From Lachnospiraceae bacterium (GTDB lineage: Bacteria; Bacillota; Clostridia; Lachnospirales; Lachnospiraceae), in contig SVFE01000023.1 of NCBI GenBank assembly GCA_015057055.1, positions 1 through 37,528 of the forward strand: 37,528 nt of DNA, read 5' to 3'. The position numbers and the translations under genes were made by a program. Below are positions 1 through 37,528 of this stretch, one piece after another. The notes under the pieces were generated by a model, which saw nothing but the letters and a program-made list of their open reading frames with translations, was not told the DNA's origin and did not search any database. How positions within the stretch are numbered: the first letter of the stretch is position 1; each line of letters starts with the position of its first letter.

Positions 1-558
1 CAATGGCGTAATACGCTTCTTCTCCAGCATATATTTAATCAAAATTAAAACCAACGGAAGAAAATACATCCCTTCCGTCAAAGAACTCATAAATGACACC
101 TGCATCTGAAAGGCACAGAGCCCGTAACACATGGAAAAAAATATCGTATGCCGCTGATTACACTTCAAATTATAACGGCAAAATATTTGAAAAAACATTG
201 CCATCAATCCGGCTTTTATCATAATTACCAACTGCGTCGCAATGGGCAAATCGTCAACAAAAAGATAAATGATATCTATCGGACTGAAGCAATAAAAAGC
301 CCATGCCAGTGCCGTATTGGCTCCCAACCCGATGTGCGCCGAATAAAAAAGATTGCTTCCTTCCTTTATTTTTTCTGCCAGAAGACTACCGAATGTAGCA
401 TATTGAACATACAAATCCCCACAAAAAAAGTAGTATTTACCCCAAGGTACAATCTGAGCATAGGACATCGCCAGAAACATGGTTCCTACTGTCAACAAAA
501 AAGCCCACAAAAAATTATATCTATCATCACAAAGCAACTTATGTACTTTATCCTTCAT
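1..558 (-). CDS. YfhO-like polytopic membrane protein, N-terminal part (cut by left edge)
   Basis: An open frame on the minus strand runs from an ATG at 558 off the left edge (186 codons, no stop). It begins MKDKVHKLLCDDRYNFLW, followed by a hydrophobic segment. A loop then carries GDLYVQYATFGSLLAEKIKEG and LFYSAHIGLGANTALAW, the pattern expected at the start of YfhO-family membrane proteins (GD.Y.QY ... FYS...GLG.N). At least three further hydrophobic stretches follow. YfhO relatives are large multi-pass proteins resembling GT-C glycosyltransferases and are linked to glycosylation of teichoic or lipoteichoic acid. A GGAGG ribosome site lies at 569-573, 10 nt from the ATG. The family assignment rests on the N-terminus alone, and the catalytic role is inferred from the family. 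Confidence 0.75.
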   Translation of the reverse strand, partial: MKDKVHKLLCDDRYNFLWAFLLTVGTMFLAMSYAQIVPWGKYYFFCGDLYVQYATFGSLLAEKIKEGSNLFYSAHIGLGANTALAWAFYCFSPIDIIYLFVDDLPIATQLVIMIKAGLMAMFFQIFCRYNLKCNQRHTIFFSMCYGLCAFQMQVSFMSSLTEGMYFLPLVLILIKYMLEKKRITPL

Positions 559-617
559 TGTGCCATTTCCTCCAAGATCTTCCTTTGTTTGTTATTTCAC
601 CCAGTTTACCGCTAACC

Positions 618-646
618 ATTATAACAGATAACTTTCAAAAATGGAA
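618..646 (-). promoter_or_regulatory. Probable sigma-A promoter of the YfhO-like gene
   Basis: On the minus strand a perfect TATAAT (618-623) is preceded by TG one base upstream, making an extended -10. A weak TTCCAT -35 (641-646) sits 17 bp upstream. The start codon is about 60 nt downstream. Confidence 0.5.
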
Positions 647-661
647 TATTCCGTTCCCTTT

Positions 662-1963
662 TTACTCTCCCCCTTCCCCCGACAGCACCACATCCAGCAG
701 ATGCGCTATCGGATAGCAGGCATTTCTTGCCTCTTCCACCGTATTATTCTGGGCACCCAGTTCAATTAACAAATATTTTTCCGCCAAATGCATATTGTAA
801 CGGTATCCTTTCAGATAAATCCGTCTCGTCAGGCCCGGATAATATTCACAGGCCGCAAGCTGCATTTGAAAAGAAAACGCCATATTTTCTTCCAGGTAAG
901 GATTATACAAATAATCAATGCTTCCCAGATCATTTACATAGCTTAGGCCGTTGAAAAACATGAACCGGGCCGTGGGACGCCCGTTCAATTCCGTAACAAG
1001 CCTTGTCTCCTCCGGCATGGAATCCCTGTGTAAATCGATAACAACCTCAATACTGGGATTTTCCTCCAAAATACGGGCAATCGCATCCTCTGCATTGGTA
1101 TAAGCATAGCTTAGTTGCTCCAAATCATATTCGCCGGTGTGGTGTAGCACCCGGTATCCGTAATCCCGGGTCAGAATTTCCGCCAAGAGTTCCCCCATCC
1201 CTACGATGGTAGTGGATACATCCCCAGGCACAGAATCCGCAAATGCCTCCTGGGAATGGGTATGATAAATCAGAATTTGCGGGCCTTCCGTCTCCTCTTC
1301 TAACGTCATGTCCATAGAAAGAAATGCTTCCACATCCAATTGTTCTTCTGTAACCGTCGTTCCGGCGTCCACAATATAGAAATTCCGAATCAGGAAATCA
1401 TAATCCGCCAAATCTTCCCTATCATAAGTGACGGTTCGCTCCGGAGCCGGAACAAAAGAATCCGCCCCGGATGTATTAGCCGGAGCAATCGTCCCGATAC
1501 CATGGTTTTCTACTTCTGCCTGCTCCGTCAAAATGCTTTCCTCTGCCGGCCGGTTTTCCTGCGCCAGCTCGTACATCATCATCTGTTCGTAATCTTCATC
1601 GCTCCCTTCCTGTAAAATGACCATTTCATAGGTATAAGCCATAGGAAGGTTTTCTCCGTTTCCACAGGAATCCAACGTATATTCATACAATGGAAATCCG
1701 CAAAAAAAGAGCGAAAAAAAAGCCTCTTTTAGATCTCCGTAGACTTCACCGCCTTCCAAAAAGCCCACCAGTGGAACCACGAAAGATACCATGTTTTGGT
1801 TAATTTTTCCGGCATTTCCGGAAACCGAATCGGCTGCATTTCCGTTTACAGGCATTCTTTTGCTTTCCCCCCAAATCAGAAACACTAGAAAAAGCAGCAT
1901 TACCAAAACCGGTAACATCTGCTTCCCCTGATTTCGTTTTGTCCGCGGTCGTATATATGCCAT
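662..1963 (-). CDS. spoIIP: Stage II sporulation protein P (SpoIIP), peptidoglycan hydrolase
   Basis: SpoIIP degrades septal peptidoglycan together with SpoIID and SpoIIM and drives forespore engulfment. The 433-residue product has one membrane anchor (about residues 17-31), a poorly conserved linker rich in Glu, and a C-terminal amidase domain. Visible motifs are IYHTHSQEAF (His-Thr-His near 234-236), VIDLHRDS (near 308-315) and LIELGAQNNTVEEA near the end, matching zinc-amidase ligands and the catalytic Glu. I chose ATG 1963 because AGAGGAG lies 6 nt upstream. An upstream in-frame ATG at 2071 would add 36 residues with no obvious family similarity. It follows gpr with a gap of about 130 bp, the same gpr-spoIIP order as in Bacillus. 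Confidence 0.9.
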   Translation of the reverse strand: MAYIRPRTKRNQGKQMLPVLVMLLFLVFLIWGESKRMPVNGNAADSVSGNAGKINQNMVSFVVPLVGFLEGGEVYGDLKEAFFSLFFCGFPLYEYTLDSCGNGENLPMAYTYEMVILQEGSDEDYEQMMMYELAQENRPAEESILTEQAEVENHGIGTIAPANTSGADSFVPAPERTVTYDREDLADYDFLIRNFYIVDAGTTVTEEQLDVEAFLSMDMTLEEETEGPQILIYHTHSQEAFADSVPGDVSTTIVGMGELLAEILTRDYGYRVLHHTGEYDLEQLSYAYTNAEDAIARILEENPSIEVVIDLHRDSMPEETRLVTELNGRPTARFMFFNGLSYVNDLGSIDYLYNPYLEENMAFSFQMQLAACEYYPGLTRRIYLKGYRYNMHLAEKYLLIELGAQNNTVEEARNACYPIAHLLDVVLSGEGGE

Positions 1964-2095
1964 AAATCGCTCCTCTGTTCCTCTAAGGTATTTTCCAAAA
2001 ATTCTGCCAGGCATCATTTTTTGGTTAATCCATTTATATGCATACGATGCGCAAACTATTCGATTTGTCATTGCACCGCCTTTGCAGTGCTTTTC

Positions 2096-3100
2096 TTAAT
2101 CCTTATCCGGTAGTTTTAGTGCAAGGTTAATTCCTTCCGATACCGTGAAGGAAATCCGGCGGATAATTTCATCAATATCCTTGCCTGTCACATACATATT
2201 ATTTAATTCTCCCATTCCATCCATGCATTCATAAGTTTTTTCACCCAAGGCATCGTTGACAATGGTAGCCGCATCTACAACCGTAGGAATTCCAAGGGCG
2301 ATTACAGGAACACCCAGGCTTTCCTTCGTAAGCGCTTTCCTGTGATTTCCCACGCCGGTTCCCGGCCATATCCCCGTATCCGTAATTTGTATCGTACGGT
2401 TCAAACGCTTTGTACTTCTTGCTGCCAACGCATCAATCGCAATAATAAAATCCGGTGCATCCATAGAAACTATACCCCTGATTATTTCCGCTGTTTCCAT
2501 GCCGGTTTTCGCCATTACGCCGGGAACCATGCAGGATATCTTGTTCACACTTTTCCCCTCAAATGCAGCCGGACCAAATTCCGTCAGCATATGTTTTGTG
2601 ATATAAAGATGGTCCGCCACGTTCGGTCCCAGGGAATCCGCGGTAACATCCCGGTTGCCCAGTCCTACCACAAGCACCGAATTGCCAACTTTACGCTCCG
2701 TTTTATTCCCGATTACTTTTCTCTCCATTATTTGTCTGATAATATCTTGCAATTCTCGGGCAATTTCCTTTGCAATCTCCCGGTGATACCCTTCATCCGG
2801 CTCTGTAAGTGTAGGCGTCTCCAGCGTAACATAGATTCCCATCGGTTTTCCCAGTTTTTTCGAAGCATTCTTGCTTTCAATCATTACTTTGGTAACTTTA
2901 ACATCACTTTCCTCCCGATATTCTTCCGTTACTTTTACTCCACTCAGTTCAGGATTAACCGCACCGACACTTTCCCTTGCTTCTAACGCCAAATCCGTCC
3001 GAACATGCATTTGCCGCACCCTAGCCACCTCACATACCTTTCTATATATCATATTCTTCTTTTTATTTTTTGCGAAAAAAACAAAAATATGTATTGACAT
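2096..3100 (-). CDS. gpr: Spore endopeptidase GPR
   Basis: GPR is the aspartic-type protease that degrades small acid-soluble spore proteins during germination. It is made as a zymogen that self-cleaves at its N-terminus. The 334-residue product contains VRTDLALEARE at residues 33-43. By comparison with Bacillus GPR, maturation would fall between Thr35 and Asp36. The two conserved acidic patches are present: VVGLGNRDVTADSLGP and FIIAIDALAARS, followed by IQITDTGIWPGTGVGN. GAGG lies 5 nt before ATG 3100, which supports this start. It gives a pro-region longer than the roughly 15 residues usual in Bacillus, so the internal ATG at 3052 (19-residue pro-region, weak ribosome site) remains possible. 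A sigma-G promoter is expected but I could not place one convincingly. Confidence 0.93.
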   Translation of the reverse strand: MSIHIFVFFAKNKKKNMIYRKVCEVARVRQMHVRTDLALEARESVGAVNPELSGVKVTEEYREESDVKVTKVMIESKNASKKLGKPMGIYVTLETPTLTEPDEGYHREIAKEIARELQDIIRQIMERKVIGNKTERKVGNSVLVVGLGNRDVTADSLGPNVADHLYITKHMLTEFGPAAFEGKSVNKISCMVPGVMAKTGMETAEIIRGIVSMDAPDFIIAIDALAARSTKRLNRTIQITDTGIWPGTGVGNHRKALTKESLGVPVIALGIPTVVDAATIVNDALGEKTYECMDGMGELNNMYVTGKDIDEIIRRISFTVSEGINLALKLPDKD

Positions 3101-3205
3101 ATTTTCCTCATTCTATTAGTATTTAATCGTATGTTTACATTAGATCGTCCGTGTCCGGCTTTAATGAAACATTTTCATAATTTAAGAAAATGGGAGGTGT
3201 AAGTC

Positions 3206-3469
3206 TTGGCTAATATTAAATCTGCAAAAAAGAGAATTCTTGTAAATCAGACAAAGGCTGACAGAAACAAGGCAATCAGATCCGGCGTTAAGACTGCTGT
3301 TAAGAAAGTATACGCAGCAATCGACGCGAATGACAAAGAAGCAGCAAAAACAGCACTTGTTAATGCAACAAGCGCAATTGATAAAGCTACTATGAAAGGC
3401 GTTTATCACAAAAATTATGCTTCCAGAAAGATCTCTCGTCTTAATCTGGCTGTAAACAAAATGGCTTAA
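3206..3469 (+). CDS. rpsT: Small ribosomal subunit protein bS20 (TTG start)
   Basis: The 87-residue basic protein starts (M)ANIKSAKKRILVNQTKAD and ends SRLNLAVNKMA, typical of bS20, which binds 16S rRNA early in 30S assembly. The initiation codon is TTG at 3206, preceded by GGGAGGTG at 3192-3199. No ATG lies nearby in frame, and MANIKSAKK is the conserved family N-terminus, so the TTG start is secure. A rho-independent terminator follows directly. It is monocistronic and divergent from gpr. Confidence 0.97.
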   Translation: MANIKSAKKRILVNQTKADRNKAIRSGVKTAVKKVYAAIDANDKEAAKTALVNATSAIDKATMKGVYHKNYASRKISRLNLAVNKMA

Positions 3470-3498
3470 TTGTCAAATGATTTTCATCAAATAAATAA

Positions 3499-3535
3499 CC
3501 CTTGAGTACCGTCATGCTCAAGGGTTTTTTATTTT
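3499..3535 (+). terminator. Rho-independent terminator of rpsT, probably bidirectional
   Basis: An 8-bp perfect stem, CCCTTGAG (3499-3506) with CTCAAGGG (3517-3524), is followed by TTTTTTATTTT. Read on the minus strand, the stem is followed by a TTATTTATTT tract, so it can also end the transcript of the TPM gene at 3554-4438. Confidence 0.9.
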
Positions 3536-3553
3536 GCTTTATAACCATTTTAC

Positions 3554-4438
3554 TTAGTGTCGGCCTCCGCCACCACCATGACTTCTGCCTCCTGCAGAAC
3601 GATGCGAACCGCCTCCGCGATGGCCGCCGCCTCCGCCACCTCCGCTGGATTCAATTCTTCTCTGGGTAACATTTTTATATTCAAATACATCATCGCTCCG
3701 GTTCATTTTCGGTGCACCGCCCTTAACATAGGTTGCGGCCGCTGTGGTATCTTTGGTTCCTGCGCTGCTGACTTTCGCAACGGTCAAAATGGCGGTAAGA
3801 ATCAACACAACCAATGTCAAAATACCCGGAGATACATAGGCATTAAAGTCAACCAATCCCACCTGATCATAATAGACCGTATTTACGTAGAGTTTGTATG
3901 CCTGATAAGGGCTAAACACCACTGCATCACACACCAAATCAATCAGGTGCCACAAACGGGCATCATCATTCTTCATATAAAAATTAATCAACCGACCGCT
4001 GGTACTAATCCACATCTGCTCGGAATCAAAGTTATCCACCAGGATGATTCCGTCTCCTTCCGGACCATCATAGCCGAAATTTCTTTCGTCGAAGAAATTG
4101 TCAGCATAAACCATCTCATAATCTTCCCGACTTACATATCCCAGAACATCTTCGTATTCTTCCACGTAATCTTCCAGGTCCTCATCGATGGTTACCAGAA
4201 TAATATCAACACCAATTTGCTCTTCCCTGCGCTCAATAAGCTCTTCTAATTTCTTTTCCTGCTTTGTCGAAAGAACATCCGCGTAATCAAACACCCTATC
4301 CTCTTCCGTACAAACATCATTTTCCCGGTCATATTCCTTTGTACTCAAGCCACGAACCGTAGTACAGAGGAAAAAAGCCAACAAAATCAGTTGGAGCGTA
4401 ATCCAAAAAGGCATAAACATTTTAATCATCTTTTTCAT
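3554..4438 (-). CDS. TPM-domain membrane protein with Gly/His-rich tail
   Basis: The 294-residue protein has an N-terminal signal or anchor helix (about residues 8-26). An extracytoplasmic TPM domain follows (about 45-170), containing VFDYADVLSTKQEKKLEELI and a later DGIILVDNFDSEQ, matching the YgcG/TPM family. A second membrane helix lies near 205-222. The cytoplasmic tail ends in a low-complexity Gly/His/Arg/Ser run with seven consecutive Gly. The biochemical role of TPM proteins in Firmicutes is unsettled. In other bacteria they act in photosystem maintenance or envelope processes. The start codon abuts the stop of the zinc-ribbon gene (TAA immediately followed by ATG), so the two are translationally coupled and probably act together. 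Confidence 0.8.
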   Translation of the reverse strand: MKKMIKMFMPFWITLQLILLAFFLCTTVRGLSTKEYDRENDVCTEEDRVFDYADVLSTKQEKKLEELIERREEQIGVDIILVTIDEDLEDYVEEYEDVLGYVSREDYEMVYADNFFDERNFGYDGPEGDGIILVDNFDSEQMWISTSGRLINFYMKNDDARLWHLIDLVCDAVVFSPYQAYKLYVNTVYYDQVGLVDFNAYVSPGILTLVVLILTAILTVAKVSSAGTKDTTAAATYVKGGAPKMNRSDDVFEYKNVTQRRIESSGGGGGGGHRGGGSHRSAGGRSHGGGGGRH

Positions 4439-5422
4439 TTACAGCACCTCCAACAGTCCCCATCCGAATACTGCCAACGCACCAAAGGTGAGCAGACAAA
4501 GCAGGATGAAAATAACAACTTTTGACACTGCAATCGGGGCCTTTCCGGATACCTTTCCGGTTTGCCCATTGATGTAATAATCATAAACCTTATCCTTGAA
4601 CCGATACGAATAATACCACAACGGCAAAAGAGAATAGTTCGTTGCCTTTTTATCCAAACGAAGGTCCCGTTCGGTAGGCGTTACGCTATCATACCCGGTA
4701 ATGGTATTAGCCAGCAAACGATCTGCATATTTTTGCGCCTTTTCCTTGGCTCTGGGTTCCAACGCATCCGCCGGCTGGTTATACATCTCACCCAAGAATC
4801 CGGACATGTACTTTTCTTTAAATTCTTCCAATGCATTGTAATCATACGGCTCAAGTAAATCCATCGTCCTGTCGTTCATACGATTAGACGCATCCACCGG
4901 AATCTTATCAAAATCAATGTCCATGTTTCGATAAATGGTATAGGTAGACACTTCCGTGTATTCCGTATTACCGCTGACCCATTTACGGATTTTCTTTCCA
5001 ATTCCCCGATAATTATAATTGGCATCATAATCATACATCCAATACGGCACATAAATTCCTTCGATTTTCTGCAACATTTTTTTGCTCAGAAAATCGCCGG
5101 GAAGGAATAAATTCTTTTCGAATTTTTCCATCAGAACCTTTTTGGCCATTTCTTTGCTAAGTTGAAACGGTACTACCAGATGCGGTTTATATTCACCGCG
5201 AATTCTCTCCTCAAAAATACAATAGGTTCCGCAATGTTCACATTTGGATGCCGAATTAAACTCATCCACATAAACCGGCGCCCCGCAATTGACACAGGAT
5301 GACATGACACCGCCGGGCACTTCACTTTCCGTATCAATACCGTCACAATGCTCGCAGTGCATCGCACGTTTTTCCGGATTGTAAACGATATTGCCCCCGC
5401 AATTATTACACTTAAAAATCAC
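4439..5422 (-). CDS. Zinc-ribbon membrane-anchored protein paired with the TPM gene
   Basis: The 327-residue protein opens with two treble-clef or TFIIB-like zinc ribbons: CNNCGG...CEHCDG (residues 5-27) and CVNCGA...CEHCGT (43-63). A central domain of about 200 residues follows, with VPYWMYDYDANYNYRG and LLPLWYYSYRFKDKVYDYYINGQTGKV. One C-terminal membrane helix lies near 302-324. Homologous proteins in Clostridia are annotated only as zinc-ribbon proteins and commonly sit beside TPM genes. No catalytic motif is seen. The start is GTG at 5422, with AAGGAGGG upstream at a slightly long spacing. The function is unknown; a role in envelope protein handling together with the TPM partner is inference. 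Confidence 0.8.
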   Translation of the reverse strand: MIFKCNNCGGNIVYNPEKRAMHCEHCDGIDTESEVPGGVMSSCVNCGAPVYVDEFNSASKCEHCGTYCIFEERIRGEYKPHLVVPFQLSKEMAKKVLMEKFEKNLFLPGDFLSKKMLQKIEGIYVPYWMYDYDANYNYRGIGKKIRKWVSGNTEYTEVSTYTIYRNMDIDFDKIPVDASNRMNDRTMDLLEPYDYNALEEFKEKYMSGFLGEMYNQPADALEPRAKEKAQKYADRLLANTITGYDSVTPTERDLRLDKKATNYSLLPLWYYSYRFKDKVYDYYINGQTGKVSGKAPIAVSKVVIFILLCLLTFGALAVFGWGLLEVL

Positions 5423-5480
5423 TTCGGAATGACCCTCCTTTTCAGATTGGAATATGTATTCTTACACATCTACTATCTAT

Positions 5481-5509
5481 ATTACAATATTTTACAAAAG
5501 ATACAACAA
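5481..5509 (-). promoter_or_regulatory. Candidate promoter of the zinc-ribbon/TPM operon
   Basis: Minus strand TTGTTG (5504-5509), 17 bp, TGTAAT (5481-5486). It lies about 60 bp before the GTG start at 5422. Confidence 0.4.
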
Positions 5510-5526
5510 AAAAATGCAAAAACCGC

Positions 5527-5555
5527 TTTTCATTCGAAAACATTTCCGCTATACT
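5527..5555 (+). promoter_or_regulatory. Candidate promoter of the small membrane protein gene
   Basis: Plus strand TTTTCA (5527-5532), 17 bp, TATACT (5550-5555). It lies about 70 bp upstream of the ATG at 5626 and diverges from the operon on the other strand. Confidence 0.4.
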
Positions 5556-5625
5556 TTTTTCAGGGAAAACCGCGATTATCCGCAGCCGGAAATACACCGA
5601 TGTTCTCCCGGAAAGGAATTTCACT

Positions 5626-6030
5626 ATGTGCAAACGAATTCGGGCTTATTTGGAATATATTGACAAAATTCTCTCCCACGATTTACCGGTAGTAGCCGGC
5701 TTTGATGAGAATGGGGAATATGAATATCCTCCCCAAAAAGATGTGATTCCTACTCGAAAAGAATATGAGCGGATTTTGGTACACCACTTAGAGCAAATCG
5801 CTTTTTTCCAGCATGAACGCTTGGTTCACCTGCTTGTGACAATCCTTTTTGCGCTGTTAACATTCGGATGTCTTTTTATTTGTCTTTTGAACTTCCATCC
5901 CATGCTACTGGTTTTGTTCGTTGCTCTTTTGGTACTTCTCATTCCCTATATTGCCCACTATTATATCCTGGAAAACGGGGTGCAGAAAATGTACCGCCAA
6001 TATGATGAACTCATAAAAAAAATGCTTTGA
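5626..6030 (+). CDS. Small membrane protein of unknown function
   Basis: The 134-residue protein has a soluble N-terminal region of about 65 residues (DKILSHDLPVVAGFDENGEY; a Glu/His-rich stretch before the first helix). Two membrane helices (about 67-87 and 92-110) and a short charged C-terminus follow. AAGGA lies 9 nt before the ATG. Codon use and the dedicated promoter and terminator support a real gene. I do not recognise the family. The two adjacent helices with both ends predicted cytoplasmic suggest a small integral membrane accessory protein, but no function can be assigned. Confidence 0.7.
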   Translation: MCKRIRAYLEYIDKILSHDLPVVAGFDENGEYEYPPQKDVIPTRKEYERILVHHLEQIAFFQHERLVHLLVTILFALLTFGCLFICLLNFHPMLLVLFVALLVLLIPYIAHYYILENGVQKMYRQYDELIKKML

Positions 6031-6046
6031 TACCAAAGCATTTTTT
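6013..6046. terminator. Bidirectional terminator overlapping the stop codon
   Basis: A 9-bp perfect stem, AATGCTTTG (6021-6029) with CAAAGCATT (6034-6042), has a 4-nt loop. An A-run lies upstream and a T-run downstream, so it can end both the plus-strand gene ending at 6030 and the minus-strand DUF1836 gene ending at 6054. The plus-strand TGA stop lies at the stem-loop junction. Confidence 0.85.
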
Positions 6047-6053
6047 ACTCTTA

Positions 6054-6740
6054 TCATTTTTCTTTTTTCGTTGCAGCCTTTTTCGCATCTTTTTTTGAGT
6101 CCTGCTTTTTCGTCTCTTCCTTCTTTCCGCCTTCGCCGGTCCCGCCATGTTTACGGTAATACTCATCCAAAATCTTTTCTATCATCAACTTCTTGATATA
6201 GACATCAAAACTAAGTTTGCAAATAAAGGAAAAAGTTTGCAAAAACTCCTGCTCTTCACCTTCAATTTCCTGAAAATCTTCGGACGCAGAATTATATTTA
6301 TCAATAATATCCTTTTTCAAGTTTTCAATCTGGTCCGGTTCCATGGCAATAACCTGCTCATAGATTTCTTTCACACCAAAACCGCCATCTTTTCCAAAAT
6401 AGCGTTCTGCCATGGGATTGAGCATACGCTGGATATCATTGATAGACAAAATATTTTTAAAATAATAAATAAAAATCAATAATAACACATGCTCTCTCGA
6501 ATACTTCTTCTTTACCGGAGGAGGAAGAAGATTATTCTTGGCATAGTTGTTAATCATCGTTTTGGTCAAAACCTTATCTTCCGCTTCATCCCGCACCGTA
6601 TTCCGCAGGCGGGAATCCATAAAAGTAGTGACCTGATCCATGTATAAATCAATATTCGGAATATCCTCTGACGAAATAAACTGAACTCTGTCCAGACTGG
6701 CTATAATACTGTTTAACAAATCATCCGCATTTATTTTCAT
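6054..6740 (-). CDS. DUF1836 domain protein, probable DNA-binding regulator
   Basis: The 228-residue protein contains the DUF1836 signature: VLTKTMINNYAKNNLLPPPV followed by KKYSREHVLLLIFIYYFKN and SINDIQRMLNPM (about residues 57-110). This is a MerR-like helix-turn-helix arrangement. The second half is helical, and the C-terminus is a Lys/Glu/Asp-rich tail of roughly 25 residues. GGAG lies 7 nt before the ATG. DUF1836 proteins are common in Firmicutes and are presumed transcription regulators, but their targets are not known. The gene diverges from yerC, another small regulator, across a shared 189-bp promoter region, so the two might affect each other's expression (inference). Confidence 0.82.
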   Translation of the reverse strand: MKINADDLLNSIIASLDRVQFISSEDIPNIDLYMDQVTTFMDSRLRNTVRDEAEDKVLTKTMINNYAKNNLLPPPVKKKYSREHVLLLIFIYYFKNILSINDIQRMLNPMAERYFGKDGGFGVKEIYEQVIAMEPDQIENLKKDIIDKYNSASEDFQEIEGEEQEFLQTFSFICKLSFDVYIKKLMIEKILDEYYRKHGGTGEGGKKEETKKQDSKKDAKKAATKKEK

Positions 6741-6797
6741 TACTATTCTCCATACCTTTTGTTACAATTATCTTTTGCTTTTTATTATAACAACTTT

Positions 6798-6826
6798 ATT
6801 ATATAGTAACCAAAACCACATGTAAA
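6798..6826 (-). promoter_or_regulatory. Sigma-A promoter of the DUF1836 gene
   Basis: Minus strand TTTACA (6821-6826), 17 bp, TATAAT (6798-6803). It is near consensus and about 58 bp upstream of the start codon. Confidence 0.7.
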
Positions 6827-6864
6827 GTTTTTTTGTTTTTTCGTGGATTTTCTCTTGTTTTTCC

Positions 6865-6893
6865 TTTACTTCATAACTTTAGTGTGTTAAAAT
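6865..6893 (+). promoter_or_regulatory. Candidate promoter of yerC
   Basis: Plus strand TTTACT (6865-6870), 17 bp, TAAAAT (6888-6893). It leaves a leader of about 30 nt before the ATG at 6930. Confidence 0.55.
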
Positions 6894-6929
6894 TATACAG
6901 TATTAAAGCCCCCAAGGAGGAGTTTCCAA

Positions 6930-7232
6930 ATGAACGATAAAATCAGAACCGAATCCGTTGATCATTTGTTTGACGCAATACTCACATTAGAAAACAAAGA
7001 TGAATGCTATAAATTTTTTGAAGATTTATGCACCGTGAATGAGTTGATGAGTCTTTCTCAACGCTTTGCCGTTGCAGTAATGCTGCGAGATAAGAGGACC
7101 TATCTTGACATTGCCGAAAAAACCGGTGCATCCACTGCTACCATCAGCCGGGTAAACCGTTCTTTGATATACGGATGCGACGGCTATGATATGGTATTTT
7201 CCAGAATGGACACAAAAGAGGATAAGCAATAA
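6930..7232 (+). CDS. yerC: YerC/YecD family TrpR-related protein
   Basis: The 100-residue protein matches the YerC family, small relatives of the Trp repressor. It contains LFDAILTLENKDECYKFFED, then LCTVNELMSLSQRFAVAVML and a helix-turn-helix, TYLDIAEKTGASTATISRVN (about residues 58-77). These proteins probably bind DNA, but the regulon and ligand are poorly known. The ribosome site is strong (AAGGAGGAG, about 7 nt before the ATG). The gene has its own promoter and a 12-bp-stem terminator that overlaps its stop codon, so it is monocistronic. Confidence 0.9.
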   Translation: MNDKIRTESVDHLFDAILTLENKDECYKFFEDLCTVNELMSLSQRFAVAVMLRDKRTYLDIAEKTGASTATISRVNRSLIYGCDGYDMVFSRMDTKEDKQ

Positions 7233-7250
7233 GCTTATCCTCTTATTTTT
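7216..7250 (+). terminator. Terminator of yerC, containing its stop codon
   Basis: A perfect 12-bp stem, AAGAGGATAAGC (7216-7227) with GCTTATCCTCTT (7233-7244), has an AATAA loop and is followed by ATTTTTTAT. The TAA stop (7230-7232) is in the loop. Confidence 0.9.
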
Positions 7251-7259
7251 TATCCTTAT

Positions 7260-8123
7260 TTATCCACTTATTTCCATACATTCCGCAGGATCAACAAACG
7301 CATCATTGAAATAAATCTGATATACAAACTCTGTATTATTCTGTGCAATCGTCATTAAAAGAGTCCCTGTTGCAACCGCATCTCCGCCTTCCACAACCAC
7401 ATTACCAAATCCTCGATAGATGGTTACATAACCGTTGCCATGATCTACGGTAATACAAACTTCTCCTTCTTCGTCCGTTTCGACCGAAGCCACGACACCA
7501 TAAGCAGTCGCCACTACTTTAGTTCCTTCCGCCGCCACAAACATTGCGCATGGAGCCGTTTCTTCCCCTTCGTTTTCTGTTGCAGACACTTCCTGAATTG
7601 CTGCACTTCCTTTCAACGGATAAGATGTGGGCAGATAACGACGACGTTCTTCCTCTTCGTATGTTTCCACGGTTTCTGTTTTGGATGCCAATGCCTCACT
7701 CAAAAACGTAATTTGTTCATTTAATTCTTCTACGCTGTTTTCTAATTCGCTTTCCGTATTCTTTTGCGTGATAATCTGCGCATTCAACGAAGCAATCATC
7801 CGATCCGATTCCGCAATTTTATTATTCAGCGTTCGAATCCACCCCAACATAAGGGCTATCGCCATAACAAAAACTGTGAATATCAGCACCGATGCCTTGA
7901 TTATCTTGCTGCGTGATATACTTTTTCCGACACTTACCGGTACCGCATCCGGCTTTTCCTCCGGATGCTCAGATACCTTTTCCGGCAATGCCTCTTCACC
8001 GTTTATCTTCTCATTATCAGAAGCAGATTTTTGGTCAGACTCCGCTTGTTTTAAAGCTTTTTCTTTTTTCTTTTCCGCCAAACGTTCCTGCTTTTTTTCT
8101 TTTATTTTTTGTTTGCGCCCCAT
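7260..8123 (-). CDS. Membrane-anchored coiled-coil protein with degenerate LytM (M23-like) domain
   Basis: The 287-residue protein has a Lys/Glu-rich cytoplasmic N-terminus (about 1-70), one membrane helix (about 75-96), a coiled coil (about 98-160) and a C-terminal beta-rich domain. That domain contains TKVVATAYGVVASVET, VDHGNGYVTIYRGFGNVVV and GDAVATGTLLMTI, which follow the LytM/peptidase M23 fold. The catalytic His-x-His of active enzymes would fall in the last strand, where the sequence reads FVYQIYF, so no zinc-binding HxH is present. Such inactive LytM proteins (EnvC- or SpoIIQ-like) usually regulate amidases or bridge membranes. It follows the PTS permease gene on the same strand, but a separate promoter is visible at 8188-8216. 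AGGAG lies 7 nt before the ATG. Confidence 0.8.
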   Translation of the reverse strand: MGRKQKIKEKKQERLAEKKKEKALKQAESDQKSASDNEKINGEEALPEKVSEHPEEKPDAVPVSVGKSISRSKIIKASVLIFTVFVMAIALMLGWIRTLNNKIAESDRMIASLNAQIITQKNTESELENSVEELNEQITFLSEALASKTETVETYEEEERRRYLPTSYPLKGSAAIQEVSATENEGEETAPCAMFVAAEGTKVVATAYGVVASVETDEEGEVCITVDHGNGYVTIYRGFGNVVVEGGDAVATGTLLMTIAQNNTEFVYQIYFNDAFVDPAECMEISG

Positions 8124-8152
8124 GATTTTCTCCTGCGTAATCCCATATGAAA

Positions 8153-8177
8153 CAATTTACATAATCAATTTACATAA
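8153..8177. repeat. Short direct repeat in the leader of the LytM-like gene
   Basis: CAATTTACATAA occurs twice, at 8153-8164 and 8166-8177, with a 13-bp period. It lies between the -10 element and the ribosome binding site of the gene at 7260-8123. Confidence 0.7.
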
Positions 8178-8187
8178 CACTACTTCC

Positions 8188-8216
8188 ATTTTACGGTATT
8201 TTCGGAAAAAATACAA
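8188..8216 (-). promoter_or_regulatory. Candidate promoter of the LytM-like gene
   Basis: Minus strand TTGTAT (8211-8216), 17 bp, TAAAAT (8188-8193). It is about 65 bp before the ATG, with the two 12-bp direct repeats just downstream. Confidence 0.55.
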
Positions 8217-8231
8217 TCCCGCATTATTTAT

Positions 8232-9368
8232 TTATACATTCAATTTCATATCACCGTCCTGAATCCATTTCTTTTTACGCATGAATTCAGAAACAATAAG
8301 AGCCAAAATACCCGGCAAAATAATCTGTGCAACCAAAATCAAGACAAGCACCACGCCCGGACTGTTTCCTTCCGCCACCATAGTCTGATAGGTATTAATC
8401 TGCCCTACAAGACCGGCCGTCCCCATTCCGGAACCGGTGGGATTATTCGTCATTTTAAATACCATCGTGGACAAAGGTCCCATAATGGCACTGGAAATAA
8501 TCGCCGGTAGCCAAATAATCGGTTTTTTTACAATATTACCAATCTGCAACATACTTGTTCCAAGACCTTGTGCCAGCAGACCGTTCCATTTATTCTCACG
8601 GAAGCTTGCCACAGCAAATCCCACCATATTGGCACAGCATCCGGCAGTTGCTGCTCCTGCCGCAAGGCCGTTCAAGCCCAAAATAATGCCCAGGGCCGCT
8701 GAAGAAATCGGTAAAGTCAAAATAATACCCATAAGCACGGATACCACAATACCCATAAGGAAGGGAGCCTGCTCTGTTCCCCAGTTGATAATGGAACCAA
8801 GCCAGGTCATGAAAGAAGAAATCGGCGGTCCCAAAATAAGTCCGGCAACACTTCCCCCTACAATACAACACCAGGGTGTAATCAAAATATCCACTTTGGT
8901 TTTTCCGGACACTCCCCGTCCGATATAAATAGCCGTAATTGCTGCCAAAAATGCGCCGAGCGGTTCTCCCACGGACGCTAAATGCATTACATTATTTGCA
9001 AAAAATGCATCCAAACCATCTGCACTTCCTACTGCCGCCACAATCTTTGCCGCAAATGCTCCGACCATACCGGCTGCCATTGCCGATACCAGCGTCAAAG
9101 GACTGGCTTTTAACTTTTGCGCAACACCGCAACCGATTCCGGCACCGGTCATTACACTGGCTACTTTTCCGATTAAGAACAGATAGTTGCCGATTGTTTT
9201 TGCCAAAGGAGCATCAATGGCTGTAATCAAACTACTAATCTGAACAACGATGGTTCCCATAATCAAGGTGGCAAACAGTCCGGTTGCCATACCGCTCAAA
9301 CCTTCAATAAAAATTTCATGCATTAACTTTTTAAATGCACCGCTTTCGTTTTTTTCTTTCTTACTCAT
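8232..9368 (-). CDS. PTS transporter subunit IIC-like permease (EIIC_2 type)
   Basis: The 378-residue, very hydrophobic protein has about ten membrane helices. The start MSKKEKNESGAFKKLMHEIF, then EGLSGMATGLFATLIMG and later AAGAATAGCCANMVGFAVASF, match the stand-alone PTS EIIC family (PTS_EIIC_2). No IIA or IIB domain is fused, and none is encoded in this window, so energisation and substrate are unknown. It might work with components encoded elsewhere. ATG 9368 is preferred because GGAGG lies 5 nt upstream. An upstream in-frame TTG at 9380 overlaps that ribosome site. It lies upstream of the LytM-like gene on the same strand with a 108-bp gap. Confidence 0.85.
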   Translation of the reverse strand: MSKKEKNESGAFKKLMHEIFIEGLSGMATGLFATLIMGTIVVQISSLITAIDAPLAKTIGNYLFLIGKVASVMTGAGIGCGVAQKLKASPLTLVSAMAAGMVGAFAAKIVAAVGSADGLDAFFANNVMHLASVGEPLGAFLAAITAIYIGRGVSGKTKVDILITPWCCIVGGSVAGLILGPPISSFMTWLGSIINWGTEQAPFLMGIVVSVLMGIILTLPISSAALGIILGLNGLAAGAATAGCCANMVGFAVASFRENKWNGLLAQGLGTSMLQIGNIVKKPIIWLPAIISSAIMGPLSTMVFKMTNNPTGSGMGTAGLVGQINTYQTMVAEGNSPGVVLVLILVAQIILPGILALIVSEFMRKKKWIQDGDMKLNV

Positions 9369-9488
9369 TTTCTCCTCCAATCACGCATTCGTTTTTATCA
9401 AATTTTTGTCCGTACATAAATCTTTTTTTCGAATGCCCAAATCACCATTACGCTACCACGAAATCGCATAATTAGCAAGTTATTTTTC

Positions 9489-9517
9489 TTTACAATTTAT
9501 TTGCGTTATGCTATATT
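9489..9517 (+). promoter_or_regulatory. Sigma-A promoter of the cold-shock gene
   Basis: Plus strand TTTACA (9489-9494), 17 bp, TATATT (9512-9517). The predicted leader is about 50 nt. Confidence 0.65.
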
Positions 9518-9574
9518 TACATTGTTGCAAAAGATTTCATGCAACACACTATTTATATTTTGGAGGTACTTAAC

Positions 9575-9775
9575 ATGCAAGGTACAGTTAAGTGGTTTAA
9601 TGCACAGAAGGGTTATGGTTTTCTCTCTACACCGGAAGGAAATGACGTATTCGTACACTTTTCCGCAATCCAGAACGAAGAGGGCTACAAAACATTAACC
9701 GAAGGCCAAGAAGTTGAATTTGACGTTGTTGAAGGCGCTAAAGGACCTCAGGCAAGTAATGTTGTTAAGAAATAA
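9575..9775 (+). CDS. Cold-shock domain protein (CspA family)
   Basis: The 66-residue single OB-fold protein, [18 protein letters not shown], contains RNP1 (KGYGFL) and RNP2 (VFVHF). It ends with [11 protein letters not shown]. Csp proteins bind single-stranded RNA and DNA and act as RNA chaperones during cold shock or growth transitions. TGGAGGT lies 8 nt before the ATG. An upstream in-frame ATG at 9539 would add 12 residues with no family counterpart and was rejected. The gene is monocistronic. The 135 bp between its stop and the next hairpin carry no feature I recognise. Confidence 0.97.
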
Positions 9776-9909
9776 TTTTTCTGACAGCAGACTTTTATCA
9801 GTTTTTCAGTGTGCCTTTTCTTGATATAAATTTGCTCAGAACATAAAACTAGTAGAATTTACAATAGAATTAGCAATATTGTTTTAACGGATTAAAAGTT
9901 AAAAAACGA

Positions 9910-9938
9910 AAAGAACCGGAAATTCCGGTTCTTTTTTT
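9910..9938. terminator. Bidirectional terminator between csp and the membrane protein gene
   Basis: A 10-bp stem, AAAGAACCGG (9910-9919) with CCGGTTCTTT (9925-9934), has an AAATT loop and is followed by a T-run on the plus strand. On the minus strand the stem is followed by TCGTTTTTT, so it can also end the gene whose stop is at 9947. Confidence 0.85.
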
Positions 9939-9946
9939 CTATATTT

Positions 9947-11464
9947 TTAGGGAAACGTTACATTCACTGTTTCCGGAATACCATAAAACTCTTTATAATA
10001 TACAACCCGTTCCTCCGTAGAAGGATATTCAAACCACAAAAAACCGGCATTATCGTAAGGAACAAGTTCTAAACTATCTCCTTGCACCTCGATTACCTGT
10101 TCCATCCGATCCCGATTTTCGAGTGTTGTCTGCAAAATACCGGTATAAATTACACATCGCATAAAAAACAAAAACAATACTGTTAGTCCTATGATTATCA
10201 CAATTTTATTCTTTTCTTCTTCTTTTGCCTTACGAAACAAATACAAAACCTGCATCACCACCGTAATAACAATAAAGAAATAGGAAACTAAATACAACCG
10301 GTCGTTTCTTTCCGCTACAGCCGCCAATGGCACCAGTACAACTACAGCACTAATCCAAAAAAACAATGCAACTCTTGCAATTCGCCGATCCGTTATCTCC
10401 CATAACATCAGACAAATCAATACATGGAACCATACGTAAAACAGTCCCAGCGAAACATCCAACCCCTGATAATTATGTGCAATATGTTGCTGATACATAT
10501 AAAACGCAAAAGCAAGCATAGTAAGAATATTTCCTACCATGAGCACTTTTCCCTTAATTCCCGACTGTTTTCTGTTTTGCCATAATACCCACAAAGAAAG
10601 GAACAAAATAACAGGAACCAGCCAGCTAAAATGCCGCCAAAGCTGAAAGATTCTAACACTCACAAAATTTTCGACAACCGTTTTTATCATCATTCCCAAT
10701 CCATCTTCCGGCGAAAAAACAAATTTTCTCCCAAGCCCTTCAATGTGGGATAATGTTACTCCAGTAGAAAACAATTCTCCGTATATACTACTGCTAAACA
10801 TAATCAAAAGTCCAAACATATTCGCGCTTAAAAGAAGTGCAAATTGCTTTTGATTCTTTCTTTTCATTACCGAAACAAAAAATAAACCGGCACTCAATAG
10901 AAACAAATAGATACTGACGTGTTCTAAAAAAAGCTGCGTCAACATTATAACCAAAAAAGCACCGAGATCCTTAATACCGATTTTTTTATTTTCCGTCACT
11001 AGATATTGCTTGCATATGAGTAGAAACAAACCGATACCCAAAAGAGAAATAATATAATTAGCAAAGCCGGAAACCCAGCCATAGGTTTGCGCCCACATAA
11101 TTACAGGCATATCAATAACAAACAGATTTATTAAGAAAAAATACAGTATTCGCTCCCGCACATTTTCTCCGTTAAGTTTCGAAAACACGTAGGGAATTGC
11201 CCAGGCTACTACACCCATAATAATGTTTTTTATCCATTCAAAACGGGTCATAATTACAACAAAAAAATTTCCCGAATATCTACTGTTTAAATTAGCATGC
11301 AAAAGTTGTTTCATCCCGACTTCAAGCCCCCAATCCCAATCATCGTGGGTATAAGGAACACAAATCGCAATATAGAAATATAAAACAAAAGCCACAACAT
11401 TGGAAAAAAGCCAAAGTTTTTTTTCACTATCATTACTCCAATGAACTTCCAACGATTTTAACAC
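9947..11464 (-). CDS. Polytopic membrane protein, possible GT-C/DUF6056-like family
   Basis: The 505-residue protein has about 11-12 membrane helices and a short periplasmic-type C-terminal domain ending YYKEFYGIPETVNVTFP. After the first helix it carries YTHDDWDWG and later NSRYSGN. An acidic DD motif in the first outer loop is typical of GT-C-fold glycosyltransferases and of DUF6056/GtrII-like membrane proteins. I tentatively place it there, without a substrate. GTG 11464 is chosen because GAGGGG lies 6 nt upstream. The longer frame from GTG 11518 would overlap hisA and lacks a better ribosome site. It follows the hisA-like gene by 46 bp and is probably co-transcribed with it, although no functional link is evident. 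Confidence 0.75.
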   Translation of the reverse strand: MLKSLEVHWSNDSEKKLWLFSNVVAFVLYFYIAICVPYTHDDWDWGLEVGMKQLLHANLNSRYSGNFFVVIMTRFEWIKNIIMGVVAWAIPYVFSKLNGENVRERILYFFLINLFVIDMPVIMWAQTYGWVSGFANYIISLLGIGLFLLICKQYLVTENKKIGIKDLGAFLVIMLTQLFLEHVSIYLFLLSAGLFFVSVMKRKNQKQFALLLSANMFGLLIMFSSSIYGELFSTGVTLSHIEGLGRKFVFSPEDGLGMMIKTVVENFVSVRIFQLWRHFSWLVPVILFLSLWVLWQNRKQSGIKGKVLMVGNILTMLAFAFYMYQQHIAHNYQGLDVSLGLFYVWFHVLICLMLWEITDRRIARVALFFWISAVVVLVPLAAVAERNDRLYLVSYFFIVITVVMQVLYLFRKAKEEEKNKIVIIIGLTVLFLFFMRCVIYTGILQTTLENRDRMEQVIEVQGDSLELVPYDNAGFLWFEYPSTEERVVYYKEFYGIPETVNVTFP

Positions 11465-11510
11465 ATTCTTCCCCTCTTTTCTTATTCTCACATAACATCG
11501 CACTTCCGCA

Positions 11511-12290
11511 TTATTCACACATCGTAACGACGCGCTCCCAATTCATCGTACCACCAAACAAATCCAACGCACTACCCACCGTCACGTTCACGCGTTTTTT
11601 TCCAAGGTTTTTCAGCCCTTCCAAATCTTCCATGGAATGTACGCCGCCGGCATAGGTTACAGGGATTCCTTCATATCCCCCAAGCACCGCAACCAAAACC
11701 TCGTCGATTCCCGCGCTTTTTCCCTCTACATCCACAGCATGAATCAAATATTCATCTGCATAGTTTTCCAATTGGTTTAAAAGTTCTGTGGAAAGTACCG
11801 TATCGGTGTATTTTTGCCAACGGTCCGTCACAATATAATATTCATCGCCTTTTTTGCGACAACTCAAATCCAAAACCAAATGTTCTTTTCCTACAAGGCG
11901 AACCATTTCCTCCAACCGTTCATAATCGATCTTTCCGTCCCGAAAAACATAGGATGTAACGATTACGTGAGAAGCTCCCGCGTCCAAAAATTCCTTTGCA
12001 TTGGAAGGATTGATTCCCCCTCCGACCTGCAGGCCGCCCGGATACTCTTTCAGGGCCAATAACGCTTGTTTTTTTGTTTCTTCGTATTCCAAAGTCCCCG
12101 CTGCATTCAGTAAAATGACATGACCGCCTTTTAGTCCCTTTTCTTTATAAAGTTTTGCATAAAAAGCCGCATCCTGGGTCGCCACAAAATTTTCGGCGAC
12201 TTTTCCTTCTTCCATGTGGTCTTTTAAACTTCCGCCCACAATTTGTTTTACTTTTCCGTCATGAATATCAATACAGGGTCGAAATTCCAT
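11511..12290 (-). CDS. hisA: HisA, eukaryotic (HIS6) type ProFAR isomerase
   Basis: This 259-residue protein catalyses the Amadori isomerisation of ProFAR to PRFAR in histidine synthesis. It matches the yeast/plant HIS6 type rather than the usual bacterial HisA. Shared blocks include [15 protein letters not shown] (6-20), [18 protein letters not shown] (91-98), [30 protein letters not shown] and [12 protein letters not shown]. The catalytic acids would be Asp8 (in CIDIH) and the Asp of HAVDVEG. No other his gene is in the window, so it lies outside a his operon here. AAAGGATG lies a few bases before the ATG. Horizontal origin is plausible, since this type is known to be scattered in bacteria. 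Strand and product are confident. Confidence 0.9.
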
Positions 12291-12316
12291 TTTTTCATCC
12301 TTTCCGAAAATTGAAA

Positions 12317-12346
12317 TTATTTTAACGAATAATTATTTCTATAATA
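12317..12346. promoter_or_regulatory. Overlapping divergent -10 elements for hisA and the lipoprotein gene
   Basis: The bases CTATAATAG contain TATAAT on the plus strand (12340-12345) and TATTAT on the minus strand (12341-12346). The minus-strand element is preceded by TGC (extended -10). The -35 elements are weak on both sides: TTATTT at 12317-12322 on plus, and TTGTTC 16 bp away on minus. The two start codons are 117 bp apart. Confidence 0.35.
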
Positions 12347-12406
12347 GCAATACTAACACAAAGAACAAAGAAGTTCTTTACATTTTTATTTTTGGAGGAA
12401 AAAGTT

Positions 12407-12793
12407 ATGAAAAAGACAATCCGACTTTTGTCTGCTCTCACACTCCTTCTTATGGCTTGCTGTTTCACGGCATGCCAGCGGGATGATGGCAACAACGCTC
12501 CGGAAGATATGGTAAACGGTTCCGAAAACCAGCAGCCCGGCAGCAATACCGCATCAGACAATCAGATTCAGGGCAATAACGGTTCCCATTCCACATCCGA
12601 TAATTTGGTAGAAGATGCCGGAAATGCGGTAGATGACGCCATGGATAATGTAGGAAATGCAGTTGATGATGCTATGGATGGTGCCGGAAATGCAGTCGAT
12701 GACGTTATGGATGGTGCCGGAAATGTGGTGGATGATATTACCGGAAACGAAGAATCACATAACGAAAATGACCGGGATAACAAAGACCGTTAA
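12407..12793 (+). CDS. Secreted lipoprotein with 11-residue acidic repeats
   Basis: The 128-residue product starts MKKTIRLLSALTLLLMAC, a lipoprotein signal peptide. LMAC at 15-18 or FTAC at 20-23 could be the lipobox, so the mature protein would be lipid-anchored outside the membrane. An Asn/Gly/Ser-rich linker leads into four copies of an 11-residue unit of the form AGNAVDDAMDG (about 70-112), then an Asp/Asn/Glu/Lys tail. The repeats have hydrophobic residues at a regular spacing and could form an amphipathic surface helix. GGAGG lies 8 nt before the ATG. A TTG 15 bp upstream is inside the ribosome site and was rejected. No known family is recognised. It is monocistronic. Confidence 0.8.
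   Translation: MKKTIRLLSALTLLLMACCFTACQRDDGNNAPEDMVNGSENQQPGSNTASDNQIQGNNGSHSTSDNLVEDAGNAVDDAMDNVGNAVDDAMDGAGNAVDDVMDGAGNVVDDITGNEESHNENDRDNKDR
12614..12742 (+). repeat. Four 33-bp tandem repeats inside the lipoprotein gene
   Basis: Four in-frame units of 33 bp (the last incomplete) share the core GGAAATG(C/T)(A/G)GT.GATGA. They encode GNAVDD-type repeats. Units two and three are the most alike. Confidence 0.85.
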
Positions 12794-12807
12794 CACCAAA
12801 GCATACC

Positions 12808-12854
12808 GAAAGACACATTCCGCGTTGCAAAGGCTTCGCGAAATGTGCCTTTTA
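12808..12854 (+). terminator. Terminator downstream of the lipoprotein gene
   Basis: CACATTCCGCG (from 12814) pairs with CGCGAAATGTG (to 12847) with one mismatch. The stem can be extended by AAAG/CTTT and ends in a short T-run. It lies between two convergent genes and may work on both strands. Confidence 0.65.
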
Positions 12855-12862
12855 CATATCAT

Positions 12863-14821
12863 TTAAACACCTTTTTCCGTAATAATTCCTTCCCGGAACG
12901 CGTCCAAAAGTTTCTCCAGATAATAAATATTCTCTTTTAATTCTTTTCCCGCATCGGTATCCAGTACCGTATGACGGACGCGATAATTTTCTACCGGCAG
13001 AGAGTCGGAAACAATATCCGTTTCCTTACGAACGGCAGCCTCCTTTGACTCAAAGGGCTCATGGGCCACAAGCCACATGCCGTGGGAATTAGCTACCAGC
13101 GTATATCCGGCAATCCCGGTTTTCTCCTGGTATGCCTTGGAAAAGCCACCGTCAATAATAAGAAGTTTTCCGCCGCATTTAATAGGCGTATCTCCCTTTT
13201 TTAATTCCACGGGAACATGACCGTTTATAATATGGGAAGTTTCCGGGTTTAACCCAAATTCTTCAAAAATGTGGTTCACCACATCTTCATTTTCCATCAA
13301 CGCATAATAGTGATTTTTCTTTTCTTTCTTGGCATTTTTGTCTTCGATGAAATATGCTTCAAAGGTTGCCATTTTATCCTTCCCAAATACCGGCGAATCC
13401 GGCCCGGTCCAGATATACCACAAAATGTCCTGTCCCATCCGCTTTTCCGTCATATCATTTACGGAGTAAAAGCCTTTTCTCGCATAATAATCTAATATAT
13501 CATACAAGGCTTTTCCCTTATATTTCTTTCCGTAAATATCCACTTCCGAAAAACTACCGTCTTCTTCCAAGGGAACACAGCCGTGATACAAAAGATTCGA
13601 ATTATGCACCTTATACAAACTGCCCTTGGAAAGCAAAAATCTTACATGTCGCTGTAATTTTTCACTGTTGGTAAACGTCTGGTAAAGACGTTCTACCACC
13701 ATCTCTTCCTCCGGCGTAAGTTCGTAGGGATTATCCGGGTCAATGGTAGGAAAATCCGTATCCTTCATATCATAAACCGTATCTCCCACCCGGACGGTTT
13801 TCTTTTCAAAATCTATTTTATCCAGCAAAAGCCGCTCTTCCATCTTAAAACCGGGCCGACGCATAATTAACTGCCCTTCCAATTTTAACTGAATCATGGT
13901 GATAGCCTTATGCATTTTCATATCCAAGCTCAAATCCTTGGTATTGTAGTCCGTATTATACTTAATGGTAAAGGCACTGCAATCCGTATCTGCATAGGTC
14001 TCCATGGCAAAGGTAGCCAGGGGAACCAGATTGATTCCGTATCCTTCCTCCAACGTATCAAGATTTCCGTATTTTGCCGCAATCCGAATGACATTTGCAA
14101 TACATGCCGTACTTCCGCTGGCAGCTCCAATCCAGCAAATGTCATGGTTTCCCCATTGCACATCTACGGAATGATACGCCATCAGCGTATCCATTATGAT
14201 ATGCGGCCCCGGCCCCCTGTCAAAAATGTCTCCTACAATGTGTAGATGATCCACTACAAGGCGCTGAATCAGATTTGCCAATGCAATAATAAATTCCTGG
14301 GGTCTTCCGATACGGATAATGGTGTGGATAATTTCATTGTAATATCCTTCCTTATCCTGAACCTCGGCTTTTTCCGTAATCAATTCTTCGATAACATATG
14401 CAAAATCCTTGGGCAAAGCCTTTCGAACCTTGGAACGTGTGTATTTGGAAGATACACGCTTGGTAATCTGCACAAGACGATGCAGGGTAATCTTGTACCA
14501 ATCATCCAGGTTTTCTTCTTCTTTGGAAATCAGTGCCAACTTCTCTTCCGGATAGTAAATAAGGGTCGCCAATGCCTTTTTGTCCTTTTCACTCAGGGTA
14601 TTACCGAATTCCTCATCGATTTTCCGGCGAATTGCTCCCGAACCGTTTTTGAGTACATGATTAAACTGTTCGTATTCACCATGAATATCCGTCAAAAAAT
14701 GTTCCGTCCCGTTGGGCAGATTCAAAATTGACTGCAGATTTATAATCTCCGTAGAAGCCGCCGCAATCGTCGGATACTGCTTTGCCAGCTGTTTTAAAAA
14801 TTTCAATTCCATTTCTTCCAT
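12863..14821 (-). CDS. fbp: Fructose-1,6-bisphosphatase, class III (Firmicutes type)
   Basis: This 652-residue cytoplasmic enzyme hydrolyses fructose 1,6-bisphosphate to fructose 6-phosphate in gluconeogenesis. Class III enzymes have a calcineurin-like metallophosphatase core. Visible motifs are FLTDIHGEYEQF near residue 45, HIVGDIFDRGPGPH and VQWGNHDICWIG (metal ligands), and HIINGHVPVELKKGD near the C-terminal third. Length and motifs fit B. subtilis Fbp. GGGAG precedes the ATG. It starts 18 bp after dapB on the same strand, so it probably shares the lysine-riboswitch transcript. That pairing is unexpected, because the enzyme has no direct role in lysine synthesis. Confidence 0.96.
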   Translation of the reverse strand: MEEMELKFLKQLAKQYPTIAAASTEIINLQSILNLPNGTEHFLTDIHGEYEQFNHVLKNGSGAIRRKIDEEFGNTLSEKDKKALATLIYYPEEKLALISKEEENLDDWYKITLHRLVQITKRVSSKYTRSKVRKALPKDFAYVIEELITEKAEVQDKEGYYNEIIHTIIRIGRPQEFIIALANLIQRLVVDHLHIVGDIFDRGPGPHIIMDTLMAYHSVDVQWGNHDICWIGAASGSTACIANVIRIAAKYGNLDTLEEGYGINLVPLATFAMETYADTDCSAFTIKYNTDYNTKDLSLDMKMHKAITMIQLKLEGQLIMRRPGFKMEERLLLDKIDFEKKTVRVGDTVYDMKDTDFPTIDPDNPYELTPEEEMVVERLYQTFTNSEKLQRHVRFLLSKGSLYKVHNSNLLYHGCVPLEEDGSFSEVDIYGKKYKGKALYDILDYYARKGFYSVNDMTEKRMGQDILWYIWTGPDSPVFGKDKMATFEAYFIEDKNAKKEKKNHYYALMENEDVVNHIFEEFGLNPETSHIINGHVPVELKKGDTPIKCGGKLLIIDGGFSKAYQEKTGIAGYTLVANSHGMWLVAHEPFESKEAAVRKETDIVSDSLPVENYRVRHTVLDTDAGKELKENIYYLEKLLDAFREGIITEKGV

Positions 14822-14839
14822 ACTGTATTTCTCCCGGTC

Positions 14840-15601
14840 CTAATCCAAAACAATCACATCCTGCATATCATACATGCCCGCAGGTTTTCCTGCCAGAAAC
14901 TTAGCCGCCTGAATGGCACCTTTCGCAAAAATGGATTTAGAATACGCGGTGTGAGAAAACGTAATTACTTCATCGGTACCTGCAAAAATTACATCATGCT
15001 CACCCACAATGGTACCGCCTCGGATTGCGGAAATACCCATTTCTTTAGCATCTCTTTTTTGACGGACCGTGCTTCTGTCATACACATATTCATAAACGCC
15101 GCCGCATGCATCGTTGATGGAATCCGCCAACGCAAGCGCCGTACCGGAAGGAGCATCAATTTTCTGATTGTGATGTTTTTCCACGATTTCCACGTCAAAA
15201 CCGGCCGGAGTAAGCACATTTGCTGCATTTTTCAGCAATTTCAAAAGCATGTTGATTCCAAGAGACATATTTGCAGATTTCAAAATCGCTGCCTTCATAG
15301 AGGTCTCCTTTACCTTCAAAAGCTGCTCTTCGGAAAGCCCCGTTGTGCAAAGTACAACCGGCATATTTTTTTCACCGCAATACTCCAAAAGTGCATCCGT
15401 TGCCTTTGCTGATGCAAAATCAATGATTACATCCGCCTCCACCGTGCACTCTTTCAATGATGCAAACACAGGATAATCATTTTGAATATGATTTGACAAA
15501 TCAATTCCTGCTACAATCTTTGCTTCCGTATCCTCTCTTAACAAACCGGTAATAACCTGTCCCATTTTTCCGTTACAACCGTGCATAATAATTTTTACCA
15601 T
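14840..15601 (-). CDS. dapB: 4-hydroxy-tetrahydrodipicolinate reductase
   Basis: DapB reduces the DapA product to tetrahydrodipicolinate with NAD(P)H in the lysine/diaminopimelate pathway, which also feeds peptidoglycan. In a sporeformer the pathway intermediate is also the precursor of dipicolinic acid. The 253-residue protein starts MVKIIMHGCNGKMGQVI (Rossmann GxxGxxG). It contains EIVEKHHNQKIDAPSGTAL, the conserved substrate and catalytic His/Lys block, at about 136-154, and then IRGGTIVGEHDVIF. AAGGAA precedes the ATG at a long spacing. The gene lies 182 bp downstream of dapA, separated by a repeat tract and a hairpin, and 18 bp upstream of fbp. Confidence 0.97.
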   Translation of the reverse strand: MVKIIMHGCNGKMGQVITGLLREDTEAKIVAGIDLSNHIQNDYPVFASLKECTVEADVIIDFASAKATDALLEYCGEKNMPVVLCTTGLSEEQLLKVKETSMKAAILKSANMSLGINMLLKLLKNAANVLTPAGFDVEIVEKHHNQKIDAPSGTALALADSINDACGGVYEYVYDRSTVRQKRDAKEMGISAIRGGTIVGEHDVIFAGTDEVITFSHTAYSKSIFAKGAIQAAKFLAGKPAGMYDMQDVIVLD

Positions 15602-15645
15602 GTTTTATCCGTTCCTTTCTTTATTTCAAGCTTGTACTTTTTTCG

Positions 15646-15718
15646 TTTTTTCTATTGTAGTTTTTTTCTATTGTAGTTTTTCCTATGGTAGTTTTTCCTA
15701 TGGTAGTTTTTCTATGTG
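15646..15718. repeat. 15-16 bp tandem repeat between dapA and dapB
   Basis: Four near-copies of TTTTTCCTATGGTAG or its TCTATTGTAG variant (15646-15660, 15661-15676, 15677-15691, 15692-15706) are followed by a partial fifth. The two central-right copies are identical. The tract is T-rich on plus and A-rich on minus. Confidence 0.85.
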
Positions 15719-15755
15719 TACTTACTTTATGCTACTATCTGCTTATGATACAACA

Positions 15756-15777
15756 GGGCAGGGAAAAACCCTGCCCC
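15756..15777 (-). terminator. Strong hairpin after dapA, possible attenuator
   Basis: A perfect 8-bp G/C stem, GGGCAGGG (15756-15763) with CCCTGCCC (15769-15776), has a 5-nt loop, 7 bp past the dapA stop. The U-tract on the minus strand is poor (TGTTGTATC). It may give only partial termination or 3' end stabilisation, reducing dapB-fbp relative to dapA. Confidence 0.55.
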
Positions 15778-15783
15778 ATATTT

Positions 15784-16671
15784 TTACAAAATACCAAATT
15801 CTTTCATTGCTTTTTCCAGTTTTTCTGCATTGGCAGGTTCCATTTCCGTAAGGGGTCTTCTTAAAGTTCCCGCATTCTGTCCCTGGAAGTTCATTGCTTT
15901 CTTTACCGGAATCGGATTTACTTCACAGAACAATGCATCAATTAAATTGATGGCTCTAAGCTGAATCGCTTTACTTCCTGCCACGTCGCCGTCAAAGAAT
16001 TTCTGGCAGATATCATGGGTTTCTCTGGGAGCCACATTGGATAATACGGAAATAACACCTTTACCGCCAAGAGAAAGAAGGGGGACAATCTGGTCGTCAT
16101 TACCGGAATACAAATCCACGATGCCTTCTCCGATGGACATGAGTTTTGCCACCTGAGAAATATTTCCTGTCGCATCTTTTACGCCGACAATGTTATCCAC
16201 TTCCTTACAAAGTGCTACCACCGTTTCCGGCAAAATGTTCACTCCGCCGGTTCTTCCCGGAATGTTGTAAAGCAAAATAGGAATGTTCACTGCATTCGCA
16301 ATCATGGTAAAGTGCTCTTTGAGGCCCTTCTGGGTTGCTTTATTGTAGTAGGGAGTTACCACCAAAAGTCCGTCTGCGCCTGCTTTTTCAGCCTCTTTGG
16401 ATAAGTAAATCGCTGTTTCGGTACAATTGGAACCGGTTCCTGCAATGACCGGAATTCTCTTATTTACTTTTTCCACGCAGTAGCGGATTACTTCCAAATG
16501 TTCCTCATGCGAAAGTGTGGAAGCTTCACCGGTAGTACCGCACACAATAATTGCGTCCGTTCCGCCTGCAATCTGATATTCAATGTTTTTTGCAAACTGC
16601 TCGTAATTTACTGAGCCATCCTCGTTAAATGGTGTGACAATTGCAACACCTGCACCTGTAAATAATGCCAT
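15784..16671 (-). CDS. dapA: 4-hydroxy-tetrahydrodipicolinate synthase
   Basis: DapA condenses pyruvate with aspartate semialdehyde, the committed step of the lysine/diaminopimelate branch. The 295-residue TIM-barrel protein starts MALFTGAGVAIVTPFNEDG. It contains CGTTGEASTL (44-53), LYNIPGRTG with catalytic Tyr135, and GVKDATGN with the Schiff-base Lys165. ATG 16671 is chosen because AAGGAGG lies 7 nt upstream and it matches the family N-terminus. The longer open frame runs through the leader and is not coding. It is first in the dapA-dapB-fbp unit and is controlled by the lysine riboswitch upstream. Confidence 0.97.
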   Translation of the reverse strand: MALFTGAGVAIVTPFNEDGSVNYEQFAKNIEYQIAGGTDAIIVCGTTGEASTLSHEEHLEVIRYCVEKVNKRIPVIAGTGSNCTETAIYLSKEAEKAGADGLLVVTPYYNKATQKGLKEHFTMIANAVNIPILLYNIPGRTGGVNILPETVVALCKEVDNIVGVKDATGNISQVAKLMSIGEGIVDLYSGNDDQIVPLLSLGGKGVISVLSNVAPRETHDICQKFFDGDVAGSKAIQLRAINLIDALFCEVNPIPVKKAMNFQGQNAGTLRRPLTEMEPANAEKLEKAMKEFGIL

Positions 16672-16773
16672 ATCAATTCCTCCTTGTTTTCCGACTTGTT
16701 TTGGCTGCCTAAGGCTCATCCCTAGGGGTGCACCATATGTAGCATTCCTTCTGTTTTGATTTCCTTTGCCACA

Positions 16774-16798
16774 TAAAAAGCCGGCAAAGACAGCCGGC
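16774..16798 (-). terminator. Riboswitch expression-platform terminator
   Basis: On the minus strand GCCGGC (16798-16793), a 7-nt loop, GCCGGC (16785-16780) and a T-run form an intrinsic terminator. It lies 43 bp downstream of the lysine aptamer and about 100 bp before the dapA start. It would stop transcription when lysine is bound. Confidence 0.85.
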
Positions 16799-16840
16799 AA
16801 TCATTTCATCATTTTGATAGCGCCCCATCTTTGAAAAGAT

Positions 16841-16980
16841 GACAGTTATACAGTTCTTCACTGCATCCCCAAGAACAATTACAACAGGATAATCATCCTT
16901 TCGGCGGTTTTCCCTTTCCAACACTTTCTTCTGTGCCTGCCACATCCGGATATGTACTCTTAAAAACCGCAACCTCTACC
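16841..16980 (-). promoter_or_regulatory. Lysine riboswitch (L-box) aptamer
   Basis: Read on the minus strand, the leader contains in order GGTAGAGGT, GCGGTTTT, TAAGAGTA, GAAAG, GGAAAGGG, AAAACCGCCGAAAGGATGA, TTCTTGGGG, AAGAACTGT and ACTGTCATCTT. This order and the conserved AGAGGU, GAGUA, CGCCGAAGG and ACUGUCA blocks are the L-box. GCGGTTTT pairs perfectly with AAAACCGC (P2), and GGTAG pairs with CTGTC (P1). Downstream is a terminator and then dapA, so lysine should shut the operon off by premature termination. Confidence 0.93.
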
Positions 16981-17030
16981 TTACTCTATTTTATTATATG
17001 CACCGACATTTCATCGGTGACTTCCTACTC

Positions 17031-17059
17031 AATATAACACTATCCGTTTTTTCTGTCAA
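17031..17059 (-). promoter_or_regulatory. Sigma-A promoter of the lysine-riboswitch operon
   Basis: Minus strand consensus TTGACA (17054-17059), 17 bp, TATATT (17031-17036). A 6-bp stem-loop, CACCGA/TCGGTG (17001-17019), lies just inside the predicted transcript start, before the aptamer. Confidence 0.8.
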
Positions 17060-17140
17060 TCGTATATCCTTGGAATTTCATGGGAAAATCCCGTATTTTT
17101 GCGTCATTCTCTTTTTATGTCAAATGTACCTGCCGCATTA

Positions 17141-17187
17141 CACAAAAAATAGGAGAAAGCGCGGTGAAACCCAAACTTCTCCTATTT
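17141..17187 (-). terminator. Terminator of the SSB-like gene
   Basis: An 11-bp perfect stem, AAATAGGAGAA paired with TTCTCCTATTT (17147-17157 and 17177-17187), is followed on the minus strand by a T-run (TTTTTTGTG). It lies 35 bp after the stop at 17222. Confidence 0.85.
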
Positions 17188-17221
17188 CATTATCCCTTTT
17201 ACACTTTTTCTATATTTCTCT

Positions 17222-17851
17222 CTATTCTTCCACCAATTCCAATTTACTCACGGAAACTTCATAGGCCACTCTCTTTTCCGCCTCGTCCTCCGACAACTTC
17301 TTCATATATTCCCTGCTCTGGATTCGTCCCCAGACTGCGCAGCGACTTCCCACCTCAAATCCGGCCGCGTATCTTGCATTTCTTCCCCAGCAAATGCAAG
17401 GAATGTAATCGGATTTTCCGTAAGGCCTGTTTACTGCCAGCAGCAAATCGGCAATTTCTCTTCCCAGCGGGGTTTTTCTGTAAATCGGCTCCTTGCAAAT
17501 ATATCCATCCAAGAAAATCTGATTGGTTCTGCCGCCGTCACCGATTTCATCCACGAATTCAATTTCCCTTGCAAATACGGAAAGCACCAGTTTGTTCTTT
17601 CTCTCTTCGTGACGATTGTAGGAACGGAACTGTCCGATGACTGCGATTTTGCAACCCACATAGCTCTGAGTTACATCCAGGAGTCTTTCCGACACCATCA
17701 GCGGAATCAGATCTGCAGAATCGCTAAGACGTTCTACCCTGACATCCACCATGTAAAATCCTTCCCCGTAAATTTCATGACTGTAGGAAAACTCACCTAC
17801 AATTTCCCCCATCAACGTCACTTGATTGTTTTCAATAACTTTATCCGTCAT
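17222..17851 (-). CDS. Single-stranded DNA-binding-like protein with two OB folds
   Basis: The 209-residue protein consists of two consecutive SSB-like OB folds. The first (about 8-100) starts NQVTLMGEIVGEFSYSHEIY and includes GCKIAVIGQFRSYN. The second (about 107-209) starts NQIFLDGYICKEPIYRKTPL and includes DLLLAVNRPYGKSDYIPCICWGR in pieces typical of SSB. It has no acidic C-terminal tip like the DDDIPF tail of replicative SSB. It is therefore probably an auxiliary ssDNA-binding protein, not the main Ssb. GGGAGA precedes the ATG. It is monocistronic and divergent from typA. Confidence 0.85.
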   Translation of the reverse strand: MTDKVIENNQVTLMGEIVGEFSYSHEIYGEGFYMVDVRVERLSDSADLIPLMVSERLLDVTQSYVGCKIAVIGQFRSYNRHEERKNKLVLSVFAREIEFVDEIGDGGRTNQIFLDGYICKEPIYRKTPLGREIADLLLAVNRPYGKSDYIPCICWGRNARYAAGFEVGSRCAVWGRIQSREYMKKLSEDEAEKRVAYEVSVSKLELVEE

Positions 17852-18257
17852 AATGTCTCCCTTCTTCTTATGGATAGTCCAAGTTCTCTTTGTTTTTCAT
17901 GTTGTACTTCCATTTTTATTCCTTTACGCCACCTAATATAACAAACCCCGGGGCAAAAAATAAGTGCTCTTTTGCCGCGTAAACTTCTGCTTTTCGACAA
18001 AAAAATCTATACTGTTTTTAATTTCTGTCTGATTCTTTGAAATCTCAGACGGGAATTTGTCGATTTTCCCCTTTTTCCCGCTATAAATCCTCTTTGCCGA
18101 TTTTACCGTCAGCTTCCTCCTTTTACTTGCATTCCCCCAGTGACGGTGCTATACTGTATCCGTTTGATTTTGTGCAATATTATTATTTTTCTTATTTATT
18201 TTTTAGCATAGAATACATAATTCCATTTAAATTTTGAAAACAAGCGAGGCATTTAAT
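17852..18257. other. Intergenic region between the SSB-like gene and typA
   Basis: These 406 bp contain the typA promoter (18127-18155). On the minus strand there is a possible extended -10 (TGTTATATT, near 17936-17944) for the SSB-like gene without a clear -35. The remaining 18000-18120 is T/C-rich and shows no credible gene, hairpin or repeat. Confidence 0.6.
18127..18155 (+). promoter_or_regulatory. Candidate promoter of typA
   Basis: Plus strand TTGCAT (18127-18132), 17 bp, TATACT (18150-18155). The predicted leader is about 95 nt. Confidence 0.55.
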
Positions 18258-20105
18258 ATGAAACAAACCAGAAACGATATTCGAAACGTAGCCATTATTG
18301 CCCACGTTGACCACGGTAAAACCACCTTGGTGGATGTACTCCTAAAACAAAGCGGTGTTTTTCGGGAAAATCAGGAAGTGGCGGAACGCGTTATGGACTC
18401 CAATGATTTGGAACGGGAACGGGGCATCACGATTTTATCCAAAAACACGGCTGTCACATACAAGGATACCAAAATCAATATTATCGACACGCCGGGCCAT
18501 GCGGATTTTGGCGGCGAAGTAGAGCGCGTACTGAAAATGGTAAACGGTGTTATTTTGGTGGTGGATGCCTTTGAAGGTGCCATGCCCCAGACCAAATTCG
18601 TACTGCGGAAAGCCTTGGAATTAAAGCTACCGGTCATCGTTTGTATCAACAAAATTGACCGTCCCGAAGCCAGAATAAACGAAGTCATTGATGAAGTTTT
18701 GGAATTGTTCATTGATTTGGATGCGGATGAAGCCCAGCTTGACTGTCCCTTTGTCTTTGCCTCTGCAAAATCCGGGTATGCTTCCCTGGATATGGAAAAG
18801 GAAGGCACCGACATGTCTCCTCTTTTTGAAACGATTCTGGACTACATTCCCGCGCCGGAGGGGGACCCGGAGGCAGGAACCCAGATTCTGATTAGTACCA
18901 TTGATTACAACGAATACGTGGGACGAATCGGTGTCGGCAAAGTAGATAACGGCAGCGTGAAGGTAAACCAGGATGTGGTCATCGTCAATGCCCACGACGT
19001 GGCAAAGCAGCAAAAGGTAAAAATCAGTAAGTTATATGAATTTGACGGCTTAAATAAAGTTGCGGTGGAGGAAGCCGGCATCGGCTCCATCGTAGCCATT
19101 TCCGGCATTTCCGATATTCGAATCGGAGATACCTTGTGCGCCCCTGACCATATCGAAGCCATTCCGTTCCAAAAGATTTCGGAGCCCACCATTGCCATGA
19201 ACTTTATCGTCAATGACTCTCCTTTGGCCGGTTTGGAAGGTAAATATGTAACCAGCCGCCATCTGCGCGACCGGCTTTTTAGGGAGTTAAATACAGATGT
19301 CAGCCTTAGAGTCGAAGAAACCGACACCACGGAAAGTTTTAAAGTATCCGGACGCGGGGAGCTTCACCTTTCGGTTTTGATTGAAAACATGCGGCGAGAA
19401 GGCTATGAATTTGCGGTAAGCAAGGCAGAAGTGCTCTATCATTTTGATGAAAACGGCCATAAATTGGAACCCATGGAAATTGCTTATATCGACGTTCCCG
19501 AAGAATTTTCCGGTACCATTATTGAAAAATTAAGCTACCGTAAAGGGGAGCTGCAAAACATCGGTATGGCAAGCGGCAGTTATACCCGTTTGGAATTTTC
19601 CATTCCCTCCAGGGGACTAATCGGGTACCGCGGCGAGTTTATGACCGATACCAAGGGAAACGGTATCATGAATACCATCTTTGACGGATATGCACCTTTC
19701 AAAGGAGAAATCCAATATCGTAAGCAAGGCTCTCTCATTGCCTTTGAATCCGGCGAAACCGTAACCTACGGCCTCTTTAATGCCCAGGAACGCGGCAACT
19801 TATTTGTCGGACCCGGCGAGAAAGTCTATGCCGGTATGGTGGTTGGGGAAAATCCCAAGCAGGAAGACATTGAACTTAATGTATGCAAGAAAAAGCAGCT
19901 GACCAACACCAGAGCTTCCGGCTCCGATGATGCCCTGCGTCTCACACCGCCGAAGATTTTAAGTTTGGAGCAGTGTCTGGAATTTATCGGTACGGACGAA
20001 CTTTTGGAGGTAACCCCAAAAAATCTCCGCATCCGAAAGAAAATATTAGACCCGACCCTCCGGAAAAGAGATGCCATCAGCCGTCAGGCCAAGGGCGGGA
20101 ATTAA
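18258..20105 (+). CDS. typA: Ribosome-associated translational GTPase TypA/BipA
   Basis: The 615-residue GTPase binds the 70S ribosome and assists 50S assembly and stress or cold adaptation. The G domain shows AHVDHGKTT (G1), RERGITI (G2), DTPGHADF (G3), NKIDRPEAR (G4) and SAKSGYASL (G5). EF-G-like domains and the BipA-specific C-terminus (RGNLFVGPGEKVYAGMVVG, NVCKKKQLTNTRASGSDD) follow. ATG 18258 is preferred (GAGG 8 nt upstream, family N-terminus MKQTRNDIRNVAIIAHVDHG). A TTG at 18234 would add eight residues. The stop codon overlaps that of the convergent ClpX-like gene by three bases, with no terminator hairpin visible between them. Confidence 0.97.
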   Translation: MKQTRNDIRNVAIIAHVDHGKTTLVDVLLKQSGVFRENQEVAERVMDSNDLERERGITILSKNTAVTYKDTKINIIDTPGHADFGGEVERVLKMVNGVILVVDAFEGAMPQTKFVLRKALELKLPVIVCINKIDRPEARINEVIDEVLELFIDLDADEAQLDCPFVFASAKSGYASLDMEKEGTDMSPLFETILDYIPAPEGDPEAGTQILISTIDYNEYVGRIGVGKVDNGSVKVNQDVVIVNAHDVAKQQKVKISKLYEFDGLNKVAVEEAGIGSIVAISGISDIRIGDTLCAPDHIEAIPFQKISEPTIAMNFIVNDSPLAGLEGKYVTSRHLRDRLFRELNTDVSLRVEETDTTESFKVSGRGELHLSVLIENMRREGYEFAVSKAEVLYHFDENGHKLEPMEIAYIDVPEEFSGTIIEKLSYRKGELQNIGMASGSYTRLEFSIPSRGLIGYRGEFMTDTKGNGIMNTIFDGYAPFKGEIQYRKQGSLIAFESGETVTYGLFNAQERGNLFVGPGEKVYAGMVVGENPKQEDIELNVCKKKQLTNTRASGSDDALRLTPPKILSLEQCLEFIGTDELLEVTPKNLRIRKKILDPTLRKRDAISRQAKGGN

Positions 20106-21628
20106 CCAAGTTTTTCTCTTACCGTCTTTCCGTCAATGGAAAGACGGGTAAGTTCCCTATTTTCTTCCAATTCATAGATATAGTCATCCAATAATTTTGC
20201 CAGAATCCGATTTAATGATCTGGCACCGATTTTTAATGCAATTGCTTCCTCTGCAATCACATCCAAAGCATCCTCCGTAAATTCCAAAATAACATTTCCC
20301 CCGAGAAGTAACGTATTTTTATATCGCTCCAGGAAGGAATCCTTGGCATGTGTCAAAATGCGTTTTATTTCCTCTTTCCCAATGGGACTAAGCACTGCCC
20401 TTTCGCAGAGGCGTCCCACCAGTTCGGAACGAAAACCATAGGTTTCCAGATGCTTTGCCTTCAGTGTTTCCCTTGTATATGCTTTGGTTTTTTTCTTCAA
20501 AGGCATACCAAAAGAACCGGAAACTTCCTCCGCATCCTTTGCCACAATTTCTTCCAATCCCTCAAATGCGCCGCTACAGATGAACAGAATATTTTTGGTG
20601 TCAATCAAATATTCCCGTTCCGAAGAATAAGGCCCTTCATTCCTGCCTTCCACCTTCATAAGCGTTCCTTCCAACATCCCCAGTAATTGTCCCTGCACCT
20701 CTTCTCCGCAATCCCCCATATGACCTTCTCCTGCCACCTTATCCACTTCATCCAGAAAAACAATTCCGCACTCTGCAATACAGGTCTTCATATTGCTTTC
20801 CTGCAAAAGATCCAAAAGAGCATCCTCCTTATGCTTTCCCTTCCACTGACTTCCTACCACTTCGCTGAAATTAAAGATAGTCAAAGGCACATCCAAAATA
20901 TCTTTTAATCGGCGCATAATCTCGGTCTTTCCGCATCCGGTAGGACCGAGTAAAAGCACATTGGTCTTCACAAGGTTCTTATCGGGATATAAAATGCGCA
21001 AATAATGATTATACACGGCCATGCAAACCATCATTTTGGCTTCCTCCTGACCTATAATATATTCATCCAGATACTCTTTCATTTTTTGCGGGTTATATTT
21101 TTTCAAAAATTTCTCGCATTTTTTTCGAAACTTAAGCATTTGTAATTTTTCGTTTTGCTTCTTCCGGCTTTTGTGACTAAGAAACCGACCGGACTTTTCC
21201 ATTTCCTTATACCGATTGCCAACCACCATACCAATCTTTTCTTCTTTGTCTCCTTCGCAAAACTTTTCAATATCCCAAATCAAAAACTGTCGCATTTCCT
21301 GATAATCTTTTTGTTTCATTTGTTTTAATGCCACAAGACCATCCCTGGATATTGTATCAGACTTAGGGATTTCCTTTACTTTCTCCTCCAACACTTCCAA
21401 TCCCCAACAACGTCTTTCTTTAGCATCATACAAACCACCTGCAAACCATAGTAATACATTATATTTTTCATCCACATACTCATAGGAAAAATAGGCAAGG
21501 CCATGCAATGCACGGTAAAGAACCTCTTCATTGGAAAAGGAAACAACTTCACTTTGATATTTTTCCATAAGTTCCGCTAATACACTCTGAATTTCTGCTC
21601 CGTTACTCATACTTTCCAATCGATACAT
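20102..21628 (-). CDS. ClpX-like AAA+ ATPase B (no zinc-binding domain)
   Basis: The 508-residue protein has a unique N-terminal part (about 1-175, helical, Lys-rich near its end) in place of the ClpX Cys4 domain. A full ClpX-type AAA+ module follows: LDEYIIGQEEAK, Walker A GPTGCGKT (228-235), Walker B VFLDEVD (290-296), sensor 1 region NILFICSGAF, arginine finger in ELVGRLCE (Arg406) and sensor 2 GAR (Arg470). At the pore-loop position of ClpX GYVG it reads QWKG (261-264), keeping an aromatic residue. At the ClpP-docking IGF loop it reads SFGM (372-375). ATG 21628 is chosen because AAGGAG lies 10 nt upstream. It lies 54 bp after paralog A and is probably in one operon with it. It is likely an unfoldase or remodeller; substrate and protease partner are unknown. 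Confidence 0.88.
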   Translation of the reverse strand: MYRLESMSNGAEIQSVLAELMEKYQSEVVSFSNEEVLYRALHGLAYFSYEYVDEKYNVLLWFAGGLYDAKERRCWGLEVLEEKVKEIPKSDTISRDGLVALKQMKQKDYQEMRQFLIWDIEKFCEGDKEEKIGMVVGNRYKEMEKSGRFLSHKSRKKQNEKLQMLKFRKKCEKFLKKYNPQKMKEYLDEYIIGQEEAKMMVCMAVYNHYLRILYPDKNLVKTNVLLLGPTGCGKTEIMRRLKDILDVPLTIFNFSEVVGSQWKGKHKEDALLDLLQESNMKTCIAECGIVFLDEVDKVAGEGHMGDCGEEVQGQLLGMLEGTLMKVEGRNEGPYSSEREYLIDTKNILFICSGAFEGLEEIVAKDAEEVSGSFGMPLKKKTKAYTRETLKAKHLETYGFRSELVGRLCERAVLSPIGKEEIKRILTHAKDSFLERYKNTLLLGGNVILEFTEDALDVIAEEAIALKIGARSLNRILAKLLDDYIYELEENRELTRLSIDGKTVREKLG

Positions 21629-21682
21629 ATTATTTCTCTCCTTTTCCCATGTTTTCATTTGTCCCGTTTTCCGATTACAGCA

Positions 21683-23200
21683 TTACTCCACACATATTAC
21701 TTTTCGTTTTTGTCCGCTTGCTGCTTGAAATAAAGCCGGGCGAACCGCCTCCCTCACCAGGGGAAACAATGCTCTTGCGCCGATTTTATCTTCCGCGGCT
21801 TTATTTGCAATTTCTTCCAAAACTTCTTTTGAAATCTCCAGCTTTGCCCCGCACATCAATTTCACTTCTCTTTCATACCGGCTAATCAGATTATCCTTCG
21901 GCTCGGTTAATATCCGGAGCAAACTTTCCTTCGATAACCGCTCCAAAACAGCGATTTCTCCGATTCTTCCTGCCAGTTCCCGCTTCATTCCGAACTTCTG
22001 CAACACCTCCACGGTTAAATTTTCCTGCGTCATTTCCACTGTTTTCGTTTTAGACAAGCTGCCGGTAAAACCGAAATTTCCTATGTTATTCTTTCTTTCT
22101 TCCTCTTTTTTTATATAATCTTCCACTCCGTCAAATGCACCGCCCAAAATAAAGAGTATATTCGTAGTATCCAGTATTAGTGTGCCTACGGAATGTGATT
22201 TGACCTCTATTCGTCCTCCTTCTATTACGGCAAGAAGCTGCGACTGAAGGGTATCATGACAGTTTTCTCCTCCCCTCGAATAACTCGGAATCAGTATTTT
22301 ATCGAATTCATCCAGAAAAACAATTCCATGCTCCGCTTTTTCCTTGTCTTTTCCGGCCTTAAGATACAATTCCTCAAAAACATCGTCGATATGCTTTCCT
22401 GCACTCTGTGCCGTAGACAAATCCGATATATCCCTACGGCACACCGGCACATCCGCCAATTTTTCCATACAACGCATGAGTTCCGTTTTTCCGCATCCGG
22501 TAGGACCTGCAAGTAAAACCACATTACGAAGAAGCGCTTTTTCCGGATTACGTATTCTCAAATAATGTACGAAAAGGGCTCTGGACAGTGCCTTTTTTGC
22601 ATTTTCCTGACCAATCACATGATAATCCATATAGGCTCTAATTTGTCTCGGAGACCAATGTGCAATCTTTTTTTTATTGATTGCACGCATCAACTCATTC
22701 ACGACTTCCTCTGATGCCGTATAATCGTCACACAACTCATATTCCGAAAGCAATTTATATATTTTTCCATGTGCGCAATTGAGTTCTTCTTCCTCATCTT
22801 CATTATGCGGGTTACAACTGCAAAGATCCGCTCTTATAAAGTAAAGTGAATCAAGAATGCAAACCATTTTCTCAATTTGTTCTTCCGCCTCTTCACCTAG
22901 TAATTTTGATGTAACCTTCTTTAAATCTTTTCCGATTTTCTCAATAACATCGCAAATTCCTGCTGCAAATAATTCATCCTTAACTATCACACGAACTCTG
23001 AGCAAATAACGGATTAGTTCCTCATATTCATAAAGCTGCTCTTCTTCACACCCAAGTCGCAACAGTCGCTTTTCCACATATTTTTTTACTTCCGCTTCCT
23101 TTGCCGGGCGAAATAACTCTATGTTTACCTGTTCTCCGTTTCGCTGTTCTCCGCTTATCCCGTCTTCAATTATCCTTTTATCGTAACAAAAATCTAACAT
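21683..23200 (-). CDS. ClpX-like AAA+ ATPase A (no zinc-binding domain)
   Basis: The 505-residue paralog of the downstream gene has an N-terminal region (about 1-185) that is helical, with a Glu-rich stretch (NEDEEEEL) and scattered Cys, but no ClpX-type zinc site. The AAA+ core has HVIGQENAKKALS, Walker A AGPTGCGKTE (231-240), Walker B GIVFLDEFD (292-300), a sensor 1 region (NILFILGGAFDG), arginine finger in ELAGRIGE (Arg412) and sensor 2 GAR (Arg476). The pore-loop position reads QSAG (265-268), lacking the aromatic residue. The IGF-like loop reads NFGF (375-378). GGAGG lies 6 nt before ATG 23200, and a consensus promoter is at 23266-23294. The pair could form a hetero-oligomer (inference). 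Confidence 0.88.
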   Translation of the reverse strand: MLDFCYDKRIIEDGISGEQRNGEQVNIELFRPAKEAEVKKYVEKRLLRLGCEEEQLYEYEELIRYLLRVRVIVKDELFAAGICDVIEKIGKDLKKVTSKLLGEEAEEQIEKMVCILDSLYFIRADLCSCNPHNEDEEEELNCAHGKIYKLLSEYELCDDYTASEEVVNELMRAINKKKIAHWSPRQIRAYMDYHVIGQENAKKALSRALFVHYLRIRNPEKALLRNVVLLAGPTGCGKTELMRCMEKLADVPVCRRDISDLSTAQSAGKHIDDVFEELYLKAGKDKEKAEHGIVFLDEFDKILIPSYSRGGENCHDTLQSQLLAVIEGGRIEVKSHSVGTLILDTTNILFILGGAFDGVEDYIKKEEERKNNIGNFGFTGSLSKTKTVEMTQENLTVEVLQKFGMKRELAGRIGEIAVLERLSKESLLRILTEPKDNLISRYEREVKLMCGAKLEISKEVLEEIANKAAEDKIGARALFPLVREAVRPALFQAASGQKRKVICVE

Positions 23201-23265
23201 CCGAATCCTCCTGCTATTTAATCACACAGATCTGGTTGTGCTTCACCTTTCATCTTACATACATC

Positions 23266-23294
23266 ACTATACTGCTACATACATACATTGTCAA
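23266..23294 (-). promoter_or_regulatory. Sigma-A promoter of the ClpX-like pair
   Basis: Minus strand TTGACA (23289-23294), 17 bp, TATAGT (23266-23271). The spacer is largely ATGT repeats, and ATGTATGT occurs again just downstream of the -10. The leader is about 60 nt. Confidence 0.8.
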
Positions 23295-23303
23295 CATATA
23301 TTT

Positions 23304-24404
23304 TTATTTTTTTTCATCTAACATTCTTTCCAGTAGTTTTCGTTCTGCATTCCCCGAAGTTTCCTGTTCCCAGATGCGGTCCGGTTCCTCCATCACGTAT
23401 TCCAATGCCCTTAAATAAATCTTATTTTCCGGTAATATCTCTTTTTCCTTTCGTTCCGTCATTATCTGACGACTATAATATTCTAACTCCTCTTCCGTCA
23501 GCATTTCATATTCTTCCGGTCTTTTTTTCCCAAAAGCTTTTTCGTATTTTCTTGCTTTCGCAATTAAGTTTAATACACCGGTGGTAATACCGGATTCACT
23601 CTTTGCTTTTCGGCTGTAATGAAGCAGAATCGAACTGATATTTTTCAGATTGATCGGATTTTTGTTGCGATTACGAAAAACATAATCTTCCCTTTGGTAG
23701 TTTCCGCTTTGCATAAGATAAAGCATATAATCCGTTAAGTAGGATACCGCTACCGGATGAAGCGCCATTTCATTTTCTTTTCCCTTCTCCTTTTGACGCA
23801 GAAATACCAGTTGATTTCGAAACGTAAAATCAGAAAATTTCATTTTACAGATTGTCCTTGGTGCCACACCGCAATAAAAGAGCAAAGCCACCAGCAGCGT
23901 CTCCTGACATTCCAGTTTTTTTACCTCCGGTCTCTTTGTTTTCTCCGCTCCTAAAAACACCTTTTCTAAAAATAACTCCATTTCCTCTTTCTTCGGAAAT
24001 GCATACTCCTTTTTTCCTACTACATGATGAAATTGTACTTTGTCATCTAAAATAGCAAACGGCGAATGATAGTTCTCCCCAAATCTTTGGTAGTATTCGT
24101 TTCGAATATGGGCATTATGATTAATGATATCCTCCATTTTTCGTCCGGTAGAAATCAGAACACGCAAATAAAAATGCCTTGTAGTTTCCGACAATGTCTT
24201 CCCTTCCGGCAGAAAATTTCCATGCTGCTCCATATTCTTTTTCAATACCTTCGCGTCAAAATCATTCAGTTCATAAAGCGGTTTTTGAAAATATTTTTCT
24301 ACCAGCAATATTACCTGACGATAGTTTGTTGCACTACGCTCGCTCAATTGGCTAAGGCTATAACCGATAACCTCATCCAATGTCTCCGGCTCTCTGATTG
24401 TCAT
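23304..24404 (-). CDS. Tyrosine-recombinase-like protein, apparently without catalytic motifs
   Basis: The 366-residue protein has a core-binding-like N-terminal helical region (about 8-100; SATNYRQVILLVEKYF resembles SAM-like phage integrase N-domains). A region then resembles the catalytic domain: ETLLVALLFYCGVAPRTICKM, FSDFTFRNQLVFLRQKEKGK and a region near 240-265 (DYVFRNRNKNPINLKN). Active enzymes have an Arg after the TGLR-type turn, an HxxR block and a final Tyr. Here only Arg183 could be the first, and no HLLRHTFAT-like segment is seen, so it is probably not an active recombinase. ATG 24404 is chosen (GAGG 7 nt upstream). The longer frame would start inside the ilvE terminator. It may be a DNA-binding protein derived from an integrase. 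Confidence 0.7.
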   Translation of the reverse strand: MTIREPETLDEVIGYSLSQLSERSATNYRQVILLVEKYFQKPLYELNDFDAKVLKKNMEQHGNFLPEGKTLSETTRHFYLRVLISTGRKMEDIINHNAHIRNEYYQRFGENYHSPFAILDDKVQFHHVVGKKEYAFPKKEEMELFLEKVFLGAEKTKRPEVKKLECQETLLVALLFYCGVAPRTICKMKFSDFTFRNQLVFLRQKEKGKENEMALHPVAVSYLTDYMLYLMQSGNYQREDYVFRNRNKNPINLKNISSILLHYSRKAKSESGITTGVLNLIAKARKYEKAFGKKRPEEYEMLTEEELEYYSRQIMTERKEKEILPENKIYLRALEYVMEEPDRIWEQETSGNAERKLLERMLDEKK

Positions 24405-24432
24405 TGTTATCCTCGCTGAATGAAAATGTTTT

Positions 24433-24471
24433 AAATCCCTTGAAAACCTTTTGCAAAGTTTCAAGGGATTT
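24433..24471 (-). terminator. Terminator of ilvE
   Basis: A perfect 13-bp stem, AAATCCCTTGAAA (24433-24445) with TTTCAAGGGATTT (24459-24471), begins 25 bp past the ilvE stop. The following tract on minus (AAAACATTTTC) is only partly T-rich. The hairpin immediately precedes the ribosome site of the recombinase-like gene. Confidence 0.75.
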
Positions 24472-24495
24472 GTCATTTACTTTCTGTATGTTTTA

Positions 24496-25521
24496 TTATT
24501 TGATTTCCACAATCCAGCCTTCAGGAGCTTCAATCTTGCCCATCTGGATTCCGGTTAAAGTTTCGTACAATTTCTTGGTAATGGGTCCCATCTCCGTCAT
24601 ACCGCTGGGAAGGCAGATTTCCTTGCCGTGATCCACAATCTTTCCTACCGGTGAGATAACTGCTGCGGTACCGCAAAGACCACATTCCGCAAAGTCGCTT
24701 AATTCCTCTTTGAAGATTTCTCTTTCTTCTACTTCCAAACCAAGGTACTCCTTCGCTACAACCATAAGAGAACGTCTGGTGATGGAAGGAAGAATGCTGG
24801 AAGACTTCGGTGTAACCACTTTGTTGTCCTTTGTAACGAAAAGGAAGTTGGCTCCGCCGGTCTCCTCCACTTTGGTTCTGGTCGCTGCATCCAGATACAT
24901 ATTTTCATCATAGCCGGCATTGTGGGCAGATACAATGGCATGAAGACTCATGGCATAATTCAGCCCTGCTTTGATGTGACCGGTACCGTTAGGCGCCGCA
25001 CGGTCAAAATCACTGATGCATAAGGTGAGGGGCTTCACACCGCCTTTGAAATAAGGACCTACCGGGGTAGTAAAGATACGGAACTGATACTCCGTTGCCG
25101 GCTTTACACCGATAACCGGATTGGTTCCGAACATATAAGGACGCAAATACAAGGATGCTCCGGAACCGAAAGGCGGAACATAACTCTCATTTGCTTTAAT
25201 TACCTGTTTTACCGCATCGACAAAACGCTCCTTGGGAAATGTGGGCATCTCCAAACGCTTTGCAGTATCAAACATACGCTGCGCATTCATATCCGGGCGG
25301 AAAGTTACCGTTCTTCCGTCCACGGTGGTATATGCCTTAAGGCCTTCAAAACAAGTCTGGGCATACTGTAAAACGCCGGCACATTCGTTAAGTACCACGT
25401 TGGCATCTTCGGTTAAAACGCCTTCATCCCATGCTCCGTCCTTGTAATTGGAAACATATCTTTTTTCTGTCTGTACATAGCCAAATCCGATATTGGCCCA
25501 ATCTAAATTTTTCTTTTCCAT
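24496..25521 (-). CDS. ilvE: Branched-chain amino acid aminotransferase
   Basis: IlvE is a PLP enzyme that transfers the amino group between glutamate and the keto acids of Leu, Ile and Val. The 341-residue length and features match the class IV BCAT group: YAQTCFEGLKAY, SLYLRPYMFGT, the PLP-binding Lys184 in GHIKAGLNYA, and ATRTKVEETGGANFLFV. GGAGG lies 6 nt before the ATG, under a consensus promoter. It is monocistronic, with a 13-bp-stem terminator. No T-box or other leader structure is seen, since the leader is only about 30 nt. Confidence 0.96.
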   Translation of the reverse strand: MEKKNLDWANIGFGYVQTEKRYVSNYKDGAWDEGVLTEDANVVLNECAGVLQYAQTCFEGLKAYTTVDGRTVTFRPDMNAQRMFDTAKRLEMPTFPKERFVDAVKQVIKANESYVPPFGSGASLYLRPYMFGTNPVIGVKPATEYQFRIFTTPVGPYFKGGVKPLTLCISDFDRAAPNGTGHIKAGLNYAMSLHAIVSAHNAGYDENMYLDAATRTKVEETGGANFLFVTKDNKVVTPKSSSILPSITRRSLMVVAKEYLGLEVEEREIFKEELSDFAECGLCGTAAVISPVGKIVDHGKEICLPSGMTEMGPITKKLYETLTGIQMGKIEAPEGWIVEIK

Positions 25522-25559
25522 CTTTTGCCTCCGTTTGCAACTTTTCTAAGTCTTTATTT

Positions 25560-25588
25560 ATCTTACATCCGTACCCTTTCACTGTCAA
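25560..25588 (-). promoter_or_regulatory. Sigma-A promoter of ilvE
   Basis: Minus strand TTGACA (25583-25588), 17 bp, TAAGAT (25560-25565). It is about 39 bp before the start codon. Confidence 0.75.
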
Positions 25589-25639
25589 GAATCCCCCCTG
25601 CCACATTTTTCTTTTTCTGTGGTTTTTTAAAAATGCTTG

Positions 25640-25648
25640 TGCTATAAT
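25640..25648 (+). promoter_or_regulatory. Extended -10 promoter of the diguanylate cyclase gene
   Basis: Plus strand TGC followed by TATAAT (25643-25648). No good -35 is found at 17 bp, consistent with an extended -10 promoter. The leader is about 45 nt. Confidence 0.55.
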
Positions 25649-25700
25649 AGAAAAGGAATTTTATGCAAAATATGCATTTTTATTATGAACGGAGCGGCTT

Positions 25701-26795
25701 ATGATTCAAAATTTATTAGACTCCTTTGTAAATTTTATAATGACGGATGTGCAGGACAAAAAAGAAACCAAAGAACAGGCAGTATTAGTCCGCATTATCT
25801 GTTGCATTTTTATGGTTTACTATCTGGTGGCCGGAATTGCCATCGCCTTTATACAGCACTACTATCTTGGACTGTTGCTGGTGGGCGCCATCGGTCTTTT
25901 GGTTGTAGCATTTATCTGCACCTATGAAAACCGCACTCGGACCGGGCTTGTACTGTTGAATATCATTCTGCTTGTTTTTTCCACTTTGCTGGCTCTGTAT
26001 GTTGGTTTTGACATGGATTTTCATTTGCCGATTTTTTTGAATATTCTTCTGATTTATTTTAACAAAACCGAGCATATGCTTTGGAAGCGTCTCTACACTT
26101 TTTTTATCTGTGCCTATCTAATGTGTATGACTCAATTTTGCAGTTTCCTTGATGTTGCCAGAGTACCGGACGGATTTGCTCGGATTTTCATCCAATCATT
26201 AAACATGCTGGCATTTTCCGGCTGTATCGGAGCCATTGCATATTCTTACTGTACAAAGTTCAATCAGGCAGAAGAAAAACTTCGCCGTATCAATGATAAC
26301 CTGGAACGTATGGCTAATCTTGATACCCTGACCGGACTTTCCAACCGTCGTCATATGAACGAGCATATGGATACGCTTGTAGCGGAATACAATCGTAACG
26401 GCAAGATTTTTACCGTCGCTATCGGAGATGTGGACTTCTTCAAAAAGGTTAATGACACTTACGGTCATGACACCGGTGACTACGTACTTTCCAAACTGGC
26501 CAACCAATTCCGCATTTATATGCACGGAAAAGGTCATGTGGCCCGCTGGGGTGGTGAAGAATTTTTGTTCACATTTGAAAATATGAATATCGACAAAGCC
26601 TATAAATGTATGGATGAACTCCGGCAGCGGGTATCGGAAATTCCCATGCAGTTCAAAGAATATGATTTTCAGGTGACTATGACCTACGGAATGGAAGAAT
26701 TCAACGACCGCCTTGGAGTGGAAGCTACCATTAACCGCGCCGATGAAAAACTTTACAAAGGAAAAACCGGCGGTCGAAATCGTGTTGTTATATAA
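25701..26795 (+). CDS. Membrane diguanylate cyclase (GGDEF)
   Basis: The 364-residue protein has about five to six membrane helices in the first 190 residues (sensory input of unknown type), a short coiled linker (about 190-205) and a GGDEF domain. The domain starts DTLTGLSNRRHMNEHM and carries the catalytic motif GGEEF at 284-288, so it should make cyclic di-GMP from GTP. The inhibitory I-site RxxD expected nine to six residues before the motif is absent (HGKGHVARW precedes it), so product feedback inhibition is unlikely. GGAGCGG precedes the ATG. It is monocistronic. Confidence 0.93.
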   Translation: MIQNLLDSFVNFIMTDVQDKKETKEQAVLVRIICCIFMVYYLVAGIAIAFIQHYYLGLLLVGAIGLLVVAFICTYENRTRTGLVLLNIILLVFSTLLALYVGFDMDFHLPIFLNILLIYFNKTEHMLWKRLYTFFICAYLMCMTQFCSFLDVARVPDGFARIFIQSLNMLAFSGCIGAIAYSYCTKFNQAEEKLRRINDNLERMANLDTLTGLSNRRHMNEHMDTLVAEYNRNGKIFTVAIGDVDFFKKVNDTYGHDTGDYVLSKLANQFRIYMHGKGHVARWGGEEFLFTFENMNIDKAYKCMDELRQRVSEIPMQFKEYDFQVTMTYGMEEFNDRLGVEATINRADEKLYKGKTGGRNRVVI

Positions 26796-26803
26796 ATCTA
26801 AAC

Positions 26804-26830
26804 AAAAAGGAACCGCGAAGGTTCCTTTTT
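26804..26830. terminator. Bidirectional terminator between the GGDEF gene and folA
   Basis: An 11-bp perfect stem, AAAAAGGAACC (26804-26814) with GGTTCCTTTTT (26820-26830), has a GCGAA loop. A-run and T-run lie on either side, serving both convergent genes. Confidence 0.9.
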
Positions 26831-26844
26831 TGTTTCATTCGATA

Positions 26845-27336
26845 TTATTTTTTGCGTTCATATTTCATAAAACGGTATTCCAAATCGAAATAGGTTTCTT
26901 CCTCGCCGTAATCCGTCACTTCCCATTCTTCATCTTCATCCAGATTAGGAAAATAGGCATCTGCATCATAAGCGTGGTCAATCTTTGTCACGTGGGCAAC
27001 ATCACAATACGGAAGCATCTGCCGGTACACACTCTCACCGCCGATAATATACACATCTTCCTTCTTGTAATCCTTTAATATTTCCAAAAGTTCCGGAATG
27101 GAATGTGCCATAACGGCGTCTTTTACTGTATAGGACGGATCCTTGGTTAATATTATATTGGTCCGATTCTTTAACGGTTGTCCCTGCGGGAACGTTTCCA
27201 GCGTTTTCCTTCCGAGAACTACCACTTTCCCCGTGGTTTCCTCCCGAAACATCTTATGGTCCTTCGGAATTCGAACCAAAAGATTATTTCCGTTTCCGAT
27301 TGCCCAATTCTCATCTACTGCTACAATTAAATTCAT
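26845..27336 (-). CDS. folA: Dihydrofolate reductase
   Basis: FolA reduces dihydrofolate to tetrahydrofolate with NADPH and so regenerates the cofactor oxidised by ThyA. The 163-residue protein starts MNLIVAVDENWAIGNGN and contains VRIPKDHKMFREETTGK, VVVLGRKTLETFP and DVYIIGGESVYRQMLP. The substrate-binding acid is the Asp of IPKD. GGAGG lies 7 nt before the ATG, and the gene is 15 bp after the thyA stop. It is last in the mgtE-thyA-folA unit. Confidence 0.97.
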   Translation of the reverse strand: MNLIVAVDENWAIGNGNNLLVRIPKDHKMFREETTGKVVVLGRKTLETFPQGQPLKNRTNIILTKDPSYTVKDAVMAHSIPELLEILKDYKKEDVYIIGGESVYRQMLPYCDVAHVTKIDHAYDADAYFPNLDEDEEWEVTDYGEEETYFDLEYRFMKYERKK

Positions 27337-27351
27337 TTCGCTTCCTCCGCT

Positions 27352-28200
27352 TTAAATTGCAATGGGGATATTTTCCACTTGCGGCCCCGTCACATAATTC
27401 TCTACTTTCACATCATTTCGCGTAAACTGATAGAAATCCTTGATTTCCGGATTCAACCAGAATTTCGGCGCATCGTAAGTCGGACGGGCAATCAATTCTT
27501 TAATGATGTCCACATGCCGATCATAGATATGGGCATCCGCGATTACATGCAAAAGTTCTCCGACATACATATCACATACCTGCGCAAGCATATGTACCAA
27601 AACGGCATATTGAACCACATTCCAGTTATTTGCTGCCAAGACATCCTGGGAACGCTGATTTAATACTGCATTCAGTGTCAGTTTGTCCTCACCCGGCTGC
27701 TGTACCACATTAAAAGTCATACTGTAAGCACAAGGATATAATGCCATTTCCGACAAATCCTGGTGCACATATATGTTCGTCATAATCCGGCGGCTGAAGG
27801 GGTTGTTTTTCAAATCATAAATCACCCTGTCCACTTGATCCATCATGCCTTCTTTGTATTTGTGTTTTACACCAAGCTGATAACCGTACGCTTTTCCGAT
27901 GGAGCCGTTTTCATCCGCCCATTCATCCCAGATATGGCTGTGCAAATCGTTAATGTTATTGGACTTTTGCTGCCATATCCAAAGCATTTCATCCGTCGCG
28001 CTTTTCAACGCGGTCTTCCGAAGCGTAATCAGTGGAAACTCTTTTCGCAGGTCATAACGGTTCACAACGCCAAACTTTTTAATGGTATACGCTGCCGTAC
28101 CGTCTTCCCAACGAGGACGAACCTTTTCCCCTTCGGTGCTGGTTCCGTTCTCCAAAATGTCTTTACACATATCGATGAAAATTTTATCTGCTAAACTCAT
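27352..28200 (-). CDS. thyA: Thymidylate synthase ThyA (Bacillus ThyA/phi3T-like subtype)
   Basis: ThyA methylates dUMP to dTMP using methylene-tetrahydrofolate, releasing dihydrofolate for FolA. The 282-residue protein shows KSATDEMLWIWQQKSNNIND, GSIGKAYGYQLG, NNPFSRRIM and an active-site Cys157 in YPCAYSMTF. The usual E. coli-type PCH is replaced by PCAY, as in the B. subtilis ThyA/phi3T group (PCVY). ATG 28200 is chosen, since GGAGG is 6 nt upstream. An ATG at 28206 directly abuts the ribosome site. It is 30 bp after mgtE and 15 bp before folA. Confidence 0.95.
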   Translation of the reverse strand: MSLADKIFIDMCKDILENGTSTEGEKVRPRWEDGTAAYTIKKFGVVNRYDLRKEFPLITLRKTALKSATDEMLWIWQQKSNNINDLHSHIWDEWADENGSIGKAYGYQLGVKHKYKEGMMDQVDRVIYDLKNNPFSRRIMTNIYVHQDLSEMALYPCAYSMTFNVVQQPGEDKLTLNAVLNQRSQDVLAANNWNVVQYAVLVHMLAQVCDMYVGELLHVIADAHIYDRHVDIIKELIARPTYDAPKFWLNPEIKDFYQFTRNDVKVENYVTGPQVENIPIAI

Positions 28201-28230
28201 ATCCATCCTCCGTTTTCAAAAATCAGTTCC

Positions 28231-29568
28231 TTATGCAGCCAGCCCCAAAAGCGCTGATGCGATTTGGAAATATACAATCAACGAAATTGCATCCACAATG
28301 GTCGTAATAAAAGGGGATGCCATTACCGCCGGGTCAAATCCGATTCGTTTTGCCAGCATAGGGAAAGTACATCCCACAATTTTGGCAATCAGTACAGATA
28401 CCACCAAGGTAAGACATACCACCAAGGCTACCGACAGTTCCACCCGGTCAATAAACAGCAATTTCAGGAAATTGGCCGCTGCCAGTGAGATACCGCACAA
28501 AAAGGCAACCCGAAACTCCTTCCATATGATTTTAAATACATCCCGAAGTTCAATCTCATTCAGCGAAAGACCACGGATAATGGTTACCGATGCCTGTCCG
28601 CCGGCATTGCCGCCCGTATCCATCAGCATGGGAATATAAGCTACCAAAATAGCACAACTGCTCAACGCATCTTCAAAACTGGAAATAATGCTACCGGTAA
28701 ATGTTGCGGAAATCATCAAAAGTAAAAGCCAAGGCATGCGCTTTTTCCAGATTTCCATTACCTCCGTTTTCATATAAGGCTTATCGGAGGGCACAATCGC
28801 CGCCATCTTTTCAATATCCTCGGTAGCCTCTTCTTCCATAATGTCCACAACGTCATCCACGGTGATAATACCAACAAGACGGTTTTCATTATCCACAACC
28901 GGCATGGAAGTAAAGTCGTATTTCTGGAATTGCCTTGCCACTTCCTCCTGGTCCATCAGGGTGTGAATGGATACAACATTTTCATGCATGATATCCCCAA
29001 TGATTTCCTCCGGGTCACTAAGAAGCAAATACCGTAGTGCCACCGTACCAAGAAGGGTCCTTTTATGATCCAGGACGTAACAGATATTGATGGTTTCTGA
29101 ATCAATTCCCACCCGTTTAATCCGCTCAATTGCCTGCTGTACCGTGCTGCTTTCCTTTAAATCAACATATTCCACCGTCATCACGCTGCCCGCAGAATCC
29201 TCCGGATAACGAAGCAGGTGATTAATATCACGCCTGGTTTCCGCATTGGCATTGGCAAGGAGTTTTTTTACAATATTGGCCGGCATTTCTTCCAAAAGGT
29301 CGGTAGCATCATCCGCCATCAGGTTATTAATGATGCCCGCCGCTTCCTTATCCGAAAGGCGGGTAATAATGGACTGCTGATTTTCAATATCAAGATAAGA
29401 AAAAACATCTGCCGCCATAGATTTGGGCAAAATCCGAAAAATCTTAAGCAAATCATCTTCTTCCAATTCTTCCAAAAAAACAGCAATATCTGCGTCATTT
29501 CGTTCTGCAAATTCCTGCCTGAGGCGGGTATATTGTTTTGTTTCTATTAATTCTTTTAATGCTTCCAT
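28231..29568 (-). CDS. mgtE: Magnesium transporter MgtE
   Basis: MgtE is a Mg2+-gated channel and transporter. The 445-residue protein has the cytoplasmic helical N domain (about 1-125; FLEELEEDDLLKIFRILP), two CBS domains (about 126-250; FTSMPVVDNENRLVGIITVD) and five C-terminal helices with the pore signature MDTGGNAGGQASVTIIRG. GGAGG precedes the ATG. It is the first gene of a probable mgtE-thyA-folA operon with a consensus promoter. The leader is only about 50 nt, so no M-box magnesium riboswitch is present. Confidence 0.96.
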   Translation of the reverse strand: MEALKELIETKQYTRLRQEFAERNDADIAVFLEELEEDDLLKIFRILPKSMAADVFSYLDIENQQSIITRLSDKEAAGIINNLMADDATDLLEEMPANIVKKLLANANAETRRDINHLLRYPEDSAGSVMTVEYVDLKESSTVQQAIERIKRVGIDSETINICYVLDHKRTLLGTVALRYLLLSDPEEIIGDIMHENVVSIHTLMDQEEVARQFQKYDFTSMPVVDNENRLVGIITVDDVVDIMEEEATEDIEKMAAIVPSDKPYMKTEVMEIWKKRMPWLLLLMISATFTGSIISSFEDALSSCAILVAYIPMLMDTGGNAGGQASVTIIRGLSLNEIELRDVFKIIWKEFRVAFLCGISLAAANFLKLLFIDRVELSVALVVCLTLVVSVLIAKIVGCTFPMLAKRIGFDPAVMASPFITTIVDAISLIVYFQIASALLGLAA

Positions 29569-29618
29569 AATCCGCCTCCTTTTTTGTTTTGTATAACGTG
29601 AGTCAAACTGACTTTTTC

Positions 29619-29647
29619 ATAATACAATCCATGTTTTTTTTTGTCAA
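29619..29647 (-). promoter_or_regulatory. Sigma-A promoter of mgtE-thyA-folA
   Basis: Minus strand TTGACA (29642-29647), 17 bp, TATTAT (29619-29624). The TGA inside the -35 hexamer is the stop codon of the upstream YigZ gene. Confidence 0.8.
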
Positions 29648-30276
29648 AGATTTTTGTCCAGATAAACACAGTCACCCTCATCCGAAAGAGCCAACTTTCC
29701 TGCGCACCGTTCTACCAATTCCGCTCTATGAAGCTCCGATTCATTTGCCGGAAAAGTAACGGAAATAAGCACATTTTCCAAATACTCTGTCCCATCCGGC
29801 TCTATATTATGCGCTTCCAGATAATTTTTCACTTTTCCCAACTCATTGTAGGGAACAGTAATCTTCCATTTTTGCCCTTTCCGGAGCGTTCCCGTCTCGC
29901 ACTGCGCCAATCCTTCCTTCACACTTTGGGAATAGGCTCTGACCAGTCCTCCCGTGCCCAGTAAAACCCCACCAAAATAACGCGTCACCACCACTGCCGT
30001 ATTATGAAGTTCTTCTTTAAGTAGTACTTCAAGCATAGGTCTGCCTGCCGTTCCGGAAGGTTCACCATCATCACTGCATCTGGTAATCTCGCAATGTTCG
30101 CCAATCACATAGGCACTGCAATTATGTTTGGCATCCCAATATTTCTTTTTCATTTCCTCAATGAAGGCAGCCGCCTCCTCTTCCGTATTCACCGGCCTAA
30201 GTGTTGCGATGAATCTGGATTTTTTTTCGACAAGTTCTCCTTGGCCGCCATTCAATAAAATCCTATAACTTTGCAT
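29644..30276 (-). CDS. YigZ/IMPACT family protein
   Basis: The 210-residue protein contains KKSRFIATLRPVNTEEEA, DAKHNCSAYVIG, CSDDGEPSGTAGRPML and VVVTRYFGGVLLGTGGLVRAY, the UPF0029/IMPACT N-terminal domain. A C-terminal DUF1949 domain follows (about 135-205). IMPACT relatives influence translation control in eukaryotes. The bacterial role is poorly defined. ATG 30276 gives the family N-terminus. No ribosome binding site precedes it, and TATAAT ends just three bases before the ATG, so initiation may be leaderless or may use another start. The longer frame to 30465 has no family counterpart. Confidence 0.9.
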   Translation of the reverse strand: MQSYRILLNGGQGELVEKKSRFIATLRPVNTEEEAAAFIEEMKKKYWDAKHNCSAYVIGEHCEITRCSDDGEPSGTAGRPMLEVLLKEELHNTAVVVTRYFGGVLLGTGGLVRAYSQSVKEGLAQCETGTLRKGQKWKITVPYNELGKVKNYLEAHNIEPDGTEYLENVLISVTFPANESELHRAELVERCAGKLALSDEGDCVYLDKNL

Positions 30277-30324
30277 AAAATTATAATAACATGTCAACAT
30301 TCTGAATAAAAGAATTTTCTGTAC

Positions 30325-30353
30325 TTTATTTAATGTGTTTTTTTTGGTATAAT
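30325..30353 (+). promoter_or_regulatory. Promoter of the PBP1A-type gene
   Basis: Plus strand TTTATT (30325-30330), 17 bp, TATAAT (30348-30353), with TG at 30345-30346 giving an extended -10. The leader is about 70 nt. Confidence 0.65.
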
Positions 30354-30429
30354 CTATGGTGTGTTTTTTTGAATTGAAGTCGAATCCAAAAATTATGATA
30401 CAACATTTCGGGAAAGGTTTGATTTTGAT

Positions 30430-33096
30430 ATGAATTATAGTAGAAAAGGTGTCCGTAAAAAACAACGTGAACTGAATTCCAAAGGAAATAAAATCAAGAA
30501 AATGTTTGGCATTAATTTTTTAAAAGCCTTACTGATTTGCTTTATTTCCGTCTGCATCATCGGACTATGTCTCGGCATCGGTATGTTCAAGGGAATCTTA
30601 AATACTGCGCCGGACATCTCCACCATTGATGTAACTCCTTCCGGCTTTGCAACTACACTGTACGACTGCGAAGGACATGAAATGACCAAACTGGTAGCCG
30701 CTGATTCTAACCGTACTTATGTAACGATGGATAAAATTCCTCAGGATCTTGCGGATGCTTTTGTAGCCATTGAAGATGCACGTTTCTATGAGCATAATGG
30801 TATTGATATTCAGGGTATTTTAAGAGCCTTTGCCCTTGGTATACAGGAAGGTGAATTCTCCCAGGGTGCAAGTACCATCACACAGCAGTTGATTAAAAAC
30901 AACGTTTTTGACAACTGGATGGGCGAGTCCTCCTTTATGGAAAGTCTTCGCCGTAAGATTCAGGAACAGTATCTGGCTTTGGAACTGGAAAAAATCATGA
31001 CAAAGGAAGAAATTTTGGAGCTCTATATGAATTCCATTAACCTTGGTCAGAATACCCTGGGCGTTCAGGCGGCCTCGCTGCGTTACTTCAACAAACCGGT
31101 TTATGAATTGAACCTGTCCGAATGTGCCGTTATCGCCGGCATTACGCAGAATCCGTCCTACTACAATCCCATTACACACCCGGAAAATAACGCGGAAAAA
31201 CGGGAAATCGTATTACAATATATGTACGAACAGGGATATATTACTGCGGAAGAACATGCGGAAGCTCTTGCAGATGACGTATATGCAAGAATCCAACAGA
31301 CCAACACCCAGATTGCCAACGATTCTGTTTATTCCTATTTTGTTGATGAGGTTATCGAAACCGCCGCGGAAGATTTGACCGAAAAACTGGTTTCCGAAGG
31401 CTATACCGAATCGCAGGCTTCTACCATGGCCTATAATCTGCTTTACAGCGGTGGTCTTAGTATTTATACCACACAGGACCCGCAGATTCAGGCTATTTGC
31501 GATGAAATATACTCCGATGAGTCTTATTTCCCGGAGAATACCAAGTGGTATCTTAATTACCAGCTCAGTATCCAACATGCCAATGGGGAAGTGGAAAACC
31601 ACAGCACCGAAATGTTCCGGTCCTACTACCAACAGTTTGACAGCAGTTTTAATTTAATTTATCTTTCTCAGGACGAAGCATACGCAGCCATTGAAGCTTA
31701 TTTGGATGCCGTGATGGTGGAAGGGGATGAAATTCTCGCAGAAAACATTACCCTAACCCCGCAGCCCCAGGTATCTCTGACCATACAGGACAATGCCACC
31801 GGACATGTCGTTGCTATTATCGGCGGTCGCGGCACCAAGGAATCCAGCCGTTCCCTAAACCGTGCCACCAATACGCTCCGTCAGCCGGGGTCCACATTTA
31901 AGATACTTTCTACTTATGCACCTGCATTGGACAGCGCAGGACTAACTTTAGCCAGCGTCTATATTGATGCACCTTTTAACTACAACAACGGCCGACCGGT
32001 TTCCAACTGGTATTCCGCGGCCAGCTATAAGGGTATTTGTTCAATTCGTTACGGTATCGAGCAATCCCTTAACATTGTTGCAGTTAAAACGCTGACACAG
32101 ATTACACCGCAACTTGGTTACGATTATTTGATAAACTTCGGTTTTACCACATTAGTTGACCGGCGTGTGGAAAGCGATGGTACGATTTCTTCCGATATTC
32201 TGCAGCCTCTCGCACTGGGCGGTATTACAGACGGTATTACAAATTTGGAATTAAATGCAGCATATGCTACAATTGCCAATGGCGGAGTATATTTGGAGCC
32301 GATTTTGTACACCAAAATTGTAGATCACGACGGAAATGTTCTTATTGATATGACCCAAGAACAGGAATCCAGACGTGTTATCAAAGAGACTACGGCATTT
32401 CTTCTTACCGATGCCATGGTCGATGTAGTTACAAGAGGAACCGGTGGCGCAGTAAACTTCGGCGGTATGCCCATTGCCGGAAAAACCGGTACAACTACCG
32501 CTTCCAGAGATTTATGGTTTTCCGGATTTACCCCTTACTATACGGCGACTACCTGGACCGGTTTTGATAATAACATCAGTATGGACCCGGAAGGCAGTGC
32601 TACCAAAAACCTTTCCAAAACCCTTTGGCGAGCCGTCATGTCCAGAATCCATGAGAATCTGGAGCCGCAAAGTTTCAACATCCCCGGTGGAATTACCACC
32701 TGTACCATATGCAGTCGTTCCGGCAAACTTCCGGTGGCAGGGCTTTGTGATGCCCATCTTCGGACAGAGTATTTTGCAGACGGAACGGTTCCTACCGAAA
32801 CCTGTGATGTTCATTACTCCGGTATGGTTTGCTTGTATTCCGGCCTGTGCGCCAATCCACGTTGTCCTTTCCAGGTGCCCGGTACTTTGGAACTTTTGCC
32901 CATTGAGCATACCAGTTTGTGGAGCGGATCTTCACTAACGGATTCCAACGGAAATGTCATACCGACTACGCGAACTTCCAATATGTGTCCTCACGATGAT
33001 TTGTTCTACAGCAATCCTTCCTATATGAGTGTATTGCAACAACAATTACTGGAGTTGCAAGCCTTGGGATACAACTTCTCGTTGGAAGGTTACTAA
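30430..33096 (+). CDS. Bifunctional penicillin-binding protein (class A, PBP1A family)
   Basis: The 888-residue bifunctional enzyme polymerises and cross-links peptidoglycan. It has a basic cytoplasmic tail and one membrane helix (about 30-53). The GT51 glycosyltransferase domain has catalytic Glu115 in EDARFYEH and QGASTITQQL (144-153). The transpeptidase domain has nucleophile Ser488 in STFK, SLN (546-548) and KTGT (685-688). The C-terminus contains a Cys-rich segment, CTICSRSGKLPVAGLC...C...C...CANPRCPF, seen in clostridial class A PBPs. The ribosome site is weak (AAAGG, about 12 nt from the ATG). It is monocistronic with its own promoter and terminator. The exact paralog (PBP1A, PBP2c or other) is not resolved, so no gene symbol is given. 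Confidence 0.95.
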   Translation: MNYSRKGVRKKQRELNSKGNKIKKMFGINFLKALLICFISVCIIGLCLGIGMFKGILNTAPDISTIDVTPSGFATTLYDCEGHEMTKLVAADSNRTYVTMDKIPQDLADAFVAIEDARFYEHNGIDIQGILRAFALGIQEGEFSQGASTITQQLIKNNVFDNWMGESSFMESLRRKIQEQYLALELEKIMTKEEILELYMNSINLGQNTLGVQAASLRYFNKPVYELNLSECAVIAGITQNPSYYNPITHPENNAEKREIVLQYMYEQGYITAEEHAEALADDVYARIQQTNTQIANDSVYSYFVDEVIETAAEDLTEKLVSEGYTESQASTMAYNLLYSGGLSIYTTQDPQIQAICDEIYSDESYFPENTKWYLNYQLSIQHANGEVENHSTEMFRSYYQQFDSSFNLIYLSQDEAYAAIEAYLDAVMVEGDEILAENITLTPQPQVSLTIQDNATGHVVAIIGGRGTKESSRSLNRATNTLRQPGSTFKILSTYAPALDSAGLTLASVYIDAPFNYNNGRPVSNWYSAASYKGICSIRYGIEQSLNIVAVKTLTQITPQLGYDYLINFGFTTLVDRRVESDGTISSDILQPLALGGITDGITNLELNAAYATIANGGVYLEPILYTKIVDHDGNVLIDMTQEQESRRVIKETTAFLLTDAMVDVVTRGTGGAVNFGGMPIAGKTGTTTASRDLWFSGFTPYYTATTWTGFDNNISMDPEGSATKNLSKTLWRAVMSRIHENLEPQSFNIPGGITTCTICSRSGKLPVAGLCDAHLRTEYFADGTVPTETCDVHYSGMVCLYSGLCANPRCPFQVPGTLELLPIEHTSLWSGSSLTDSNGNVIPTTRTSNMCPHDDLFYSNPSYMSVLQQQLLELQALGYNFSLEGY

Positions 33097-33106
33097 ATAG
33101 AAAAAC

Positions 33107-33136
33107 AAAAAAGCAGGTCAGTTGACCTGCTTTTTT
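33107..33136. terminator. Bidirectional terminator after the PBP gene
   Basis: A 13-bp perfect stem, AAAAAAGCAGGTC (33107-33119) with GACCTGCTTTTTT (33124-33136), has an AGTT loop. It also lies 38 bp beyond the stop of the minus-strand SH3 gene. Confidence 0.9.
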
Positions 33137-33173
33137 AGTTTATTCTATTTTTGAAAACCCATGAAAAATATTA

Positions 33174-33749
33174 TCACTGCGCCTGTTCTGTAGTGATATC
33201 CGTCGTTTCCGCAGGGTCCTCTGCAGTTTCTCCGGTATCCGTATCTTCCGTAGTACCTGTACTATCTGTACCACCGGTACTGCTTCCCACAATTTCCAAC
33301 TCTGAAACATCTACATCCGTGTAACTGATGGTTCCGCCGGAAGTCGTCGAACGATATCGGAAAATCAAATATTCACTACTGATATATCCTTCTTGTCCTT
33401 CATAAAGTAGTTTTGTCCATCCGGAATCATAAATCTCTACTACTTCATATTCACAATCCGAATACGCAGAACCAATTCTCTCATATTCTGTTCCCGGTCC
33501 GGAACGCACATTGACGCTACTGGTGGCCTGCGGAATGGCTAATAATACGGTTTCAACTTCCTCTTCCACCGGCTCGGCCTGCACATTTTCACTGACAGTT
33601 TGTTCGTTCATTGCAACTTCATTCTCAGAAACTGCGGTTTCTTCCGGTTTTGGTCCACGCATCTGAATGCGCACAACCAAAACAACAATTGCAAGTACAA
33701 GACAAATCATCAAAGCCGTTAATATTGCACTGATCGTTTGCTTTTTCAT
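33174..33749 (-). CDS. Membrane-anchored SH3-domain protein
   Basis: The 191-residue protein has an N-terminal signal anchor (about 8-28), an acidic linker, a bacterial SH3 domain and a Thr/Ser/Asp/Glu-rich tail of about 45 residues. The SH3 domain (about 75-130) contains SSVNVRSGPGTEYERIG, SGWTKLLYEGQEGYISSEYL. Bacterial SH3 domains often bind peptidoglycan, so an extracytoplasmic wall-binding role is likely. GGAG lies about 11 nt before the ATG. It is 36 bp downstream of the zinc-ribbon gene on the same strand, probably one transcript. No enzymatic domain is present. Confidence 0.85.
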   Translation of the reverse strand: MKKQTISAILTALMICLVLAIVVLVVRIQMRGPKPEETAVSENEVAMNEQTVSENVQAEPVEEEVETVLLAIPQATSSVNVRSGPGTEYERIGSAYSDCEYEVVEIYDSGWTKLLYEGQEGYISSEYLIFRYRSTTSGGTISYTDVDVSELEIVGSSTGGTDSTGTTEDTDTGETAEDPAETTDITTEQAQ

Positions 33750-33785
33750 TAAAAATAATACTCCGTTCTGGGATTTATTCGAAAC

Positions 33786-34277
33786 CTACTCTGCAGAAGT
33801 TGACTCCTCTTCTACCTTTGCTCCGCAACTTACGCAAAAAGCAGCTCCGGGTTTCATATCCGCACCACATTTCGCACACTTTTTACCTAATACAGCCTCT
33901 GTAGCCGTATTGTCTACAGGCACATCATCCACCTTAGAACCGCAATTAGGACAGAAAACCGTGTCCAAAGACACTTCGGTCTTACAATTCTGGCAAATTT
34001 TGGTTCCCTTTGCACGACGAATGGAAGCCTCTAAATGATCGATTGCTTCTTCCGCTTCTTTTACTTTATTAAAAAACGGTATCATATCCTCTTCCGGAGC
34101 ATCTTTCGTCTTTTCATAATATGCTTTACCGATTTCACGGTAATACTCACGAAGAGAATCTTCACAGTTCTTCAACTGTCCGTTTAAGTTTGTAACCTCC
34201 ACCATACTCTTGGTTTTATTGGAAACATCATTTCCAAAACTGCTTAATGTAGCACCCACTTTATCAAAGAATGCCAT
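33786..34277 (-). CDS. Helical protein with two C-terminal zinc ribbons
   Basis: The 163-residue protein starts MAFFDKVGATLSSFGNDVSNKTK. It has a helical region of about 95 residues (TNLNGQLKNCEDSLREYYREIGKAYYEK) and two zinc ribbons: CQNCKTEVSLDTVFCPNCGS (about 96-115) and CAKCGADMKPGAAFCVSCGA (about 134-153). Such proteins are common in Clostridia without an assigned function. ATG 34277 is chosen (GGAAGGTG upstream, family N-terminus). A longer frame from 34322 was rejected. It has a near-consensus promoter just upstream and is followed by the SH3 gene. Confidence 0.85.
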   Translation of the reverse strand: MAFFDKVGATLSSFGNDVSNKTKSMVEVTNLNGQLKNCEDSLREYYREIGKAYYEKTKDAPEEDMIPFFNKVKEAEEAIDHLEASIRRAKGTKICQNCKTEVSLDTVFCPNCGSKVDDVPVDNTATEAVLGKKCAKCGADMKPGAAFCVSCGAKVEEESTSAE

Positions 34278-34337
34278 AATAAAACACCTTCCTCTCATTC
34301 TTCTTGGATGTGTATTCCCCATAACGCACCCAAAATG

Positions 34338-34366
34338 ATTATATTATATTCTTCCATTTTTTTCAA
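34338..34366 (-). promoter_or_regulatory. Sigma-A promoter of the zinc-ribbon/SH3 unit
   Basis: Minus strand TTGAAA (34361-34366), 17 bp, TATAAT (34338-34343). It begins 11 bp past the stop of the PAS-like gene. Confidence 0.75.
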
Positions 34367-34377
34367 CTGTCAGTGCT

Positions 34378-35889
34378 TTACTGTCCATTACACCGTTCAA
34401 AGGCCACAATAACTTCCGGGGTCTCCGTATTTTCAGCGTTTATAGGATAAACACTGACCCGATATGTTTCCTCATCTATATTATGGTACCGTAATTCGCG
34501 TTTTTCGCCGCCGTTTTCACAGTCCTTCGCAAACCCTTCCGCACTGAGAAAACTCTTCAAAATCTCCCGGAAAGCTTCCGCAACGTATGCTTTCGCATAA
34601 TGTCCGATGGCCTCGGAAAAATCTTTGTATTGCTTCTCTATGTATCCGTATTTTTGCGGCACTTTGATAGAATGAAACTCACCGGTACTCAAATTTACGA
34701 AATACACCGCTTCATAATGAGCCGACAAAACATCCACAACAATCTTTTTTTCATTCCGTTCTGCTTCTACCTGTTTGCGCTGCGTTATATCCATAAAAGT
34801 CAATACACACTTATTTTCCATATCCTGCACGAGCGGGGTCGGAAAAGCAACAATGGACATCCAATTCATTTCCCGGCTGAGTAAGCTATTGTATTCCCTT
34901 GCAACATTTTCCTGCTTTGCAAAAAACGCTTCCCGCAACGCAACTGCTTCAAATGCATTCCGGAAATCCTTTTGCTGATGTTTGTCCGGAATCAACTCTT
35001 CCACAATATTTAACAGTAAATCATAGTTTCCATCTTCCGGTATACCAAAAAGCAGTTCGTCCGGTTTCACCGTCTCATAGGTTCCTGTCTTGTAATCCAC
35101 CAAATATACGGAACGATAACCGTTGGCAAGGGATTTCATAATCATTTCGTTTTCCAACTGTTTACTGTTGATTGCACGGCGTCCGTGAATGTCTTTCTCA
35201 GTAATAACCACCTTGCTTTTGTAGCCGGCCGCATCAATCTGACGCAGCTGGTATTCACACCAATGATATTCCTCTCCCACTTTTTTTCGAAATTGCCAAT
35301 AAACCCGTCCGGCATTCTCTTCCAACTCCGTCGGAATGGCCTTTATATCCAAAAACTGCTCCAGTGGTCTTTTATCTTCTTCAAAAACATATTTTTCCAA
35401 TACTTCGCTACGCCACTCAGGAAACGCCTTAGGCCGGAACATGTGCACATTGGATTGCCCGTTTTCTTTCAACGTAGTTACCGTAGCCTCAGTAATATCC
35501 AACACATACATGCTCAAATAGGAATTACCGACGGCTTTAAAAACAATCTCCCGCTCTTGTTCCGCCTTGTCTTCAATATGAGGCGTAATCAAAATTGCTA
35601 TTCCCTGCAATCCGCCATCCCATACAACCTTAGTCAAGGTTATATTCTTATTCTTTCCAAAAGGAGACTCTTCCATGATACCAATATAGGACCGGCTTTC
35701 TCCGAGCCTGCTGCGGAGTTCTTCGTATTCGGCCCAAACCCCTTCCATGGAGGTTTCCGCGTGCCAACCGGTCTTGATCGTCACGAAATGATTGCAATAT
35801 AAAATTTTATCATCCCGCTCTGAAACCACCACGATTCCCACATCCGTCGCACAGTCCAGAAGGGATTTCAATCCCCATAACTCTCCCAT
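34378..35889 (-). CDS. Multi-PAS-like sensor protein without an output domain
   Basis: The 503-residue soluble protein appears to contain four PAS-like units. The first is at about 5-105 (TDVGIVVVSERDDKILYCNH). Three more start with a repeated signature: SYLSMYVLDITEATVTTL (about 123), GYRSVYLVDYKTGTYETV (about 260) and HYEAVYFVNLSTGEFHSI (about 390). These are the sensory modules commonly joined to GGDEF, EAL or HD-GYP domains in Clostridia. Here the protein ends after the last one (VIVAFERCNGQ), with no kinase, GGDEF, EAL or HTH. It might regulate by protein interaction. ATG 35889 is chosen (AGGTG 6 nt upstream). It is 19 bp after pepD. Confidence 0.8.
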   Translation of the reverse strand: MGELWGLKSLLDCATDVGIVVVSERDDKILYCNHFVTIKTGWHAETSMEGVWAEYEELRSRLGESRSYIGIMEESPFGKNKNITLTKVVWDGGLQGIAILITPHIEDKAEQEREIVFKAVGNSYLSMYVLDITEATVTTLKENGQSNVHMFRPKAFPEWRSEVLEKYVFEEDKRPLEQFLDIKAIPTELEENAGRVYWQFRKKVGEEYHWCEYQLRQIDAAGYKSKVVITEKDIHGRRAINSKQLENEMIMKSLANGYRSVYLVDYKTGTYETVKPDELLFGIPEDGNYDLLLNIVEELIPDKHQQKDFRNAFEAVALREAFFAKQENVAREYNSLLSREMNWMSIVAFPTPLVQDMENKCVLTFMDITQRKQVEAERNEKKIVVDVLSAHYEAVYFVNLSTGEFHSIKVPQKYGYIEKQYKDFSEAIGHYAKAYVAEAFREILKSFLSAEGFAKDCENGGEKRELRYHNIDEETYRVSVYPINAENTETPEVIVAFERCNGQ

Positions 35890-35908
35890 TCTTTTCACCT
35901 GTCACTCA

Positions 35909-37363
35909 CTATTTCTTATCTTTTGTTTCCAGCAGACGCAAAAGAAAATCCCACACACGTTTCGTACTTTCGATATCCAACCGTTCCTTTGTTGTGTGAA
36001 TATCCAAAATATTCGGTCCAAAGGATACCGCATCAAAACCTTCAATTTTTTCGGCAAATACGCCACACTCCAAACCGGCGTGGATAATATCAATTTTGGG
36101 CTCCCTGCCATAGACTTCTTTATATACGTCTACCATTTTGTCTCGCAAAGGCGAATCACTGCAATATTCCCATTCCGGATACGATGTCAATTCTTCAAAG
36201 GCACCGCCTAATATCTCACCGATAATTTTCACTTTATCCCTTACTGCAGATATTCCGCTCTTTCTGGAACTGCGGATATCATAATGTGTCAGCAAGTCCG
36301 TTTCATTCGTCCGCATAATTCCCATATTTAAGGATGTTTCCACCAGTCCATCCACAACACCGCTGTATACCTGCACACCATCAGGCTGTGCTAGTAAAAG
36401 ATGTTTACACTTTTCCGTCGATGTTTTATCCATACAGGAAACAACAGCAGCCGGTTTTATCTCGACTGTTACAAAAATCTCCGTTTCCTTACCTTCAAAT
36501 TCCTTCCTAAACAAAGCTTCTGCATTCTGCAAAATCGTTTGGAGTAATTCTGTATTTTCCTCATCAATCACAATGGTTGAAACCGAGTCGGTGGGAATGG
36601 CATTTCCTTTTTCGCCCCCATTTGCAGAAATCAAGCGATAATCCATTGCCGTTCCGATTGCCATCCAAAGCCTACCCATGAGTACATTTGCATTGGCTCT
36701 GCCGTGATGAATCATAACCCCGGAATGTCCGCCCAAAAGCCCGCTAATTTCAATCGTGCAAACACATCCCCGGCGTTCTTCTTTCACAAACGGAAGTTTT
36801 AATTCGCAGCTCATGCCACCCGCACAACCTGCCGTAAAAATCCCTTCTTCCTCCGAATCAATGTTGAGCATTCGTTTCCCGCTAAGCAAAGCACCATTCA
36901 GGCCAATCGCGCCACCCAGTCCGACCTCTTCATTTACCGTAATCACAACCTCCAAGGCCGGATGTTTCAACGAATCGTCATCCAAAATAGCAAGGGCATA
37001 TGCCACCGCAATTCCATCGTCTGCCCCAAGACTGGTTCCCTTTGCAAAAATATAGTTTCCGTCCTGCATTAACATAAGCGGATCTTTGGTAATATCAATC
37101 GGGGCATCCGCATCCTGCACAGCCACCATATCCATATGTCCCTGAATGATTACCGTTTCTTCATCCTCATATCCGTCAGATGCAGCCTTATAAATCACTA
37201 CATTTTTCAGTTCATCCTGCACTACCTTCAGATTTCTTTCTTTTGCAAAAGCAACCAAATAGTCACTGATTTCATCCACATGGTAGGAGCCATGCGGAAT
37301 CTTTGCTATTTCTTCAAAAAAACGATATACTCCTGCCGGTTGTAACCCTTCTAATGCGCCCAT
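35909..37363 (-). CDS. pepD: Aminoacyl-histidine dipeptidase PepD (M20 family)
   Basis: PepD is a dinuclear zinc dipeptidase that cleaves Xaa-His and other dipeptides in the cytosol. The 484-residue protein has VIIQGHMDMVAVQ (zinc-binding His and nearby catalytic Asp), GTSLGADDGIAVA (bridging Asp), VITVNEEVGLGGAIGL (catalytic Glu) and HAGLECGVF near the C-terminus. A lid/dimerisation domain containing GLLGGHSGVMIHHGRANAN follows the first half. AGGAGG lies 4 nt before the ATG. The next gene downstream is the PAS-like protein, probably co-transcribed. Confidence 0.95.
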   Translation of the reverse strand: MGALEGLQPAGVYRFFEEIAKIPHGSYHVDEISDYLVAFAKERNLKVVQDELKNVVIYKAASDGYEDEETVIIQGHMDMVAVQDADAPIDITKDPLMLMQDGNYIFAKGTSLGADDGIAVAYALAILDDDSLKHPALEVVITVNEEVGLGGAIGLNGALLSGKRMLNIDSEEEGIFTAGCAGGMSCELKLPFVKEERRGCVCTIEISGLLGGHSGVMIHHGRANANVLMGRLWMAIGTAMDYRLISANGGEKGNAIPTDSVSTIVIDEENTELLQTILQNAEALFRKEFEGKETEIFVTVEIKPAAVVSCMDKTSTEKCKHLLLAQPDGVQVYSGVVDGLVETSLNMGIMRTNETDLLTHYDIRSSRKSGISAVRDKVKIIGEILGGAFEELTSYPEWEYCSDSPLRDKMVDVYKEVYGREPKIDIIHAGLECGVFAEKIEGFDAVSFGPNILDIHTTKERLDIESTKRVWDFLLRLLETKDKK

Positions 37364-37395
37364 AATGCCTCCTGTTTCCCACTTTCTTATACTTT

Positions 37396-37528
37396 TTATT
37401 CTTCCCCTTCGGACGTATTTTCCGTTTTAATTTCAATGGTAATTTCTGTTTTTGTCTCTGGTTCTGCTTCCGACGCAACCATTTCCTCTCTTGCCTTTTT
37501 TTCCAAACGTTTTGCCGTCATTTCTCTC
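37396..37528 (-). CDS. C-terminal end of an unidentified gene (cut by right edge)
   Basis: An open minus-strand frame enters from the right edge and ends at TAA 37396-37398. The 43 visible codons read REMTAKRLEKKAREEMVASE and then a Glu/Thr/Ile-rich acidic tail ending NTSEGEE. A short protein starting at the internal ATG at 37521 is also possible, with no clear ribosome site in view. The sequence is too short to name. It is 32 bp upstream of pepD on the same strand and might be in its operon. Confidence 0.5.
   Translation of the reverse strand, partial: REMTAKRLEKKAREEMVASEAEPETKTEITIEIKTENTSEGEE

Follow-up and report, generated by a model that had tools for sequence, protein, structure and literature searches.

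Two adjacent genes, here called A and B, lie on a 37,528-nucleotide stretch of DNA from a Lachnospiraceae bacterium (contig SVFE01000023.1; the whole stretch is called the window) and encode ClpX-like ATPases. Are they a form of the housekeeping ClpX, or something with a history and partners of its own? As set out below, they form a tandem unfoldase pair that derives from ClpX, carries new N-domains and is confined to one genus; the copy in the window has diverged and was inserted.

ClpX-type modules behind new N-terminal domains

ORF A occupies 20102..21658 on the minus strand and encodes 518 amino acids from its first ATG, or 508 from the ATG at 21628, which is the likely true start, being favoured by an AAGGAG ribosome site at 21643–21638 and by the start position in A relatives. 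ORF B (21683..23200, minus strand, 505 amino acids) lies upstream of A and is preceded by a ribosome-binding site, AGGAGG (23207..23212, minus strand). Further 5′ of B is a promoter-like TTGACA-17-TATAGT (23266..23294, minus strand) that matches 11 of 12 consensus positions and is the best of 13 such sites, a number not above chance (shuffles gave a mean of 10.5, s.d. 3.4).

The first-pass annotation had described complete ClpX-type AAA+ modules in both genes, and three kinds of evidence agree with it. Walker A, Walker B, arginine finger and sensor 2 are all found in both A and B; the Pfam families AAA_2 and ClpB_D2-small score above cut-off in each; and the AAA+ modules match solved ClpX structures far beyond chance (E 2.2e-54 and 2.5e-49). 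By sequence and by fold comparison, the solved structures nearest to A and B are those of ClpX, the fold searches having taken the whole proteins, with the AAA+ domain filling the matches listed. The two proteins had also been called paralogous yet divergent, in keeping with their 37% identity across B residues 135–489. The stretch preceding the AAA+ module, where differing domains of about 175–185 residues had been proposed in place of the ClpX Cys4 domain, measures 189 amino acids in A (179 from ATG 21628) and 183 in B. The zf-C4_ClpX zinc finger has no Pfam match in either protein up to E 0.1, whereas the same genome's own ClpX scores for it. Against the NCBI ClpX equivalog model (cut-off 359 bits), A scores 263.9 and B 231.2, both below. 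To judge from these features, the pair consists of divergent ring-type protein-unfolding ATPases, derived from ClpX and fitted with N-domains of their own.

Profile searches with each N-terminal region alone named no known family. The A N-domain (21092..21628, minus strand) belongs to its own family by a profile from which window A had been excluded (E 1.3e-11, 100-sequence set); the B N-domain (22652..23200, minus strand) gives a weak match, E 0.0019, to the corresponding B-family profile excluding window B (100-sequence set). Neither family has a convincing sequence match in Pfam or PDB, the best E values being 0.011 and 0.0084 for A and 0.0054 and 0.33 for B. Set aside as weak were, for A, the Pfam families DUF4240 (E 0.011), REV1_C (0.012) and Intu_longin_2 (6 of 26 members, best 0.014) in a scan of 26 members, designed TPR proteins (E 0.0084 over residues 108–137) and phrog_36809, of unknown function (E 0.0015, window A residues 29–113), and, for B, a cypovirus domain (0.0054) and ribosomal S7e (0.0072). 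By eye, the A N-domain resembled the helical domain found in VirD4/TraG coupling proteins, an idea dropped because Pfam scans of the 26 A N-domains give no such family. Profile comparison finds no link between the two N-domains (hhalign probability 12%). The predicted model of A is helical ahead of the AAA+ module, with block means of 74–92 over residues 11–70 and 91–140 and of 61–64 between them; that of B is poor over the region preceding its module.

Housekeeping ClpX and ClpX2 in the same genome

The window's genome (2.23 Mb, 96% complete) carries a canonical tig-clpP-clpX-lon operon on another contig, whose ClpX scores 664.7 bits on the ClpX model. A third contig encodes a second ClpX-type protein of 535 amino acids (L017, 6985–8592), named ClpX2 in this text only, which passes the ClpX cut-off with 542.8 bits and begins with a C4 zinc-finger-like segment (25.5 bits, E 1.3e-5, below the Pfam cut-off of 27). 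About 4.7 kb downstream of ClpX2 lies another B–A pair, of 484 and 522 amino acids, so that the window pair is the second B–A pair of its genome. The canonical clpX is thus present, together with ClpX2, and neither A nor B is the only copy. Because the genome has the canonical operon and both A and B fall under the equivalog cut-off, the earlier view of the pair as distinct from housekeeping ClpX holds. So does the claimed absence of clpP and lon from the window, on a reading of its translated ORFs of 180 amino acids or longer.

A pair restricted to one genus

A survey beyond this genome found the pair conserved within the genus, its genes adjacent and in a single order in the loci counted. 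The A N-domain profile has matches in 31 of 35 genomes of the genus; this profile, which was also used for the family, order and phylum draws, includes rows for the second copies of the window and of genome G010, so hits on those copies are no independent test. A short marginal match in G034 (E 9e-4, 35 positions) is taken for chance. In the family draw, the only two matching genomes among 397 belong to this genus, and the other 333 of the 334 genera sampled have none; the order draw returned the same two among 392 genomes, and the phylum draw only the window's own genome among 329. The B N-domain behaves alike in a family draw, in which 2 of 329 genomes match, both of this genus. With a whole-A profile, scoring three candidates per genome, the top score in the family beyond this genus is 336 bits, whereas the A proteins of G000 and G002 score 640–805. 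A named scan yielded 27 loci, 26 of them from Lachnospiraceae and one from Bacillota; at least 8 are from rumen or omasum, and the 27 include isolates NK4A179, XPB1003 and AB2028. The pair is carried by most genomes of one genus and was not found outside it. Searches of open-licence PubMed Central found no literature on this pair.

A phage origin was considered and rejected: the IMG/VR search gave no relative of the A N-domain (45 stretches fitted the pattern, none of them a relative), and B matches 144 phage records, none covering 80% of B. Among the eight matches listed, all start at residue 127 or later, with 33–36% identity.

All 36 A loci counted, 7 of which come from a genome already represented, have B immediately upstream of A in the same orientation; 35 of these B genes were assigned by motif class and the one in L048 as a divergent second type, and B–A distances run from −86 to +29 nt. 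This count leaves out L067, where antisense ORFs displaced A and B and the frames contain both pore motifs; L056 and L087, from one genome (G022), where A is split into two frames; and the window itself, whose pore loops fall outside the class patterns. The gene next downstream of A belongs to a GGDEF cluster in 31 of the 36 loci; the window differs in having typA there instead, in convergent orientation. Across 42 loci with flanks of limited length, the neighbour clusters, whose names rest on one member each, were GGDEF (37), a MATE transporter (23), a membrane protein (22), an HtrA-like protease (16) and a subtilase (7). In its fullest form the order is HtrA, ClpX2, subtilase, membrane protein, B, A, GGDEF with a Cache domain and MATE. 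The membrane protein has, by eye, a conserved tail after its membrane span, and the one or two members scanned matched no Pfam family. In G014, a genome without the pair, the membrane-protein gene adjoins the GGDEF gene.

Common descent of A and B

A tree built from 59 of the 93 available sequences unites A and B in one clade (support 100/100), with B at 100/98, A at 82/67 and ClpX2 at 98/98; the A+B clade may have branched off from ClpX2 or earlier (87/79). A topology that unites A with ClpX2 to the exclusion of B is rejected (p-AU 2e-67). Window A and window B fall into the A and B clades, respectively, on long branches and, for A, with modest support. When window A, window B and G010 A, the long second copies, are removed, A and B remain separate clades (SH-aLRT 94 and 99). 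On this phylogeny, A and B are each other's closest relatives.

Second copies were found by the genus scan in G000 and G010, with a remnant in G003: a second B–A pair in 2 of 35 genomes and what is left of one in a third. Window A and the second copy of G010 group together (85/73), and the window proteins have terminal branches of 1.31 and 1.35, compared with a median of 0.18. The window pair is a fast-diverging extra copy of the genus-wide pair.

An insertion between typA and ilvE

A, B and a recombinase-like gene make up a 4390-bp insertion that runs from the typA stop to the ilvE stop (20106..24495). In 8 of 12 relatives checked, the aligned ends of typA and ilvE are convergent and only 85–326 bp apart: 85 bp in G025, 103 in G005, 109 in G013, 111 in G016, 125 in G003, 222 in G022 (where the ilvE match ends at residue 267 of 341), 298 in G010 and 326 in G034. 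G014 and G024 (the latter in pieces) have ilvE ahead of typA, both in the same orientation; G002 and G027 have them on separate contigs. Junction sequence in six relatives shows the site empty.

The recombinase-like protein (23304..24476, minus strand, 390 amino acids) aligns with positions 18–126 of the 172-position Phage_integrase profile. Tyrosine recombinases carry a catalytic HxLRH box; this box is absent here, and the protein is likely not an active recombinase. Taken together, the arrangement suggests that the window copy is an accessory duplicate that was inserted between typA and ilvE with the recombinase-like gene.

The other second copies lie in different settings. The second pair of G010 sits elsewhere and is followed by a 757-amino-acid protein without a Pfam match. 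The G003 second pair survives only as N-terminal parts, near which are relatives of the G010 757-amino-acid protein (36%) and of the small protein preceding B (36%), and, about 2.6 kb away, a distantly related recombinase-like protein (25% identity across 279 aligned columns).

A recombinase-like gene beside the window pair, another near the G003 remnant, a site that is empty in relatives and a patchy presence are what one would expect if the insertion were an accessory module whose unfoldase pair and recombinase-like protein cooperate, for example in defence against phages or in maintaining an element. We consider this improbable. The window recombinase-like protein has no match at E 1e-5 in the other 34 genomes of the genus, the A N-domain has no viral counterpart in IMG/VR, and PADLOC returns partial AAA+ matches only (best DolB, 49.7 bits, B residues 171–303), with no whole-protein match of A or B to a known anti-phage defence system.

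Pore loops and the link to ClpP

The GYVG pore-1 loop of ClpX is replaced by QWKG in A and QSAG in B. Placed from residue numbers, the loop of A, GSQWKGKHKE (20825..20854, minus strand), retains an aromatic residue, W, and that of B, TAQSAGKHID (22385..22414, minus strand), has none. By class, the motif is YVG in 12 ClpX, YIG in 20 ClpX2, W[KR]G in 32 of 32 A and [YF]RG in 27 genus-wide B; the second B of G010 has QWGYK. Window B has lost the aromatic residue of its pore-1 loop. The RKH loop, which takes part in the reading of ssrA tags, is missing from window A and window B and, by class, is present in 12 of 12 ClpX and in none of 20 ClpX2, 32 A or 29 B; its absence would make ssrA-tagged ribosome products unlikely substrates. 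A loss of Walker A in some B subunits, suspected from pattern misses, was dismissed on reading the proteins, which have GKS in place of GKT (L053, L060, L079, L080 and L081) or an intact GKT with one other change (L090); L087, likewise without a pattern match, is a piece of the split A of G022.

At the IGF position, which in ClpX serves ClpP docking, window A has GSF (20504..20518, minus strand) and window B has FGF (22067..22081, minus strand), both placed from residue numbers. A and B could be partners of ClpP, that is, an alternative ClpX that delivers private substrates to the housekeeping ClpP, as homohexamers or as a mixed ring. The genome does have clpP, 29 of the 30 genus-wide A proteins and 26 of the 27 genus-wide B proteins keep an IGF-like [ILVM]G[FY], window B retains FGF, and several ClpX per genome are known from Myxococcus xanthus (PMC11423568). 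Still, the docking position has changed in window A and in the second A of G010 (QGF), the pair is not co-located with clpP, and RKH is missing, and we regard this alternative as unlikely. Given these two tripeptides, the window copy is probably not feeding ClpP, a pointer that is weak because window B keeps G and F. Against ClpP-independence, FGF also occurs in the genus-wide B of L037, the only one without [ILVM]G[FY], so that docking may still take place, and the second B of G010 keeps IGF.

The very long branches, the altered docking motifs, the missing pore aromatic of B and the remnant in G003 would also fit a functionless duplicate in decay, on its way to the G003 state in which N-terminal parts alone remain. 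This is a rather unlikely reading: both frames are intact with complete ATPase motifs, ribosome sites and a good promoter match are present, and neither frame holds a stop, whereas re-drawing half of the bases introduces 21 and 20 stops on average.

Our preferred explanation, which we hold with even confidence, is that B and A are co-expressed and form a probably hetero-oligomeric, ClpX-derived unfoldase or remodeller that perhaps does not serve ClpP. B and A would be two co-transcribed subunits of a single AAA+ unfoldase. Because a full ATPase site, arginine finger and sensor 2 are kept in each, and in line with the predicted fold, both should be able to bind ATP and form a ClpX-type ring; an active, ATP-driven ring is supported by the motifs. 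That A and B are closest relatives, constantly adjacent in one order, is best explained by their working together, most likely in one mixed ring, and their differing pore loops and N-domains would fit a division of roles within it. Adjacency could also be a matter of dosage or of action in series. Each subunit's new N-domain may stand in for the zinc domain and choose substrates or partners. Grip on the substrate would come mainly from the tryptophan pore loop of A, and window B, without a pore aromatic, may be a regulatory or structural subunit. The window copy would then probably remodel or dissociate its target instead of feeding ClpP, and the genus-wide pair, with its IGF-like motifs, may still feed it. 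The full picture, of an accessory, horizontally inserted, ClpP-independent remodeller built as a mixed ring, with a pore aromatic in one kind of subunit only and two new recognition domains that arose within one genus, is possible, and as a whole doubtful. Four of the features concerned were beyond reach without tools: the window copy as an accessory insertion, the pore-1 aromatic loss in B, the absence of RKH and the altered docking tripeptide.

Comparison with known systems

A and B share with ClpX (NF003745/TIGR00382) the AAA+ large and small domains, Walker A and B, arginine finger and sensor 2. They differ from it in having neither the C4 zinc domain nor the RKH loop, in their changed pore-1 loop and IGF tripeptide and in scoring under the equivalog cut-off, and also in being two differing tandem subunits whose N-domains have no convincing known relative. 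ClpX2 of Lachnospiraceae is similar in that its ClpX-type module lacks RKH and it shares a gene block with the genus-wide B–A pair; unlike A and B, it retains a GYIG pore loop, an IGF-like motif and the C4 zinc-finger-like start, and it passes the ClpX cut-off. Myxococcus xanthus ClpX3 is an extra, deletable ClpX copy with a role in heat stress that also has no zinc domain and no RKH; it is an isolated single gene, and the accessible part of that report describes no new N-domain or tandem partner (PMC11423568). HslU is different again, as A and B score 131.8 and 107.9 bits, both below the 362.45-bit cut-off of its equivalog model (TIGR00390).

Mitochondrial ClpX has one kind of subunit. It is reported to act on ALAS through partial unfolding (PMC7077987) and so offers a precedent for a ClpX that activates its target in this way, although, in contrast to A and B, it is a ClpX homologue proper. 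The pair described here is an unfoldase branch with new front domains that stands outside the curated ClpX models and of which an extra copy was inserted at a separate chromosomal site. Natural ClpX is known as a ring of six copies of one protein, and the sharing of work among its pore loops has been studied using engineered, linked subunits; if this natural pair splits pore-loop and N-domain roles over two genes, it would be a ready system in which to study such work-sharing.

Setting of the B–A pairs

In the window, the second B–A pair of ClpX-like AAA+ genes lies on an insertion that stands in place of the typA–ilvE intergenic stretch of relatives. At one edge of this insertion, the ends of A and typA overlap head to head by 4 bases (20102–20105). 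The intergenic stretch of relatives carries hairpin-like sequences, as judged by eye. The window also encodes a recombinase-like protein (23304–24476) that lacks the HxLRH box and may be a DNA-binding relic or a regulator.

The genus-wide B–A pair, carried by most genomes of the genus, was followed in its surroundings at L017 8689–17942 and at further compared loci. It is often flanked on one side by a membrane protein of about 600–1280 aa, with a conserved tail after the membrane span, and on the other by a Cache-GGDEF protein; a link of the pair to c-di-GMP or the cell surface is possible. In genome G022, the A gene of this pair is split over two frames (loci L056 and L087), reflecting either an assembly error or a broken gene.

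Second copies also occur elsewhere in the genus. In G010, the second pair is directly followed by a gene for a 757-aa protein (L048 3814–6087), which had no match in Pfam, PADLOC or PHROGs at an E-value of 0.01. A related 656-aa protein adjoins a second-pair remnant in G003 (L111 5814–9809), where only the N-terminal parts are left, without the AAA+ modules.

A second ClpX-type protein

Searching with the whole A profile, with three candidates scored per genome, gave two ClpX-type matches per genome in most of the family genomes scored. The second ClpX-type protein, here called ClpX2 (L017 6985–8592 and its relatives), has a GYIG pore loop and a motif resembling IGF, the ClpP-docking tripeptide. 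Of the 20 copies sampled, 11 come from this genus and 9 from elsewhere in the family; none has the RKH loop, which in ClpX takes part in reading the ssrA tag, and each carries P[VI]G[AS][STN][SN]K[NG][AV]MVP at that position.
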